From Streptomyces sp. NBC_00341 (GTDB taxonomy: Bacteria > Actinomycetota > Actinomycetes > Streptomycetales > Streptomycetaceae): a stretch of 64,000 bases of DNA. Every line of letters begins with the position of its first letter. Position 1 is the first letter of the stretch. The stretch lies in contig NZ_CP108002.1 in assembly GCF_041435055.1 (NCBI RefSeq), forward strand, positions 248,001-312,000, in the 5' to 3' direction. The notes beneath the pieces were generated by a model. It was not told the DNA's origin, did not search any database, and saw only the letters and a program-made list of their open reading frames with translations. The position numbers and the translations under genes are program-made. This document shows, one piece after another, positions 1 through 64,000 of this stretch.

Positions 1-2
1 TG

Positions 3-881
3 CCGGGTACGGCCGACCAGGTCCACCCGGGAGGCAGCCCGGCCAATGTCGCGTACGGCCTGGCCAGGCTCGGACACGGTGTCACCCTGCTCACCCAGCT
101 CGGGCCGGACGCCCACGGGCGGCGGATCCGCGGCCATCTGGCCGGTGCCGGGGTCGAGGTCCGCACGGACGGTGCCACTGCCCCGACTCCGTCCGCCGCC
201 GTCACTCTGGACGGTGCCGGGCGGGCCGCGTACACCTTCGAGATCACCTGGACGCTGGGCCCGGTCTCCTTGGAGCAGCCTCCCCGGCACGTCCATACCG
301 GGTCGATCGCGGCCGTGATGGCACCGGGCGCGTCCGCGGTCGTCGCCGCCGTCGAGTCGCTGCGGACGGCGGCGACCGTCAGTTACGACCCCAATGTGCG
401 GCCGGAGCTGATGGGGGACCACGAGGCGGCCGTGCGCGAGGTCGAGCGCTGTGTCGCGCTCAGCGATGTGGTCAAGGCGAGCGACGAGGATCTGGAGTGG
501 CTGTACCCGGGTCAGGAGCCGGGGCGGGTCGCCGAACGGTGGCTCGCCGCCGGGCCGGCCCTGGTACTGGTCACCCGGGGCGGTGACGGGGCCCTGGCCG
601 TACTGCCCGGCGGCCGGGTGTCGGTCGGCGCGCCGCCGGTCGACGTCGCGGACACGGTGGGGGCGGGGGACGCCTTCATGTCGGGCACCCTCCACGCACT
701 CGCCGCGCACGGGCTGCTCGGCGTGGAGGGACGGGAGCGGCTCCGCTCGGTGGACCGGGCCACCGTCACCGATGTCCTGCGCCACGCGGCGGCCTCTGCG
801 GCCGTGACCGTCGCGAGGGCCGGTGCCAACCCGCCCGACGTGCCGGAACTCGCCGTGGCGCTCGGCCGGACCGGCCGCTGA
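3..881 (+). CDS. PfkB-family carbohydrate kinase, 5'-truncated
   Basis: This is the C-terminal 292 residues of a PfkB/ribokinase-family sugar kinase, which phosphorylates a sugar such as fructose with ATP in the cytoplasm. The frame is open from the left window edge, so the start lies outside. The first visible residues (PGGSPANVAYGLARLG) are the family's N-terminal glycine-rich substrate signature. The C-terminal signature DTVGAGDAFMSG at about residue 218 of the visible part contains the catalytic Asp. VKASDEDLEWL is also typical. Fructokinase is the most likely identity, but the substrate cannot be told. The gene ends 9 bases before the convergent gene at 891. Confidence 0.9.
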   Translation, partial: PGTADQVHPGGSPANVAYGLARLGHGVTLLTQLGPDAHGRRIRGHLAGAGVEVRTDGATAPTPSAAVTLDGAGRAAYTFEITWTLGPVSLEQPPRHVHTGSIAAVMAPGASAVVAAVESLRTAATVSYDPNVRPELMGDHEAAVREVERCVALSDVVKASDEDLEWLYPGQEPGRVAERWLAAGPALVLVTRGGDGALAVLPGGRVSVGAPPVDVADTVGAGDAFMSGTLHALAAHGLLGVEGRERLRSVDRATVTDVLRHAAASAAVTVARAGANPPDVPELAVALGRTGR

Positions 882-890
882 CGCCCGCCG

Positions 891-1757
891 CTACCCCCAG
901 CACCACTTCGGTTCCCGGCGGGCGGCGGCGATGAGCGGGCGGGCGGACTTGGGGCGGGGCTGGAGCCGGTTGCGCACGGACGGTCTTCCGGGGGCGGGCG
1001 TGCTGCCGGCGGTGAGGCTGCGGATGTGGTCCGTGAAGCCGGGGGCGGGCAGGGGCAGCTCGAAGTCGTCTATGTGGCCGACCGCCGCGGGTACGTAGTC
1101 GAGCACGGCTCCGACCATGGCGGGCACCGGGGCCGGGTCGGTCCTGAGCGCGCCGAGGATGCGCAGCGCTGTCGGCAGCAGGCTCGCGTCGCTGGTCGTC
1201 ACGGCGTTGAGCGCGTCGCTGACGATGCCCGGCACGTCGTCGGCGGTGACGTCGGGCACGGCGTCGGTGAAGTCGTCGGTGGAGGGGGGCGCGCTCTGGA
1301 TCTGCTCGGTCTGCTCGTACCACCAGCGGGCTTCACCGTGCTCGCCGAGTGCGAGGTGGTGGAGGTAGAGGCAGTAGGAGGCCGCGGGGTCGCCGGCGCC
1401 GGCCGCGTACTGCCACCAGAAGCGGGCGTTCTCCTCGGATTCCGCGAGTTGGAGGATGCAGCCGAGGACCCGTGCGCCCGGGGGTTCGGGGAGCTGCGGG
1501 GTGAGGAAGGTGTCCAGGGTGCTGAGGGCGGTGTTGCGGGTGACGACGGTCTGGCAGAGGGTCTGAAGGTTCTGGGCCGCTTCGTGCTCCGTCGGCTCCT
1601 CCGGTACGGGAACGGTCGACGGCGGCGGCGAGCAGGACGGGCCGGAGGCGTGGAGTCGGGCGAGGAGACGGGTCTCCGCGGCGTTGATGTCCTCCTGGGT
1701 GTAGGGGGTGGTGACGAGGCGTGCGCGGGAGAGGAACTCCGTGATGTGGCGTGTCAT
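891..1757 (-). CDS. Unknown conserved actinobacterial protein, partner of the ECF sigma factor
   Basis: A 288-residue protein of no function I recognise. Residues 1-60 are polar and proline-rich. The middle contains a helical stretch (ARFWWQYAAGAGDPAASYCL) that resembles one Sel1/TPR-like repeat, and the C-terminus is basic and proline-rich. No signal peptide or membrane segment is visible. The ATG overlaps the stop of the upstream sigma-factor gene by 4 bases (ATGA), so the two are translationally coupled. That makes a role in the sigma factor's circuit likely, but this is inference. It has no anti-sigma zinc motif (HxxxCxxC) and no transmembrane helix, so it is not a standard anti-sigma factor. 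Confidence 0.7.
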   Translation of the reverse strand: MTRHITEFLSRARLVTTPYTQEDINAAETRLLARLHASGPSCSPPPSTVPVPEEPTEHEAAQNLQTLCQTVVTRNTALSTLDTFLTPQLPEPPGARVLGCILQLAESEENARFWWQYAAGAGDPAASYCLYLHHLALGEHGEARWWYEQTEQIQSAPPSTDDFTDAVPDVTADDVPGIVSDALNAVTTSDASLLPTALRILGALRTDPAPVPAMVGAVLDYVPAAVGHIDDFELPLPAPGFTDHIRSLTAGSTPAPGRPSVRNRLQPRPKSARPLIAAARREPKWCWG

Positions 1758-2323
1758 CGTCGCCCTTCCATGGCGCGGTCCGGTCCCAGGATGTCCCGCA
1801 GCCGGCGCGTCGCGTGCCGGACCGTGGAGCGCACGGTGGCGCTGGTGATGCCGAGTACGTCGGCCACTTCGGGTGCGTTGAGCCCGTGGAGGTAGGTCAT
1901 CACCATGACGTCGAGCTGACGCTCGGTGAGCTGCCGCATGGCCCTCATGAGGGCGAGGGTCTCGGTGATCTGCCCGTACGGATCCACGGCGTCGCGCAGG
2001 GCGAAGGTGTTGAAGGCCTCGTCGTCGAGCAACGGGGGCCGGCGCCTGCGCGCGCGGCTGTGATCGTTGACCTTGTTGCGCATGACGGTCCACGCGTAGC
2101 CGGACGGGTTCTCGACGAGCAGGACCTTGTCCCAGGTGCGCAGAAGCTGCTCGAAGGCGCTGTCGATCGCTTCTTCGGCATCGTGGCGGTTGTGCAGGAA
2201 CGTCTCGGCGTAGTGGATGTAGCGCGGCCGGTTCATCTGGTGGAAGGCGGTGAACGAGAGGTCGGGGAGCTGCTGGGCCATCGGCTCTGTGCCCGGACGC
2301 GTGCGGCTTCGGTACTCGGTCAC
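1754..2323 (-). CDS. ECF-type RNA polymerase sigma factor
   Basis: A 189-residue sigma-70-family factor of the ECF class, which directs RNA polymerase core to specific promoters. Region 2 is visible at residues 25-90 (FLHNRHDAEEAIDSAFEQLL, then the NPSGYAWTVMRNKVND stretch). Region 4 is the helix-turn-helix at about residues 130-180 (LTERQLDVMVMTYLHGLNAPEVADVLGIT, read here in two parts: the RQLDVM helix and the EVADVLGIT turn). A second internal ATG at residue 15 (MAQQLPDLSF) could be the true start. It is followed by the 4-base-overlapping unknown gene. The upstream 500-base spacer holds strong palindromes that may belong to its promoter. Confidence 0.88.
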   Translation of the reverse strand: MTEYRSRTRPGTEPMAQQLPDLSFTAFHQMNRPRYIHYAETFLHNRHDAEEAIDSAFEQLLRTWDKVLLVENPSGYAWTVMRNKVNDHSRARRRRPPLLDDEAFNTFALRDAVDPYGQITETLALMRAMRQLTERQLDVMVMTYLHGLNAPEVADVLGITSATVRSTVRHATRRLRDILGPDRAMEGRR

Positions 2324-2730
2324 CGGCCTTCCTTCCGGTCACGGGGACGGCGGTTCAGCTCGCTCACCCCGACCCGGACTCCCGCGGCCGCCAGGTGGCG
2401 CAGCAGGGTGTGGACGTCCTTGCCGAAAACGCGGATCGTGACCGCCAGGATCATCAGGTCACCTACGAGGTGGATCGTCACAGGCGCGAGCCTCTGTTCG
2501 TGCGAAGAGCCGGGCGCTTCCTCGAACCCGGGAAGTGCGCGGTCGTGCGCCCTTCACTCTCAACAACACCTGGCAACGAACAACTGTGCAGGCGTAATTC
2601 GGAGAAAGTGGCGGACCGGCAGAACCGGTGACGCGCGGACGTTCCCGCTTGCTCATCCGGCGTCATCAGCCACCCCGCGCCACGCACCCGCCGGTACCGT
2701 CACCAGCGCACACGCTCCACGGTCACCGCT

Positions 2731-2780
2731 TTGCATAAATTTGCGCAAATCCAGCAAACTCCGATCGTGACCCAGGTCAC
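2731..2780. promoter_or_regulatory. AT-rich palindromic block, candidate operator
   Basis: Two symmetrical elements stand out in an unusually AT-rich patch. At 2731-2750 the arms TTTGC and GCAAA enclose a second perfect palindrome, TTTGCGCAAA (2741-2750). At 2767-2780 there is a perfect 14-base palindrome with arms GTGACC and GGTCAC around CA. They lie about 410-455 bases upstream of the ECF sigma start. They could be operators for an unseen regulator. No regulator gene is adjacent, so the binding protein is unknown. Confidence 0.4.
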
Positions 2781-2790
2781 ATCTCCGGCT

Positions 2791-2815
2791 GACTGTGCGT
2801 ACCTGGCGCACAGTC
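2791..2815 (-). terminator. Hairpin after the DUF917 gene
   Basis: A perfect 9-base inverted repeat (GACTGTGCG / CGCACAGTC) with a 7-base loop starts about 40 bases beyond the DUF917 stop codon on the minus strand. Its place suggests transcript termination. There is no T-run, which is common for Streptomyces terminators. Confidence 0.55.
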
Positions 2816-2854
2816 AGGTGACCGCCGCTCGGTGCAGCGCGTCCCGGTCCGGGT

Positions 2855-3919
2855 TCAGGCGTGGGCCAGGGTCCTGCCCTCGGGCGCGAAGGAGAAGCCG
2901 AGCAGTTCCTCGACCGGGGCGTACACCTCGGGCATGTGCATGGTCGACGAGAGCAGCAGGTTCGCCGCCGGGGCGCACAGCACGCTGAGTCCCTTGCCGA
3001 CCGCGACGTCGGCGGAGGCCAGCGGCGCGCCGTCCGCGTCGAACGTCGTGATCAGGTCGGGGAACGCGGCCCTGCGCTCGCCGCCCAGTTCCAGCGTCAT
3101 GTACTCGTTGACGAAGTGCAGCGTGGTGCCCTCGGCGTCGTCCAGCACGGCGACGCCGACGTCCAGGCCCTCGCGCTGCTCGCAGCGGTACTCGCGGACG
3201 GTGCCGGTGGCGACGATCCCGCCGCCCAGGTGCCGCGCCGCGCCGGCCGGGCCGTCGGCCAGGAACCGGTGGCCGAGTTCGATGGCGGAGCCGATGGCGC
3301 CGGGCGCGCCGTGCCGCGTGGCGTAACCGACCTCGATCGCGTTCCGGGCGACGCCCACCCAGCCGCCCGCCTCCACCGACGCACGCCGGACCACGGACGA
3401 CGTGGCCTCCAGCCCGCCGGCGACGGCGCCCTCGACGTACGTGTACGGCTTGCCGCCCGCATAGCCCTGGACGGACCGGTATCCGTCCTGCTGGTGCAGC
3501 CCCATCGCGCCCATCACGCTGGAGGGGTGGGCGCGCCCGTTGCAGGCCAGGTCGATGACGGGCAGTCCGGTCATCGCCGAGTGGAACCAGCCGTTGATGG
3601 TGGTCTCGGCGCCGTTCTCGTTCGTGTGGATCGCGGCGAGCGGGCGCGGCAGGTCGCGGCGCAGCAGCTCCAGGGCGCGCAGCAGATGGGTGGGCAGCAC
3701 CAGCGGGTCCGCCGCCGCGGGCGCTCCCACCAGGGCGACGGTGGCGGTGAGGTCCTCGGGCGCGAACTCGTCGGCGGTCCACAGCTGCGGCGCACCCACC
3801 TGGAGGGCGAGTTCGGCGGTGCGCAGCCCGCGCCCGACGAATCCGCCGCCGCCCCCGCCGAGCACGGCGCCGCCGTACACGGCCGCGCGGATGTCTTCGT
3901 GGGTCAACTGTCGCTTCAT
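2855..3919 (-). CDS. DUF917 (S-methyl-thiohydantoin desulfurase-like) protein
   Basis: A 354-residue DUF917-family protein. The start shows the family hallmark MKRQLTHEDIRAAVYGGAVL followed by a glycine run (GGGGGGF, residues 20-27). Family members are about 350-370 residues and include hydantoin- or thiohydantoin-processing proteins, but few have been tested. The tail (STMHMPEVYAPVEELLGF) is also typical. No signal peptide is visible. The ATG was chosen because the frame upstream of it is non-coding arginine/proline-rich sequence. The gene lies 89 bases downstream of an OPT transporter on the same strand, so a cytoplasmic enzyme acting on an imported peptide-like or hydantoin compound is a reasonable inference. 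The substrate is unknown. Confidence 0.82.
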   Translation of the reverse strand: MKRQLTHEDIRAAVYGGAVLGGGGGGFVGRGLRTAELALQVGAPQLWTADEFAPEDLTATVALVGAPAAADPLVLPTHLLRALELLRRDLPRPLAAIHTNENGAETTINGWFHSAMTGLPVIDLACNGRAHPSSVMGAMGLHQQDGYRSVQGYAGGKPYTYVEGAVAGGLEATSSVVRRASVEAGGWVGVARNAIEVGYATRHGAPGAIGSAIELGHRFLADGPAGAARHLGGGIVATGTVREYRCEQREGLDVGVAVLDDAEGTTLHFVNEYMTLELGGERRAAFPDLITTFDADGAPLASADVAVGKGLSVLCAPAANLLLSSTMHMPEVYAPVEELLGFSFAPEGRTLAHA

Positions 3920-3937
3920 GTTCCTTCTCTTCTTCTC

Positions 3938-3976
3938 TGAGGGGGCTGGTCGAGGGTTCCCTGAGGGGCTGGTCGA
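3938..3976. repeat. Short direct repeat in the OPT-DUF917 spacer
   Basis: Two near-identical copies of TGAGGGG(G)CTGGTCGA occur at 3938-3953 and 3962-3976, differing by one G. They sit between the two genes of the operon. The function is unknown. It may be a local duplication. Confidence 0.6.
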
Positions 3977-4008
3977 AAGGGCGTCGGGCCGGTGCGGGCG
4001 CTGTCCGG

Positions 4009-5649
4009 CTACTTGCGCAGGGCGTCGAACGCGCCGTGGCCGAAGGAGTAGAGGGCGTCCCCCGCGATGGCGCCGCCGGCGAAGACCTCCAGGTCCTCCT
4101 GGACGCGTGGGCCGAGCACCCGTGGCGCGAGCAGGCGGCAGACCAGGCCCGCCGCGACCATCCAGCCCGCCATGGGCGTGGTGATCAGCAGGCCGGTGGC
4201 CAGCAGGATGCCGAGCTGTCGGCGCGGCCCGCCCAGGAACTGGACCAGGGCGCCGGGAATCGCCCACAGGGCGAGATCGCGCGCGGTCTCCATGGAGGGA
4301 CCGGCCTTGATCGCGGCGACATAGGCCGCGTCGATGGGCGGCACCTTCCCGTTGTCGAAGAACATCCGGTACGAGACGAGCACCACGACGACCGCCACAC
4401 CGAAGCCGATCATGGCGGCGATCAGCTGCTGGCGGCGGCCCTCCAGGTCGAAGGCCGGATCGGCGTCCCCGCCGCGCAGCAGGTGGCCGGTCTTGAGGTC
4501 GTAGCCCATGTCGGCGAAGGCCGGTCCGGTGGCGGCGGTGAAGCCGGCCAGCACCACGAGGGCCTCCGGCGGGAATCCGATGAGGATGCCGAGCAGGACG
4601 GTGATCAGGGCGACGGCGAAGGCCGGGAACCAGCCGGCGTGCATGGCGGCGATCCCGACCAGCAGCTCGTGGACGAAGGCGGCGGCCGTCGCGTACACGA
4701 TGAACCCGATCAGCATGCCGGGGCTCATGTGGGTGGCGATGCCCGTGCCGAGGGTCAGCAGCAGGGCGATGACGAGATAGGCGCCGCCGCCGATGCCCAG
4801 CGAACGGCCGACGCGGGGTCCGGAGTCCCGGCCGGTGGCCGTCGTCGTAGCGGCCTTCCCGGGGCGGCCGTCGAGGACGACGCGCCCCACCTGGAACAGG
4901 GCGACCACACCGGCGCCGATCATCATGCCGTGCGGCAGGTAGATCGCGTTCAGGTCGACGCCGGTCAGGGTGTCCGCGTACGAACTGGTCAGCAGGCCCG
5001 CGCCGAACGCGATCATCGCGCCGAGTCCGCCGATCAGGGCGACACCGAAGGCCGACATCGGCAGCGAGAAGGCCGATCCGAGCGCGCCGGCCAGCAGACC
5101 GGCCCCGAGCACCTTGGCGCGGCGGCCGCCCCCGTCACCCGCCTTGATGGCCTCGGCCGCGGCGATGCCCGGCGGCCAGGGGTTGTCGGCGGGAAAGGCG
5201 GGGGTGTTGAAGAGGCGGTACAGCAGCCAGGCGTCCACCAGCATCGCGGCGGCCACGCCGATCAGCATGGGCAGCACCATGTCGGGCAGTCCGAACAGGA
5301 ACGGGATGCCGATCGGCAGAAACAGGCTGTTCGCCGCCCCGAAGGTCGCCGAGGAGATGCTGGTCTGGGCGAGGTTCTGGGCGTGCACCGAGCGGTAGCC
5401 GCGGAAGGCGGCCAGCGGGATCCGGGCCAGCGTCATCGCGGCGAGCGCGCCGACGAGGGAGGTGCTGGGTGTGATGCCCAGGGTGGCGAGCAGCTGCATG
5501 CCGACGACGGCGCCGAAGAGGCTGAGCACCACGGTGAGGATCAGATTGCCCGGTGCGAGGGCGCGCGGATGGCGTCGCGGGGAGGCTGCGAGCCGTTCGA
5601 CGCGTGTCGTCGTCCCGGGCGACGTGGGGGTGCCGGCGTCGTGGCTCAT
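4009..5649 (-). CDS. OPT-family transporter (oligopeptide/metal-chelate permease)
   Basis: A 546-residue integral membrane protein of the OPT (oligopeptide transporter) superfamily, with roughly a dozen hydrophobic segments. Examples are NLILTVVLSLFGAVVGMQLL near residue 35, then LPMLIGVAAAMLVDAWLL and VAVVVVLVSY. The motif NPWPPGIAAAEAIKAGD (about residues 160-176) is the conserved loop of prokaryotic OPT proteins. The family imports small peptides or metal-ligand complexes using the proton gradient. It is the first gene of a unit with DUF917 and is divergent from an IclR regulator 220 bases away. Together they look like an inducible uptake-and-degradation cassette. The substrate is not known. 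Confidence 0.88.
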   Translation of the reverse strand: MSHDAGTPTSPGTTTRVERLAASPRRHPRALAPGNLILTVVLSLFGAVVGMQLLATLGITPSTSLVGALAAMTLARIPLAAFRGYRSVHAQNLAQTSISSATFGAANSLFLPIGIPFLFGLPDMVLPMLIGVAAAMLVDAWLLYRLFNTPAFPADNPWPPGIAAAEAIKAGDGGGRRAKVLGAGLLAGALGSAFSLPMSAFGVALIGGLGAMIAFGAGLLTSSYADTLTGVDLNAIYLPHGMMIGAGVVALFQVGRVVLDGRPGKAATTTATGRDSGPRVGRSLGIGGGAYLVIALLLTLGTGIATHMSPGMLIGFIVYATAAAFVHELLVGIAAMHAGWFPAFAVALITVLLGILIGFPPEALVVLAGFTAATGPAFADMGYDLKTGHLLRGGDADPAFDLEGRRQQLIAAMIGFGVAVVVVLVSYRMFFDNGKVPPIDAAYVAAIKAGPSMETARDLALWAIPGALVQFLGGPRRQLGILLATGLLITTPMAGWMVAAGLVCRLLAPRVLGPRVQEDLEVFAGGAIAGDALYSFGHGAFDALRK

Positions 5650-5700
5650 GGGTGCTCCTGACGGGCCGGTGCGGTGGCGGCACCGCCCCGGTCACTGAAA

Positions 5701-5717
5701 GTTCTAAAATATGGAAC
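5701..5717. promoter_or_regulatory. Candidate IclR operator
   Basis: A 17-base imperfect palindrome with arms GTTC and GAAC around an AT-rich centre lies in the divergent OPT/IclR spacer, about 52 bases upstream of the OPT start. Size and shape fit IclR-family operators, so autoregulation and control of the OPT-DUF917 unit is inferred. Confidence 0.5.
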
Positions 5718-5869
5718 CGAGTCCTATTATCTGGACTACCCATGGATCATCGGATCGAAGGGGCCCCGACGTCAAGAAGTCTCAGAATGTGGGCGGAACG
5801 ATCACCGTCCCGGGGCGGCATACCATCGGACGCGACACGGCCGGGAGCGGCCGGAGAGGGAGGAAGACG

Positions 5870-6646
5870 GTGAGCACACTCGCCAATGCCCGGGATGTCC
5901 TGCGTCTCATGGCCCGCCTGCGGCGCGATGTCACCGTCACCGACGTGGCCGGCGAACTCGGGCTTCCCAAGAGTTCTGTGTCGCGGACCCTGAGCATGAT
6001 GGCCGAGTACGGCTTCCTGGAGCGCGACCCCGTCACCCGGGCCTACCGCCCCGGCGAGCTGATCATGGAGGCCTCGTACCACTTCCGCGCCTCGCGCGGC
6101 ACTCTCTCGCTGCTGGAGGAGGAGGCCGCCCGGCTGGTGTCCGACACCGGGTACACCGGGTACGTCGACGTCCTGGACGGCAGCGAGTCCCTCGTGCTGC
6201 ACATGCGCGTCAGCGCCATCGGCTCCCTGCACGCCTACACCCCGGCGGGCACCCGGGCTCCCGCGTACGCCAGTTCAATGGGCCGGGCGCTGCTGGCACG
6301 GTTGGAGGACACCCAGGTCACGCGCCTCGTCGACGACCGCCTGGAGCACAGCGTGGGACAGGCGCCGAAGACCCGCGCGGAGCTGCTGGCGCAGCTGGCC
6401 CGGGTCCGGGCCGACGGGTGGGAGTTCTCGCGGGGCGAGTACGTCCCTGGCGTGGCCGGGATCTCGGGGGCCGTCCTGGACGGTGACACGGGCCAGATCT
6501 TCGGGATCGGCATCGCGCTCCCCGCCCAGGAGTTGAGCGACGGCATGCCGGAGCGCTTCGGCAGGGCGGTGCGGGACGCCGCCCTGCGCGTCGGCAAGCG
6601 GATCGGTGATCCGTACTGGCTGCGGTTCGCCGCGGACGACAGCTGA
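5870..6646 (+). CDS. IclR-family transcriptional regulator
   Basis: A 258-residue regulator. An N-terminal winged helix-turn-helix (VTVTDVAGELGLPKSSVSRT, residues 24-43) is followed by the IclR effector-binding domain (about residues 75-250), with GYTGYVDVLDG and MGRALLA motifs. The GTG start at 5870 was preferred over an in-frame ATG at 5711 because it has a good ribosome site (GGGAGGAAGAC) and gives the normal family length; the extra upstream residues do not look like protein. It is divergent from the OPT-DUF917 unit, which is its likely target. A hairpin overlaps its stop codon. Confidence 0.92.
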   Translation: MSTLANARDVLRLMARLRRDVTVTDVAGELGLPKSSVSRTLSMMAEYGFLERDPVTRAYRPGELIMEASYHFRASRGTLSLLEEEAARLVSDTGYTGYVDVLDGSESLVLHMRVSAIGSLHAYTPAGTRAPAYASSMGRALLARLEDTQVTRLVDDRLEHSVGQAPKTRAELLAQLARVRADGWEFSRGEYVPGVAGISGAVLDGDTGQIFGIGIALPAQELSDGMPERFGRAVRDAALRVGKRIGDPYWLRFAADDS

Positions 6647-6664
6647 CGGCTCTGCGGAGCCGTC
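6645..6664 (+). terminator. Hairpin terminator of the IclR gene
   Basis: A perfect 8-base stem (GACGGCTC / GAGCCGTC) with a TGCG tetraloop begins inside the IclR stop codon. It separates the regulator from the methyltransferase at 6701. Confidence 0.65.
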
Positions 6665-6700
6665 GGCCCGCCTCGGGACGCCGGATGGTGGAATGGCGCG

Positions 6701-7357
6701 ATGACGACACCGATGCCCCGCCTCCTCGCGGCGCTGGAACGGTTCCACGCCGCCCGCCCGTGGGACCACAACGCCCATTACCACCGCTGGATCATGCGGC
6801 AGGTCCCGAAGCGCTTCGGGACCGCGCTCGACATCGGTTCGGGCAGCGGGGACCTGGCCCGGCTGCTGGGCACGCGCGCCGGCACCGTGCGGGGTCTGGA
6901 CGCCGATCCCGCGATCGTCGCTCGGGCACGCGAGCTCACCGTGCCGGCCGCGCCCGTCACGTTCACCGTCGGAGACGCGCTCACCGACACACCGCCCGGT
7001 TCCTACGACGTGATCACCTGTGTCGCCGCCCTCCACCACCTCCCGTTCTCCGACGCCCTCGGTGCGTTTCGCCGGCACCTGGCACCGGGCGGGACGCTGG
7101 TTGTCGTGGGCGTGGCCCGCGCGCAGTCGACCGGTGACCGGCTCCTCGGGGCGGCCGCTGTTCCGCTGAACGTCGCCATGGCCTGGATCAAGAACCGGGG
7201 GCGCCGCTCGGCGCGGCCGGCGTCGATGACCGCTCCCACCCGGCCCGCCGTGATGAGCTTCGCCGACATCGCGCGTGAGGCCCGGCAGTTGCTGCCGGGT
7301 GCCCGGCTCCGCCGCAGGGTCTTCTGGCGGTACACCTTGGTCTGGCACCAGAACTGA
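6701..7357 (+). CDS. Class I SAM-dependent methyltransferase
   Basis: A 218-residue methyltransferase of the Rossmann-fold class I type. Motif I is ALDIGSGSGDLARLLG (residues 42-57, SAM glycine loop), motif II is the acidic GLDADP, and the motif near residue 105 (YDVITCVAALHHLPF) matches the UbiE/Methyltransf_11 family. It is cytoplasmic, and the C-terminal 40 residues are basic. The acceptor substrate cannot be inferred. It stands alone, between the IclR terminator and a DUF1905 gene. Confidence 0.88.
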   Translation: MTTPMPRLLAALERFHAARPWDHNAHYHRWIMRQVPKRFGTALDIGSGSGDLARLLGTRAGTVRGLDADPAIVARARELTVPAAPVTFTVGDALTDTPPGSYDVITCVAALHHLPFSDALGAFRRHLAPGGTLVVVGVARAQSTGDRLLGAAAVPLNVAMAWIKNRGRRSARPASMTAPTRPAVMSFADIAREARQLLPGARLRRRVFWRYTLVWHQN

Positions 7358-7500
7358 CACGCCCCGCAGGCGAGTTGCCACGGCGTCGGCAGGCCCGCGC
7401 ACCCGGGACGGCCCACGCCGCCTCCCAGGCACGCCACCGGTAGGCTGCCCGGGTTCCGGCCCTCCCCCTTGCCGCCCCCCTCGTTGAACGGATCGCCCTC

Positions 7501-7806
7501 ATGAACGTCGTGTTCACCGGCCTCGTGATCGAGTGGCGCGGGCCCTCGCCGTTCTACTTCGTCACCGTGCCCGAGGAGGAGGCGGCCGACATCCGTGAGG
7601 TGGCCGGGATGGCCACGTACGGCTGGGGCGTGATCCCCGTCGAGGCCCGCATCGGTGAACTCGCCTTCGCCACCTCGCTGTTCCCCAGGGACGGCGGCTA
7701 CCTGCTCCCGTTGAAAGGCGCCGTGCGGGGGCCACTGGGCCTCTCGGCGGGGGACCGGGCGAGCGTGGAGATGACCGTGCGCCTTCAGGGCGGGTCGCAG
7801 AAGTAG
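7501..7806 (+). CDS. DUF1905-domain protein
   Basis: A 101-residue protein that is almost wholly a DUF1905 domain, a small beta-barrel-like fold often annotated in Streptomyces. Recognisable parts are FTGLVIEWRGPSPFYFVTVP at the start, GWGVIPVEARIG in the middle and the LPLKGAVRGPLGLSAGD segment near the end. No signal sequence or membrane segment is present. The function of the family is unknown; some relatives are fused to YdeI-like domains. Confidence 0.82.
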   Translation: MNVVFTGLVIEWRGPSPFYFVTVPEEEAADIREVAGMATYGWGVIPVEARIGELAFATSLFPRDGGYLLPLKGAVRGPLGLSAGDRASVEMTVRLQGGSQK

Positions 7807-7863
7807 GTTTGCCAAAGCGTTATCCGTACGCCTCTTGAGTCACCCCGGGGCGTGCCGCACAGT

Positions 7864-7894
7864 CATGTATGCGCTTACGGAATGCGCATACATG
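7864..7894. promoter_or_regulatory. LacI-type double operator before the sugar-binding protein
   Basis: A perfect 11-base inverted repeat (CATGTATGCGC / GCGCATACATG) flanks TTACGGAAT, ending 18 bases before the SBP start codon. Each half overlaps a sequence close to the LacI/CcpA-type operator TGTAAGCGCTTACA. The left one reads TGTATGCGCTTACG. The motif TGTATGCGCTTAC recurs at 11713 in front of the endonuclease-glucosidase unit. Binding here would occlude the promoter, giving repression relieved by a sugar. The regulator gene is not in the window. Confidence 0.7.
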
Positions 7895-7912
7895 AGCTGC
7901 CGGAGGAGCCGT

Positions 7913-9163
7913 ATGACCCGCACCGCCAGGACCGTCCGGTCCGCCGTCACCGCTGCCACGATGGTGACGGCGCTCGCTCTGACCGGCTGTGGGGGCAGCG
8001 GTTCCGGTCAGGCGAAGGCCGGCTCCGAGCAGACCCTCACCGTGTGGGTCATGGGCGAGGAGGGCAACCGAATCCAGCCGGTCGCCAAGGAGTTCACCGC
8101 GAAGCACCCCAACATCACGGTCAAGGTGACCCCGGTCGGCTGGGACGTCGCGCACCAGAAGCTGCTGTCCGCCGCGGCGGCCGGGACGCTGCCGGACATG
8201 GCCCAGATGGGCTCCACCATGATGGGCGAGTTCATCGAACTCGGCTCCCTGGAGCCGGTGGACACCAAGGTCTTCGACGAGAACGACTTCTTCCCCGCCA
8301 CCTGGAAGGGCAATGTGGTGGACGGCACCGCCTACGGCGTCCCCTGGTACGCCGACACCCGGGCCCTCTACTACCGCACCGACCTCGCCGAGAAGGCGGG
8401 GACCGACAAGACACCGGCCACCTGGAAGGACATGCGGGCCATGGCGGCCGCGTACAAGAACAGGGCCGGGACGGACTGGGGGCTGTCCCTCCAGCCCGGG
8501 GGCGCGGGAGCCTGGCAGGGCTGGGCCCCCTTCCTCTTCTCGGCCGGAGGTTCGCTGCTCGGCAAGGACGGCAGGCCCGCCCTGGACTCCCCCGAGTCGG
8601 TGGAGGCGCTGACCGAGTTCCAGCACTACTTCGACGCGGGGCTCGCCAAGAAGAACTTCGTGCCCGGCCAGGACGTCGTGAAGGACTTCGCCGCCGACCG
8701 GATGCCGATGTTCGTGTCCGGCCCCTGGATCGTCCAGAACCTCGCCGAGCAGCCCGAGCTGAAGGGCAAGTGGAAGGTCGCGCCGGTGCCGGCCGGCAAG
8801 AGCTCCACCTCCTGGGTCGGCGGCGCCTCACTGGTCACCTTCAAGGACAGCGGGCACAGGGCGGCGGCCCAGGAGTTCACGAAGTTCCTGACCACGCCCG
8901 AGATGCAGGCCCACTGGTACGAGATCTCCAAGGCGCTGCCCGCCAACAAGGCCGCCTGGGACCAGCCCGCCCTGAAGAACGGTGGTGACTCCCTGGCCGT
9001 CTTCGAGAAGTCGCTCGCCACCGCGAAGGACATCCCGCCGTTGCCCAAGTGGGAGGAGTTCACCGCCCAGATCGACAGCGCCCTGGAGAAGGTGTCGGCC
9101 GGGGCCGACCCCGCCGCGACGGCCGCGAAGCTCCAGAAGGACACCGAGGGCCTGATGGACTGA
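7913..9163 (+). CDS. ABC-transporter sugar-binding lipoprotein
   Basis: A 416-residue extracellular solute-binding protein (family 1), anchored to the outer face of the membrane. A lipoprotein signal peptide ends in LALTGC, with lipid-carrying Cys26. The mature part follows the maltose-binding pattern (LTVWVMGEEGNRI, YGVPWYADTRALYYR, FVSGPWIVQ). The ATG at 7913 has a strong ribosome site (GGAGG at 7902). Earlier in-frame ATGs would lie within the operator. No permease or ATPase gene follows, so this is an orphan binding protein that must use a transporter encoded elsewhere. The same operator motif links it to the glucosidase at 9243, suggesting an alpha-glucoside ligand. Confidence 0.9.
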   Translation: MTRTARTVRSAVTAATMVTALALTGCGGSGSGQAKAGSEQTLTVWVMGEEGNRIQPVAKEFTAKHPNITVKVTPVGWDVAHQKLLSAAAAGTLPDMAQMGSTMMGEFIELGSLEPVDTKVFDENDFFPATWKGNVVDGTAYGVPWYADTRALYYRTDLAEKAGTDKTPATWKDMRAMAAAYKNRAGTDWGLSLQPGGAGAWQGWAPFLFSAGGSLLGKDGRPALDSPESVEALTEFQHYFDAGLAKKNFVPGQDVVKDFAADRMPMFVSGPWIVQNLAEQPELKGKWKVAPVPAGKSSTSWVGGASLVTFKDSGHRAAAQEFTKFLTTPEMQAHWYEISKALPANKAAWDQPALKNGGDSLAVFEKSLATAKDIPPLPKWEEFTAQIDSALEKVSAGADPAATAAKLQKDTEGLMD

Positions 9164-9186
9164 GCACGGCACCACCCCGATCGACT

Positions 9187-9225
9187 GGAGGGGGCCTCGC
9201 GCACGGTGTGCGGGAGGCTCCCTCC
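9187..9225. terminator. Bidirectional terminator hairpin
   Basis: Long arms GGAGGGGGCCTC and GAGGCTCCCTCC (11 of 12 pair) continue into an inner stem CGCAC/GTGCG with a 3-base loop. The hairpin sits between the convergent binding-protein gene and the glucosidase gene. Confidence 0.8.
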
Positions 9226-9242
9226 GACCGTCCGGGCCGGTG

Positions 9243-10826
9243 TCAGAGCCGGAAGACGCCGTATCCGAAGCCGTCCGCGTGGACACGGCCGCCGCGAACC
9301 GTGACGCCCGACGCCTCCAGCGGGGTCGCGGTGTCCGCCGGAGCGTCGGTCTCGGCCGGTTCCCGGCGGGGGTTGATCACCACCAGGTACCGGCCGCCGC
9401 GCACATGGACCAGGGGGTAACCGGCGTGCAGTACCTCGGTGCTGCCCGCCGTGCCCAGCTCGGGGGTCTCCTTGCGCAGCGCGATGAGGCGCCGGACCAG
9501 GTGCAGCAGGGAGCCGGTGTCGGCGCGCTGCGCGGCGACGGTGGGGCGGTCAGGAGCGGGGTCGACGGGCAGGTAGAGAGCCTCGGCCGGGGCGGTGGAG
9601 AAGCCCGCGTTGGGCGAGTCGTCCCACTGCATGGGGGTGCGGGAGCCGGCCCGGTTGTAGCGCGGGCCGAGCCGGCTGCCTTCGCGATCGGGCAGCCCGG
9701 GTACGTACCGCATGCCGATCTCGTCACCGTAGTAGATCGCCGGCAGCGTCGGCCAGGTGAGCTGGAACGCGAAGGCGGCCGGGAGCTGTTCGGCGGTACG
9801 CGGTCCGCAGGCGAGCCGGGAGAAGTCGTGGTTGGCGGTCGGCAGCGAGATGAATCCGGCGTCACCCATGATCTCCGTCGCCCGGCGCCAGCCGTCCAGG
9901 AAGGTCTGGGGGGAGCCCTGTCCCCCGGCGTCGAAGTAGGGGGCGCGTGGCTCCCACTGCTCGCTCACGGTGCCCGCGAAGTTGTTCCACAGGGAGCGCA
10001 GCACCAGTCCGTCGTCCTCGGCACCGAACTGCAGGAAGAAGTCCGCGTGGAACCCCGCCGGTACGGAGACCGCCGGGTCACCCCATTCGGAGAGCAGCGC
10101 CGCCCCGGGGTGCCCGGCGTCGAGCCGGCCGCGCAGTTCGCGCCAGAGCCGGACCGTCTCCGCGTGGCCCCGGTCGTCCTTGACGAGCGAGGCGGCCATG
10201 TCCACCCGGAAGCCGGACAGGCCCAGCGACAGCCAGTGGTCCATGACGTCGTACAGGGCCTGCCGGTTGGCGCGCGGGCCCTCGGCGTCGACGGGCTGCC
10301 GCCAGGGCTCTGCGGGGTTCGTGCGCCCGTAGCCGAAGTTGAGGGCGGGCTGCGACTCGAAGAAGTTCGGCAGGTAGGAGCCGGGGCGGGTGCCCGGTGA
10401 GGCGACGAACCCCTCCGGCCGCCGGTCCGGGCCGGCCCAGATGTAGCGGTGGTCGCAGGGGTCGTCCGCCGAGGCGGTGAACCAGGGGTGCCGGTCCGAG
10501 GTGTGTCCGGCCACCAGATCGAGGAGCACCCGGATGCCGCGCCGGCCGGCCGCGTCGGTCAGCCTGGCGAGGTCGTCGTTGGTGCCGTAGCGCGGGGCGA
10601 CCGAGGAGTAGTCGCTGACGTCGTACCCCGCGTCGTCGAACGGCGACGCGAAACACGGGTTGAACCAGACGGTGTTGACGCCCAGCCAGGCGAGATGGTC
10701 GAGCCTTGCCTCGATTCCGGCGAAGTCGCCGATGCCGTCGCCGTCGGAGTCGGCGAAGCTCTGCGGGTAGATCTGGTAGAGGACGGCGTCGGCCAGCCAT
10801 TCACGGGCGGGACGGGACGAGGTCAT
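9243..10826 (-). CDS. GH13 alpha-glucosidase/alpha-amylase family protein
   Basis: A 527-residue glycoside hydrolase of family 13, cytoplasmic (no signal peptide), cleaving alpha-glucosidic bonds in short sugars. WLADAVLYQIYPQSFADSDGDG opens the (beta/alpha)8 barrel (the family's YQIYP motif at residues 17-21). The nucleophile is Asp209 in GFRVDMA, the acid/base Glu247 in LLSEWG, and the third acid Asp334 in ANHD. GIGDFAGI is the usual oligosaccharidase region. The ATG overlaps the stop of the upstream endonuclease-family gene by 4 bases, so both are translated from one message. That message is controlled by the LacI-type site at 11713. Confidence 0.93.
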   Translation of the reverse strand: MTSSRPAREWLADAVLYQIYPQSFADSDGDGIGDFAGIEARLDHLAWLGVNTVWFNPCFASPFDDAGYDVSDYSSVAPRYGTNDDLARLTDAAGRRGIRVLLDLVAGHTSDRHPWFTASADDPCDHRYIWAGPDRRPEGFVASPGTRPGSYLPNFFESQPALNFGYGRTNPAEPWRQPVDAEGPRANRQALYDVMDHWLSLGLSGFRVDMAASLVKDDRGHAETVRLWRELRGRLDAGHPGAALLSEWGDPAVSVPAGFHADFFLQFGAEDDGLVLRSLWNNFAGTVSEQWEPRAPYFDAGGQGSPQTFLDGWRRATEIMGDAGFISLPTANHDFSRLACGPRTAEQLPAAFAFQLTWPTLPAIYYGDEIGMRYVPGLPDREGSRLGPRYNRAGSRTPMQWDDSPNAGFSTAPAEALYLPVDPAPDRPTVAAQRADTGSLLHLVRRLIALRKETPELGTAGSTEVLHAGYPLVHVRGGRYLVVINPRREPAETDAPADTATPLEASGVTVRGGRVHADGFGYGVFRL

Positions 10827-11644
10827 GGGGCGGAATCCTCCGGGACGGCCCGTGCGAGGTGCACGAGCGCTTGGACGGGGAAGTGGTCGCTGGGACAACG
10901 GCCCTGTTCGGACTGGGCGTTGATGCTCGCCGAACGGACGCCGGTGCCGCGCGAGGCGAGGATCCAGTCGATCCGGTCGCCGTCCGGGACGGGCGGCCCA
11001 TGGTCGTGGAACGTGCCGCGGGCCGGCCCGCGCTCCTCGGCCGCACCCCAGGTGTCGACCAGGTCCGCCCCGGAGAGCAGGGTGTCGTACGCGACGCTGC
11101 GTTCCGCCGGTGCGTTGAAGTCGCCCGTGACCAGGCGGGGAATGTCCGAGGGCCTGGTGGACAGCCACTCGGCGAGCAGCCGGGCCGAGCGCCGGCGGGC
11201 GTCCTCCGCGAGGTGGTCGAAGTGGGTGTTGGCCACGCACAGTTCGCCGCCGGCGACCCGGTCACGGAAGCGGACCCAGGTGACCATGCGGGGGCAGCCG
11301 CCGCCCCAGGTGTTGGAGCCGACGACCTTCGGGGTGTCGGAGAGCCAGAAGTGTCCGTGGGCGAGGGGTTCCAGCCGGCGCCGGTCGTGGAACACGGCCA
11401 TGTACTCGCCGCGCGCGCCGCCCTCGCGACCCTGGCCGGTCCAGCCGTAGTCCGGTCCCAGTCCGGCCTCCAGATCCCTCACCTGGGCGTGAAGCCCCTC
11501 CTGCGTGCCGATCAGGTGGGGCCGCTCACGGCGCAGCAGGTCCACGGCCGCACCGCGTCGCCGGGACCAGGGGTGCGGAGCACCGTCCCAGTCGACCTGC
11601 AGGTTGAACGTCATGACCCGCAGTCCGTGTCCGGTGTCCGTCAC
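10823..11644 (-). CDS. Endonuclease/exonuclease/phosphatase-family hydrolase
   Basis: A 273-residue member of the EEP superfamily, metal-dependent phosphodiesterases. Conserved pieces are RVMTFNLQ (Asn, residues 9-16), IGTQEG (catalytic Glu), VANTHFDH, LVTGDFNAP (Asp/Asn) and the C-terminal SDHFPVQ (Asp-His). No secretion signal is seen, so it is probably cytoplasmic. It starts with GTG. It is coupled by a 4-base overlap to the GH13 gene, an odd pairing of a phosphodiesterase and a glucosidase that hints at a phosphate-containing glycoside substrate. That is inference only. The real substrate could equally be a nucleic acid or phospholipid. Confidence 0.85.
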   Translation of the reverse strand: MTDTGHGLRVMTFNLQVDWDGAPHPWSRRRGAAVDLLRRERPHLIGTQEGLHAQVRDLEAGLGPDYGWTGQGREGGARGEYMAVFHDRRRLEPLAHGHFWLSDTPKVVGSNTWGGGCPRMVTWVRFRDRVAGGELCVANTHFDHLAEDARRRSARLLAEWLSTRPSDIPRLVTGDFNAPAERSVAYDTLLSGADLVDTWGAAEERGPARGTFHDHGPPVPDGDRIDWILASRGTGVRSASINAQSEQGRCPSDHFPVQALVHLARAVPEDSAP

Positions 11645-11959
11645 TGTGCTGCCTTCCGTGCCGTGCCCGTGCTGTGCCGCCGCACTGTGCGACGAGCAGC
11701 TCCGCCGCCTTCTGTATGCGCTTACATAATCGGGAAGACGGTAACTTCACCGCCCCTGATGTGGCAAGACCCGGAGGGCACCGGGACGGGCGCGACGGAA
11801 GCCGGTGCGGCTCGTCGAACGGATCGATTTGCTCGGCGTGTTGAAGGAGACGCGCGTGGAGGGCGTCTCGATCCGCACTGGACCCGGAAGGCCCTTACTC
11901 GCTCAAGAGCCCCGGACAGTGACCACTGTCAGCACATCCGGCCTCCGCAGACGGAACAC
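11645..11959. other. Intergenic region upstream of the glucosidase unit
   Basis: A 315-base spacer between two minus-strand genes. It holds the LacI-type operator at 11713 and presumably the promoter of the endonuclease-glucosidase unit. Nothing else convincing was seen; the rest is the 3' side of the DHA2 exporter gene. Confidence 0.6.
11713..11726. promoter_or_regulatory. LacI-type operator before the endonuclease-glucosidase unit
   Basis: TGTATGCGCTTACA is a 14-base near-palindrome (12 of 14 positions symmetrical) matching the LacI-family consensus TGTAAGCGCTTACA. It lies 69 bases upstream of the minus-strand start codon at 11644 and repeats the motif at 7866. Confidence 0.7.
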
Positions 11960-13597
11960 CTAGTGCCCGGACGGGCTCGGCGCCGGGTCCTCGGGGCGTG
12001 CGGCGCCGGCGTCCTCCGTCACGCGGGTGCCCGGGTGCCACAGCGAACAGATGAAGGCGAGCACGAGGGCACCGGCCATGGAGTAGAACACCCACTGGTT
12101 CGCCTCGGCGAAGTCCAGCCGGACCGCCTGCATCGACTCCCGGGTGAGCTCGGCGGCCCTGCCGTGTCCCGTGGGCTGTCGCGCGTCGGCGTTCCCGGTG
12201 ACGGCTTCGGCGATGTGCCGGGCGGCGGTGCGGGCGGGCCCGGACGGCACGCCCTCGGCCCGCAGCGTCTCACCGACACGGTTCACCGTGACATGCGTCA
12301 GCACCGTGCCGAACACCGCGAGACCGATGCTGGCGGCGAAGTTGCGGACCGTCTGCGTGATGCCGGTGACCTCGCCGTAGGAGGCGCCGATCGACCGGTT
12401 GACGGCGTCGGTCGAGGCGGGTGCGAGCAGGAAGCCGATGCCCGCGCCCGCGAGGGCCGCGTACGGCCACTGGTCGTGCATCGAGAGCGTCGTCAGCTTG
12501 GCGGCCCAGAGCGCGAAGCCGACCGCGCCGAGTGCGGCACCGATCTTCAGGGCCGGGCGGGCGCCGCGCTTGTCCAGGATGCGGCCGCCCCACTGGGAGG
12601 CGAGGGCGAACCCCACGAAGAAGTAGAGGAGGTAGAGCGCCGCCTGGTTGGGCGAGGCGCTCAGGGAGACCTGGGCGTACACCGAGGCGAAGAAGAGCAC
12701 CGGCACGAAGGCCGTCATGGCGAAGAAGAGCACGAGCATGTCGACGGAGAACGCCCGGTCCCGGAAGACCTGGAGTCTGACGAGCGGGTGGCGCCGGCGC
12801 AGTTCGAAGCGGCAGAAGTAGGCCAGGACCACGAGCCCGACCACGATGCACGTCCAGGTCGACCAGGTGTCCCAGCCCCAGGACACGGACTGCTGGAGCC
12901 CCAGCACGGTCAGCCCCATGCCGACCGCCATCAGCACGGCGCCCGGCACGTCCAGCGGTTCCCGTCTCGAGCTCTCGGGGATGTGCGCGAGCAGGGCCAG
13001 GACGATGGCGACCACGGCGACGGGGACGTTGATCCAGAAGATGGCACGCCAGGTCCATTCGGTGAGCCAGCCGCCCAGCAGCGGGCCGATGGCCGTGAGT
13101 CCGCCCGAGACGCCGAAGAACAGCGCCAGCGCGCGCCCGCGCCGTTCCACCGGGAACACCGCGATGACCACGGCGAGCGCCGCCGGGAACATCAGGGCCG
13201 CGCCGAAGCCCTGGATCGCCCGGAACCCGATCAGCCACGCCTGGGCGTAGTCCCCCGACGGCACGGCGCCGCAGAGCGCGGAGGCGATGACGAAGACGAG
13301 CGTGCCGCAGAGCATGACGCGGCGGTGGCCGAAGATGTCGGAGAGCCGGCCGCCGAGCGCGAAGAACGCGGCGAGCGTGAGCAGGTAGGCGTTGATGACC
13401 CACTGCATCTGCGAGGAGGTGAGCCCCAGCTCGTGAATGATGTCGGGTGCGGCGATCGCCACGATGGTCTGGTCGATGAACGTCATCGACACGGCGAACA
13501 TCATCGCGGCCAGTGCCAGCGTCTGGTTCGGCGGCCCGCTCGCACCGGCCTTCGCGGGGCGGTCCGGACCCTGCGCCCGGGGCGCCGAGTTACTCAT
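11960..13597 (-). CDS. DHA2-family MFS multidrug exporter
   Basis: A 545-residue major facilitator of the 14-helix DHA2 family (EmrB/QacA type), a proton-driven exporter in the inner membrane. Motifs: FIDQTIVAIAAPDI in helix 1 (residues 39-52), GGRLSDIFGHRRVM (loop 2-3 motif A), RAIQGFGAALMFP (motif B) and SGGLTAIGPLLGGWLT (motif C, antiporter signature). The ATG was chosen at MSNSAPRAQ; the longer frame upstream is not protein-like. It is divergent from yhfZ with a 139-base shared spacer carrying the yhf operator. It may therefore belong to the yhf regulon, perhaps exporting a pathway product. Confidence 0.92.
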   Translation of the reverse strand: MSNSAPRAQGPDRPAKAGASGPPNQTLALAAMMFAVSMTFIDQTIVAIAAPDIIHELGLTSSQMQWVINAYLLTLAAFFALGGRLSDIFGHRRVMLCGTLVFVIASALCGAVPSGDYAQAWLIGFRAIQGFGAALMFPAALAVVIAVFPVERRGRALALFFGVSGGLTAIGPLLGGWLTEWTWRAIFWINVPVAVVAIVLALLAHIPESSRREPLDVPGAVLMAVGMGLTVLGLQQSVSWGWDTWSTWTCIVVGLVVLAYFCRFELRRRHPLVRLQVFRDRAFSVDMLVLFFAMTAFVPVLFFASVYAQVSLSASPNQAALYLLYFFVGFALASQWGGRILDKRGARPALKIGAALGAVGFALWAAKLTTLSMHDQWPYAALAGAGIGFLLAPASTDAVNRSIGASYGEVTGITQTVRNFAASIGLAVFGTVLTHVTVNRVGETLRAEGVPSGPARTAARHIAEAVTGNADARQPTGHGRAAELTRESMQAVRLDFAEANQWVFYSMAGALVLAFICSLWHPGTRVTEDAGAARPEDPAPSPSGH

Positions 13598-13704
13598 GGC
13601 CTCATGTTCTCCGCGCCCATCCCCCGGCGCACGCCGGGCGGACCAGCAGGAGGAGTCCGAGGCGCGCAGGGCGGTCGGGAGCGGGCTTCCGGAAGGGGTC
13701 TTGT

Positions 13705-13728
13705 CAGTATCCAGAATCCTGGTTACTG
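13705..13728. promoter_or_regulatory. 24-bp palindrome, candidate YhfZ operator (copy 1)
   Basis: A near-perfect 24-base palindrome with arms CAGTA, CCAG on the left and CTGG, TACTG on the right. It ends 8 bases before the yhfZ GTG start and is 108 bases from the divergent exporter gene. A second copy (20 of 24 bases identical) lies at 14727 before yhfY. Position and duplication argue for binding by YhfZ itself. Confidence 0.75.
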
Positions 13729-13736
13729 TTTGATTC

Positions 13737-14675
13737 GTGAACGACTTCGACGACCGCTTCCTCACCCGCAACGGCCTCGCCGCGCGGCAGCTCGCCGTCC
13801 TGCTCCTGCACCACGAGCCGGACACCCGCCTGCCCCGTGTGCGCGACTTCGCGCAGGAGCTGGGCTGCGGAAACGGAACCGTTCAGGCCGCCCTCCACCT
13901 GCTGGAGGAGGCCGGCGCGATCTCGACGACCGCCCGCGGCCATCTCGGCACCTTCCTCGTCCACTCGGACCGCACCGTCCTGTGGCGGCTGTCCGGCCTG
14001 GGAACCCTGCTCGCGGCGATGCCGCTCCCCTACTCACGGCGGTACGAGGGCCTGGCGACCGGGCTGCGCAGCGCGTTCGAGGAGGCGGGCGCGCCGTTCG
14101 CGATCACGTTCATGCGAGGCGCCGGGGCCCGGACCGCGGCGCTGCTGGAGGGCAAGGTCGACCTGGTCGTCCTGTCCCGGTTCGCCGCCGACCAGCTGAT
14201 CGCCGAGCACCCGGTGGAGCTGGTGGCCGATCTCGGCCCCGCCACCTATGTCGGCGCGCACGGCATGCTGGTGCGGCACGGGGTGGACCTGGACACGCCC
14301 GGACTGCGGGTGGCGGTCGACCACGCCTCAGAGGATCTGCGGATGCTCGTGGAGCGGGTCTTCGCCGGCCGGGACGACGTCGAGTGGCGGGAGGCGTCGT
14401 ACATGCAGCTGAGCGATCTGTTCGCGCGGAACGAGGTGGACGCGACCGTCTGGAACCTGGACGAGGCGCAGGACCGGCTCGGGATCGGCGTAGACGTGCT
14501 CCCTCTCGGGGACGAGGTCAACCGGGAGCTGGCACTGCGCAACTCCACCGCCGCGGTGATCGGCCGGTCCGAGGGGGCCAAGGCGCTCGCCGCGGTCCGT
14601 GACTCGCTCGATCTGTCGCTGGTGACCCGGCTGCAGAGCGAGGTGCTGCGCGGTGAGCGCGTCCCCTCCTACTGA
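13737..14675 (+). CDS. yhfZ: YhfZ-family GntR-like transcriptional regulator
   Basis: A 312-residue regulator. The N-terminal 75 residues form a winged helix-turn-helix (RLPRVRDFAQELGCGNGTVQ). The rest resembles a periplasmic-binding-protein-like effector domain (GLATGLRSAFEEAG, GKVDLVVLSRFAADQL, YVGAHGMLVRHG), as in E. coli YhfZ. The GTG start lies just 8 bases behind the palindrome, and no Shine-Dalgarno sequence is seen, so translation may be leaderless or weak. It is the first gene of a yhf-type locus and likely senses a small molecule to control it. Identity rests on the whole gene order (yhfZ-Y-U-T-php-S-X-W), which is hard to explain otherwise. Confidence 0.88.
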   Translation: MNDFDDRFLTRNGLAARQLAVLLLHHEPDTRLPRVRDFAQELGCGNGTVQAALHLLEEAGAISTTARGHLGTFLVHSDRTVLWRLSGLGTLLAAMPLPYSRRYEGLATGLRSAFEEAGAPFAITFMRGAGARTAALLEGKVDLVVLSRFAADQLIAEHPVELVADLGPATYVGAHGMLVRHGVDLDTPGLRVAVDHASEDLRMLVERVFAGRDDVEWREASYMQLSDLFARNEVDATVWNLDEAQDRLGIGVDVLPLGDEVNRELALRNSTAAVIGRSEGAKALAAVRDSLDLSLVTRLQSEVLRGERVPSY

Positions 14676-14726
14676 CCTGCGGGCTCCGTGACCGGGGTCT
14701 CATAACTCCGGGGCGTCGCTCGCCCT

Positions 14727-14750
14727 CAAAATACAAAATCCTGGTTACTG
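14727..14750. promoter_or_regulatory. Candidate YhfZ operator (copy 2)
   Basis: This sequence matches the 13705 palindrome at 20 of 24 positions. The right half (AATCCTGGTTACTG) is identical and the left half is degenerate. It lies 21 bases before the yhfY start and marks a second promoter inside the locus, so the metabolic genes can be controlled apart from yhfZ. Confidence 0.7.
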
Positions 14751-14770
14751 TTGATTTTAGGAGGATCACC

Positions 14771-15157
14771 ATGGACGACCAGCTCGCACTGCGGATCCAG
14801 CTCTTTCGCGAGGGCGGCACGGTCAGGCCAGAGGTGGCCGACTTCGTCACCACCGAGCTGACCGCCCTGGAGGCGGAGGGCCGCACGGTCACCGAAGCGA
14901 CGGCAGGCATGCTGACCAGCCACCTGATGATGGCGCTCGGCCGGATCCTGGACGGCGAGGCGATCGAGCAGTTCCTCACCGACGACCAGGTCGCCGCCGA
15001 GCTGGCCGGACATCCCGACGCCGTCGCCCGCGCCCGTGCCGTATCGGCCCGCGCCGAACGGGAGCTCGGGGCCGCGCTCCCGGAGTCCGAGGTCAACTTC
15101 CTCGGGATGCACCTGGCCGTCCTGGCGCAGCAGCCGCCCGCCGCACCCACGTCCTGA
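14771..15157 (+). CDS. yhfY: YhfY-like PRD-domain protein
   Basis: A 128-residue protein consisting of a single PRD-like domain, the fold phosphorylated on histidines in sugar-PTS antiterminators. The visible helices are LRIQLFREGGTVRPEVADFV and GMLTSHLMMALGRILDGEAI, with His36-type and His117-type positions (TSHLMM; FLGMHLAVL). It has no DNA- or RNA-binding domain attached, as in E. coli YhfY. A perfect ribosome site (AGGAGG at 14759) precedes the ATG. A regulatory role in the yhf operon is inferred. There is no PTS gene nearby, so its phosphorylation partner is unclear. Confidence 0.8.
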   Translation: MDDQLALRIQLFREGGTVRPEVADFVTTELTALEAEGRTVTEATAGMLTSHLMMALGRILDGEAIEQFLTDDQVAAELAGHPDAVARARAVSARAERELGAALPESEVNFLGMHLAVLAQQPPAAPTS

Positions 15158-15221
15158 GCGTCACGGCAGGCGTCCCGCCCCCTACCCCGCAGCAGAAACC
15201 GACGCAGAGAGAAGAACAGCC

Positions 15222-15578
15222 ATGACGAAGATCCTCACCGGTGGAGTCGGCAAGGTCGAGGTCACCGCGGCCATCGGCAAGCTCGGCATCGACTCGCTCG
15301 ACGTCGTCGCCTCCAGCGACATGGACGCGGCGATGAAGCTCCGGGCCGGTCAGGCCGACTACTACCTGGGCACCTGCCACACGGGCGCCGGCGCCTCGCT
15401 GGGCGTGCTCGTCGGCCTCATGGGCAGTGCCGCCTGCCACACCTTCGGGCGCAGCGTTCCGACGGAGGAGCAGGTCACCGCCCTGCTCGCCGAAGGCAAG
15501 AAGGTCTTCGGCTTCTCGATGGACCAGATCGACATCATCGCCCCCCTCATGGCGCGCGCCATCGCCGCCCGCGGCTGA
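15222..15578 (+). CDS. yhfU: YhfU-like DUF2620 protein
   Basis: A 118-residue DUF2620 protein. Recognisable segments are ILTGGVGKVEVTAAIGKLG at the start (glycine-rich loop), YYLGTCHTGAGASLGVLVGL at about residues 48-67 and ACHTFGRSVPTEEQV. The start at 15222 has the site AGAGAAGAACAGCC upstream and removes 62 non-protein-like residues. The fold resembles PTS-type small cytosolic components, but no catalytic cysteine/histidine role is established. In E. coli the homologue lies next to the YhfT membrane protein, as here (43 bases apart), which suggests the two form one transport or processing complex. Confidence 0.88.
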   Translation: MTKILTGGVGKVEVTAAIGKLGIDSLDVVASSDMDAAMKLRAGQADYYLGTCHTGAGASLGVLVGLMGSAACHTFGRSVPTEEQVTALLAEGKKVFGFSMDQIDIIAPLMARAIAARG

Positions 15579-15621
15579 ACAACAGCCTGTTCTGATCATC
15601 CCGGGCACCAAGGAGTGACTC

Positions 15622-16956
15622 GTGAGCACCACACTCGCCGCCGGCGCCAGCCTCGACTTCACGCTGGCCCAGCAACTGACCGTGATAGCCCTCTGTGCGC
15701 TGACGGCCTACATCTCGCACATGGCCCTGGCCGTCTTCAACGACGGGGTACGCCCCTTCATGCTGGACTTCATCCAGGGGCGCACCACCCGTAGCGCGAC
15801 GACGGCTGTCTCGTTCGGTCTGTCCGCCGGGTTCATCTTCGGACTGGGTGCGCCTATGGCCCTGTCCACGGGTGTGCTGAACCCGTGGCTGGTCTTCCTG
15901 CCCACGGACATCCTCGGGATGCTGGCACCGAAGAAGTGGCTCGCCCCCATCCTCGGTGCCGCCTGGGGCGCGGTGGTCGTGTTCGGCCTGAACGGCGCGA
16001 ACAACGTCGCGCACGATCTGCCGGTCGACTTCCTGACCGCGATGCAGCAGATGTCGACGCCGATCCTCTTCCTGTTCTCGCTGTTCCCGGTGCTCGCCAT
16101 CACCAAGCAGTTCGGCCGCAAGTGGGGCGGTATCGCGGGCGTCCTCGAACTGGCCCTCGTCGTCATGACGATGAAGCTGTGGCCGAACATGTTCGCCGGA
16201 GCGCTGGCCATGGCCGTCGGCGTGCTGATGCTCATCGGCCTCGCGGTCGCCAAGGACGTCCGGCAGCGCAAGGCCGACCGGGCGGCGGGCGTCGAGGAGA
16301 TCGTCCTGGAGGACGATCCGATGGCGTCGCTGTTCAGCGCGAGCGCGGCCCGGCTGCGCAGGTACCTGCCGCTGTTCATGGTGCTCGGGGCCGGGGTCTG
16401 TGTGCTCGCCCAGATGCACATATTCGGCGGCGGTGAGGCCACCAGCTTCCTCATCGCGAAGGGGCAGTACTCGGAGGCCGCCCAGGTCGACTTCTACCGG
16501 GTGTTCGGCTTCATCCCGCTGATCGCGACCACCGCGCTCGCCTCCGGGGCGTACGGCATCGCCGGTTTCACGCTGGTGTACCCGATCGGCTACCTCATGC
16601 CGAACCCGTTCCTGGCCGCTGTGGTCGGTGCGCTCGTGTTCGCGGCCGAGGTGCTGGCCCTCTCCTGGATCGGCCGGGTCCTCGGCAAGCTGCCCAGCGT
16701 CCGGGACTCCTCCGAGCACCTGCGCAGTGCCATCGGTGACACCCTCCAGCTCGCGATCCTCTTCGGTTCGCTGATGGCCGCCAACGCCATGGGCGGCGGG
16801 CTCGGCATCCTCGTCGTCGGCGGGCTCTATCTGCTGAACGAGGCGATGGGCCGCCCCGTCGTGAAGATGGCCGCCGCGCCGGCGGCCGTGATCATCGGCG
16901 GCATCCTGCTCAACATCCTGTACTGGCTCGATCTGTTCACCCCGGTCAAGGGCTGA
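15622..16956 (+). CDS. yhfT: YhfT-family membrane transport protein
   Basis: A 444-residue polytopic membrane protein of the YhfT family, with about 10-12 hydrophobic segments (LTVIALCALTAYISHMALAV near residue 20, then AVSFGLSAGFIFGLGAPMAL, ALAMAVGVLMLIGLAVA, LVYPIGYLMPNPFLAAVVG). It carries the conserved FNDGVRPFMLDFIQG near residue 38 and a GANNVAHDLPVDF motif in the middle. The GTG start has a clear AAGGAG site. It most likely imports the compound processed by the downstream enzymes. The substrate is unknown in all species as far as I am aware. Confidence 0.9.
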   Translation: MSTTLAAGASLDFTLAQQLTVIALCALTAYISHMALAVFNDGVRPFMLDFIQGRTTRSATTAVSFGLSAGFIFGLGAPMALSTGVLNPWLVFLPTDILGMLAPKKWLAPILGAAWGAVVVFGLNGANNVAHDLPVDFLTAMQQMSTPILFLFSLFPVLAITKQFGRKWGGIAGVLELALVVMTMKLWPNMFAGALAMAVGVLMLIGLAVAKDVRQRKADRAAGVEEIVLEDDPMASLFSASAARLRRYLPLFMVLGAGVCVLAQMHIFGGGEATSFLIAKGQYSEAAQVDFYRVFGFIPLIATTALASGAYGIAGFTLVYPIGYLMPNPFLAAVVGALVFAAEVLALSWIGRVLGKLPSVRDSSEHLRSAIGDTLQLAILFGSLMAANAMGGGLGILVVGGLYLLNEAMGRPVVKMAAAPAAVIIGGILLNILYWLDLFTPVKG

Positions 16957-17047
16957 CACCCCAGCCGCCGGGACCTGTTCACCCCCGCGTCAGGGCCCCA
17001 GCGCCCGCTGACCGGACGGGCCCGTACACGAAGAAGGAATCCCCACG

Positions 17048-18004
17048 ATGAATCACCCCGCCCCGCACACCCTGCGCACCGTCACCGGTGATGTCGCGAC
17101 CGCTTCGGTACGCGGACCGGCCCTCGCCCACGAGCATCTGGTCCTCGATCTGGACCAGCGGGGCGACGGTGCGGCCGTCCTCGACCCGCGACGCCACGCG
17201 GCGGCCGTGACCGCCGAGCTGAGCGCGCTGCGGGAGGAGTTCGGGCTCTCCCTCGTCATCGAGCTGACCTGCCGGGGCATGGGACGCGACGTCGGCGCCC
17301 TGGCGGCGATCTCCCGGGAGGCGCGGGTCGCGGTGGTCGCCGCGACCGGCTGGTACTACGAGCCGTTCCACACCCCGGAGATCGACACCGCCGACGTGGA
17401 ACAGCTCACCGCGGTCCTCGTCCGCGAGATCGAGGACGGCATCGGCGCGACCGGCGTCCGGCCCGGCGTCCTCGGTGAGATCGGCAGCCACGGGGACGTT
17501 CCCACGGCTCCCGAGGCCAAGGTGCTGCGGGCCGGCGCACGGGCCGCGCGGGCCACCGGGCTCTCCCTCGCCACCCACGCGCAGCTGGGCCGGGGCGGGC
17601 TCGCCCAGCTGGAACTGCTCACCGGTGAGGGGCTGCCCGCCCACCGCGTCAGCATCGGCCACCAGGACCTGCTCGACGACCCGGGCGTCCACCGGGAGCT
17701 CGCGGCGCGCGGGGCGTACGTCGCCTTCGACACCGTGGGCAAGTCGGCCTACCAGAGCGACCGGACGCGGCTGCGGCTGCTGCTGGCCCTGGTGGAGGCC
17801 GGGCACGCCGACCGGGCGCTGCTCAGCTGCGACATCTCCCGCCACGGCTACCTGCTGGACGAGGGCGGCCAGGGCTACGGGCACCTCTTCCGCGGTTTCC
17901 TGCCCGAGCTGCGCGCGGCGGGCGCCGACGACGATCTGATCGACCTGCTGACCCGACGCAATCCGCTGCGCTTCCTGACCGGCGCGAACGTGGAGGAGAA
18001 CTGA
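17048..18004 (+). CDS. php: Phosphotriesterase homology protein (Php/YhfV)
   Basis: A 318-residue amidohydrolase-superfamily TIM barrel of the phosphotriesterase-homology type, expected to bind two metal ions. Ligands that can be read are His28 and His30 (AHEH), Glu144 (VLGEIGSHG, in place of the carboxylated lysine of true phosphotriesterases, as in E. coli Php), His177 (ATHAQ), His205 (SIGHQD) and Asp262 (SCDISRHG). It is probably a lactonase, phosphodiesterase or amidase in the cytoplasm. The natural substrate is unknown. It lies 91 bases after yhfT and 1 base before yhfS, so it is in the same transcript. Confidence 0.92.
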   Translation: MNHPAPHTLRTVTGDVATASVRGPALAHEHLVLDLDQRGDGAAVLDPRRHAAAVTAELSALREEFGLSLVIELTCRGMGRDVGALAAISREARVAVVAATGWYYEPFHTPEIDTADVEQLTAVLVREIEDGIGATGVRPGVLGEIGSHGDVPTAPEAKVLRAGARAARATGLSLATHAQLGRGGLAQLELLTGEGLPAHRVSIGHQDLLDDPGVHRELAARGAYVAFDTVGKSAYQSDRTRLRLLLALVEAGHADRALLSCDISRHGYLLDEGGQGYGHLFRGFLPELRAAGADDDLIDLLTRRNPLRFLTGANVEEN

Positions 18005-18005
18005 C

Positions 18006-19130
18006 ATGAGCCCCGTACCTCCCGTGCTTCCCGCCACCTTCCCGCTGGCGACCGTGGATCTGGACGACGCCGTGGCCAGGCAGTTCCGGCTGCTGGAGGC
18101 CACCGCCGCCCACTTCGAGGGCCAGCAGCTGTTCTCGTCCGACGCGGGTGTCGTCCCCGGTCTCGGCCGGCCGCGCACCACCGCCCGGGTGGAGGCCGTG
18201 CTCGCGGACTTCTTCGGGGCCCAGGACGCCGCCTTCGTCCAGGGCGCGGGCACCGGTGCGATCCGGGCCGCCCTCAACGCGGCCGTCCGGGCGGGCGACC
18301 CGCTGCTCATCCACCGCGCCCCGGTCTACCGCACCACAGAGGTCACCCTGCGGGGCATCGGCGTGCAGACCGTCGAGGCCGACTTCAACGACGCCTCGGC
18401 GCTCCGCGAGGCGCTGGAGTCCGGACGCTTCCGGTGGGCGTACGTCCAGCACACCAGGCAGCGGCTCGCGGACTCCTACGATCCGGCCGAGGTCATCGCC
18501 GCCTGCCGGGCCGCGGGGGTGCGCACGATCGTCGACGACAACTACGCCGTGATGCGCACGCCCGCCGCCGGAGTGGAGCTGGGAGCCGACGCCTCCTGCT
18601 TCTCCCTCTTCAAGCTGCACGGGCCGGAGGGCGTCGGCCTCGTCGTCGGCGCGCGCGACCTGGTCGAGCACGTCCGCCGCGACAACTACTCCGGCGGCGG
18701 GCAGGTCCAGGGCCACCAGGCGCTCGACGCCCTGCGCTCCCTCACCCACGTTCCCGTCATGTGGTCCGTGCAGTCCCGGGTGGGTGCGGAGGTCGCGGAG
18801 CGGCTCGCGGCCGGCGAGGTGGACGGGGTGGCGCAGGTGCGCATCGCCAACGCCCAGGACCGCTGCCTGCTCGTCCGGCTCGACCGGCCCGTCGCGGCGG
18901 GACTGCCCGCCGTCGCCGCCCGGTTCGGAGCCGCCCCCTACCCCGTCGGCTCCAACTCCCGGTACGAGATCGCGCCGCTCTTCTACCGGATGTCCAGCTC
19001 GGCTCTCGACGACGCCCCCGAACTGGCCGACTGGACCGTACGCATCAACCCGATGCGGGCGGGCGCGGACCTCGTCATCGACATCCTGCGCCGCTCGCTC
19101 GCCGCCCTGGACGACCCGAAGGACGACTGA
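18006..19130 (+). CDS. yhfS: YhfS-family PLP-dependent enzyme
   Basis: A 374-residue fold-type I PLP enzyme like E. coli YhfS. The Schiff-base lysine is Lys203 in SLFKLHGPEGVG, the cofactor aspartate is near residue 177 (TIVDDNYAVM), and the phosphate-binding loop is QGAGTGAIRAAL (residues 79-90). It probably works on an amino acid or aminophosphonate-like intermediate. Spacing is 1 base from php and 2 bases to yhfX, typical of tight translational coupling. The start is ATG; a GAGGAGA ribosome site lies inside the end of php. Confidence 0.9.
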   Translation: MSPVPPVLPATFPLATVDLDDAVARQFRLLEATAAHFEGQQLFSSDAGVVPGLGRPRTTARVEAVLADFFGAQDAAFVQGAGTGAIRAALNAAVRAGDPLLIHRAPVYRTTEVTLRGIGVQTVEADFNDASALREALESGRFRWAYVQHTRQRLADSYDPAEVIAACRAAGVRTIVDDNYAVMRTPAAGVELGADASCFSLFKLHGPEGVGLVVGARDLVEHVRRDNYSGGGQVQGHQALDALRSLTHVPVMWSVQSRVGAEVAERLAAGEVDGVAQVRIANAQDRCLLVRLDRPVAAGLPAVAARFGAAPYPVGSNSRYEIAPLFYRMSSSALDDAPELADWTVRINPMRAGADLVIDILRRSLAALDDPKDD

Positions 19131-19132
19131 CC

Positions 19133-20296
19133 GTGTTCCTCGACACCGTACTCACCCGCAATCCCGGGCTCGTGGACGCCGCGGCCGCGCTGCACCGGAA
19201 CGGCGACATCCCGCCGGACACCTACGTCGTCGACCTGGACGCCGTCGAGGCGAACGCCGCGCTGCTGGCGGCCGAGGCCGACCGCCTCGGGATCAGCCTC
19301 TGGTTCGTCGTCAAGCAGCTGGGCCGCAACCCGGAGCTGATCCGGGCCATCGCCCGGCACATCCCCCGCTCGGCCGCCATCGACCCGGCGGAGGCCCGCA
19401 CCCTGCACGCCGCCGGAGCCCGGCCCGGCAACCTGGGACACCTCGTCCAGATCCCCCGGCGCGCGCTGCCCGAGATGCTGGCCTGGCGCCCGGAGACCGT
19501 CACGGTCTTCGACCTGGCCAATGCCCGTGCCGTGTCCGACGCGGCCCGCGAACTGGGCTTCGTCCAGCCCGTCCTGATCAGGCTCGAAGGGGCCGAGGGC
19601 GACGTCTATCCCGGTCAGGAGGGCGGCGTACCGCTCGACCGCCTGGACGCCTTCGCCAAGGAGGCCGAAGCACTGGACGGCATCCGGATCGCCGGTGTCA
19701 CCGCCTTCCCCTGCGTGCTGTGCGACCCGGTGACGGGCGTGCCCGCCGCCACCCCCAACTTCGGCCTGGCGCTCAAGGCACGCGAACTCCTGGCCGCACG
19801 CGGACACCGCGACCTCAAGCTCAGCGCCCCCAGCGCCACCTCGATGGCGTCCCTCCCGCTGCTCGCCGAACTGGGCGCGACACACGGCGAGCCGGGCCAC
19901 GCCCTCACCGGCACCACCCCGCTGCACGCCGTCGATCCGGCCCAGCCGGAGAAGCCCGCGTACGTGTACGTGAGCGAGGTCGCCCACACCCTGGACGACG
20001 GCCGCCCGGCGATATTCGGCGGCGGCTTCTACCCCCGCGCGCACATCCGCAGCGCCCTCCTGCCGCGCACCGGAACCCGCCTCGGTGTGCAGGACGCGCC
20101 CGCCGAGAACATCGACTACTACCGGCTGCTCGACGCGCCCGACCGCGCGGCGGACGCCCGTGCCGGGGACACCGCGCTGCTCGCCTTCCGTACCCAGATC
20201 TTCGTCACCCGCTCGACCGTCGCCGTCGTCTCCGGGCTCGCCTCCGGCACCCCCCGGCTGAACGGGCTGTACGACGCCCATGGCCGAGCCCTGTAA
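19133..20296 (+). CDS. yhfX: YhfX-family alanine-racemase-fold PLP enzyme
   Basis: A 387-residue fold-type III PLP enzyme. The N-terminal TIM-barrel part has Lys61 in WFVVKQLGRNPEL as the PLP-binding lysine and TYVVDLDAVEANAALL as the family opening. HGEPGHALTGTTP and FGGGFYPRAH give the cofactor phosphate and C-terminal barrel regions. The GTG start follows the yhfS stop by 2 bases. As in E. coli it sits between yhfS and yhfW. The two PLP enzymes plus Php and YhfW suggest sequential handling of an amino-group-containing, perhaps phosphorylated, compound. No reaction is proven. Confidence 0.9.
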   Translation: MFLDTVLTRNPGLVDAAAALHRNGDIPPDTYVVDLDAVEANAALLAAEADRLGISLWFVVKQLGRNPELIRAIARHIPRSAAIDPAEARTLHAAGARPGNLGHLVQIPRRALPEMLAWRPETVTVFDLANARAVSDAARELGFVQPVLIRLEGAEGDVYPGQEGGVPLDRLDAFAKEAEALDGIRIAGVTAFPCVLCDPVTGVPAATPNFGLALKARELLAARGHRDLKLSAPSATSMASLPLLAELGATHGEPGHALTGTTPLHAVDPAQPEKPAYVYVSEVAHTLDDGRPAIFGGGFYPRAHIRSALLPRTGTRLGVQDAPAENIDYYRLLDAPDRAADARAGDTALLAFRTQIFVTRSTVAVVSGLASGTPRLNGLYDAHGRAL

Positions 20297-20306
20297 GGAG
20301 CACCTC

Positions 20307-21548
20307 ATGGCCAAGACCGTCATCGTCGTCATCGACGGATTCGGCGTCGGCGCCATGCCCGACGCGGGCACCCTGCGCCCCGGCGACCTCAACGCCGACA
20401 CCTGCGGACACGTACTCGACCACTGCCGGGCCGCTTTCGTGCGCCCGTTGCGCCTGCCGGTGCTCGGGGCGCTCGGGCTCGGCCTTGTCCACCCGCACCC
20501 GGACCTGGCGCGCCGCACCCATCTGCCCGTTGCCGCGGGCAGGGCCGCGCTCGGCTACCCGGGCGCGGACACCTTCGCGGGGCACCAGACCATGATGGGC
20601 GCCGACTTCAGCCGGGTGACGGTGGCCCGGCTCGCCGACCACCTCGACGAGGTGTCCGGCGCTCTCACGGCCGCCGGTCACCGGGTCGAACGCCTGGACG
20701 GCAAGCCGCTGCTCGTCGTCGACGGGGCGGTCCTGGTCCACGACAACCTGGAGGCCGATCCGGGGATCAACTGGAACGCGTCCGGCCGCCTCGACGACCT
20801 CCCGTTCGACGGGCCCGGTGGCATCCTCGCCATCGCCCGTACCGTGCGTGCCGTCGCCCCGGTCGCGCGGGTCATCGCGGTCGGCGGCCACGCGGACGGC
20901 CCGCTCCGCGACTTCGTCCGCCCCGGCGACGGGGAATCGGTCGGTCTTGACACCCCGGCCACCGGCTTCTACCGCAACGGCGGCCTCCAGGTGCAGCACC
21001 TGGGCGCCCCCCTCGACCACACCCGCCAGCTCCCCGAGCTGGCGGCTCGGGCCGGAATCCCGGTCACCCTGGTGGGCAAGGCCGCCGACATCCTGGTGTG
21101 CGGGGCCGCGACCCGTCATCCGGCCGTCGCCACGGCCGACGTGCTCTCGCACACCCTGGACGCGGTACGCGCGGAGGGCGACGCCCTGGTGGTCGCGAAC
21201 GTCCAGGAGACGGACCTGGCGGGCCATCAGCAGGACACCGCGCGGTACGGGCAGCTGCTGGAGCAGGTGGACGCCGGGCTGGCCGGGCTCGTGGCACTGC
21301 TCGCGGCCCCCGGTGACCGGCTGATCGTCACCGGCGACCACGGCAACGACCCCACGATCGGCCATGCGCACCACACCCGGGAGTACGTCCCGGTGCTGAT
21401 CCACCGGCCCGGCGCAGATGGCGTGGAACTCCTGCCCGACGCGCACAGCCTGGCGGACGTCGGCGCGACCGCCGCCCTTTCGCTGGCGCTGGACCCGGAG
21501 GGCCTCGCCGAAGGCACCCCGCTGCACACGGGCCGCCGCGCGGCCTGA
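20307..21548 (+). CDS. yhfW: YhfW phosphopentomutase-like metalloenzyme
   Basis: A 413-residue alkaline-phosphatase-superfamily enzyme close to phosphopentomutase. Metal ligands and nucleophile that can be read are Asp10 (VIDGFGVG), Thr94 (GHQTMMG, nucleophile), Asp302 and His306 (ETDLAGHQ), Asp343-His344 (GDHG) and His355 (GHAHH). The second ATG was chosen because of the GTAAGGAG site 8 bases before it; the first one lies within yhfX. It probably moves or removes a phosphoryl group on the pathway's substrate. It is the last gene of the operon. Confidence 0.9.
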   Translation: MAKTVIVVIDGFGVGAMPDAGTLRPGDLNADTCGHVLDHCRAAFVRPLRLPVLGALGLGLVHPHPDLARRTHLPVAAGRAALGYPGADTFAGHQTMMGADFSRVTVARLADHLDEVSGALTAAGHRVERLDGKPLLVVDGAVLVHDNLEADPGINWNASGRLDDLPFDGPGGILAIARTVRAVAPVARVIAVGGHADGPLRDFVRPGDGESVGLDTPATGFYRNGGLQVQHLGAPLDHTRQLPELAARAGIPVTLVGKAADILVCGAATRHPAVATADVLSHTLDAVRAEGDALVVANVQETDLAGHQQDTARYGQLLEQVDAGLAGLVALLAAPGDRLIVTGDHGNDPTIGHAHHTREYVPVLIHRPGADGVELLPDAHSLADVGATAALSLALDPEGLAEGTPLHTGRRAA

Positions 21549-21646
21549 GCCCAGCCCGATCCGAACGAGAGGCTCCGGAACCCGGACGGGTGACTTGGCC
21601 TCCAGAGCCTTCCCCGGGGGCGGCGGACCGGCTATGCCTGTTGCCC

Positions 21647-21898
21647 ATGCTCAAGAACCTGCTGCGCGCCGGGGCGCCGGTCGCCCTCGCCGCCCTGACG
21701 CTCACACCGACCGGTCCCGCACATGCCGTGGACGGCTCCGCGGCGCACCGGGCGAACCCGTGCGCCACCGTCATCGCACCGCTGGGCTCCGTCTGTGTCC
21801 CGGCGCCGAAGCAATGCTTCACGACGCCGTGCTATCAGTACGACATCGTGCCGATCCTGTCCGCCCCCTGGCCGCCGGGCCGGCCCCGCACCGCCTGA
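21647..21898 (+). CDS. Small secreted protein, unknown
   Basis: An 83-residue protein. The N-terminus (MLKNLLRAGAPVALAALTL, ending TGPAHA) is a normal Sec signal peptide with cleavage after AHA at about residue 26. The mature part is only about 57 residues and has four cysteines (PCATV, SVCVP, QCFTTPCYQYD), which suggests two disulfides. I recognise no family. The ATG at 21647 puts the signal sequence first; the upstream frame is not protein-like. It stands alone between yhfW and a convergent kinase gene. Confidence 0.6.
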   Translation: MLKNLLRAGAPVALAALTLTPTGPAHAVDGSAAHRANPCATVIAPLGSVCVPAPKQCFTTPCYQYDIVPILSAPWPPGRPRTA

Positions 21899-21937
21899 TA
21901 CGTCCGGTGGGAACAGCCCGGCCCCTCCGTCAGCCGG

Positions 21938-22477
21938 TCACAGCCAGCCGGCTCGCTTGATGACCGCTGCGGCGATGTCGGTGACCGAACCCGTGGTCGT
22001 GTCGACGGTGAAGTCGTCGACCGTCGAACGGTCGAGGACGGCGTCCAGTTCGCCGCACCGGTCCAGATGCCATCGCAGTACTTCGGGTTCACCGTCATGG
22101 CGACGGGTCAGACGCTCACGAAGGACAGCGTGATCGGCCCTGAGACGGCACACCGTGAGTCCGGCACCCACCGCCTCGGCCAGTCGTCGGCGCTCGTCCG
22201 GCTGCTCGATCACACCCGCGAGCACGAGACGTGTCGCGCCCGCGTCGAGATAGTTGGCGGCGACGCTCCGCACGTTCCGCAGCAGCATGCCGAAGTTGAA
22301 GCGGTCACCGGGCGGAGCGGGCCACGATTGCCGCAGGCTGTCGAGGTCGAGCACCGCGTGGGAGACCCCGGCGTCGGCGAGGAGATCACCCACGGCCTCG
22401 GCGGCGGTCGTCTTGCCCACGCCGACGGTGCCGTTGATCAGAAGGGCGGCCGCATCTCCGTTGCCGTGTACACGCAT
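21938..22477 (-). CDS. P-loop nucleotide kinase (AAA-type)
   Basis: A 179-residue P-loop protein with Walker A INGTVGVGKTT (residues 14-24), a VLDLDSLRQSWPAPP acidic segment and an arginine-rich LID region (ERLTRRHDGEPE). Size and layout match the small kinases annotated as AAA-family or shikimate/gluconate/adenylylsulfate-kinase-like. Substrate unknown. The frame shows no secretion signal. It is followed, on the minus strand, by nothing obvious, and convergently faces the small secreted gene. Confidence 0.8.
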   Translation of the reverse strand: MRVHGNGDAAALLINGTVGVGKTTAAEAVGDLLADAGVSHAVLDLDSLRQSWPAPPGDRFNFGMLLRNVRSVAANYLDAGATRLVLAGVIEQPDERRRLAEAVGAGLTVCRLRADHAVLRERLTRRHDGEPEVLRWHLDRCGELDAVLDRSTVDDFTVDTTTGSVTDIAAAVIKRAGWL

Positions 22478-22507
22478 TCGGGCATCCTAACTGTGGCGCT
22501 CCCGGCC

Positions 22508-23311
22508 CTACGCCGCCAGCGGCATCGCCACCATCACCGTGGCCAGCAGTCCGACGTACGCCCAGGCATGGGTACGGTCGGGGATGCGCGGCGGGCGCCG
22601 GCGCAGCACCGCGATCACCGGCAGAGCTCCGAGAAGCAGCGCAGAGGCGGCGCGGAGATCGACGAGACCGGCCAGGTGCACGTGCGCGTCCGCGGCGGCC
22701 GGGACCGAGGCACCGCACAGGGACACCGCGGTGGCCGGCAGCGCGATGGCGAGGGTCAGCGGGTTGGCCAGGGCGGTCGCCACTCGCATCGGGTGCCCGG
22801 CGCGCCGCATCGCGGGGACGGTCATCACGCTGCCGCCCACGCCCAGGAAGGCCGCGACCGCCCCGACCGGTGCGCCCAGGAGCGCGGGCAGCGGGCGCGG
22901 AGTGCCGGGGGCCTCCTCGGGCCGCGTGCGCGGGCGCAGGAATCCCGGGCGCAGCAGCAGGTCGACGATGGTGAGGGCGACGTACGCGACGAAGGCCCAG
23001 CGCACCGGACCGGCCGGGGCGAGCCTGGCGGCAGCGGCTCCGGCCGAGGCACCGGCCGCCAGGAGGAGGAGCAGCGCGCCGCTGCCGCGGAGCGCGCGGA
23101 GCACCTGCCGCGGTGTGACGACCGTCGCGAAGCCCGCGTTCACCACCATCACCAGGGCCGAGGTGGCCGTCGCCACCCGCATCGCGTCCCCGCCGAGTGC
23201 GGCGTCCGCCCAGACCACGACCGGCACCGCGACGAATCCGCCGCCGAACCCGAACAACACCGTCGTCATCCCCGTGAGGAGTCCGATCCCTGCCAATGCC
23301 ACCACGTCCAT
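22508..23311 (-). CDS. TauE/SafE-family sulfite/sulfonate permease
   Basis: A 267-residue membrane protein with about eight helices in two related halves. The GIGLLTGMTTVLFGFGGGFVAVP opening, read here as LFGFGGGFVAVP (residues 18-29), and the internal AFLGVGGSVMTVP (about residues 140-152) are the two TauE glycine motifs. The family exports or imports sulfite, sulfoacetate and related anions. The ATG at 23311 fits family starts; another at 23365 would add a hydrophobic but unlikely lead. It is divergent from the AraC regulator at 23405, 93 bases apart, its likely controller. Confidence 0.85.
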   Translation of the reverse strand: MDVVALAGIGLLTGMTTVLFGFGGGFVAVPVVVWADAALGGDAMRVATATSALVMVVNAGFATVVTPRQVLRALRGSGALLLLLAAGASAGAAAARLAPAGPVRWAFVAYVALTIVDLLLRPGFLRPRTRPEEAPGTPRPLPALLGAPVGAVAAFLGVGGSVMTVPAMRRAGHPMRVATALANPLTLAIALPATAVSLCGASVPAAADAHVHLAGLVDLRAASALLLGALPVIAVLRRRPPRIPDRTHAWAYVGLLATVMVAMPLAA

Positions 23312-23404
23312 GGGCACCACTCCACCAGCGCGGGCGGGCTGCTCGCATTCGATGATCAGCACCATTCCTTCGCGTTTCGGCCAGTGGCGTGGAAGGCTGG
23401 AACG

Positions 23405-24196
23405 GTGAAGAACGTTCCCCTGGCCGACGTCGACCACATCGACCGGGCTGTCCTGCCGATCGGCACCGACTACCCGCCCGGTCACGTACTGGACTGGCAC
23501 GAGCACCGGCGCGCGCAGTTCCTCTACGGCGCCACCGGGGTCATGGTCGTCGACACCGCCGACGGCACCTGGACCGTTCCGCCGGAACGCGCGGTACTGA
23601 TCCCGGCGGCCACCCGGCACCGGGTCCACATGCTGGGAGTGAGCACCAGAAGTCTGTACATCGAGCCGGACGCGGTCCCGTGGTGGCCGGTGAACTGCAC
23701 GGTGGTGGACGTCTCCGCCCTGCTGCGCGAACTCCTCCTGGCCGCAGTGGAGTTCGAGGCGGACTACGGGCTGTCCGGCCGGCAGGGGGCCGTCGCCGCG
23801 CTCCTCCTCCACGAGATCGCCGAGCGCGCCCCGCTGCCGTTCCACGTCGGGATTCCCGCCTCTGCCGACCTCGCGAGGCTCTGCCGCGAGTATCTGGCCG
23901 CCCCTGACGCGACGGTCACCAACACCGTATGGGCGGCGCGGACGGCCATGAGCGAACGGGCCTTCACCCGGCGCTTCCGCTCCGAGACGGGCGACAGCCC
24001 CGCTGTCTGGCGGGCCCGCGCCCGGCTGCTCGCGTCCGTTGCGCTGTTGCGGACCGCGTCGGTGAGCGAGGTCGGTGGCCGGCTCGGCTACGCCTCCCCC
24101 GCCGCGTTCACCGCCGCCTTCACCCGCACCTTCGGCCGGCCACCGTCCCGCTTCACCGCGAACCGCCGGGGCGCCGGGCGCAGCCGCCGCTCCTGA
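23405..24196 (+). CDS. AraC-family regulator (cupin + HTH)
   Basis: A 263-residue regulator. Residues 1-90 form a cupin-type ligand-binding domain (VLDWHEHRRAQFLYGATGVMV). The C-terminal AraC helix-turn-helix pair is visible at about residues 180-250 (MSERAFTRRFRSETGDSPAVW; EVGGRLGYASPAAFTAAFTR, second recognition helix). The GTG start is the first possible in frame with protein-like sequence. It is divergent from the TauE/SafE permease, and the shared spacer is the likely binding site. The effector is unknown. Its 3' end is 12 bases from the convergent MFS gene. Confidence 0.88.
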   Translation: MKNVPLADVDHIDRAVLPIGTDYPPGHVLDWHEHRRAQFLYGATGVMVVDTADGTWTVPPERAVLIPAATRHRVHMLGVSTRSLYIEPDAVPWWPVNCTVVDVSALLRELLLAAVEFEADYGLSGRQGAVAALLLHEIAERAPLPFHVGIPASADLARLCREYLAAPDATVTNTVWAARTAMSERAFTRRFRSETGDSPAVWRARARLLASVALLRTASVSEVGGRLGYASPAAFTAAFTRTFGRPPSRFTANRRGAGRSRRS

Positions 24197-24208
24197 TCGG
24201 GGGAACCC

Positions 24209-25402
24209 TCACCGGACAGGAGGGCCGGTCCGGCGCGCCGCAGCGGGCTTCGCGGCGGCGGGCATCGGCGCGGCGGGCTCGGGCAGTGTGCGGAACAGCA
24301 GCCAGCTCAGAGCGGGCATCAGGATCAGCGGGGTCAGGGCGGTGCGCAGGGAGGTCGCGTCGGCGATGCTGCCGATGAGGGGGCTGGCCAGGCCGCCGAT
24401 GCTGACGGTCAGCCCGAGGGTGATCCCGCTCGCGGTGCCGACGCGGGTGGGCAGGTAGTCCTGGCCGAGCGTGACCTGGAGCGAGAAGGGGACGTACAGG
24501 CCGGCGGAGGTCAGCACCACGCATACGTAGACCGCCGGGCCCGGTACGTACACGACCCCCGCGACGGCGGCCACCGAGACGAGGTACGACCAGCGGGCGA
24601 CCGTGACCCGGTCCCAGCGGTTGGCCAGGCTGCCGCCCAGTACCGAGCCCACCGCGCCGCCGAGATAGAGCACGAACAGCGCCGCGGTGCCCGCCGCGGT
24701 ACTGCCGCCGAGGCGCTGCTTGACGTAGAGGGAGATGAAGGTGCTCAGGCCGATGAAGGCGATGGACCGGCAGACCACGGCCAGCGACAGCTTCACGAAC
24801 GACGCCTTGTCGTCGGCGCCCGCCCCGGTCGCGCCGCCTGAGCCGCCCGGTGCCGTCTTCTCCAGGGCACGCAGGACGGGCAGGCACAGCACGCTGCCGA
24901 CCAGAGCCGGCACCACGAACAGCGGTGCCAGGCGCAGGCCGCCGGAGGCGACGACCGCGGTGACCATGAGCGGGGCGGCGGCGAAGCCGAGGTTGCCGCC
25001 GACGGAGAACCAGCCCATCGCGGTATGGCTGCCCCGACTGACGAGCCGCGCGACGCGGGCGGACTCGGGATGGTAGGCGGCGACACCGACCCCGGACACG
25101 GCCACGAACGTCAGCGTCAGCGCGTAGGAACCGCTCACACAGCTCAGGGCGATGCCCAGCCCGCCGAGGATCGTGCTCACCGGCAGCAGCCAGGGCATCG
25201 CCCAGCGGTCGGTGAGCACACCGAACACCGGCTGGGCCACCGAGGACAGCAGGGACGCGGCGAGCACGACACCCGAGACCGCCGCGTAGCTGTAGGCGCG
25301 TTCGGCGACGAAGAACGGCACGAGCGACGCGACGGCGCCCTGGTAGATGTCCACGCAGGCGTGGCCGACCGACAGCATGAGGATGGTTCTGTTCCTTGGC
25401 AC
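24209..25402 (-). CDS. MFS transporter (fosmidomycin-resistance-like)
   Basis: A 397-residue 12-helix major facilitator. ILMLSVGHACVDIYQGAVASL in helix 1 matches the Fsr/fosmidomycin-resistance and related group, and GVLTDRWAMPWLLP is motif A. AAYHPESARVARLVS is the Fsr-type GAxHPEaa stretch, and VGTASGITLGLTVS is in helix 10. The GTG start at 25402 is the best available (VPRNRTILM), but it lacks a clear ribosome site, so a TTG further up is possible. It is divergent from a second AraC gene, 54 bases away. Drug or metabolite export is likely; no substrate can be read. Confidence 0.85.
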   Translation of the reverse strand: MPRNRTILMLSVGHACVDIYQGAVASLVPFFVAERAYSYAAVSGVVLAASLLSSVAQPVFGVLTDRWAMPWLLPVSTILGGLGIALSCVSGSYALTLTFVAVSGVGVAAYHPESARVARLVSRGSHTAMGWFSVGGNLGFAAAPLMVTAVVASGGLRLAPLFVVPALVGSVLCLPVLRALEKTAPGGSGGATGAGADDKASFVKLSLAVVCRSIAFIGLSTFISLYVKQRLGGSTAAGTAALFVLYLGGAVGSVLGGSLANRWDRVTVARWSYLVSVAAVAGVVYVPGPAVYVCVVLTSAGLYVPFSLQVTLGQDYLPTRVGTASGITLGLTVSIGGLASPLIGSIADATSLRTALTPLILMPALSWLLFRTLPEPAAPMPAAAKPAAARRTGPPVR

Positions 25403-25456
25403 ATCGCCATGTTCATCGCCGAGGGACGTGACGCGCTTCCGATATGCTGCCAAGCA

Positions 25457-26200
25457 ATGACGCGAATCCGCCACGAGCCCGTGGCGCCGACCCGCACTCA
25501 GTGGCTGGCGTCCGGAGCGGCCATCGACGCCCACCGCCACGACGGCCACCAGATCGTCTACGCGGGCCGGGGAGTACTGGCCGTGACGACCGGCACGGGC
25601 ACCTGGATCGCACCGGGCACGCGCGCCATCTGGGTACCGGCCGGCACCGCGCACGCCCACCAGGCCCATGGCGAGCTCGAACTGCACCTGGTCGGCCTGG
25701 ACGCGGGTGACAACCCGCTCGGCCTGGACGAGCCGACCGTGCTGGCGGTCGGCCCGCTCCTGCGCGAACTGATCCTCGCCCACACGCGTACCCCGTACGA
25801 CGACGGGCCCGAACGCGGCAGGCTGCGGGCCGTGCTGCTCGACCAGTTGCGGACCTCGCCCCAGGAGCCGCTGCACCTGCCCGCTCCGACCGCCCCTCAG
25901 CTGCGGGCGGTGTGCGAGATCCTGCGCACGAATCCGGCCGACGACCGCACGCTGGCCGCACTGGGCAGGGAGGCCGGCGCCAGCGACCGCACGCTCTCCC
26001 GCCTCTTCAAGTCCGATCTCGGCATGACGTTCACGCAGTGGCGCACCCAACTGCGCCTGTACCACGCACTGGTCCTGCTCGCCGAGAACATCCCGGTGAC
26101 CACCGTGGCCCACAGGTGCGGCTGGTCGTCAGCCAGCGCGTTCATCGATGTATTCCGCCGCGCCTTCGGGCACACACCGGGCGCGCACCGGCCCCGCTGA
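25457..26200 (+). CDS. AraC-family regulator of the adjacent MFS gene
   Basis: A 247-residue AraC-type regulator with an N-terminal cupin (AAIDAHRHDGHQIVYAGRGVL; WVPAGTAHAHQAHGE) and a C-terminal double helix-turn-helix (LAALGREAGASDRTLSRLFK; VAHRCGWSSASAFIDVFRRA). The ATG directly opens the protein. It shares a 54-base spacer with the divergent MFS gene. Together they form a regulator/transporter pair much like the AraC/TauE pair just to the left. The two AraC proteins are about the same size, with the same architecture, so an old duplication is possible. Confidence 0.88.
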   Translation: MTRIRHEPVAPTRTQWLASGAAIDAHRHDGHQIVYAGRGVLAVTTGTGTWIAPGTRAIWVPAGTAHAHQAHGELELHLVGLDAGDNPLGLDEPTVLAVGPLLRELILAHTRTPYDDGPERGRLRAVLLDQLRTSPQEPLHLPAPTAPQLRAVCEILRTNPADDRTLAALGREAGASDRTLSRLFKSDLGMTFTQWRTQLRLYHALVLLAENIPVTTVAHRCGWSSASAFIDVFRRAFGHTPGAHRPR

Positions 26201-26251
26201 CCGCCTCGACACCTACCGGCGTCTTCGTGCGGCCCGTGGCAGGGTGGGCGC

Positions 26252-26824
26252 ATGACCATTGAGGTTCGCCCGGCTTCGGTCTTCGAGGACACCCGTGCTC
26301 TGCTCGGCCCGAAGTCACTTGCTTCCACCGTCTGTTGGTGCCTCAGCTACCGCATCCCCGCGAAGCTGAGCAACGAGCTCCGGGGTCCGGCCCGAAGTGA
26401 GTACGTGGCCGAGCTGTGCCGTAAGCAGCCCCCTCCGGGGGTGCTGGCCTACGACGGCGGGGAGCCGGTCGGCTGGGCCGCCGTGGCTCCCCGCTCGGAC
26501 ACCTCCTTCGCGCGCAGCCGCAAGATCCCGTACGTAGACGACCTGCCGGTCTGGTCCCTGTGGTGCGTCCGGGTGCGCCCCGGCCACCGGAAGAAGGGGA
26601 TCTCGCACGCGCTCATCGCGGGTGCGGTGGAGTTCGCCCGCGCCCAGGGCGCACCGGCGATCGAGGCGTATCCGCTCGACAACGGCGACGCCAGGGTCGA
26701 TCTGACGATGGCGTACGCCGGGATCCGGAAGAACTTCGAGCGTGCCGGGTTCACCCACGCGGCCGACACCACCTCGGTGCTCGCCGGTCATCCCCGCGTC
26801 CTGATGCGGCTCGACCTGCGCTGA
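26252..26824 (+). CDS. GNAT-family N-acetyltransferase
   Basis: A 190-residue GNAT acetyltransferase that would move an acetyl group from acetyl-CoA. The acetyl-CoA-binding motif A is LWCVRVRPGHRKKGISHALI (residues 102-121, with the R-x-x-G-x-x-x like RKKGIS turn). The opening has an unusual cysteine/tryptophan cluster (STVCWCLSYRIP). No signal peptide is present. It stands alone with 51 bases to the AraC gene upstream, so it could be in the same transcript. Acceptor substrate unknown. Confidence 0.85.
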   Translation: MTIEVRPASVFEDTRALLGPKSLASTVCWCLSYRIPAKLSNELRGPARSEYVAELCRKQPPPGVLAYDGGEPVGWAAVAPRSDTSFARSRKIPYVDDLPVWSLWCVRVRPGHRKKGISHALIAGAVEFARAQGAPAIEAYPLDNGDARVDLTMAYAGIRKNFERAGFTHAADTTSVLAGHPRVLMRLDLR

Positions 26825-26882
26825 CCGGCGATCGCCCGACGAGCCCGCCCGCACCGATTTCCCGTCGTCCGATGCGCGTGGT

Positions 26883-27995
26883 TCACCGGCGGCCCAGTGC
26901 GGGGTAGTCGTTGTAGCCCTCCGCCCCGTGTACGTGCATCAGCAGTTCCGGGCGGATCTCGTTGAGCGGCGCGCCGGTGCGCAGCCTCTCGACGAAGTCG
27001 GGGTTGGCGAGGAAGCCCCGGCCCAGCGCGATCAGGTCGGCGCCCTCGGCCAGCAGGCGTTCGCCCCGCCGCTTGCCGCCGTCGGCCGCACCCTCCGCGC
27101 GGGAGAGGACCGGGTTCGCCATCAGGGTGCCGGGCCAGGCCTTGCGGATCCCGGCGAAGAGCGGGCTGTCCGGGTCGGCGTAGATCAGGTGCAGATAGGC
27201 CGGGTCGATGCGCGCGAGGGCGGGAAGCAGTGCCCGGTAGATGTCCTCCGTGTCACCCTCCTCGACGCTGTTGACGCCCAGTCCGGGCGAGATCCGTACG
27301 CCGACCCGGTCGGGTCCGATGGCTTCGGCGACGGCCCGGACCACCTCGGTGGTGAATCGGATCCGTCCCTCCGCCGGTCCGCCCCAGCCGTCGGTCCGGC
27401 GGTTGGTGTTCTTCGCCAGGAACTGGTGGAGCAGATGGCCGTTGGCGGAGTGCACCTCCACACCGGCGAAACCGGCTTCGACGGCGTTGCGCGCGGCGGT
27501 GGCGAAGTCCGCGATGGTGGACCTGATGTCCCGGACGCTCATCTCACGGGGCTCGACACCGCTTTGCGGTCCGCCGGGGGTGTGCAGCTCTTCCGGGAAC
27601 CGTACGGCGGACGGGGCGAGCGGGAGGTGGCCGCTGGTGTCGGGATGGCCGACCCGGCCGCCGTGCTGCAACTGGAGGAACATCCGGGTACCGGAAGCGG
27701 CGCGCACCGCGTCGGTGACGCGGCGCCAGCCGGCGATCTGCGCGGAGTTGTGGATGCCGGGGATGTGGGGGTAGGTCTGACCGACGGGGTTCGGCGTCGT
27801 GCCCTCCGCGATGATGAGGCCGGCCGAGGAGCGCTGCGCGTAGTGGGTTGCCATGAGCCCGCCGGGGACCCCGTCGGCCCCGGCCCGGTTACGGCTCAGC
27901 GGTGCCATCACGAGTCGGCTGGACAGCTCCAGGGCGCCGAGGCGGGCGGGCTCGAACAGCCGGGATACGACGGGGGCCTGCTGTGTGTTCGTCAT
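26883..27995 (-). CDS. Old Yellow Enzyme-type alkene reductase
   Basis: A 370-residue FMN flavoprotein of the NADH:flavin oxidoreductase/Old Yellow Enzyme family. It reduces the C=C bond of enones, nitro-olefins or quinones using NAD(P)H. Signatures: LELSSRLVMAPLSRNRA (residues 23-39), FLQLQHGGRVGHPD, FAGVEVHSANGHLLHQFL (His-x-x-Asn active-site pair of the family), RVGVRISPG and LIALGRGFLANPDFV near the end. It is divergent from a MerR regulator, with a MerR-type promoter in between. Probable role: detoxification of electrophiles. Confidence 0.93.
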   Translation of the reverse strand: MTNTQQAPVVSRLFEPARLGALELSSRLVMAPLSRNRAGADGVPGGLMATHYAQRSSAGLIIAEGTTPNPVGQTYPHIPGIHNSAQIAGWRRVTDAVRAASGTRMFLQLQHGGRVGHPDTSGHLPLAPSAVRFPEELHTPGGPQSGVEPREMSVRDIRSTIADFATAARNAVEAGFAGVEVHSANGHLLHQFLAKNTNRRTDGWGGPAEGRIRFTTEVVRAVAEAIGPDRVGVRISPGLGVNSVEEGDTEDIYRALLPALARIDPAYLHLIYADPDSPLFAGIRKAWPGTLMANPVLSRAEGAADGGKRRGERLLAEGADLIALGRGFLANPDFVERLRTGAPLNEIRPELLMHVHGAEGYNDYPALGRR

Positions 27996-28002
27996 GCCGG
28001 TA

Positions 28003-28033
28003 ACGTAGAACCTGACATTGATGTCACGTTCAA
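28003..28033 (-). promoter_or_regulatory. MerR-type promoter with 19-bp spacer
   Basis: On the minus strand a -35 like TTGAAC (28028-28033) and a -10 like CTACGT (28003-28008) are exactly 19 bases apart. The spacer is filled by a palindrome (AAC, TGACAT / ATGTCA, GTT) at 28009-28030. This is the classic geometry of MerR-family activated promoters. It serves the alkene reductase, and MerR starts 14 bases beyond on the other strand. Confidence 0.75.
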
Positions 28034-28047
28034 GTCGTGGGGTGGGC

Positions 28048-28446
28048 ATGCGTATCGGGGAACTGGCGTCCCGCACAGGTGTCAGCGAGCGGTCGCTGCG
28101 TTATTACGAGCAACAGGGCCTGCTCACGTCCGATCGGACGCCCGGCGGTCACCGGGACTTCTCCGAACGCGCCGTCGATCGCGTCATCCGCATCCAGGAG
28201 CTCTACGCGGCAGGGCTCCACAGCTCAGGGATCGCGCGGATCCTGCCCTGCATGCGTGACGACGACGGCGGCCCGGCCGCCAACGCCACCCCGGCACTGG
28301 TCACCGAACTCACCACCGAGCGGGACCGGATCGACCGCACCGTCAATGACCTGCTCCGCTCGCGCGACGTCCTGGACCAGGTGATCAGCACCGCGGCGGG
28401 CGGGAGCACTCCGGGCCCGGAAGAGAAGGAGCGGTCCCGGCGGTGA
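28048..28446 (+). CDS. MerR-family transcriptional regulator
   Basis: A 132-residue MerR protein. The N-terminal winged helix is MRIGELASRTGVSERSLRYY followed by EQQGLLTSDRTPGGHRDF (residues 1-38), and the C-terminal region is a short coiled coil (LTTERDRIDRTVNDLLRSRDVL). No cysteine pair is seen, so it is not a metal or SoxR-type sensor. An organic ligand is more likely. The ATG at 28048 starts the domain. It is divergent from the alkene reductase, its probable target. Confidence 0.9.
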   Translation: MRIGELASRTGVSERSLRYYEQQGLLTSDRTPGGHRDFSERAVDRVIRIQELYAAGLHSSGIARILPCMRDDDGGPAANATPALVTELTTERDRIDRTVNDLLRSRDVLDQVISTAAGGSTPGPEEKERSRR

Positions 28447-28512
28447 GAGGCCGTGGGCGGGCCGGACCGGCAGAGGGGCCCGCTCCCTGGCCTCCCGCCT
28501 CCCGGACGAAAC

Positions 28513-28550
28513 AAGCAGGGCCCGGAACCGTATGGTTCCGGGCCCTGCTT
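28513..28550 (-). terminator. Strong hairpin terminator after tRNA-fMet
   Basis: A perfect 17-base stem (AAGCAGGGCCCGGAACC and its complement) closes on a GTAT loop, 7 bases past the 3' end of the tRNA gene on the minus strand and followed there by TGTTTC. It also serves the convergent MerR gene. Confidence 0.9.
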
Positions 28551-28556
28551 CGAAAG

Positions 28557-28630
28557 TAGCGGGGACAGGATTTGAACCTGCGACCTCTGGGTTATGAGCC
28601 CAGCGAGCTACCGAGCTGCTCCACCCCGCG
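28557..28630 (-). tRNA. tRNA-Met (initiator, anticodon CAT)
   Basis: 74 bases fold into a normal cloverleaf. The acceptor stem starts CGCGGGG and ends CCCCGCT, leaving the first pair mismatched (C-T), which is the bacterial initiator-tRNA hallmark. The anticodon CAT sits in the CTCATAA loop, and the anticodon stem ends in three G-C pairs (GGG/CCC), also an initiator feature. The T arm reads GGTTCAAATCC. CCA is not encoded. Confidence 0.95.
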
Positions 28631-28780
28631 TCGTTGTGATCCCCACCCTACGCCACCCCGGCGGGCGCCCCGACCACCTCTCGGCGCATCCGTAGCAGTC
28701 GGTCACCGTTCGAGATGCAGGTGCGCGGGAGCGCTGATTCGCTGGTGGCGTCGGCTCTCCCCCGAGATCCAGGAGTGATC

Positions 28781-28969
28781 ATGAGTGTTGCGGACGAATC
28801 CGGAGGCCGCGCCGAGCGTATTCGCGCCAAGGCGCAGGAAATGCAGGAGGCCGCCGAGCGGGCCTCCGACCCACAGGAGCGGGAGCGCCTCAAGGACAAG
28901 GCGCGCCGGCTCCAGGAGCGAAGTGATCAGGTGAGCACGAAGGGCGACGGAGGCATGAATCCCCTCTGA
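28781..28969 (+). CDS. DUF6381-family small helical protein
   Basis: A 62-residue, highly charged, almost all-alpha protein (RAERIRAKAQEMQEAAERAS; ERLKDKARRLQERSDQV) matching the DUF6381 family found across Streptomyces. It has no signal peptide. Composition suggests a short amphipathic coiled coil. Function unknown. The ATG at 28781 was chosen since protein-like sequence begins there. It is a single gene. Confidence 0.7.
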   Translation: MSVADESGGRAERIRAKAQEMQEAAERASDPQERERLKDKARRLQERSDQVSTKGDGGMNPL

Positions 28970-29085
28970 GCCCCCCGTGAGATCCCCTCTGAGATCCCCG
29001 TCGCCCGCCGTCCGCAGGCGCGGTGGTCACCGGGGAGGGCGGCGGGCGGCCGGGCACGAGCGCCGCGGCGGCCCGGCCGCCGGCC

Positions 29086-29484
29086 CTACTGGGTGAACCG
29101 AGGAAGCCACTTCACCTGGTACTCGGGGTGCCCCGCGTGCTCGGCGGCCATCTGCCGGACCACGAAGCCCAGGCCGAAGGCGCGCCCGGAGGCGAAGTCC
29201 CGCTCGGGCCGGTCGGTGTCCAGCGCGGCCACCTCCGCGTACTCGTCCAGGAGCACGCGGCTGGTCTCGATGCGCTGGAGAGTGCGCGCGGGATCCTGCC
29301 GGGCGATGTGGTGGTCGTAACCGTGCGTCCGCAGACTGAACGCGATCGCGCCGGTGCGGTCGTGGATCTCACCCGGCACCTCGGCCGGACACCGCCACCC
29401 CTCGCCGCCGGCCGCACGCGCGACGTCTTCTTCCTCGTCGAGACGCGCCCGGACGAACGCGACCAGGCGGGCATTGTCTGTCAT
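29086..29484 (-). CDS. DUF6221-family protein
   Basis: A 132-residue protein with the DUF6221 opening (LVAFVRARLDEEEDVARAA) and the RILASHRA-type end degenerate here to VLLDEYAEVAALD. Members are common in Streptomyces chromosomes and phages; their function is unknown. The internal ATG at 29484 (MTDNARLVAF) is the family start. It is preceded by a spacer with a strong hairpin (29651-29693). No neighbours in the same direction. Confidence 0.75.
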   Translation of the reverse strand: MTDNARLVAFVRARLDEEEDVARAAGGEGWRCPAEVPGEIHDRTGAIAFSLRTHGYDHHIARQDPARTLQRIETSRVLLDEYAEVAALDTDRPERDFASGRAFGLGFVVRQMAAEHAGHPEYQVKWLPRFTQ

Positions 29485-29650
29485 CAGGTCCTGAATCCTT
29501 CCCCATCGGCCCCACACCTCAAGGGGCCGTGCTGGAGAGTATCCCGCCGCGCCGCGTGCCCCGTAGCAGCTCATCGCCCGCCGTGTGTCCGCTGTTGCGC
29601 GCGGGGCGCCGGGCGGCTGTTCCCGGCCGATGAGAAGACCGGAGAGACGG

Positions 29651-29693
29651 CCGGAGGCCCCACGGCTCCCGGGGGAACCGGTGGGGCCTCCGG
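29651..29693 (-). terminator. Hairpin terminator after the deazaflavin oxidoreductase
   Basis: Perfect 13-base arms (CCGGAGGCCCCAC / GTGGGGCCTCCGG) enclose a 17-base loop that itself can pair. It lies 83 bases past the stop codon of the gene ending at 29776 and before the DUF6221 gene. Confidence 0.75.
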
Positions 29694-29726
29694 GGCGCGC
29701 TCAGCGATACGGCCGCGCCCCGTTCT

Positions 29727-29767
<41 letters not shown>

Positions 29768-29775
29768 CCGGCCGG

Positions 29776-30222
29776 TCAGTGGGCGGTCTGCGCCGGTTCC
29801 AGGACGAAGACCGGGATCTGCCGGTCGGTCTTCTTCTGGTAGTCGGCGTAGTCGGGGAACGCCTCGACGGCTCGTTCCCACCACAGCGCCTTCTCGTCCC
29901 CGGTCACCTCCCGGACGTTCATGTCCTGGCGCACCGGGCCGTCCTGCAGTTCGGCACGCGGGTCGGCGGTGAGGTTGTAGTACCAGACGGGGTGCTCGGG
30001 GGCTCCGCCCTTCGAGGCGACCACCGCGTACGCACCGTTGTGCTCGACGCGCATGAGCGGTGTCTTGCGGATCTTCCCGCTCCTGGCTCCCCGGGTGGTC
30101 AGGATGATGACGGGCAGGTCCCGCATCGTCGTCCCTTCCGTACCGCCCGAACTCTCGTACTGCTCGACCTGGTCCCGAACCCACTGGGAGGGGCTGGGCT
30201 CGTACTCACCCTGCAGAGGCAT
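29776..30222 (-). CDS. F420-dependent (deazaflavin) nitroreductase-family oxidoreductase
   Basis: A 148-residue single-domain split-barrel flavoprotein of the deazaflavin-dependent (Ddn-type) family. The pattern [20 protein letters not shown] (residues 34-53) is the F420 phosphate-binding loop. [20 protein letters not shown] matches the family core. It would use reduced F420 to reduce quinones or nitroaromatics. The start at [11 protein letters not shown] fits the family; an ATG 42 bases upstream is possible. Two short tandem repeats lie just behind it. It stands alone. Confidence 0.88.
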
Positions 30223-30346
30223 GATGTCTGTCCCGTCGTCGAAGATCCGGCCGTGACACTTCATCGGCCGCGGTTCCTCATCATCGCTTCAACCACATCG
30301 GCCGCCCCGAATCCAGGGCCCGGCCGACGTGTCGCGCCGGGCGGTG

Positions 30347-30763
30347 TCAGCCGTGGGGCCGGCGCCCGTAGCCGCTGCGCCTGCGGGCGGCCGCCACGAA
30401 GCCGCCGACCGCGAACACGGCCAGCCCGGCGGCGCCCCCGATGACCGCGGGCACCAAGGTCCTGGTCCGTCTCGGGGCGAGCGGCTCCCGCGCGCCCCGG
30501 AACCGGGCACCGAGGGGGCCGACGGCCTCGCTCCTGCCCGGCCCGAACGCGTCGAGCGGACCGTGCACCAGCACCACCGCGGCCCTGGCGCCTCCGTCCG
30601 GGCCCGGTGCGGCGTACGCGACCTCCTCCGCCGCCGCGACCGGCACCCCTCCCGCGCTCACCACCACGGTGAAGGCGGCCGCGAAGGCGTACCCGCGACG
30701 CGAACGCGCCCACACCCCGGAGGGACGCGGGCGGCCGGGGCCGAGGAGGTTCGATATGAGCAT
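30347..30763 (-). CDS. Membrane-anchored extracytoplasmic protein, unknown
   Basis: A 138-residue protein. A basic N-terminus is followed by a hydrophobic stretch (YAFAAAFTVVVSAGGVPVAAA, in two parts YAFAAAFTVVV and GGVPVAAA) like a signal peptide, then about 60 residues outside. A C-terminal membrane helix (LVPAVIGGAAGLAVFAVGGF) ends in a basic tail. The layout suggests a surface protein, but no sortase LPxTG motif is present. No family recognised. Confidence 0.55.
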   Translation of the reverse strand: MLISNLLGPGRPRPSGVWARSRRGYAFAAAFTVVVSAGGVPVAAAEEVAYAAPGPDGGARAAVVLVHGPLDAFGPGRSEAVGPLGARFRGAREPLAPRRTRTLVPAVIGGAAGLAVFAVGGFVAAARRRSGYGRRPHG

Positions 30764-30895
30764 GCTGATCCCATTTCTGCGGACGCGGTCACGGACTCAG
30801 CGTCGCCGTGCCCGGCCGGATCGGCGCGGCCCGCACAGCATGCGGGTGACGGAGCCTGCCATCCGGGTGCCGGCCGGGATCGCGGGTGCCACGCC

Positions 30896-30929
30896 AAGGA
30901 CCCCCGCCCGGTACGGGGCAGGGGTCCTT
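30896..30929 (-). terminator. Hairpin terminator of the LPMO gene
   Basis: Perfect 9-base arms (AAGGACCCC / GGGGTCCTT) with an inner GCCC/GGGC stem, 75 bases past the LPMO stop on the minus strand. Confidence 0.75.
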
Positions 30930-31003
30930 CTCCTACCGGCCCGCCGAAGGTCGCGCCGTGGTCGGCCACAGTGCTCCGGAGCGGCGGGCCGGTGCGTGCG
31001 GGA

Positions 31004-31519
31004 TCAGCTGACGTTGACGTCGATGCACGCGTAGAAGGCGTTGGCCGTGTCAGCGATGTTCCAGACCGCGAGGACCTTCTGCTGGCCCTTGAGGCTGCCG
31101 AAATCGACCTGGTGGGTGACGGTCGCGCCGGGCTGGGCGCCGTTGTCGTTGAACTCCGCGATCTTCTGGCCGCTCGCGAAGTACTGCCATGTGCTGGTGG
31201 AGTGACGAGCCGTCAGCACCCACTGGAACGAGGTGCTGGAACTCACCGGAGTGACCTTCCAGCCCTTGGCGTCGTCGTCGAGCTCGGCGAACGCGCTGTT
31301 GCCGCCGCTGCAACTGGTCAGCCCCTTGGGACCTTCCACGCTCTGCGGCTCGTAGGTGATGGAACCGCAGCTGACCGTTCCGGCGGCACACTGCGCCTGC
31401 CTGCTCGGCGGTGACGAGATGTAGCCGTGAGCGCTGGCCGACCCTGCCGGGAGGGACAGGGCGAGTACCGGTGCGAGTACGGCACCGACGGCTACGGCGG
31501 TCTTCCTTTTCGCGTGCAT
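31004..31519 (-). CDS. AA10 lytic polysaccharide monooxygenase (chitin-active type)
   Basis: A 171-residue secreted copper enzyme of family AA10. It oxidatively cuts crystalline chitin or cellulose outside the cell. The signal peptide ends SASA, so the mature protein starts with His31 (HGYISSPPSR), the first ligand of the copper histidine brace. His106 (TARHSTSTW) is the second. Cysteines for two disulfides are present. It is a single-domain form without a carbohydrate-binding module, like small Streptomyces chitin-binding proteins. A DasR-type operator lies 165 bases upstream, linking it to N-acetylglucosamine control. Confidence 0.94.
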   Translation of the reverse strand: MHAKRKTAVAVGAVLAPVLALSLPAGSASAHGYISSPPSRQAQCAAGTVSCGSITYEPQSVEGPKGLTSCSGGNSAFAELDDDAKGWKVTPVSSSTSFQWVLTARHSTSTWQYFASGQKIAEFNDNGAQPGATVTHQVDFGSLKGQQKVLAVWNIADTANAFYACIDVNVS

Positions 31520-31683
31520 GCTTCTCCTTCACATGAGGCATCGCTGCGACGCGGGCGGACTGTGGGGAGCCCGATAGCGGCAGTCCAGCCTCTCAGGTGT
31601 GGGGCCAAGAGGCGCGAAGGGAACGGCAGGATCCATGACCGGACACACCCGCAAACGCGGATGTCCGGCGCCGTCCCTGCACT

Positions 31684-31695
31684 TGGACTAGACCA
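31684..31695. promoter_or_regulatory. Candidate DasR-responsive element (dre) for the LPMO
   Basis: TGGACTAGACCA matches the dre/chitinase-operator core TGGTCTAGACCA at 11 of 12 bases and lies upstream of the chitin-active LPMO, as is known for Streptomyces chitinolytic genes repressed by DasR. Confidence 0.7.
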
Positions 31696-31770
31696 TACCC
31701 ATCGAGGCGTGACCGTCAAGGGTGCTGCACTTCAAGGGAGTTGGGCGAGGGACCGACCCAAGGAGCGAAA

Positions 31771-31812
31771 CCACCGAGCGGACCGGTCAACGGAGACCGG
31801 TCCGCTCGGTGG
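31771..31812 (-). terminator. Very strong hairpin terminator of the DUF4230 gene
   Basis: A perfect 18-base stem beginning CCACCGAGCGGACCGGTC around a 6-base loop, starting 6 bases past the DUF4230 stop. On the minus strand it is followed by TTTCG. Confidence 0.88.
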
Positions 31813-31818
31813 CCGTGC

Positions 31819-32541
31819 TTACTTTCGGACGTCACCGTAATGGACCGTGACCTGCTCGAAGCCGAGCGAGCCGAGCAGGCCCTGGAGCATGGCGGTGGTG
31901 TTCTTCTCGGCGCGCTGTGTCAGCCCGCTCTCCTTCGCCGCCTCACCGATGTGCTGGGCCGCCAGCTTGTTCACCGCCTGCTCGCTGCCGGGGTTGTCGG
32001 AGAAGAAGTCCCCGATCCGGTCGAAGAGCCCGCGCTGCTTGGACACCGCGTAGGAGCGGTCGGGATCGAGCGCCGGTTTCCCGAGGACGGCGTGCGGCAG
32101 CCGGAGCTCGGCCGTGGTCCGGTCCTCGTTGACGACGACTCCGTTTTCGGCGACGTCGCCCAGGTCTACGGAGGCGCCGACCGTGCCCGCACCGACGTAC
32201 AGCGTGCGGGAGCCCCGGATCGCGTCCGGGAGGAACTTCGTGTCCTTCTCCAGATCGACGACGACCTGGAAATTGCCCGCCGCCGCCTCGTACCTGCTCA
32301 TGTCACGAATCGACTTGAGCACGGCGGGACCCGAGCGGTCGTTGGTCTTCTCGCCGAAGATGTCACCCAGCCCCGGCAGCAGACTGAGCCGCGTGCCGAG
32401 GAGAAGCAGCGCGACGGCGACCGCGCCGACCGCGACCACCCTCCCCCATCGCCGACTGCGGCGGGGGCCGTTGCCACGGCCGCCGCCCGCCTGCCTGTCG
32501 GACTCGCCCGGTGCGTCTGTCGGTAAGTCGGTGGAAGTCAT
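31819..32541 (-). CDS. DUF4230 membrane-anchored protein
   Basis: A 240-residue protein with a cytoplasmic, proline/glycine-rich N-terminus (residues 1-32), one transmembrane helix (VVAVGAVAVALLLLGTRLSLL) and an extracytoplasmic DUF4230 domain (about 65-240: YEAAAGNFQVVVDLEKDTKFLP, LYVGAGTVGASVDLGDV). DUF4230 function is unknown. The ATG at 32541 begins just before this. It has its own strong terminator and so stands alone. Confidence 0.85.
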   Translation of the reverse strand: MTSTDLPTDAPGESDRQAGGGRGNGPRRSRRWGRVVAVGAVAVALLLLGTRLSLLPGLGDIFGEKTNDRSGPAVLKSIRDMSRYEAAAGNFQVVVDLEKDTKFLPDAIRGSRTLYVGAGTVGASVDLGDVAENGVVVNEDRTTAELRLPHAVLGKPALDPDRSYAVSKQRGLFDRIGDFFSDNPGSEQAVNKLAAQHIGEAAKESGLTQRAEKNTTAMLQGLLGSLGFEQVTVHYGDVRK

Positions 32542-32722
32542 ACTCCCCGTGTGACCCGACTGCCCGGATTCACTCCGCCGTCCGCCGCGGTTCCGCTCGA
32601 TTCCGTACGTTGATACAGACGGCCGACCGGGCGTAGTCCTCGGCGGCGGTGATCGCATCGAGGTGCTCGAAGTCCGAGTCCTCGCCGTCCGCCGGTGCGA
32701 ACTGCCTCAGGGGCTGTCCATG

Positions 32723-33550
32723 TCATCGCCCGACCATGCCTGTTGACGGGTGCACGATGCGGCCACTTTGCTGCCGCATCCACATATCGGTGTCGTCGGA
32801 CGATGACCTGGTGACGGATGTCGTGAGGGCGCTCACGAGCCCGAGGACCAGGAAGAGCACCACAAGCGCCTTGGCCGCGCCGCTCATGACCAGCGGCCGG
32901 GTGGCGGAGCGCCCCTGCCGCTCCGGCACGGAGAGCGCGTCCTCACCGAAGAGACGCTTGGGGTAGGCGGGGCTGAGCAACGACATGTAGGCGGACACGC
33001 GCATGTCGTAGCGCAGGGTGGCGGCCGTGGCCTGGAAGAGGGGGCGGGGCATACGTCCCAGGATCAGTGTGATCAGCCACCACAGGATCGCCAGGACGTA
33101 CCAGCCGGATGTGACGAGGCTCTGCACGATCGCGGCGGGGATCACCAGGATCAGCCGGAAGAAGACGGCCAGCCGGTTCAGCCCGGTCGGGCGGACGTCG
33201 ATCTGAACCGGATAGCCGGACGGCGGGTTCAGCGCGAAGGGCGGATAGCGGTCGACGAGCAGCATGCCGCTCGCGCCGACCCTCGTTCGGTAGCCAAGCA
33301 CTCCGGCGAGGAAGCGGAAAACGGGCTCCGGCAGTCGTCCCAGTACGAGGGCGGCGAACCAGCCGAACACAGCGGTGAAGAAGGCCGCGATCTCCAGGAA
33401 GAACAGCACGACGAAATGCGGGATCAGCAGAAGCAGCCGGACCAGGACGGTGAGCCGGCGCTGACGGATGGGCTCGATGAGGTCCAGCACGGGGAGGAAT
33501 TCATCCGCGTCCCCCGCCCTTCGCCCCGGGCTCCACTGTGCGTCGGCCAT
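32723..33550 (-). CDS. DUF4389 membrane protein
   Basis: A 275-residue protein with the DUF4389 repeat twice: RRLTVLVRLLLLIPHFVVLF (residues 31-50) and LNRLAVFFRLILVIPAAIVQ (about 130-149). Each is followed by hydrophobic helices and an LGRLPEPVFRF / LGRMPRPLFQA motif plus a YRTRV / YDMRV turn. A further helix lies near the C-terminus. About five membrane segments in all. The internal duplication is plain. The ATG at 33550 avoids 28 non-protein-like residues. Function unknown. Confidence 0.85.
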   Translation of the reverse strand: MADAQWSPGRRAGDADEFLPVLDLIEPIRQRRLTVLVRLLLLIPHFVVLFFLEIAAFFTAVFGWFAALVLGRLPEPVFRFLAGVLGYRTRVGASGMLLVDRYPPFALNPPSGYPVQIDVRPTGLNRLAVFFRLILVIPAAIVQSLVTSGWYVLAILWWLITLILGRMPRPLFQATAATLRYDMRVSAYMSLLSPAYPKRLFGEDALSVPERQGRSATRPLVMSGAAKALVVLFLVLGLVSALTTSVTRSSSDDTDMWMRQQSGRIVHPSTGMVGR

Positions 33551-33679
33551 GGCGCTCCCCTCAGGCAGGTGATCGCGTACGCCCTCTGCGCACTCCGCGT
33601 CCCCTACGCTCGGGCCCGGGAAAGCGGGCCGCAAACGGCCACGGGCCGATCGGGTGCCCGCCGGCCCGGGCCCGGAGGG

Positions 33680-34606
33680 TCAGCGACCGCGGAACCGGTC
33701 CAGCAGCGCACGGCCCGGGCTGGTGCGCTCCGTGTCCGCACGCGGGGTCTTGCCGCGTGCGGACACGGACTTGGGCTTGGCCGCTGTGGCGCCCGCTTTC
33801 GGCGTGGGCTTGGGCTTGGGCTTTGCCGTTGTGGCGGCGGCCTTGGGCTTGTTCGTTGCGACGGACTTGGGCTTGGGCTCGGGCCGGGGCTTCGCGTTCG
33901 CCCGGGGCTTCGTCCCGGGCTTCTTCGCCGGTGACTTCGGGGGTTTCGCCCCTTGATTCGTCGTCGGTTTCGTCCGCTCCGCGACCTTCGCCCACGCCCC
34001 CTGCCAGGGCCGACGGCGTGTCTCCGTCCCGTGCGCGTCGCGTGCTGCCGACTTCGGCGCGCGGGTGCGTTCATCCACCGGCTCAGGCACCGGCTCCGGC
34101 TCCGGTCCGGCCGCGAGCACGTGGTAGCGGTGACTCAGGCGACGGCCCAGCAGCAGATAGCCGAGGAGCGCTCCCGCGGTGTTGAGAATGACGTCGTCGA
34201 CGTCGAAGGCCCGCCCGGCGACGAGCGCACCCTGCACCAGTTCGACGATCGCTATGACCAGCACGGTCAGCAGGACCATGCGGATCATCCGCAGGCGGCG
34301 CGGTACGAGAATGGGCAGAAGCACGCCGAACGGCATGCCCAGTACCAGGTTTCCGCCCGCCTGCTTGCAAGCCGCGAGAAAGGTGTAGTCCTCGGCGTAC
34401 TGCCGCAGCGAGCGGCCGGGACGCAGATTCGACTTCACGAGTTCCTCCGAGGCCGGCGACGGGGTCAGCGTCACCTTCGCCAGCACAACGGAGAAACCGA
34501 CCATGGCCACGAAGGCCAGCACCAGGAAAGTCACCTGCAGAAGAACGCTTCCCCACGTTCTGCGCCGCGTTCCGCTCTGCGTACCACTCTCAGCCTCTGC
34601 GTTCAT
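33680..34606 (-). CDS. VanZ-like membrane protein with a histone-H1-like tail
   Basis: A 308-residue protein in two parts. Residues 1-160 form a VanZ-type domain with four helices (LLQVTFLVLAFVAMVGFSVVL; NLVLGMPFGVLLPILV; VLLTVLVIAIVELVQGAL; DDVILNTAGALLGYLLLG), including the family's acidic V/IELVQ and DDVILNTAGA. Residues 165-308 are a lysine/alanine/proline-rich tail with repeats such as KPKP, KPKS and AKPK, like eukaryotic histone H1 or actinobacterial HupB-type tails. The tail is encoded by short GGGCTT repeats. Such a tail on a membrane protein is unusual and might bind DNA or teichoic acid. Confidence 0.82.
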   Translation of the reverse strand: MNAEAESGTQSGTRRRTWGSVLLQVTFLVLAFVAMVGFSVVLAKVTLTPSPASEELVKSNLRPGRSLRQYAEDYTFLAACKQAGGNLVLGMPFGVLLPILVPRRLRMIRMVLLTVLVIAIVELVQGALVAGRAFDVDDVILNTAGALLGYLLLGRRLSHRYHVLAAGPEPEPVPEPVDERTRAPKSAARDAHGTETRRRPWQGAWAKVAERTKPTTNQGAKPPKSPAKKPGTKPRANAKPRPEPKPKSVATNKPKAAATTAKPKPKPTPKAGATAAKPKSVSARGKTPRADTERTSPGRALLDRFRGR

Positions 34607-34728
34607 GGGCGACAGGTGCCCCCGTCCGGTCGGACCACACCTGGCCGGTGGCGCCGCCGCGGAATTGGCGTGTCCCTCAGGGCCTTTGGAGCTGACCTCC
34701 GTACATCGAAGCAGCCGTGGCCGCCCGG

Positions 34729-35979
34729 TCAGCGCCGGTCCGCGAGAACCTCACGGGCCGCACGTGCCCCGGAGGCGAGTGCTCCCTGCACCGATCCGGT
34801 CGCGCGGTGGTCCCCGCACACGTACCGGCCCGGTCCGACGCGTGAGGTGCGGGACAACGGCCACGGCGGCGGCATGGCGGGCAGCGCTCCCGGCACCGAG
34901 TAGGTGGCGAGCAGGTCCCAGGCGGCGGTGTCGGTGGCGTGGACCTCCGCGAGGTCCCGCCGGACCCGCGCTTCCCGGCCCGGGGCGTCGGGGCCCGTCA
35001 CCGAGGTCGAGACCAGCGCGTACCCGGCGGGTGCGCAGCCGGGTACGGCCTCGCTGAGTACCACGGTGTTCAGGAAGCGGCGCCTGCTGTCGACGAGCAG
35101 GGTCGGTTCCCGCAACGGGGACGAACGGGCCACGTGGTAGTACGTCGTGACGGTGCGGGTCTCCGGGACCGTCAGGCCGGGCAGCAGCCGCGCGGCCCTT
35201 TCCGGACCCGTCGCCACCACTACGACGGGCGCCGGACGCTCCGTCCCGTCCTCGCAGAGCACACCGTCGTCGGTGAGGCTGTGCACGGGGGTGTCCACGG
35301 ACAGGGTGCGCGGCGGCAGCGCCCCGGCGAGCGCCGCCGGTACGGCTCCGATGCCGGCTGCGGGCAGACAGAGGGTGCCGCGCAGCATGCTGCGCCAGAC
35401 GAGGTGGAAGACGCGGGACGAGGTCTCCAGTTCCTCCTCCAGGAACACGCCCGACAGGAACGGCTGGAACAGGGTCCGCACCAGCTCCTCGGAGATGCCC
35501 GCATCGGCCAGTTCGGTGCGCGTCGTGCGGTCGGCGCGCCGCCTGATAGCGCTCACCGGGCCGAGCATGTCGCGGGCCGAGAGCACCCCGAGCGCCAGCA
35601 GATCGCGGCCGGAGGCCAGCCGTCCGGACAGCAGTTCACGGACCGAACCGGGGCGGCGGGTCGGGTCGCCGAACCGGACCCGGCCGGTGGAGCCGGTCCC
35701 GGTCTGCACGAGCACGCCCGGCGTGAAGGGGTGCAGCCGCAGATCACGGAGGGTCAGGCGCTTTCTTACCTGGGGGTAGGACGTGTTGAACACCTGGAAC
35801 CCGCGGTCGAGGAGGAAGCCGTCCCGGCGGTCGGTACGCATGCGGCCGCCCACTTCGTCCGACGCCTCCAGGAGGTGGACGGAGAGTCCGGCAGCGGTCA
35901 GATCGGCAGCACAGGCGAGGCCTGCCGCTCCCGCTCCGATCACGAGGACATCGGGCCGGGGCACCGCGGGGTTCGCCAT
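34729..35979 (-). CDS. litQ: FAD-dependent amine-oxidase-like oxidoreductase (LitQ-like)
   Basis: A 416-residue flavoprotein with an N-terminal Rossmann FAD site (DVLVIGAGAAGLACAADLTA, residues 10-29) and the VGGRMRTDRRDGFLLDRG stretch of the amine oxidase/phytoene-desaturase superfamily. The C-terminal FAD contact (YVCGDHRATGSVQGALASGA) is complete. Its position, directly downstream of litR on the same strand, matches the litR-litQ arrangement known from S. coelicolor. It likely oxidises or desaturates a lipid or isoprenoid; not established. A GC hairpin lies in the litR-litQ spacer. Confidence 0.8.
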   Translation of the reverse strand: MANPAVPRPDVLVIGAGAAGLACAADLTAAGLSVHLLEASDEVGGRMRTDRRDGFLLDRGFQVFNTSYPQVRKRLTLRDLRLHPFTPGVLVQTGTGSTGRVRFGDPTRRPGSVRELLSGRLASGRDLLALGVLSARDMLGPVSAIRRRADRTTRTELADAGISEELVRTLFQPFLSGVFLEEELETSSRVFHLVWRSMLRGTLCLPAAGIGAVPAALAGALPPRTLSVDTPVHSLTDDGVLCEDGTERPAPVVVVATGPERAARLLPGLTVPETRTVTTYYHVARSSPLREPTLLVDSRRRFLNTVVLSEAVPGCAPAGYALVSTSVTGPDAPGREARVRRDLAEVHATDTAAWDLLATYSVPGALPAMPPPWPLSRTSRVGPGRYVCGDHRATGSVQGALASGARAAREVLADRR

Positions 35980-36016
35980 GGGATTCGCCTTTCGTACGGG
36001 CTGGAGGCCGCGGCCG

Positions 36017-36039
36017 GGGCCCGGCGGGGAGCCGGGCCC
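36017..36039 (-). terminator. Hairpin between litR and litQ
   Basis: A perfect 9-base stem (GGGCCCGGC / GCCGGGCCC) with a 5-base loop lies 38 bases upstream of the litQ start and after litR. It may partly terminate litR transcripts and lower litQ expression. Confidence 0.5.
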
Positions 36040-36125
36040 GTGCGACCGGGTCGGTCCGGGCCGGGCTCATCGCGCATGCTCCCAGCTCAGGGCGGACCGG
36101 TCCGGCAGGCGGTGGGCGGCGCGTC

Positions 36126-37124
36126 CTACCGTGCGCACAGTCCGGTGAGCATCCTGATCGCCTCGGCCAGCTCCCGTGGCCGGTGGGTGCCGGGCATCGG
36201 GGGGCCCGCCCAGCCGGGTCCGGCGATCAGCACGGCCGGACGGGTCCTGGCGCCCCGTATCCCCCGTTCGCTGGATGCCACGTGGTGCGCCAGCGGGCGC
36301 GCCGCCGTGTTCCGCGACTGGGACCACAGCACCACGGCCGACGGGCCGGTCCTGCGCACGGCCTCGCTCAGCGCCTCGCCCGGCACCGACGCACCGAACA
36401 TCCGTACGCCCAGGCCCCGTTCGGTGAGGCAGGCGGCGAGCGCCTCCAGGGGAAGCGTGTGCGTCTCGCCCGGCGTGCAGGCCAGCAGGGTGAGCCCGGT
36501 GCCGTCCTCGGCGGCGGGCCGCACGGTCACCCGCCGCAGGGCGCTGGAGACGTGCCAGGACAGCAGGTGCTCGACCTCGACGTACCGCTCACCGGACGTC
36601 TGCCATTTGCGTCCCACCGCGTGCAGTGTCGGCATGATCACCTGGTCCCAGGCGGCCACCGGCCCGTACCGGTCGATCGCGGCGGTCAGCCGGTCGTCGA
36701 TGGTCCGCGCGTCCAGTCGGAGTGCCGCGCTCATGAGCCCTCGGCGTTCGTGGCGTGCGGCGTCCGGGGCGAGTGCGTCCGGCTCCGAGTCGGCGGGCTC
36801 CGGGAGCGGCGGGAGTGCGGGGAGCACCGAGTGGTGTGCGGCGGCTTGGGTCTGAGTGCCGGGCGCCGCGTTCAGTGCCGTGCGGGCGGCCTCCGCCGGG
36901 GGTACGCCGGAACCGGTCAGCTCGCACATGCGTTCCAGTACGGCGATGTCCTCGGCCGTCCACCGGCGGTGCCTGCCTCCCTGCCTGCCGGCGGGGCCGA
37001 TGCCGTAGCGGCGGTCCCAGGTCCGGAGTGTCGTCGGCGCGACGCCGAGCCGGCGTGCCACTGTGCCGGTGGTCAGGCCGTGCTCGTCGGATCCCGCCTG
37101 GGCCCGTTCCGTGGAGGACGGCAT
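36126..37124 (-). CDS. litR: LitR/CarH-type B12-dependent light-sensing MerR repressor
   Basis: A 332-residue repressor with three domains. A MerR DNA-binding domain (residues 16-70, TGTVARRLGVAPTTLRTWDRRY) is followed by a four-helix bundle carrying the light-sensor signature W174-x10-E185-H186 (WQTSGERYVEVEH), and a Rossmann-type B12 domain whose GETH motif (His222) is the expected lower axial cobalt ligand. In the dark, adenosylcobalamin-bound tetramers repress; light breaks the Co-C bond and releases the DNA. The start could also be the ATG 12 bases upstream (37136). It is divergent from the LitS sigma gene, as known in other Streptomyces. Confidence 0.9.
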   Translation of the reverse strand: MPSSTERAQAGSDEHGLTTGTVARRLGVAPTTLRTWDRRYGIGPAGRQGGRHRRWTAEDIAVLERMCELTGSGVPPAEAARTALNAAPGTQTQAAAHHSVLPALPPLPEPADSEPDALAPDAARHERRGLMSAALRLDARTIDDRLTAAIDRYGPVAAWDQVIMPTLHAVGRKWQTSGERYVEVEHLLSWHVSSALRRVTVRPAAEDGTGLTLLACTPGETHTLPLEALAACLTERGLGVRMFGASVPGEALSEAVRRTGPSAVVLWSQSRNTAARPLAHHVASSERGIRGARTRPAVLIAGPGWAGPPMPGTHRPRELAEAIRMLTGLCAR

Positions 37125-37293
37125 GCGTTTGATCATACGACGCAGAATCGACGCAGGTTGTCCGGGCGGGTTCGCTGTTGGAACGCTGCCGCTCACGGGC
37201 CCCGGTCGGAGGCCCGGAGAGCACACCGGACGTCTCCGGCCACCGGCCCGAGACGCGGTTCCCGGGCCGGTGGCGCCCGGAGGAAGGAAAGCC

Positions 37294-37911
37294 ATGACCG
37301 CGCTCGCACCGCAGGACACGCGGCCCGGCAGGCCGGATCCGCGACCGTGCGCCGCGCAGGACCTCACCGACGAGGAGCTGGGCGCCGGTCTGGTGCGCGG
37401 CAGCGAGGACTGCTTCGCCGCCGCCTACCGAAGGTGGGGCGCGCTCGTGCACTCCCTGGCCGCCCGGTCCCTCGGTGACAGCCGCGAGGCGGAGGACGTC
37501 ACCCAGCAGGTCTTCATGGCCGCCTGGCGCGGCAGGCTCGGCTACCGCCCGGAGCGCGGCCCGCTGCCCGGCTGGCTCGTCGGCATCACCCGGCGCAAGA
37601 TCGCGGACGCGCTCGCCGCCCGTACCCGCCGTGCCGAGCTGGCCGCCGCGACGGCGGCGCGGCTACGGCTCGTGGAGTCCGGCGCGGCCGGGGGCCCGGA
37701 CTCGGCGCTGGACCGGGTCCTGGTCGGTACGGAGCTGGGGAAGCTGCCCCAGGTACAGCGCCGCATCCTGCACATGGCCTATTACGACGGCCTCCCCCAG
37801 ACCCGCATCGCGGAACTGACGGGGCTCCCGCTCGGCACGGTCAAGAGCCATGTGCGCCGCGCGCTGCACCGGATCCGGCGTTCACTGTCAGGCGGTGACG
37901 CGGAGCGGTGA
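37294..37911 (+). CDS. litS: LitS-like ECF sigma factor
   Basis: A 205-residue ECF sigma factor with region 2 (GALVHSLAARSLGDSREAED then VTQQVFMAAWRG) and region 4 (LPLGTVKSHVRRALHRIRRS, residues 180-199). The GGAGGAAGGAAAGCC ribosome site before the ATG is strong. It is divergent from litR, with 169 bases between, as in the light-response system of S. coelicolor where LitS drives light-induced genes. The SDR and photolyase genes downstream are probable targets or co-transcribed partners. Confidence 0.88.
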   Translation: MTALAPQDTRPGRPDPRPCAAQDLTDEELGAGLVRGSEDCFAAAYRRWGALVHSLAARSLGDSREAEDVTQQVFMAAWRGRLGYRPERGPLPGWLVGITRRKIADALAARTRRAELAAATAARLRLVESGAAGGPDSALDRVLVGTELGKLPQVQRRILHMAYYDGLPQTRIAELTGLPLGTVKSHVRRALHRIRRSLSGGDAER

Positions 37912-38099
37912 CCGGGACGGATCGGCGGCAGGGTCGCGGGCGGGGCGACTACCGACGCACAACCGACGCGCAGTGCTCCGAAGCCCCGCGAGTGTGACCA
38001 TGGGCGGGTGCGTCCGCCGCATCCGGACGCCTCGGGGAGCGTGATGCGTGACGACGAGGCACGGTGAGGCGAGCGGTAACCGGCCGATGCGGAGAGCCC

Positions 38100-39644
38100 A
38101 TGACGACCAACAGCACGGAGAAGCCCGAGAAGTCCCTGCACTGCCTAGTGACCGGGGCCACCGGATACATCGGGGGCCGGCTGGTGCCCGAGCTCCTGGA
38201 GGCCGGGCACCGGGTGCGGTGCATGGTGCGCACCCCCCGGAAACTGCGGGACTACCCGTGGGCCGCGGACGTCGAGATCGTCCGGGGAGATGTCACCGAC
38301 GCGGAGTCCGTCGCCGCCGCCATGGCGGACATCGACGTGGCCTACTACCTGGTGCACGCGCTGACGACCGGTGCGGACTTCGAGGAGACGGACCGCAGGG
38401 CGGCCACGGTCTTCGCGGAGTCGGCCGCCGGGGAAGGCGTCGGCCGGATCGTCTATCTCGGCGGGCTCACGCCGCCGGGCGTACCCGCGCGGGAGCTCTC
38501 GCCGCATCTGCGCTCGCGCGACGAGGTCGGCAGGATCCTGCTGGATTCCGGGGTCCCGACCACGGCCCTGCGGGCCGCGGTCATCATCGGATCCGGTTCG
38601 GCCTCGTTCGAGATGCTGCGCTACCTCACGGAACGGCTGCCGGTCATGGTGACGCCGAGCTGGGTGTCGACCCGGATCCAGCCGATCGCGGTCCGGGACG
38701 TGCTGCGCTACCTCGTGGGCAGTGCCCGGATGCCCCGGGACGTGAACCGTACGTTCGACATCGGCGGCCCCGACGTCATCACGTACCGCGAGATGATGCA
38801 GCGGTACGCGGAGATCGCGGCGCTCCCGCACCGGCTGATCCTGCCCGTCCCGATGCTGACACCACGGCTGTCCAGCCACTGGATCGGGCTGGTCACGCCC
38901 GTCCCCAGGTCGATCGCGCGGCCGCTGGCGGAGTCGCTGCGGTACGAGGTGGTGTGCCAGGAGCACGACATCGTGCGGTACGTGCCCGACGGGCCGGGGC
39001 AGCCCTTCACGTTCGAGAGGGCCCTGCGGCTGGCCCTCCAGCGGGTGCGCGAGGCCCGGGTCACCACCCGGTGGTCCTCGGCGTCGGTGCCCGGCGTGCC
39101 GAGCGACCCGCTGCCCACCGACCCCGACTGGGCCGGCGGCAGCCTCTACACGGATGTGCGGGAACTGGACGTCGAGGCGTCGCAGGAAGCCCTCTGGAAG
39201 GTCGTCGAGGGCATCGGCGGCGATCACGGCTGGTATTCGTTCCCGCTGGCGTGGGCCGTGCGCGGCTGGCTCGACCGGCTGGTGGGAGGGGTGGGCCTGC
39301 GCCGCGGGCGCCGGGACACCGACCGGCTGCGGGTGGGTGACTCCCTGGACTTCTGGCGGGTCGAGGAGATCGAACCCGGCCGGCTGCTGCGGCTGCGCGC
39401 GGAGATGCGGCTGCCCGGCCTGGCCTGGCTGGAGATGTACGCGGAACGGGACGAGCGGGGCCGGGCGCACTACCGGCAGCGGGCGCTCTTCCATCCCCGC
39501 GGACTGCTCGGCCACGCGTACTGGTGGAGCGTGTCGCCGTTCCACGCGATCGTGTTCGGCGGCATGGCCCGCAACATCGCACGGGCCGCCGCGGCGCTGC
39601 CGTCCTCCCCGGCGGCGGAGGAACACGGCGCGCTGTCCCGGTGA
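38100..39644 (+). CDS. SDR (NAD-binding) protein fused to DUF2867
   Basis: A 514-residue two-domain protein. Residues 12-330 form an atypical short-chain dehydrogenase/NmrA-like fold with the dinucleotide motif CLVTGATGYIGGRLVPELLE and DVAYYLVHALTTGADFEE. Residues 340-500 are a DUF2867 domain (WSSASVP start; FRVEEIEPGRLLRLRAEMRL-like DSLDFWRVEEIEPGRLLRL). DUF2867 is related to START/SRPBCC-type ligand binding. Homologous fusions are often found near photolyase genes. It lies 188 bases after LitS and 69 before photolyase, so a light-response role is likely. Exact reaction unknown. Confidence 0.82.
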   Translation: MTTNSTEKPEKSLHCLVTGATGYIGGRLVPELLEAGHRVRCMVRTPRKLRDYPWAADVEIVRGDVTDAESVAAAMADIDVAYYLVHALTTGADFEETDRRAATVFAESAAGEGVGRIVYLGGLTPPGVPARELSPHLRSRDEVGRILLDSGVPTTALRAAVIIGSGSASFEMLRYLTERLPVMVTPSWVSTRIQPIAVRDVLRYLVGSARMPRDVNRTFDIGGPDVITYREMMQRYAEIAALPHRLILPVPMLTPRLSSHWIGLVTPVPRSIARPLAESLRYEVVCQEHDIVRYVPDGPGQPFTFERALRLALQRVREARVTTRWSSASVPGVPSDPLPTDPDWAGGSLYTDVRELDVEASQEALWKVVEGIGGDHGWYSFPLAWAVRGWLDRLVGGVGLRRGRRDTDRLRVGDSLDFWRVEEIEPGRLLRLRAEMRLPGLAWLEMYAERDERGRAHYRQRALFHPRGLLGHAYWWSVSPFHAIVFGGMARNIARAAAALPSSPAAEEHGALSR

Positions 39645-39713
39645 CCAGCGCATCCGCCGGGGGCCCGCGGACGGAACAGGAACATGTCCACGCCCCCCAC
39701 CAGGAGTTGCGCC

Positions 39714-41087
39714 ATGACCGTAGCGGTCGTCCTCTTCACCGCCGATCTCCGTCTGCACGACCATCCACCCATGCATGCCGCGCTCGCGTCCTGCGACGAG
39801 GTCGTGCCCCTGTTCGTCCGCGACACGGGAATCGACGCGGCGGGGTTCGGCGCCCCGAACCGCCGCGCCTTCCTTGCCGACTGCCTGCGGGACCTCGACG
39901 CGGGACTGCGCGAGCGGGGCGGCCGGCTGGTGATCCGCTCGGGCGACGTGGTCGCCGAGGTGTGCCGGCTCGTCTCCGAGACCGGTGCGGGCGACGTCCA
40001 TCTGGCCGCGGGGGTCAGCGCCTACGCCCATCGCCGCGAGGAACGGCTGCGGGCGGCCCTGGAGTCCGGCGGGACCCGGCTGCACGTCCACGACGGCGTG
40101 GTCACCGCGGTCGCGCCGGGCGCCGTGACCCCCGCGGGCTCTGACCACTTCGCCGTGTTCACCCCGTACTTCAGGCGCTGGTCCGGGGAGCGGATGCGTG
40201 ACCCCTTCGGTGCGCCGCGAGCGGTACGGGTGCCACCGGGACCGGGGTCGCAGGACGTGCCGGTCCGCGCCGCCGTGTCCGGCGTCTCGGCAGGACTCGC
40301 CGAGGGCGGCGAGCGGGAGGCCCGCAAACGGTTCACGGCCTGGCGGCGCCACGGGCTCGCGGCGTACGAGGACCGCCATGACGACCTGCCGGGAGACGCC
40401 ACGTCCCGCCTCTCGCCGCATCTGCACTTCGGCACCCTCTCCCCCGCGGAACTGATCCACCGGGCGCGCGCGGCCGGTGGCGTGGGAGCCGACGCGTTCG
40501 TCCGGCAGCTCTGCTGGCGCGAGTTCCATCATCAGGTCCTCGCGGCCAGGCCCGGCGCGGCCCGCCTCGACTACCGGACCCGGCACGACCACTGGCGGTC
40601 CGGGACCGCTGCCGCCGAGGAGACCGAGGCGTGGCGGCAGGGCCGCACCGGCTACCCGGTGGTCGACGCCGCCATGCGCCAGCTGCGCCACGAGGGCTGG
40701 ATGCACAACCGCGGCCGACTGCTCGCCGCGGGCTTCCTGACCAAGACCCTGTACGTGGACTGGCGCGTCGGCGCCCGGCACTTCCTGGATCTGCTGGTGG
40801 ACGGAGACGTCGCCAACAACCAGCTGAACTGGCAGTGGATGGCCGGAACGGGGACGGACAGCCGCCCCAACCGGGTGCTCAATCCGGTGCTCCAGGCCAA
40901 GCGCTACGACCCGGACGGCGACTACGTCCGACGGTGGGTGCCGGAGCTGGCGGCGCTGGCCGGGCCCGCCGTGCACGAGCCGTGGAAGCTGCGCGGCGCG
41001 GAGCGCGCCCGGCTGGACTATCCGGATCCGGTGGTGGACCTGGCCGACGGGCTGGAGCGGTTCAGGCAGGCGCGCGGACTGGAGTGA
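39714..41087 (+). CDS. phr: Deoxyribodipyrimidine photolyase
   Basis: A 457-residue cryptochrome/photolyase-family protein. The N-terminal antenna domain (VVLFTADLRLHDHPPMHAAL) is followed by the FAD-binding domain with WMHNRGRLLAAGFLTKTLYV (about residues 330-349), DGDVANNQLNWQWMAGTGTD and the tryptophan electron-transfer residues. It repairs cyclobutane pyrimidine dimers using blue light. The ATG at 39714 has an AGGAG site; 10 earlier residues are unneeded. The place beside LitR/LitS argues for light-induced expression as part of protection against sunlight. Confidence 0.92.
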   Translation: MTVAVVLFTADLRLHDHPPMHAALASCDEVVPLFVRDTGIDAAGFGAPNRRAFLADCLRDLDAGLRERGGRLVIRSGDVVAEVCRLVSETGAGDVHLAAGVSAYAHRREERLRAALESGGTRLHVHDGVVTAVAPGAVTPAGSDHFAVFTPYFRRWSGERMRDPFGAPRAVRVPPGPGSQDVPVRAAVSGVSAGLAEGGEREARKRFTAWRRHGLAAYEDRHDDLPGDATSRLSPHLHFGTLSPAELIHRARAAGGVGADAFVRQLCWREFHHQVLAARPGAARLDYRTRHDHWRSGTAAAEETEAWRQGRTGYPVVDAAMRQLRHEGWMHNRGRLLAAGFLTKTLYVDWRVGARHFLDLLVDGDVANNQLNWQWMAGTGTDSRPNRVLNPVLQAKRYDPDGDYVRRWVPELAALAGPAVHEPWKLRGAERARLDYPDPVVDLADGLERFRQARGLE

Positions 41088-41200
41088 GCGCCGCGGGCGC
41101 GCGCGGGTGTGCCGGACGGCCGGCGCGGCGCCGCACCGCGCGGCACGCCGGTCCGGCGGCAACACACCCCTGCGGGCCCGGCGCCAGCGAAAATGCGGCC

Positions 41201-41869
41201 ATGCCGACTCCCGACGCGCCGTCCGCCCCGGCCGGCCGTGCCACCGCGGACGAGCCGCGCGGCCATACGGCCCTGCTGCTCCTGTCGGCGGCGTCCGGCG
41301 CGGCGGACGCGTTCGTCTTCATCTGCGTGGGCCAGGTCTTCGCCGGGGTGATGACGGGGAACCTGGTCCTGCTGGGAGCCTCCGCCGCCGGGGCGGGCGA
41401 GGAGGGGGTGGCGCCGCGGGTGGTGGCGGCGCTCGTCTCTTACGGCTTGGGGGTGGCGTGGGGTGCGGTGGCGGGCGAGCGGGTGTGGCGGCGGGTGCCG
41501 GTCATGCTGACGGCCGAGGTGGCGCTGCTCGCCGCGGCCGCTGTGCTGTGGGGGCTGGGTCTGATCACGTCGGACGCGGACCGGCTGGGCCTGCTGGCCC
41601 TCATGGGGCTCGCGATGGGGATCCAGGCCCGCCTCCGCGCGACACCCACGAACTACTTCACCGGCACGCTGACCTCCCTCGTCGGCAGGCTGGCCGTGGG
41701 GTCCTGGCGGCGGGGTGACGGCTGGGTGGCCGGCCGGCTGGCCGCCGTGGTGGCGGGAGCGGCGGCGTCCGCGCTGGCCGTGCGCGAATGGCCGGGCACC
41801 GGGGCCGTGGCAGCGGCGGCGCTCGCCGCGGCGGCGCTGCTGATCGAGGCCGCACCGCGCCGGCGGTGA
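41201..41869 (+). CDS. DUF1275 (YoaK-like) membrane protein
   Basis: A 222-residue membrane protein with about six helices, typical of DUF1275. The pattern SGAADAFVFICVGQVFAGVM followed by TGNLVLLG (residues 29-57) is the family hallmark (D-A-x-x-F...F-x-x-x-M-T-G-N). ARLRATPTNYFTGTLTSL is the matching second-half repeat. Function unknown. It is 113 bases from photolyase and might be in the same transcript. A hairpin follows it. Confidence 0.85.
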   Translation: MPTPDAPSAPAGRATADEPRGHTALLLLSAASGAADAFVFICVGQVFAGVMTGNLVLLGASAAGAGEEGVAPRVVAALVSYGLGVAWGAVAGERVWRRVPVMLTAEVALLAAAAVLWGLGLITSDADRLGLLALMGLAMGIQARLRATPTNYFTGTLTSLVGRLAVGSWRRGDGWVAGRLAAVVAGAAASALAVREWPGTGAVAAAALAAAALLIEAAPRRR

Positions 41870-41904
41870 ACCGGGGCGGGGCGCCGCGACCCGGCAAAAG
41901 GGAA

Positions 41905-41937
41905 GCCCCGGCCGGATCGGGGGAATCCAGCCGGGGC
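41905..41937 (+). terminator. Hairpin terminator of the DUF1275 gene
   Basis: Arms GCCCCGGC and GCCGGGGC, with an inner GGAT/ATCC, 35 bases past the stop, followed by AGTTCTT. Confidence 0.65.
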
Positions 41938-42077
41938 AGTTCTTGGTGTGTGCGCTCAGCGCGTCATCACATATAGGTGAACGATAAACCATTGGCTCGC
42001 GTTCCCGGGAATCCGCACCCCCGACTGTGATCCGAAGCACGGAAACACGGGACCGGACACCGTGAGCCGCTCGGCGG

Positions 42078-42242
42078 TCAGCGCTCCTCACGGAAGAGGA
42101 CGTGCTGCCCGGCGGCCGGGTCGTACTTGCGCAGCACCAGCCGGTCGGGGTTGTTGCGGCGGCTCTTGCGCGTCACATAGCGCTGCCCCGTGCCTGCGGT
42201 CGAACGGAGCGTGACGACGGGACGGGCTTCACTTCGGGCCAT
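42078..42242 (-). CDS. rpmG: 50S ribosomal protein L33 (zinc-free paralogue)
   Basis: A 54-residue L33 ([33 protein letters not shown]). No CxxC zinc pairs are present, so this is the zinc-independent (C-) type used when zinc is low. In actinobacteria such paralogues are repressed by Zur. Other members of that set (L28, L31, S14, S18 paralogues) are not next to it here. A candidate Zur box is annotated upstream. Confidence 0.9.
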
Positions 42243-42282
42243 GGGAACCTCCGTACTGGCGGACCGGACCCACCCTTGATGG

Positions 42283-42303
42283 GAACGGGATTCGTTTTCG
42301 TTC
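42283..42303. promoter_or_regulatory. Weak candidate Zur box before L33
   Basis: An AT-rich island with outer arms GAACG and CGTTC and an inner AAAACGA / TTCGTTTT character stands 41 bases upstream of the L33 start. Zur-type boxes have this look, but the inner symmetry is poor. Confidence 0.35.
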
Positions 42304-42377
42304 TGCCGGTGCAACGCGGTAGCGGGCGGCCGCATTCCCGCCCGGACCGGGCCCGGATTCCGCAGCGGGCGGGCGCA

Positions 42378-42421
42378 GGTCCGGCACTCGTCCACGACGG
42401 GTCCGGCACTCTTCCACGACG
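42378..42421. repeat. Tandem 22-bp duplication
   Basis: Two adjacent 22-base copies beginning GGTCCGGCACTC differ at a single base (G/T). The core GGTCCGGCAC recurs near 42628. Non-coding, function unknown. Confidence 0.85.
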
Positions 42422-42861
42422 CCGTCACGCGAGGCCGTCACGCTCGTTGACCGCAGTACCCGGCACAGCGATCGACCGCCCGAGGAACGTGACCCATGCA
42501 CCCGAAGAGCCTCCCCTCCCCCGTCGCGACCACCGCGATGGCCCCGCCCGCGCACTGACGGCGACGGGCCCGCCTCCACGGGGACCGCGCCCGCATATGC
42601 CCCGACGCGTCACGCCCGCACCGCACGGGTCCGGCACGAAAGGGCGCGCAGGGGGCCTTCGCGCGCCGGATCACTCGCCTCAACAGCCCTTGAAAGAAAG
42701 GCTGTTCGAATGATCACCGCGCCGCTCCGCCGCTGACATATGCCAGAAGCAAGAACGCGTCGAGTGTCGCCAAACCGCTTACGGGCCCAAGCCGGCTGTG
42801 CGACAGTCGTATTCGGTCCACCCTCAGACCTGGTTGTACCGCGCCTGTATCGGAGTACGTC

Positions 42862-44319
42862 ATGCCGTCCCATCTGTCCGCGGACCGCCCCGCCCCCCAG
42901 CCGCCCGAGCGCCATGCCGTCGACGCGTTGATCAACCGGACGCGCCGGCTGCGCGGCGACGTGGACGCGGTGCGGCGCGACGCCGTGGCTGTCGACGAGG
43001 ACGACCCGCAGCTGCGCTGGCAGCGCGCGCTCTGCGATCTGGCGGTCCATCACCTGGACGATCTCGGCGCGCACCTGGGACAGCTCAGGGAGGGTCTGCC
43101 GCCGGAGGCCGCGGAACAGCTCGCGGCCGAATTGTCGCTGGGCACGGGTCCGGTACCCCTCAGCGAGGAGCGGGCGGGTTCGCTGATCGGCCGGGTGGGC
43201 AGCGCCGAGTGGGATCTGCTGACGGACGAGGTCAGCTGGTCCGAGGAGCTGCTCCAGATCTTCGGCCGGACCGCGGAGGCCGGACCGCTCTCCCTGGACG
43301 ATCTGCCCACCGTGCTGTTCCCCGAGGACCAGCCCTTGCTCACCGCTCTGGTGACGGACTGCCTGGTCGACGGAAAGCCGATAGACGGGGAGTTCCGGAT
43401 CCACCGCCCCGACGGGGAGACCCGGACGCTGCACATGATGGGCGAGCCCGTCCTCGACACGGACGGCTGCACCGCTTCCATGTGGGCGGTCCTGCGCGAC
43501 GTCAGCGAGCTGCGGCGCAGCCAGCAGACGGTGCGCCTCACCCAAGACACGCTCCGCCGCCAGCAGCACATCGACCGGACCGAGCGCCGGATCGCGGTCG
43601 AGCTGCAGGAGGCCGTGCTCCCGCCGTGGCGGGGTTCGCTGCGCCTCCCGGACCAGGGGCCCGGAGTCCTGGACATCGCTGCCCACTACCTGCCCTCCGG
43701 ATCCGGCGAACTGATCGGCGGCGGCTGGTACGACGCCATGGAGCTGCCGGACGGCCGGACGCTGCTCACGGTCGGTGATCTGACCGGTCACGGCATCCAG
43801 GCCACGTCGGCCATGGCGATGATCCTCGGTGCGCTGCGCGGCATGGCGATGGCCGGCATCGACCCGGGAGCCCTGATGGGGCATCTGAACCAGTTGCTGG
43901 AGACATCGGTCCAGCCCGCGCTGGGCAGCGCGGTGTGCTGCCGGTTCGACCCCGCGACCCGCACCCTGGACTGGGCGCAGGCCGGGCACCCCGCACCGCT
44001 GCTGTTCCGCGACGGAACCGGGCACCCGCTGCCGCAGCCCGACGGCGTGCTGCTCGGTGCGGCCTCCGGCGTCGCCTACGAGCAGGACGAGGCGGCCCTG
44101 CTGCCCGGCGATGTGCTGGTGCTCCACACCGACGGACTGGCCCGGACCGACGACGGGCGGGGCGGCCTCCGTCAGGGGACGGAGGCGCTGCTCGGACTCG
44201 CGCCGCGTTTCGCCGTGGCCCGTACCGCGCAGGACTGTGTACGCGCCGTCGCCGAGGAGTTCGGCGGCGCGAGCCGGCTGGACGACGCCTGTGTGCTGAT
44301 CGCCCGCATCGGGGCTTAA
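42862..44319 (+). CDS. PAS-domain SpoIIE/PP2C-family phosphatase
   Basis: A 485-residue cytoplasmic protein. An N-terminal helical region (1-100) is followed by a PAS-like sensor domain (about 105-215, GSAEWDLLTDEVSWSEELL) and a C-terminal PPM/SpoIIE phosphatase domain (residues 240-484). The metal-binding residues can be read in GGGWYDAMEL and TVGDLTGHGIQATSAMA. LVLHTDGLART and RLDDACVL complete the motif set. Such proteins dephosphorylate anti-anti-sigma factors in Streptomyces stress or sporulation circuits. No anti-sigma partner is adjacent. It is convergent with the NsdA-like gene (15 bases). Confidence 0.9.
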   Translation: MPSHLSADRPAPQPPERHAVDALINRTRRLRGDVDAVRRDAVAVDEDDPQLRWQRALCDLAVHHLDDLGAHLGQLREGLPPEAAEQLAAELSLGTGPVPLSEERAGSLIGRVGSAEWDLLTDEVSWSEELLQIFGRTAEAGPLSLDDLPTVLFPEDQPLLTALVTDCLVDGKPIDGEFRIHRPDGETRTLHMMGEPVLDTDGCTASMWAVLRDVSELRRSQQTVRLTQDTLRRQQHIDRTERRIAVELQEAVLPPWRGSLRLPDQGPGVLDIAAHYLPSGSGELIGGGWYDAMELPDGRTLLTVGDLTGHGIQATSAMAMILGALRGMAMAGIDPGALMGHLNQLLETSVQPALGSAVCCRFDPATRTLDWAQAGHPAPLLFRDGTGHPLPQPDGVLLGAASGVAYEQDEAALLPGDVLVLHTDGLARTDDGRGGLRQGTEALLGLAPRFAVARTAQDCVRAVAEEFGGASRLDDACVLIARIGA

Positions 44320-44334
44320 GGTCCGTGCCTGGGG

Positions 44335-45834
44335 TCAGATTTCAGAGCTCCTGGTCCGCTGCTTGATGACGGACCTCTGCGGCAGGGAACGCTCGATCTC
44401 CTCGCGCAGGTCCTCGATCTTCCCGTGGCCCGCGAACTGGCCGGTGAGCCGGTACATCTCGCGCAGCCGGTCCCAGGTGCGGTGCGAGGAGGTCTCTCCC
44501 ATCGACACCAGGGCGAGCCGGGCGTAGCGGTCCGCCTGCTCGGGGTCATCCGCGATGAAGCACGCCGAGGCGAGCGAGATGTAGTCGAAGATCTTCGACC
44601 GCTGGCGCCCGTTGACCCGCAGTTCGAGTGCTTGTTTCGCGTGCCGCTGGGCCATGACGGCCGCCGAGGGCTCGTGCTCGGCGAGGGTGCGGAACGCCAG
44701 TGCCTGCATACCGTGCAGATCCGCCTCGTCGAACATCTGCATCCAACTGGGCGGTGGGACATCACCCTTGTCCGAGACGAAGAGCTCCTCGGCCAGGCCC
44801 AGCGTGCGCCGCATGGCCTGTCCCCGCCCCATGGACGCCTGTGCCCAGGCCTCGATGGTGTGGAGCATCGCCTGGGTGCGCGGCAGGACCATGTCGCCCG
44901 AGCCGGACTTGGCGAGCTTCATGAGGTCGAGCGCGTCGTCCGGACGGCCCAGGTGGACCATCTGACGGGCCGCCCTGGACAGCGCCTCGCCCGCGCGGGG
45001 GCGGTCGCCGCCCTCGCGCGCCGCGTGCGCCGCGATGACGAAGTACTTCTGGGCCGTGGGTTCGAGGCCGATGTCGTGGGACATCCACCCCGCCAGTACG
45101 GCGAGGTTGGCAGCCACGCCCCAGAGGCGTCGCTGCAGATGGTCGGGGTGGCGGTAGGCCAGCATGCCGCCCACCTCGTTGAGCTGGCCCACCACGGCCT
45201 TGCGCTGGAGGCCGCCGCCCCGGGAGGCGTCCCAGGCACGGAACACCTCCACGGACCGCTCCAGCGCCTCGATCTCCTGCGAGCCGATGGGCGCGGCCTC
45301 GTACCGGTCGAAACCGGCCGGGTCCGCGTGCACGGGATCGTCGATGCGTGGGGCGTCGGCCGCCAGTACGGGGTCGGTGTGCAGCCAGTCGTGCATGGGG
45401 CCGGCGATGGTGGAGCCGGCGGCGAGCGCGGCGCCCGCGCTCACCAAGCCGCGTCGGTTGAGCATGAGGTCCATTCCCGTGAATTCGGTGAGGACCGCTG
45501 CCGTCCGCTCGGGCGCCCAGGGGAGTTGGTCGGGATTGTGTTCCGTCCCGGTCTCTCGCCGTTTCCCCACACGCCCGCGCCGGCCGAACCCGAGGTCCTC
45601 GATGGTCACGACACGACCGAGCCGCTCGGTGAACAGGGCTGCCAGCACTTCAGGGACGGGATCGCGGGGGGACTCCCCCATGTCGATCCAGCGTCTCACC
45701 CGCGAGGTGTCGGTGGCGAGCTGGGGGTGGCCCATGGCCGCCGCCTGCCTGTTCACCATTCTCGCGAGTTCGCCCTTGGACCAGCCGGCAAGGCCGAACA
45801 GGTCCGACAGACGGGTGTTGGGTTCTCCGGTCAC
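44335..45834 (-). CDS. nsdA: NsdA-like developmental regulator (HTH + TPR)
   Basis: A 499-residue protein. Residues 10-80 have a Cro/C1-like helix-turn-helix (WSKGELARMVNRQAAAMG, RVRRWIDMGESPRDPVPEVL). Residues 180-470 are tetratricopeptide-like repeats (KYFVIAAHAAREGGDRPRA, EALSRAARQMVHLGRPDDAL). The length and layout match NsdA, a negative regulator of sporulation and antibiotic production in S. coelicolor. An RGLVSAGAALAAGS stretch near residue 127 looks like a twin-arginine/hydrophobic patch shared by this family. It is divergent from a phosphotransferase gene that carries a TTA codon. Confidence 0.62.
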   Translation of the reverse strand: MTGEPNTRLSDLFGLAGWSKGELARMVNRQAAAMGHPQLATDTSRVRRWIDMGESPRDPVPEVLAALFTERLGRVVTIEDLGFGRRGRVGKRRETGTEHNPDQLPWAPERTAAVLTEFTGMDLMLNRRGLVSAGAALAAGSTIAGPMHDWLHTDPVLAADAPRIDDPVHADPAGFDRYEAAPIGSQEIEALERSVEVFRAWDASRGGGLQRKAVVGQLNEVGGMLAYRHPDHLQRRLWGVAANLAVLAGWMSHDIGLEPTAQKYFVIAAHAAREGGDRPRAGEALSRAARQMVHLGRPDDALDLMKLAKSGSGDMVLPRTQAMLHTIEAWAQASMGRGQAMRRTLGLAEELFVSDKGDVPPPSWMQMFDEADLHGMQALAFRTLAEHEPSAAVMAQRHAKQALELRVNGRQRSKIFDYISLASACFIADDPEQADRYARLALVSMGETSSHRTWDRLREMYRLTGQFAGHGKIEDLREEIERSLPQRSVIKQRTRSSEI

Positions 45835-45861
45835 GTCAAGCCCCCAGGTTCTCGGCTGTGT

Positions 45862-45880
45862 TGACAGTAACCCCCTGTCA
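45862..45880. promoter_or_regulatory. Inverted repeat in the nsdA / phosphotransferase spacer
   Basis: TGACAG and CTGTCA flank a 7-base centre, overlapping a TTGACA that could be a -35 box for the plus-strand gene. It lies 28 bases upstream of the nsdA-like start, and short direct repeats (TTCGCCAGGG twice) follow at 45898. Could be an autoregulatory site. Confidence 0.4.
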
Positions 45881-46065
45881 GATGCCCTGCGACTATTCGC
45901 CAGGGTTCGCCAGGGTCCGCCACATGGTCTGCCACCCGCGCGCCGGTGTCAGGTAGGAAAGCGCCACCCCGCCCGGCAGCCCTAGGTACTCCCCAGGGTG
46001 CCGAACGGCCGCCGGTCGGGGCGGCGCACGCAACTTGTCGGCGCACGAAGGGATCTGTCTCGCCC

Positions 46066-47202
46066 ATGTACACAGCATCGTCCTCCGTGTCCGCCCCGCC
46101 CCGGCCGCTCCGTCCTCTCGGGTCGGGCGGCGGACCGTATCTCGACCCCCGCGCCGCTGTTCCGGCGCCCGGCATGGGTCGGGCCCGGCGTATGGCAGGG
46201 CCGGGTACCCCCTCCCTCAGCGGAAGACTGGACCTGTCCGGCCCGCAGGGCGCGCAGCTGAGGATGGCGATCGCCTCGGTGCACCGGATCTGCCCGGAGT
46301 TCAATCCGGTGCAGGTGCTGCGGCGCAGCGGCCGTTCGGTGCTGATCGTCGGCTCGACCGGACGCGCGACCGCGGTCGCCAAGTGCTTACTGGACCACTC
46401 CCCGGCGTGGTCGGAGCGGTTCCGCCACGAAATAGCGGCATACCGGGCGTTCGTCCGGCACCGCCCGCCGGTACGGGTTCCCCGGCTCATCGCGGCGGAC
46501 CCGGAGAACTGCACCCTGGTCATCGAACGGATGCCCGGCCGGGTGGCGGCGCTGACGAGGCATCCGTCGGAGGCTCCGCCGCGGGCCGATCTGCGTGCGG
46601 TGCTCGGAGCGGTCAGCCGGGTCAACGCCTGGCGGCCTCCGTCCGGTCTCTTCGAGGCTCCGCTCGACTACGCGGCGCGCATCAACCGCTATCACGAGCT
46701 GGGGCTGTTCACCGACCGCGACCTGGGCGACCTGCAGAAGCTCCTGCACGGTCTGGCCCACGCGGGCGGCCGCCAGGGGATGGGGCAGTTCTGCCACGGT
46801 GACGCGCTGCTCTCCAACATCCTGTTGTCGCCCACCGGTCCGGTACTGGTCGACTGGGAGCACGCCGGCTGGTATCTGCCGGGGTACGACCTGGCGACGC
46901 TGTGGACCGTACTGGGCGACGCACCGGTGGCCCGGCGCCAGATCAGCCAGCTGGCCCAGGTCGCGGGCCCGGCGGCGCGGGACGCCTTCCTCGTCAACCT
47001 GATGCTCGTACTGACGCGGGAGATCCGTACGTACGAGACGGCCGTGCAGCGGGCCATGCGGGACACCGCGGGCCCCCGGACCGGTCAGGACCGGCCCGGC
47101 GCCCTCTCGTCGGGCGAGGAGCAGCGTCTGCTGCTGCGCCGGCTGCACGACGACTGCGCGATGGCCAGGCGGGCCGTACGGGCCGCGGTGGGCACTCGCT
47201 AG
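46066..47202 (+). CDS. APH-family phosphotransferase with a TTA codon
   Basis: A 378-residue aminoglycoside/choline-kinase-fold phosphotransferase. The catalytic loop is [13 protein letters not shown] (His-Gly-Asp at about residue 245) and the metal-binding [10 protein letters not shown] follows. A proline/glycine-rich 70-residue N-terminal tail precedes the fold. Codon 108 is TTA (46387-46389), the only in-frame TTA I noticed in the window. Its translation should need the bldA tRNA and so be delayed until development. Its substrate is unknown. It is divergent from the NsdA-like regulator. Confidence 0.82.
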
Positions 47203-47226
47203 ACCCTCCAGACCCTCCAGGGGGAC

Positions 47227-47270
47227 GCGCGCTGCGGGTCCGGTGCCGACACACCGGACCCGCAGCGCGC
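47227..47270. terminator. Very strong bidirectional terminator
   Basis: A perfect 19-base stem (starts GCGCGCTGCGGGTCCGGTG) with a 6-base loop between the convergent phosphotransferase and amidase genes. Two 9-base ACCCTCCAG repeats precede it. Confidence 0.9.
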
Positions 47271-47302
47271 TGTGTTGCGCCCGCCGCCGGACGGGCGCGC
47301 TC

Positions 47303-48634
47303 TCAGTGCGCGCGGACGATGTCCACGTCGGCAGCCTTCACGAAGGCGATGCGGTGACCGATCTGGACGGTCACGTACTTCTCCTTGCCCTTGAAGAAGG
47401 AGTGGTCCAGCGGGTAGGAGGCGTCGATCGTCGGCGCGTAGAAGAAGCCGGTGGGTGCCTCGCCGCCGCCGGGGTAGGACTGGCCCGCCTTGATCGTGTA
47501 CTGGAGCGGCGTGCCCACCCGCTGGTCCGCGAAGTCGGCGGGGTACTCGGACTTCTCCGGGTACGCCACGCCGTACACGGGCACCTCGGTCCTGCCCGCC
47601 TTCGGCCTCACGACATATCCCGCGGTGGGGGTGGTGGTGCGGGTGCGGGCCGGGGTCTCGAACCAGGCCTTCTGGCCGTACCACCAGATCGCCGTCCAGC
47701 CGGGCGCGTGGCCGGCGACGACGGCCTGCTGGGTCGCGCTGATCTTGCTGCCCCAGTCGGCGGCGCAGTTGGTGCCGGGCGAGCCGTCGGTGTGCAGCCC
47801 CGGGTCGGAGAAGAGCGGTGCGTCGGTGGCGGGCCCGGTGTGGAGCGGGACGGCGCTGGAGCCCTGGACGGGCAGGTCTACGTCCTTCTCGCAGTCGCGG
47901 AAGGCCTGCTTGTTGTCCTTGAACCGCGGGTTGACGGTGATGAGTTCGCTGTTCTTGCGGGCCGTCGGCACGGTGGGCCTGCCGAGCAGGGCCATGAAGC
48001 GGTTCCAGTCCCAGTAGGTACCCGGGTCCCAGTGCATGCTCGCGGCGCCGGCGGCACTGGTGGGCGGTACCCCGTCGTGGCCGATGATGTGCTGGCGGTC
48101 GAGCGGGATGTCGTACTTGGCGGCGAGGTAGCGCACCAGTGCGGCGGTCGAGCGGTACATCTCGGGGGTGTACCACTTGGCGCCGTCGACGGCGACGCCC
48201 TCCTGCTCGATGCCGATGGAGTTGGAGTTGAGGTACCAGTTCCCGGCCTGCCAGGCGACGTCCTTGTTCTTCACCATCTGGGTCACGTGGCCGTCGCCGG
48301 AGCGCACCACGTAGTGGGCGGAGGTCTGCTTCAGCGGGTTCTGGAAGATGTCCAGGGTGGTGTCGAAGTCCTCCTCGGTGTCATGGAGGACGATGAATCT
48401 GATCTTGTTTGTGTGCGGCCGGTCCGCGGTGTCGTAGTTGCCGTACGTCTCCTTGTCGGCCGGGTCTCCGGTCTGCTGGTAGGCCGCCGGGACCCAGTCG
48501 CATTCGAGGCCGCGCGGGCACTCCGGCCGCACCCCGTCCGCACCGGCCTGCGCCGTGGGACTGAGCAGCGCGAGACTCAGTGCGCCGACGGTGGTGAACG
48601 CGACCGCGAGTCCGGTCCTCTGCTTGGACGTCAT
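47303..48634 (-). CDS. Secreted N-acetylmuramoyl-L-alanine amidase
   Basis: A 443-residue secreted enzyme that would cut between N-acetylmuramic acid and L-alanine in peptidoglycan. The signal peptide ends AQA at about residue 29. The Amidase_2 domain occupies about residues 70-230, with zinc/active residues in FIVLHDTEEDF, SNSIGIEQEG, QHIIGHDG and MHWDPG. The C-terminal 200 residues have no fold I can name; they may bind the wall. The ATG at 48634 opens the signal peptide. The spacer to geosmin synthase has a DasR-like palindrome. Confidence 0.88.
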   Translation of the reverse strand: MTSKQRTGLAVAFTTVGALSLALLSPTAQAGADGVRPECPRGLECDWVPAAYQQTGDPADKETYGNYDTADRPHTNKIRFIVLHDTEEDFDTTLDIFQNPLKQTSAHYVVRSGDGHVTQMVKNKDVAWQAGNWYLNSNSIGIEQEGVAVDGAKWYTPEMYRSTAALVRYLAAKYDIPLDRQHIIGHDGVPPTSAAGAASMHWDPGTYWDWNRFMALLGRPTVPTARKNSELITVNPRFKDNKQAFRDCEKDVDLPVQGSSAVPLHTGPATDAPLFSDPGLHTDGSPGTNCAADWGSKISATQQAVVAGHAPGWTAIWWYGQKAWFETPARTRTTTPTAGYVVRPKAGRTEVPVYGVAYPEKSEYPADFADQRVGTPLQYTIKAGQSYPGGGEAPTGFFYAPTIDASYPLDHSFFKGKEKYVTVQIGHRIAFVKAADVDIVRAH

Positions 48635-53520
<4,886 letters not shown>

Positions 53521-53680
53521 GCCGAACGACGGTAGAGGTCCGACGACTACTTAGACAAGACGAATGACAAAGTCGCCTCTTGGACAGAGGCGGGATGTGT
53601 TCGGTGGAAGTGCCCCCGCCGGACCGGACAGCGCGGGCTGCGCGACGGCCCGGCAGACGGCAGGCCCTGAGGGCTGTGGC

Positions 53681-54181
53681 TCAGCCCTGCTGGAAGAGTT
53701 CCGCGGGCAGCGGCTTCAGAAGCGTGTACAGGTCATCGGTGATCGGACGGTCCCAGCTGGCGATCGTGACGAGCACCCCGTCGCTGCGGTCGAACTGGAC
53801 GCAGGCGATCCGGCTCTCGGAGAGCTTGACGCGGCGGACGATCAGCAGGTTGTCGCCCTGCATCACGGGCATGTCCTCGGTTCCGGTGACCTCGACCGGC
53901 TCGTCGTTCTCCAGCGCGAGCAGCAGCTGGGCCACCTCGAAGGGGACCTGGCCCTCCTCGGTCTCGCGGGCGGGCGAGCCCTCCGGGAGGTTACCGATGA
54001 TCATCGCGGGGCCGCGGCCGCCGAACAGGTCGTAGCGGAGGAAGACGCCCTGACAGCTCCCGTCGGGGGCGGGCAGCAGACCGGCGCCGAGGTTTCCGGG
54101 CCAGTCCCCCGGGTCCATGGCCAGGACGTCGAAGTCGGGGCCCGCGGGTGTGGCGGCGCTACGGCGGCGGAGGAAGGACAT
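53681..54181 (-). CDS. Conserved Streptomyces protein, unknown
   Basis: A 166-residue soluble acidic protein (LLPAPDGSCQGVFLRYDLFG; MIIGNLPEGSPARETEEGQV; ACVQFDRSDGVLVTIASWDR). It has no signal peptide or recognised motif. The start at MSFLRRRSA is the only good one. It sits between the fucosidase and an ACT-domain gene. It may be transcribed alone after the ACT-gene hairpin. Its good codon bias and clean frame support a real gene. Confidence 0.7.
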   Translation of the reverse strand: MSFLRRRSAATPAGPDFDVLAMDPGDWPGNLGAGLLPAPDGSCQGVFLRYDLFGGRGPAMIIGNLPEGSPARETEEGQVPFEVAQLLLALENDEPVEVTGTEDMPVMQGDNLLIVRRVKLSESRIACVQFDRSDGVLVTIASWDRPITDDLYTLLKPLPAELFQQG

Positions 54182-54198
54182 GCGGACATGTTACGTGG

Positions 54199-54222
54199 CC
54201 GGGCTCACGTCGCGGAGCCCGG
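54199..54222 (-). terminator. Hairpin after the ACT-domain gene
   Basis: A perfect 8-base stem (CCGGGCTC / GAGCCCGG) with an 8-base loop, 49 bases past the ACT-gene stop and just before the next gene's start. Confidence 0.55.
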
Positions 54223-54270
54223 TCCCGCAGGGGCCCGGACGGCAGCGGAGGGCACCCGTCCGGCATCCGG

Positions 54271-54684
54271 TCACCCCGCGTCCGACTCCGCCGCGAGCCT
54301 CTCCAGTACGGCGACGGCGACGGCGGCCCGGTCGTGCGGCACGAAGAGGTGGTCGTGGTGGAATCCGGCCACCACGTTGCAGCTGATCCCCGCGTCGGTG
54401 AGGGCGAGGGAGACCGCGGCGGTCAGTCCGACGGCGTCCAGCGCCGAGTGCGCACGGAGCGTGATCCAGCCCGCGGGGTAGGAGTGGCTCAGCCCAGCCG
54501 CCACGGCCTCCGTCTCCGGCAGCACCAGCGTGAGCCCCTCGGTCTCACTCACCGTGACGGCAGGGGAGGCTCCGGCGGGCACCACGCCGTCGGGCACGGT
54601 CGCGAAGACGTACCGCCCCGGGTGCAGCTCCGGGCGCAGGTCGCGCAGCAGGATTCGAAGGTCTCTCTCAGCGGTCACAGCCAT
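54271..54684 (-). CDS. ACT-domain protein
   Basis: A 137-residue protein of two ACT-like halves, as in small amino-acid-binding regulatory proteins. Visible pieces: LLRDLRPELHPGRYVFATVP, SETEGLTLVLPETEAVAAGL and a C-terminal SISCNVVAGFHHDHLFVP (read as GISCNVVAGFHHDHLF), which contains the family's H/D turn. Probably binds an amino acid and regulates a partner in the cytoplasm. The second ATG at 54684 was chosen; a GTG four codons upstream is possible. Confidence 0.8.
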   Translation of the reverse strand: MAVTAERDLRILLRDLRPELHPGRYVFATVPDGVVPAGASPAVTVSETEGLTLVLPETEAVAAGLSHSYPAGWITLRAHSALDAVGLTAAVSLALTDAGISCNVVAGFHHDHLFVPHDRAAVAVAVLERLAAESDAG

Positions 54685-54701
54685 CAGGCTACCCACGGTG
54701 A

Positions 54702-54735
54702 CCCCGGGCGGACCGCATGTGGCGGCCGCCCGGGG
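54702..54735 (-). terminator. Hairpin terminator of the thiolase unit
   Basis: Perfect 10-base arms (CCCCGGGCGG / CCGCCCGGGG) lie 11 bases past the last stop of the thiolase/OB-fold/hydratase unit. Confidence 0.75.
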
Positions 54736-54745
54736 CCGGGCGTGG

Positions 54746-55912
54746 TCAGCGGGTGGGCGGTTCGGCGCCGACCAGCCACATCGAGAAGAACTGCGCCCCG
54801 CCCCCGTAGGCGTGGCCGAGTGCCCGGCGCGCGCCTTCGACCTGGTGCTCCCCCGCGCCTCCGCGCACCTGGAGGGCCGCCTCTGCGAAGCGGATCATGC
54901 CGGAGGCGCCGATGGGATTGGTGGAGAGCACTCCGCCCGAGGGGTTCACCGGCAGGTCGCCGTCGAGTTCGGTGACTCCGGCCTCGGTCAGCTTCCACCC
55001 CTCGCCCTCGTCCGCGAAGCCGAGGTTCTCCAGCCACATCGGCTCGTACCAGGAGAACGGGACGTACATCTCCACTGCGTCGATCTCCCGGCGCGGGTCG
55101 CTGATCCCGGCCTGCCGGTAGACGTCGGCGGCGCAGTCCTTGCCGGCCTGCGGCGAGACGAAGTCCTTGCCGGCGAAGAGGGTCGGTTCGCTGCGCATCG
55201 CGCCGCCGTGCACCCAGGCGGGCGGCTGGGGTGACCGCTCCGCGCCCGCCCGGTCGGTGAGGATCATCGCGCAGGCCCCGTCGGAGGACGGGCAGGTCTC
55301 CGAGTAGCGGATGGGGTCCCAGAGCATCGGTGCGGACTGGACCTTCTCCAGGCTGATGTCCGGGTCGTGGATGTGCGCGTACGGGTTCTTCAGCGCGTTG
55401 CGGCGGTCCTTGTAGGCCACCAGCGAGCCGACCGTGTCGGGCGCTCCGGTCCGGCGCATGTAGGCGCGCACGTGCGGGGCGAAGAATCCGCCCGCGCCGG
55501 CCAGCAGGGGCTGCTGGAACGGGATGGGCAGCGAGAGGCCCCACATCGCGTTGGACTCGGACTGTTTCTCGAAGGCGAGGGTGAGGACGGTGCGGTGCAC
55601 CCGGGCGGCGACGAGGTTCGCGGCGACGAGTGCCGTCGAACCGCCGACCGAACCGGCGGTGTGGACCCGGAGCATGGGTTTGCCGACCGCGCCGAGGGCG
55701 TCGGCCAGGTAGAGCTCCGGCATCATCACGCCCTCGAAGAAGTCGGGGGCCTTGCCGATGACGACGGCGTCGATGTCCGCCCAGGTCAGCGCGGCGTCCT
55801 TCAGCGCGGCGACGGCGGCCTCGCGGACGAGTCCGGCGAGCGAGACGTCGTGGCGGGCCGCGACGTGCTTGGTCTGGCCGACGCCGACGACGGCCACGGG
55901 CTCCTTAGGCAT
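54746..55912 (-). CDS. Lipid-transfer-type thiolase (SCP-x-like)
   Basis: A 388-residue thiolase-fold protein of the lipid-transfer (Ltp/SCP-x) kind. The opening is VAVVGVGQTKHVAARHDVSL, and RVHTAGSVGGSTALVAANLV holds the place where normal thiolases have the nucleophile Cys; here it is TAGSVGG, as in Ltp proteins acting as aldolases. The C-terminal NPSGGVLSTNPIGASGMIRF is the family's conserved end. It works with the second thiolase and the OB-fold protein on an acyl-CoA, possibly in a steroid- or branched-chain-like degradation. The start overlaps the upstream stop by 8 bases. Confidence 0.85.
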   Translation of the reverse strand: MPKEPVAVVGVGQTKHVAARHDVSLAGLVREAAVAALKDAALTWADIDAVVIGKAPDFFEGVMMPELYLADALGAVGKPMLRVHTAGSVGGSTALVAANLVAARVHRTVLTLAFEKQSESNAMWGLSLPIPFQQPLLAGAGGFFAPHVRAYMRRTGAPDTVGSLVAYKDRRNALKNPYAHIHDPDISLEKVQSAPMLWDPIRYSETCPSSDGACAMILTDRAGAERSPQPPAWVHGGAMRSEPTLFAGKDFVSPQAGKDCAADVYRQAGISDPRREIDAVEMYVPFSWYEPMWLENLGFADEGEGWKLTEAGVTELDGDLPVNPSGGVLSTNPIGASGMIRFAEAALQVRGGAGEHQVEGARRALGHAYGGGAQFFSMWLVGAEPPTR

Positions 55913-56957
55913 GGGTGCTCTCCCCTTCGAGGACGGCGACCAGGTTCTGCTGGAGGCAGGGGCCGGACGTGGCGTGGGCGACCGCCCGCTCCGACTCGCC
56001 GCGGTGGATGCGGGCGGCGGCCTCTCCGAGGCGGATCAGCCCGGCCGCCATCAGCGGGTTGGCGGCGAGCGCGCCGCCGGACGGGTTGACGCTGACCTCG
56101 TCACCGAGGCCGAGCGCCTTGCGCAGCACCACTTCCTGGGAGCTGAACGGGGCGTGCAGCTCCGCGGTGTCGACCGGCCGTTCGAAGACCCCGGCCCGTT
56201 CGGCGGCGAGCCGGGTCGACGGCGACTCGGTGAGCTCGCGCACCCCGAGCCCGTGGGCCTCGATGCGGTGGTCGATGCCGCGGATCCAGGCGGGCCGCGC
56301 GCACAGCGCCCGCGCGGTGTCCCCGGCGGCGAGGATCACGGCGGCGGCGCCGTCGCCGATGGGCGGGCAGTCGCCGGTGCGCAAGGGCCGCACGAGGTAG
56401 TCGCCGGCCGGTACGTCTCCGCTGAGCTGGGCGTGCGGGTTGCCCGACGCGGCCTGGCGGCTGCGGGTGGCGATGGCCGTGAGGGCGCTCTCGTCGGTGT
56501 CGCCCGCGTCGATGAGCGCCTGGGCCTGGAGGGCGGCGAGTGCGACGGAGTCGGGCCACAGCGGGGCGGTGTAGTAGGGGTCGAGCTGGCGGGTGAGGAC
56601 ATCGCGCACCTGGCCGGGCGAGGACTTCCCGTACGCGTAGACGAGTGCGGTGTCGGCCTCGCCTGTCTGGATCTTCACCCAGGCCTCGTACAGGGCCCAG
56701 GCCCCGTCCATCTCCACGTGGGACTCGGAGATCGGCGGGTGCGCGCCCACGCCGTCGAGCGCCATGGTGAAGGAGAAGGCGCGGCCCGCGAGGTAGTCGC
56801 TGGAGCCGGAGCAGGTGAAGTCGATGCCGCTGGTGCGCAGACCGGTCGCGTCGAGGACCTCGTGCAGGACCGGCATCAGCATCTCGACTTCGGACAGTTC
56901 GTCGGTGCGGCGCAGATGGTCGGTCTGCGCGAAGGCGACGATCGCTACGTCCCGCAT
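55905..56957 (-). CDS. Lipid-transfer-type thiolase, second paralogue
   Basis: A 350-residue Ltp-type thiolase-fold protein (DVAIVAFAQTDHLRRTDELS; FTCSGSSDYLAGRAFSFTMA; VSVNPSGGALAANPLMAAGL). FTCSGSSDY carries a Cys at the usual nucleophile position, unlike its partner at 54746, so the two may form a heteromer. It starts directly after the stop of the OB-fold gene (TAG then ATG) and overlaps the next gene by 8 bases, so all are one operon. Confidence 0.85.
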   Translation of the reverse strand: MRDVAIVAFAQTDHLRRTDELSEVEMLMPVLHEVLDATGLRTSGIDFTCSGSSDYLAGRAFSFTMALDGVGAHPPISESHVEMDGAWALYEAWVKIQTGEADTALVYAYGKSSPGQVRDVLTRQLDPYYTAPLWPDSVALAALQAQALIDAGDTDESALTAIATRSRQAASGNPHAQLSGDVPAGDYLVRPLRTGDCPPIGDGAAAVILAAGDTARALCARPAWIRGIDHRIEAHGLGVRELTESPSTRLAAERAGVFERPVDTAELHAPFSSQEVVLRKALGLGDEVSVNPSGGALAANPLMAAGLIRLGEAAARIHRGESERAVAHATSGPCLQQNLVAVLEGESTHA

Positions 56958-57908
56958 CTAGACCAGCTCCTTGTACGCGTCGTAGTCGGCGTCCGGTTCT
57001 CCGGTCGGCCGGTAGTGGTCGGGATGGCGGCTTCCCTCGGTCCATACGGGCTCGACGCGCAGGCCCATCCGCACCTGGTCGTACGGGATGCCGCCGATCC
57101 GTGCGTGCAGGGCGAGGTCTGCGCCGTCCAGGGCGATGTGCGCGTAGACGTAGGGGACTTCGATGTCGAGGTTCTTGGCCTTGATGTTGACGACGCAGTA
57201 GGTGGTGACCGTGCCGCGTGGTCCGACCTCGACCCGTTCGTCGGTGGCGACGCCGCAGGTGGGGCAGGCGCCGCGCGGCGGTACGTACACCTTTCGGCAG
57301 GACGGGCAGCGTTCACCGACGACGCGTCGGTCCTCCAGCGCTTCGAGGTAGGAGCTCTGGGCGCGGCCCGGGGTGTAGGTGTAGTCGAGCCGGGCGGGGG
57401 TGACGATGCCGGTGACGGGTTCGGTGAACTCCCCGTCGTGCGGCGCGGGTTCACCGGATTCGCCGGGTTCGCTCCCGTACGGCTCGAAGCAGGCGATGTC
57501 CGTGATGACTCCGGTGCGGTCCTGCGCCCAGCGGACGCGGACGCGCATGCCGGTGCTGACGGCTTCGGGCCCGGATGCGTCCAGGACGTGCAGGAGCGCG
57601 GTGTCGGCCCCGTCCAGCCGTACGAGCACCCAGGCGAAGGGGGTGTCCAGGGGCTGGTCGCGGCGGGGGTGCGGGTTCCAGGCCCAGGTGGTGACCGTAC
57701 CGGTGGCGGCGACCTCGACCAGCTCGTGGAGCTCCTCCGCGGTGACGGGGTCGTACTCGACAGGCGGGACCAGGACCTTGCCGTCGCCGGTCCGCACGCC
57801 GAGCACGGTGCGTTCGCGCAGTCCGGTGAGGAACGCGCTCTGGACCGGGCCGAGGGAGCGGGTGAAGGGGAATTCGACCACCAGCGGTGCGCTGAGGATG
57901 TCGGGCAC
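56958..57908 (-). CDS. Duplicated OB-fold/DUF35 acyl-CoA-binding protein
   Basis: A 316-residue protein with two DUF35 OB-fold units. The N-terminal half (1-150, WAWNPHPRRDQPLDTPFAWV) lacks a zinc ribbon. The C-terminal half (165-316) has one: CPSCRKVYVPPRGACPTC (about residues 207-224), followed by VEVGPRGTVTTYCVVNI. DUF35 proteins accompany Ltp-type aldolases/thiolases and hold the CoA thioester. The GTG start has the strong CAGGAGAT site. Two tandem OB units in one chain is a variation on the usual single-domain partner. Confidence 0.85.
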   Translation of the reverse strand: MPDILSAPLVVEFPFTRSLGPVQSAFLTGLRERTVLGVRTGDGKVLVPPVEYDPVTAEELHELVEVAATGTVTTWAWNPHPRRDQPLDTPFAWVLVRLDGADTALLHVLDASGPEAVSTGMRVRVRWAQDRTGVITDIACFEPYGSEPGESGEPAPHDGEFTEPVTGIVTPARLDYTYTPGRAQSSYLEALEDRRVVGERCPSCRKVYVPPRGACPTCGVATDERVEVGPRGTVTTYCVVNIKAKNLDIEVPYVYAHIALDGADLALHARIGGIPYDQVRMGLRVEPVWTEGSRHPDHYRPTGEPDADYDAYKELV

Positions 57909-57922
57909 GGGTATCTCCTGAT

Positions 57923-58723
57923 TCAGGCGCGTCGGTAGACGGGCGGACGCTTCTCCGCGAAGGCGCGGGCGCCCTCCTTGGCGTCGGCGGTGGCGAAGAC
58001 CGGCCAGCCGCGCTTGAGTTCGGCGGCGAGGCCGTCGGTCTCGGTCATCTCTGCGCTCTCGTACACCGATGCCTTGACCTCCTCGACGGCGAGCGGCCCG
58101 CAGGCGTTGATCTGCTCGGCGACCGCGAGGGCCGCTTCCAGCGCGGTCCCGTCGGGGACGACCCGGCCGATCAGCCCGATCCGGGCCGCTTCCCCGGCGT
58201 CGTAGGGGCGGCCGGTGAGGAGCATTTCGAGGGCGTGGGTCCGGGCGATCTGGCGGGGCAGCCGGACGGTGGAGCCGCCGATGGGGAAGAGGCCGCGTCT
58301 GACCTCGAAGAGGCCGAAGGTGGCGCCCTCGCCCGCGATGCGGATGTCGGTGCCCTGGAGGATCTCGGTGCCGCCCGCCACGCAGTGGCCCTCGACCGCG
58401 GCGATGACCGGTTTGCGGGGGCGGTGGTGGCGCAGCATGGCCTTCCAGTGCAGGTCGGGGTCGGCCTTCATCCGGTCCCGGTAGCGCTCGCCGTCCATGC
58501 CGTCGCCCGCGAGGGCCTTGAGGTCCATGCCGGCGCAGAAGCAGCCGCCGGAGCCGGTGAGGACGACGGAGCGGATCCCGTCGTCCGCGTCGGCGGCCAG
58601 CCAGCCGTCGTACAGGCCGACCAGCATCGGCAGCGAGAGCGCGTTCTTGGCTTCCGGCCTGTTCAGGGTGAGCACCAGTGTGGCGCCTTCGCGCTGCACG
58701 GTGAGGTGTTCCGTACCGCCCAT
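57923..58723 (-). CDS. Enoyl-CoA hydratase/isomerase-family protein
   Basis: A 266-residue crotonase-fold enzyme that would add water to an enoyl-CoA. LTLNRPEAKNALSLPMLVGL, GGCFCAGMDLKAL (oxyanion hole, Gly near residue 65) and KPVIAAVEGHCVAGGTEIL (second oxyanion Gly) are present. The first gene of the minus-strand unit, it is divergent from the acyl-CoA synthetase. Confidence 0.9.
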   Translation of the reverse strand: MGGTEHLTVQREGATLVLTLNRPEAKNALSLPMLVGLYDGWLAADADDGIRSVVLTGSGGCFCAGMDLKALAGDGMDGERYRDRMKADPDLHWKAMLRHHRPRKPVIAAVEGHCVAGGTEILQGTDIRIAGEGATFGLFEVRRGLFPIGGSTVRLPRQIARTHALEMLLTGRPYDAGEAARIGLIGRVVPDGTALEAALAVAEQINACGPLAVEEVKASVYESAEMTETDGLAAELKRGWPVFATADAKEGARAFAEKRPPVYRRA

Positions 58724-58787
58724 GGTCTGTCTCCCGTCGTAAGGCTAGAACAGGTTGCAGTAGTTGGGGAGGCAGTTCAATAGTTTT

Positions 58788-58802
58788 CTGACAGTCAGTC
58801 AG
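58788..58802. promoter_or_regulatory. Palindrome in the divergent acyl-CoA spacer
   Basis: CTGAC and GTCAG flank AGTCA in a low-GC patch. TGAC/GTCA repeats of this kind are typical of TetR-family operators for acyl-CoA genes. No TetR gene is inside the window, so the regulator must be elsewhere. Confidence 0.55.
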
Positions 58803-58889
58803 TTTTCTTCGCCGGGCCCCCTTCCCACTTGTGCCGGTCGGCGCTCTAATGACCGCCGGGCCACTCAGCAACCGGGGTCAGGAGGAACG

Positions 58890-60518
58890 GTGGAGTACAA
58901 CCTTGCCGACCTGTTCGAATCGGTCGTCGACGCTGTCCCGGAACGCGAGGCGCTCGTCTACCTCGACCATCCGGGGACCGGCGCCGAGCGCAGGCTCACC
59001 TACGCGGAGCTGGACGCCGCGGCGAACCGCGTCGCCCATCATCTGATCGAGGCCGGCATCGCCCCCGGCGAGCATCTGGGGCTGCACCTGTACAACGGGG
59101 TCGAGTACCTCCAGACGGTGCTGGCCTGCCTGAAGGCGCGCATCGTCCCGGTCAACGTCAACTACCGCTACGTGGAGGAGGAGCTGGTCTACCTCTACCA
59201 GGACGCGGACCTGGCGGCGCTCGTCTTCGACGCCGAGTTCGACGAACGCGTCGCGGCCGCCGCGCCGCAGGCGCCGAAGCTCCGCCATCTCGTCCGGGTG
59301 GGAGCGCCGGCGGAAGGGGTACCGGGTCCACAGGCCGTCGCGTTCGCGGCGGCCGAGGCCGCCGGGGATCCCGGGCGCGGCTTCGCTCCCCGCTCGCCCG
59401 ACGACCAGTTCATCATCTACACGGGCGGCACCACGGGCATGCCCAAGGGTGTGATGTGGCGCCAGGAGGACCTCTTCTTCTCCGGCCTCGGCGGCGGCGC
59501 GCCGACCGGCGAGGCGGTGAAGACCCCGCAGGAGCTGGCCGAGCGGGTCGCGGCGGGCGGGGACGGCATCACCTTCTTCCCCACTCCCCCGCTGATGCAC
59601 GGCACCTCGACGCTCACGGCGTTCATCGGCTTCAACTTCGGGCAACGGGTCGTACTGCACCGCAAGTTCGTACCGCACGAGGTCCTCCGCACGATCGAGC
59701 GGGAGAAGGTCACCAGCGTGTCGCTGGTCGGCGACGCGATGCTGCGGCCCCTGATCGACGCGCTGAAGGGGCCGCTGAAGGGCACCGACTGCTCGTCGAT
59801 GTTCTCCGTCTCCAGCTCGGGCGCCGTGATGTCCGACTCGGTACGGGCGGAGTTCCAGGCACTGGTGCCCACGGTGATGCTGCTGAACAACTTCGGCTCG
59901 TCCGAGTCCGGATTCAACGGCACCGCGACGGCCGACTCCGGGCCGGAGAACGGCTTCCGGCTGCGGATGAACGCGCGTACGGCGGTGGTCGACCCGGCGA
60001 CCTACGAGCCGGTCTCCCCCGGTGAGCCGGGGCGGATCGCGCAGCGCGGCCACGTACCGCTCGGCTACTACAACGACCCCCGCAAGACCGCCGAGACGTT
60101 CTTCCGCAAGGGCGAGGAGCGGTGGGTGCTGCTCGGCGACATGGCGACGGTCGACGCCGAGGGCATCGTGACCGTGCTGGGCCGGGGTTCGCAGTGCATC
60201 AACACCGGCGGCGAGAAGGTGTACCCGGAGGAGGTCGAGCAGGCCCTCAAGGCGCATCCGGACGTGTACGACGCGCTGGTCGCCGGCGCGCCCGACGAGC
60301 GCTGGGGCAGCCAGGTCGCCGCCGTGGTGCAGCTGCGCGAGGGCGCGACGGAGCCCTCGCTCGACGACGTCCAGGCCCACTGCCGCACCCGGCTGGCCGG
60401 CTACAAGATCCCCCGGCACCTGGTGATCACCCCGCAGATCCGGCGCTCCCCCAGCGGCAAGGCGGACTACCGGTGGGCCCGCTCGGTCGTCGCTCCGGTC
60501 CGCCCGGCCGACGGCTGA
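58890..60518 (+). CDS. Acyl-CoA synthetase (AMP-forming)
   Basis: A 542-residue ANL-superfamily ligase that activates a carboxylic acid with ATP and CoA. IIYTGGTTGMPKGVMWRQED (the AMP-binding P-loop, about residues 174-193), NNFGSSESGFNGT, the Y-G/D motif LLGDMATVDAEG and the C-terminal SPSGKADYR (catalytic Lys near residue 529) are all present. The GTG start has a GGAGGAAC site. Divergent from the hydratase/thiolase unit, it likely starts the same pathway by making the acyl-CoA. Confidence 0.92.
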   Translation: MEYNLADLFESVVDAVPEREALVYLDHPGTGAERRLTYAELDAAANRVAHHLIEAGIAPGEHLGLHLYNGVEYLQTVLACLKARIVPVNVNYRYVEEELVYLYQDADLAALVFDAEFDERVAAAAPQAPKLRHLVRVGAPAEGVPGPQAVAFAAAEAAGDPGRGFAPRSPDDQFIIYTGGTTGMPKGVMWRQEDLFFSGLGGGAPTGEAVKTPQELAERVAAGGDGITFFPTPPLMHGTSTLTAFIGFNFGQRVVLHRKFVPHEVLRTIEREKVTSVSLVGDAMLRPLIDALKGPLKGTDCSSMFSVSSSGAVMSDSVRAEFQALVPTVMLLNNFGSSESGFNGTATADSGPENGFRLRMNARTAVVDPATYEPVSPGEPGRIAQRGHVPLGYYNDPRKTAETFFRKGEERWVLLGDMATVDAEGIVTVLGRGSQCINTGGEKVYPEEVEQALKAHPDVYDALVAGAPDERWGSQVAAVVQLREGATEPSLDDVQAHCRTRLAGYKIPRHLVITPQIRRSPSGKADYRWARSVVAPVRPADG

Positions 60519-60693
60519 GACGGGCCCGGCGGGCGGCGCCGTTGTCGCCCGGGGCCGATATCACCCGAGTGCGCGGCCCCGCGTCCGTCGCGGACGGGGG
60601 CCGCGGGGCACGGCGTAAGCCATTCGGGCACGTCCGGTACCCAACCGCTCACCCTGCGTGGCATCGGGGGGTGATCGCCCATAGCTTCGGCTC

Positions 60694-61767
60694 ATGAGGA
60701 AACGACACTTCACATGCCTCGTGAGCATCGCAGCCGCCTCGGCCGCCGGACTGGGCGCGGCCGTTCCGTCCGCCTCGGCCGCTGCCGCCGGCGACCGTGT
60801 GGTGTATCCGGGCCAGTCGATCCAGGCAGCCGTGGACGCCGCGCGGACCGGTGACACCATCGTCGTCCGGCCCGGCACCTACCGCGAGAGCGTGCTCATC
60901 AGCACGCCGGGCCTGACCCTGCGCGGTTCCGGGGACCGTACGGTCATCGTGCCGGACACCAGCCGCGCGCAGCCGGACAACGCCTGCGCGAAGGCCGGCA
61001 ACGGCGTCTGCGTCCAGGGCACGGCCCAGCACACCGTGGACCACGTGTCCGTCCGGTCCCTCGCGGTCACCGGATTCGCCAAGAACGGCGTATGGGCCTC
61101 CTGGACGGACGGGCTGGAGGTCCGGGACGTGACCGCGGGCTCCAACGGCACCTGGGGCATCGCCCAGCAGCGCTCCACCCGCTCCGACATCCGCGACAAC
61201 ACCGCCCGCGCCAACGGCGACGCGGGAATCTTCGTCGCCAACAGCGTGGACGAGGAGGGCGGCGCCACGGACACCATGGGCACCCGGGTCCGGGGCAACA
61301 CACTGACCGACAACCGGATCGGGTTCACCGCACGCCGCGTGCGGAACCTGCTCGTCGACGACAACACCCTCACCGCCAACTGCACCGGCGTGTTCGTCGT
61401 GGGCGACGAGGGGACGCCGAAGGCCGGCGCCATGACCATCCGGTCCAACCGGATCACCGGGAACAACAAGTTCTGCGCCGCCACCGACCGGCTGCCCGCC
61501 CTCCAGGGCTCCGGCATCGTCCTCACGGGCACCGAGACGACCCAGGTGCGCTCCAACGTGATCCGGGACAACGTGGGTGCCACCCCGCTCTCGGGCGGCG
61601 TCGTGCTGTTCAAGAGCTTCGTCGGAGCGAAGAACACCGACAACACCATCACCGGCAACCTGGTCACGGGCAACCGGCCGGCCGACCTGGCCAACGAGGA
61701 CACCGGCACCGGCAACGACTTCACCGGCAACGTCTGCACGACGTCCGCACCGGCCGGAATGTGCTGA
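60694..61767 (+). CDS. Secreted right-handed parallel beta-helix protein
   Basis: A 357-residue protein with a Sec signal peptide (CLVSIAAASAAGLGAAVPSA, cleavage after ASA) and NosD/pectate-lyase-like beta-helix coils (RDNTARANGDAGIFVAN; RGNTLTDNRIGFTARRV; RSNRITGNNKFCA; TDNTITGNLVTGN). Each coil repeats an N-x-x-T/I-x-x-N pattern. It might degrade or bind a polysaccharide, but no lyase active site can be named. A cysteine pair closes the C-terminus. It lies 35 bases from the methyltransferase and may share a transcript. Confidence 0.85.
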   Translation: MRKRHFTCLVSIAAASAAGLGAAVPSASAAAAGDRVVYPGQSIQAAVDAARTGDTIVVRPGTYRESVLISTPGLTLRGSGDRTVIVPDTSRAQPDNACAKAGNGVCVQGTAQHTVDHVSVRSLAVTGFAKNGVWASWTDGLEVRDVTAGSNGTWGIAQQRSTRSDIRDNTARANGDAGIFVANSVDEEGGATDTMGTRVRGNTLTDNRIGFTARRVRNLLVDDNTLTANCTGVFVVGDEGTPKAGAMTIRSNRITGNNKFCAATDRLPALQGSGIVLTGTETTQVRSNVIRDNVGATPLSGGVVLFKSFVGAKNTDNTITGNLVTGNRPADLANEDTGTGNDFTGNVCTTSAPAGMC

Positions 61768-61802
61768 CCGGTGCGCCCCCGTACGAGGAGAAGCGAGAGC
61801 GC

Positions 61803-62873
61803 ATGACCACCGTGAGTACCACCCCCACCACCGCTCCCGACCCGCCCGCCGCCGCAGCCGCCGCACCGCAGCCGGCGATGCGGCTGCGCGAGATCGTGTT
61901 CGGCGCCGCCTGCGCAGCCGCCGTGCGTGCCGCGTGCCGGCTCGGTGTCCCGGACGCGCTGGGCGAGACGCCGGCCACCGCCGCCGAGCTGGCCGCGGCG
62001 GTGAAGACCGAACCGGTACCGATGGAGCGGCTGCTGCGCGCCCTGTCCTGCTACGGCATCTTCACCGAGACTCCGGACGGCGCGTTCGCCCACACCGAGA
62101 TGTCGCGGCTGCTGCGCGAGGACGACCCGGACAGCCTCCGGTACATCTCGCTCTGGTGCACCGAGCCCTGGACCTGGGACGTCTGGCCCCGGCTGGACGA
62201 CGCGGTGCGCTCCGGCCGCAATGTCTTCGAGGACGTGCACGGCAAGGAGTTCTTCGACTACCTCCACCAGAACGCCCATGAGTCGGCCCAGGTCTTCAAC
62301 CGGGCCATGACCACGTCCAGCGTGCAGTCCGCGCTGGACGTCGCCGCGCTCCTCGACCTCACGGGGGTGTCCGTGGTCGCCGACATCGGCGGCGGTCAGG
62401 GGCACGTACTGGCGAGCCTGCTGGAGAAGCACCCCTCGGTGAGCGGCACCCTGATGGACCTGCCGGGTGTGGTGGCACGGGCCGACGAACGGCTGCGGGA
62501 CGGCGGCCCGCTCGCCGGCCGGACCGCCATCGTGGCCGGGGACTGCCGTGAGGGCATCCCGGTGTCGGCCGATCTCTACATCATCAAGAACATCCTGGAG
62601 TGGGACGACGACAGCACCCGCCGGGCGCTGCGCAGCGTCATCGCGGCGGCCCGTCCGGGGGCCCGGCTCGTCGTCATCGAGAACCTCGTCGACGACACCC
62701 CCTCGATGCGCTTCACCACCGCCATGGACCTGCTGCTCCTGCTGAACGTCGGCGGCGCAAAGCACACCCGGCAGAGTCTGGTGGACCGGCTGTCGGAGGC
62801 CGGACTGCTCATCGGTGAGATCCGGCAGGTCAACCCCTACCTCCACGCGTTCGAATGCGTGGTCCCGGACTGA
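61803..62873 (+). CDS. O-methyltransferase (polyketide-type)
   Basis: A 356-residue dimeric SAM-dependent O-methyltransferase, with an alanine/proline-rich N-terminus (1-25), a winged-helix dimerisation domain (30-120, LGVPDALGETPATAAELAAA) and the Rossmann domain with VVADIGGGQGHVLASLLEKH (SAM loop, about residues 197-216). MDLPGVV and LYIIKNILEWDDDSTRR are typical of polyketide OMTs such as TcmN and DnrK types. It converges on the whiE-type genes and may methylate the pigment; the association is by location only. Confidence 0.85.
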   Translation: MTTVSTTPTTAPDPPAAAAAAPQPAMRLREIVFGAACAAAVRAACRLGVPDALGETPATAAELAAAVKTEPVPMERLLRALSCYGIFTETPDGAFAHTEMSRLLREDDPDSLRYISLWCTEPWTWDVWPRLDDAVRSGRNVFEDVHGKEFFDYLHQNAHESAQVFNRAMTTSSVQSALDVAALLDLTGVSVVADIGGGQGHVLASLLEKHPSVSGTLMDLPGVVARADERLRDGGPLAGRTAIVAGDCREGIPVSADLYIIKNILEWDDDSTRRALRSVIAAARPGARLVVIENLVDDTPSMRFTTAMDLLLLLNVGGAKHTRQSLVDRLSEAGLLIGEIRQVNPYLHAFECVVPD

Positions 62874-62912
62874 TTCCACCGTTGCGGGGAAGCCCACCGC
62901 GGGCGGCACGCG

Positions 62913-62954
62913 GATCGCCCCGGGCCCGGCCGAGAGGCCGGACCCGGGGCGATC
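62913..62954. terminator. Bidirectional terminator before the whiE-type genes
   Basis: Arms of 19 bases (18 pairs, one mismatch) start GATCGCCCCGGG and surround a GAGA loop. It lies between the convergent methyltransferase and TcmI-type cyclase genes. Confidence 0.9.
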
Positions 62955-62961
62955 GTCGTCG

Positions 62962-63294
62962 TCAGGCGGAGGCGTCGCGCTCCCAGCGGTAGAACTCCTG
63001 GGCCATCGCGTCCTTGGGGCCCCGCCAGGTCTGCGGGTCGTACGGACTGATGAAGGCGGTGAGCCGGTCACTGAGTCCCCTGAACTCCGGGTGCTCGGTC
63101 ACCTTGGCGATCTCCGGACCGGGCGGCCGCTCGGACTCGATCATGTGCAGGTAGACGTCGCCGAACTGGAAGAGCTTGCGCCGGGTGACGCCGACCAGAT
63201 GCGGCAGCTCGCTGCTGTCGGAGGCGGCGAACAGTTCGGCGATGTCCGGCGCCGACTCCGGTGCCATCCGGGCGACGATCAGTGCGTGGTGCAT
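62962..63294 (-). CDS. TcmI-type polyketide cyclase (WhiE ORFVII-like)
   Basis: A 110-residue cyclase of the TcmI family, which folds and closes the last rings of type II polyketides. HHALIVARMAPESAPDIAEL, ELPHLVGVTRRKLFQFGDVY and the ending KDAMAQEFYRWE are all characteristic. The ATG at MHHALIVAR gives the standard length. It is the last gene of the leftward pigment operon. Confidence 0.92.
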   Translation of the reverse strand: MHHALIVARMAPESAPDIAELFAASDSSELPHLVGVTRRKLFQFGDVYLHMIESERPPGPEIAKVTEHPEFRGLSDRLTAFISPYDPQTWRGPKDAMAQEFYRWERDASA

Positions 63295-63370
63295 CGGGTG
63301 GTGCCTTTCTGATACCCGGCCCGGTACCCGGCGCGGGGGCCGGGTGACCGGACCGTCGGCGGACGGGACG

Positions 63371-64000
<630 letters not shown>

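Follow-up and report, generated by a model that had tools for sequence, protein, structure and literature searches.

A complete and probably catabolic yhf operon in Streptomyces sp. NBC_00341, with a candidate operator and a four-gene core

Within the window (the whole stretch of 64,000 nucleotides of Streptomyces sp. NBC_00341 that was analysed), eight intact genes on the + strand, from 13737 to 21548, correspond one-to-one to E. coli yhfZ, Y, U, T, php, S, X and W, and together they probably form an intact, locally regulated catabolic operon, a judgement that covers operon, regulation and catabolism and not the class of substrate (Table 1). The one-by-one match with the E. coli set, as claimed in an earlier sequence-only reading of this DNA, was confirmed. 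All eight homologues adjoin on one strand (YhfY being assigned by its PRD and alignment only), in the order Z Y U T php S X W, and judging from their spacing only they would be co-transcribed. The catalytic residues of php, yhfS, yhfX and yhfW were found intact in a residue check of the alignments.

Table 1. Genes and candidate regulatory sites of the yhf locus (positions in the window)
Feature	Position	Strand	Description	Support
promoter/operator 1	13701..13729	+	-35-like TTGTCA 13701-13706; 17-bp spacer; -10-like TACTGT 13724-13729	
yhfZ	13737..14675	+	GntR/HTH_41 regulator, YhfZ_C ligand domain, 312 aa	PF14503; NF041241 342.6 vs 260; relative PDB 2ozz
operator 2	14731..14751	+	candidate; 21-bp motif with 2 mismatches, before yhfY; -10-like TACTGT 14746-14751; poor -35	
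yhfY	14771..15157	+	PRD-only protein, 128 aa, conserved His51	PF00874 E 2.7e-4
yhfU	15222..15578	+	DUF2620, 118 aa, RpiB/LacAB-like fold; Cys52 aligns with E. coli RpiB Cys66	
yhfT	15622..16956	+	multi-helix membrane protein, putative permease, 444 aa	PF10797 512.6 bits
php	17048..18004	+	PTE-family binuclear metallohydrolase, 318 aa; H28 H30 E144 H177 H205 D262	PF02126; PDB 4lef/1bf6
yhfS	18006..19130	+	fold-I PLP enzyme, Cys/Met-metabolism-like, 374 aa; Lys203, Tyr108	PF22475; PDB 4j8l
yhfX	19133..20296	+	fold-III PLP enzyme, alanine-racemase-like, 387 aa; Lys61	PF21279, PF01168; PDB 4kbx
yhfW	20307..21548	+	phosphopentomutase-like metalloenzyme, 413 aa	NF009049 456.1 vs 254; nearest PDB 3m8w

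E. coli K-12 likewise carries all eight homologues on one strand with intact active sites (yhfZ-yhfY-yhfX-yhfW-php-yhfU-yhfT-yhfS, b3383-b3376), where their annotation is still putative or uncharacterized. The sequence-only reading had described the Streptomyces order as different, with the regulator first; the order does differ, U-T-php-S preceding X-W, but the regulator comes first in E. coli as well. Seven proteins share 32-48 % identity between the two organisms, the Streptomyces Php misses the E. coli-type NCBIfam cut-off, and the operator sequences differ too. The Streptomyces order (Z Y U T php S X W) is found again on a megaplasmid of Cetobacterium somerae (NZ_CP092520), where an additional amidase-like gene separates T from php and, as read by eye, a TTCA-N6-TGAA-type dyad precedes yhfZ. 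The view that nothing has decayed is supported, as the set has been kept in Gammaproteobacteria, in Streptomyces and on a Fusobacteriota megaplasmid, with active sites intact across deep clades. That the genes act as one pathway is well supported, because they travel together as a unit (yhfU lies directly upstream of yhfT in 81/81 loci) and with recurrent regulatory sites.

Php belongs to the PTE family (PF02126, with the metal ligands, including the bridging Glu, in 80/80 sequences), scores below the cut-off of the E. coli Php equivalog NF007373 (204.5 vs 486) and, among the models of PTE relatives, gives a weak score with that of a phospho-furanose lactonase (40.9 vs 630 bits). Both YhfX and YhfS score above their family cut-offs (PF21279 and PF22475, respectively) and have the PLP lysine. 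YhfW shares with the phosphopentomutase DeoB the nucleophile (Thr89) and the metal ligands (D10, D303, H307, D344, H345 and H356), roles which we take to be those of the corresponding DeoB residues, and the nucleophile is intact in 67 of 68 aligned sequences, the remaining one being unread. It differs from DeoB in scoring below the DeoB cut-offs (135.8 vs 256 and 121.3 vs 341.2) and above that of the YhfW-type model.

YhfY scores 21.6 bits against the PRD model PF00874 (cut-off 23), and its His is conserved in 77/77 sequences. YhfU has the fold of the RpiB/LacAB sugar-phosphate isomerases and keeps the cysteine of their C-x-T-G-x-G loop (Cys in 83/83 YhfU), whereas it is shorter (118 aa), adjoins yhfT in all 81 loci and lacks the N-terminal Asp-His motif of RpiB, the position of which is a gap in a profile alignment that reaches residue 61; Pfam LacAB_rpiB matched one of the four YhfU tested, at 13.6 bits against a cut-off of 24.7. 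For YhfT, which is predicted to fold with a pLDDT of 82, neither a solved structural relative nor a match to any known transporter was found, and it is called a putative permease on the assumption, from its membrane character, that it transports.

A 21-bp motif, which is likely the operator of YhfZ, occurs in two copies in the 9-Mb genome, before yhfZ and before yhfY, within the -35/-10 spacer, and no further copy with up to 3 mismatches was found genome-wide. The first spacer contains the dyad CCAGAATCCTGG at 13711-13722, while the dyad of the second site is incomplete, its left half being altered. Because promoter 1 ends only 7 bp upstream of the GTG of yhfZ, a leaderless yhfZ mRNA is likely; a sigma-70 scan (threshold 9 of 12) listed nothing at this promoter. 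YhfZ itself scores above the curated cut-off of its equivalog NF041241. The motif is kept across Streptomyces yhf loci, apart from four that gave no match, two of them cut by contig ends (L053, L066) and two without yhfZ (L062, L078); a search at 5 mismatches gave one unrelated + strand match in L076. Gammaproteobacterial loci have a different dyad, 85 of whose 119 copies fall in two spots, and TTCA-N6-TGAA, the operator sequence of the E. coli type of operon, was found in 0/30 Streptomyces regions before yhfZ.

The presence of the complete set in a distant phylum, which the sequence-only reading had pointed out, stands, but the set is more widespread than was thought: relatives of YhfT (known from YhfT matches alone) bear names from Clostridium, Brachyspira, Alkalispirochaeta, Caloramator and Streptobacillus, and in many Streptomyces YhfT and DUF2620 are already so named by NCBI. 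Within Streptomyces, YhfT is patchy (36/295). While php, yhfX, yhfU and yhfT form the core, yhfS and yhfW are absent from some lineages. The gene yhfW is present in 66/80 loci, being missing, for example, in L078, G594 and seven Yersinia loci (of which the six uncut ones also lack yhfS), and yhfS is missing in Vibrio loci and several others; therefore, neither late branch is essential.

On the question, also raised by that reading, whether these genes usually occur apart, the neighbourhoods spoke against it for YhfT, YhfU and YhfS; YhfX alone is also found apart. A second kind of operon combines YhfX with an ArgE/DapE-type M20 deacylase and a sugar-type ABC importer of the ribose/allose type, the pairing with M20 being seen in Nitratireductor (2 records), Ruegeria, Rhizobium, Aminobacter and the actinobacteria G263 and G285. 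In this ROK-M20-sugar ABC-YhfX operon (Nitratireductor, Ruegeria, Rhizobium, Aminobacter and G263) only YhfX is common to the yhf set, the ABC importer and the ArgE/DapE-like hydrolase replacing YhfT and Php; the enzyme retains the conserved Lys and most motifs, although EPGH is replaced by EPGN in 6 of the 7 sequences aligned (Embleya among them).

New here are the two-site 21-bp motif, the RpiB fold of YhfU, the second, M20-containing operon of YhfX and the core/accessory split (loss of yhfS or yhfW with php, yhfX, yhfU and yhfT kept), the last three going beyond the sequence-only reading. The Streptomyces copy narrows the substrate problem, as it offers a two-site candidate operator usable in an inducer reporter screen. 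Added to this are the sorting of the enzymes into core and accessory ones, the fold found for a DUF family and the second operon (YhfX, deacylase and sugar-type importer), and together these make the substrate question testable in laboratory strains of two unrelated bacteria. As that reading had held, no established substrate was found in print, nor was a functional study of the yhf operon.

As for the mechanism, YhfZ would probably bind the 21-bp motif and be released by the substrate or an intermediate, while YhfT would probably import the substrate, with YhfU as its constant partner or as the first enzyme, and YhfY would, with similar confidence, couple expression to the PTS or phosphorylation state. 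It is plausible that Php hydrolyses the imported conjugate (an amide, ester or lactone) and that YhfX acts as a racemase or epimerase on the amino-acid part so released, these two steps being the pathway core, and YhfS, where present, may plausibly carry out elimination from, or transamination of, the freed amino acid. More doubtfully, YhfW might shift the phosphate of a phosphate-bearing sugar half and the RpiB-fold YhfU might isomerise that half, in which case the substrate would be a conjugate of the amino-acid/sugar-phosphate type. No aldolase, dehydratase or kinase is among the operon's genes and, with no kinase, the phosphate would be imported, made by group transfer, or nonexistent. The suggestion of a phosphate-bearing substrate, made in the sequence-only reading, is a partial clue only, because it rests mainly on YhfW, which is missing from the Yersinia loci and some others. 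As a whole, the operon could encode a new catabolic pathway for a natural metabolite of two parts, an amino acid linked with a sugar phosphate. YhfT and YhfU would be a new importer class, Php would split the conjugate, YhfX and YhfS would take the amino-acid half and YhfW and YhfU the sugar-phosphate half, with a related amide version of this amino-acid chemistry in the ROK-M20-ABC-YhfX operon; this we propose tentatively, regarding it as fairly unlikely.

Alternatively, the pathway could be centred on the amino acid, the substrate being a D-amino acid in N-acyl or amide-bound form or a peptide-like compound. Php (or an M20 enzyme or amidase elsewhere) would release the amino acid, on which YhfX would act as a racemase and YhfS by deamination or elimination, leaving YhfW and YhfU with side or repair functions. 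The M20 deacylase adjoining YhfX in several genera, the amidase-like gene of Cetobacterium and the Yersinia loci without yhfW agree with such a salvage, whereas the ribose/allose-type importer of the second operon, the sugar-phosphate isomerase fold of YhfU and the frequency and intact nucleophile of YhfW argue against it; we consider it possible, if somewhat unlikely. A pathway for a sugar acid or lactone is less likely still: Php would act as a lactonase on a phosphosugar, YhfU and YhfW would supply the pentose phosphate pathway as isomerase and mutase, and an amino sugar acid would be the substrate of the PLP enzymes, as in dga-type operons, which comprise a PRD protein, a small glycine-rich protein, membrane proteins and a PLP lyase. 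The PRD protein, the RpiB fold of YhfU, the weak lactonase score and a weak co-linearity of Cetobacterium YhfU with Gly_rich_SFCGS (E 0.09) point this way; however, that match falls short of significance and occurred with one of the four YhfU tested, the operon lacks the aldolase, dehydratase and kinase, YhfX is racemase-like and no known sugar-acid enzyme, and the literature search yielded no support used for the dga analogy.

It is quite improbable that YhfU and YhfT form a PTS-like phospho-relay transporter, with YhfU as a IIB-like carrier and YhfY as the PRD sensor. In PTS IIB proteins the phospho-cysteine lies after strand 1, whereas the invariant Cys52 of YhfU comes after strand 3. It is hardly credible, finally, that the cluster is decayed or a passenger, its enzymes being unrelated and kept together by chance or transfer. 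The patchy spread in Streptomyces and the flanks, varying between lineages, could suggest this, but against it stand the active sites intact over deep clades, the conserved operators and the co-occurrence of the genes in two phyla.

Of 32 Streptomyces flanks, 13 contain a methyltransferase-like ORF (recognised by eye) at a distance of ~2 kb upstream.

The cluster of eight genes is a Streptomyces copy that adds to a gene set already known from E. coli, the members of which are named in databases. GC content is 71.6 % for the window and 72.1 % for the operon, and the intergenic gaps taken from the coordinates are, from yhfZ to yhfW, 95, 64, 43, 91, 1, 2 and 10 bp. Every product but YhfY has an E. 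coli K-12 counterpart (32-48 % identity), and seven of the eight score above their Pfam cut-offs. YhfY (the PRD protein) falls just under its cut-off and has no BLAST match in E. coli K-12; it is alignable with other YhfY proteins, with a histidine kept in 77/77. Relatives in the PDB are 4kbx (YhfX), 4j8l (YhfS), 4lef and 1bf6 (Php) and 2ozz (YhfZ), while DeoB is the only solved relative of YhfW. Proteins almost identical to this YhfT, and homologues of its DUF2620 protein, bear names that agree with the genus Streptomyces. Among the matches listed from outside subscription journals, no function was found in print under the gene or family names. Divergent to yhfZ lies a large gene that by eye is MFS/DHA2-like and transporter-like (11960-13825, minus strand), whose listed start overlaps the operator region; its true start is probably near 13597.

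Features of the yhf operon in the window, and YhfX operons in compared loci (L numbers, from other records)
Feature	Location	Strand	Remark
yhfZ, yhfY, yhfU, yhfT, php, yhfS, yhfX, yhfW, in this order	13737-21548	+	eight genes
Promoter-like TTGTCA-17 bp-TACTGT	before yhfZ	+	CCAGAATCCTGG in spacer; GTG starts 7 bp downstream
Second motif copy	before yhfY	+	two mismatches, dyad incomplete, -35 poor
ROK - M20 (ArgE/DapE-like) - sugar-type ABC - YhfX	L095 3248-10965; L096 4323-10952; L097 3308-10966		without YhfT
ROK - M20 (ArgE/DapE-like) - sugar-type ABC - YhfX	L099 3285-10970; L100 2162-9965; L107 3253-9957		without YhfT

The genes travel together. When contigs of genomes were scanned with an alignment of four YhfT sequences, 126 relatives came up, and the best 80 of these 126 loci comprise 44 from Enterobacterales, two from Vibrio and 34 from Streptomyces; since the two peptide patterns were taken from E. 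coli and Streptomyces sequences, other phyla were likely missed. All eight genes occur in the E. coli order in 32 of the best 80 loci and in the Streptomyces order in 24, and two further Streptomyces loci (L060 and L077) carry all eight plus one extra match. Directly 5' of yhfT lies yhfU in 81/81 loci (the best 80 and E. coli K-12). Two of 296 actinobacterial genomes, both Streptomyces, match YhfT, and the same two match YhfS_C; YhfX_C matches these and two more. Among 299 genomes that share their phylum with a Vibrio, four match YhfT and the same four match DUF2620 (above cut-off). Excluding the centre genome and ignoring kinship, the chance of such agreement is about 1 in 295 and about 1 in 4 million, respectively. 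Within Streptomyces, YhfT matches in 36 of 295 genomes (35 above cut-off). One Streptomyces YhfT (G639:C1:1746059-1747489) is matched in two abutting segments that run the same way.

The active sites are kept almost without exception among sequences longer than 60 % of the E. coli length, with residue roles that we take to be those of the DeoB, PTE and PLP families. Php retains its six metal ligands, including the bridging Glu, in 80/80, YhfS its PLP lysine in 65/65 and a tyrosine in 66/66, and YhfX its lysine in 76/76, while YhfW has Asp10 in 68/68, the nucleophile Thr in 67/68 (one unread) and the remaining ligands in 66-67 of 67. Five ORFs were flagged as shorter than their match: yhfT and yhfS of L043, yhfS of L054, yhfX of L035 and yhfW of L080, the last two perhaps being joined matches. 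L043 (Trabulsiella odontotermitis strain 01) has early stops in its yhfT and yhfS frames; the other T. odontotermitis record (L044) has no short ORF flagged.

Not all eight genes are equally constant. In the best 80 loci php is present in 79 (the sole exception ends at a contig end) and yhfX in 75 (all five exceptions run into contig ends). In 15 of these 80 yhfS was not found, three of them (L035, L049, L059) cut exactly at its expected place, and in 14 yhfW was not found, with L006, L041, L049, L051, L057 and L059 cut by contig ends. At the sensitivity of the search used, the other gaps are real absences: seven Yersinia loci are without yhfW, of which the six uncut also are without yhfS; yhfS is absent from two Vibrio loci, L027, L033, L038 and L041; and yhfW is absent from L078 (Streptomyces). 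Beyond the best 80, genome G541 is without yhfS and G594 without yhfW. Therefore, it seems that uptake, hydrolysis and YhfX form the core, and that YhfS and YhfW would act in separable branches. A second yhf-like cluster of Yersinia proxima (L093 5768-10427) has the genes Y X W U T; neither php nor yhfZ was found in it.

YhfX also occurs outside yhf clusters. A tblastn search of plasmids with the Cetobacterium YhfX gave 19 records, five of yhf type and 14 others; in five of the six non-yhf neighbourhoods examined, a ROK regulator, an M20 hydrolase, sugar-type ABC parts and YhfX stand in one row. The sixth (Embleya, unannotated there) has ROK-like matches flanking YhfX on both sides. Actinobacterium G263 shares the operon of the first five; in G285 a partial YhfX at the end of a contig is followed by an M20 gene. 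The tabulated operons belong to Alphaproteobacteria and an actinobacterium. Their M20 protein is closest to ArgE/DapE deacylases (161.9 versus a cut-off of 217.6), and their binding protein to rhizopine, allose and ribose binders, all far under cut-offs. By analogy, this suggests that YhfX may work on an amino acid released by hydrolysis, and that Php would release it in the yhf operon as M20 would in the YhfX operon.

In the proposed mechanism, YhfT would bring the substrate in with YhfU, upon which YhfZ repression would be lifted. Php would then cleave the imported substrate and YhfX would alter the stereochemistry of its amino-acid part; in loci that have them, YhfS could catalyse an elimination or transamination and YhfW could move a phosphate on the other part. 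We infer all of this chemistry; gene content, conservation, predicted fold and operator conservation were observed. There is no kinase among the operon's genes. This favours one of three possibilities: the substrate is already phosphorylated when it arrives, it acquires its phosphate during uptake, or YhfW has another role.

As for the regulation, the 9.06-Mb genome holds two copies of the 21-mer at up to 3 mismatches, both at the operon, and none of its reversed pattern. In Streptomyces the motif precedes yhfZ in all 30 loci where yhfZ was found (up to 4 mismatches) and yhfY in 28 of those 30 (up to 5), and the remaining 4 loci have no motif. Allowing 5 mismatches gives one stray plus-strand match (L076) and one minus-strand match in many loci, which in the window is the dyad read from the opposite strand. 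A promoter scan requiring at least 9 of 12 matches found no promoter. Two Streptomyces loci with long flanks, L062 (also without yhfY) and L078, are without both yhfZ and the motif, which fits a putative YhfZ site. In Enterobacterales and Vibrio, TTCA-N6-TGAA precedes yhfZ in 37/43 loci and lies between yhfY and yhfX in 20/42; 85 of its 119 copies in 890 kb fall in the 9.8 kb of these two regions (8.7 per kb versus 0.04 elsewhere), and some loci without the exact sequence have, by eye, one base changed. A similar dyad also stands before the Cetobacterium yhfZ, and Streptomyces has TTCA-N6-TGAA at that place in 0/30. The simplest reading of these putative sites is that YhfZ represses its own gene, with a recognition sequence altered in Streptomyces.

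The sequence-only reading took a regulator-first order to set Streptomyces apart, which does not hold, as the regulator comes first in E. coli and Streptomyces alike. On a Cetobacterium somerae megaplasmid the yhf genes follow the Streptomyces order, although, unlike in the window, an amidase-like gene is inserted between yhfT and php. In the Cetobacterium locus L088 the protein at that place (15282-16313) has 343 aa and a weak Amidase match (E 1.6e-4, under cut-off). Three groups stand apart in a YhfT tree built from 45 chosen proteins: Streptomyces (support 0.999), Gammaproteobacteria (0.998) and Fusobacteriota/Spirochaetota/Bacillota (1.0), the sister relation of the first two hinging on midpoint rooting. 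Together with this tree, the shared order argues that the Streptomyces order is no local rearrangement, and it may be in E. coli that the order is derived. Streptomyces varsoviensis has a second, diverged yhfT between yhfZ and yhfY (L077 7630-9006; 55 % identical to the window's YhfT), which branches in the tree as the sister of all other Streptomyces copies included. Upstream, 13 of 32 Streptomyces flanks (L071 and 12 others) have a same-strand ORF, methyltransferase-like by eye, about 2 kb before the operon. In Vibrio barjaei (L045 327-7602) RidA-like, M19 dipeptidase and DUF3726 genes (Pfam) precede the cluster on the same strand, as do aldehyde-dehydrogenase-like and BCCT-like genes (by eye).
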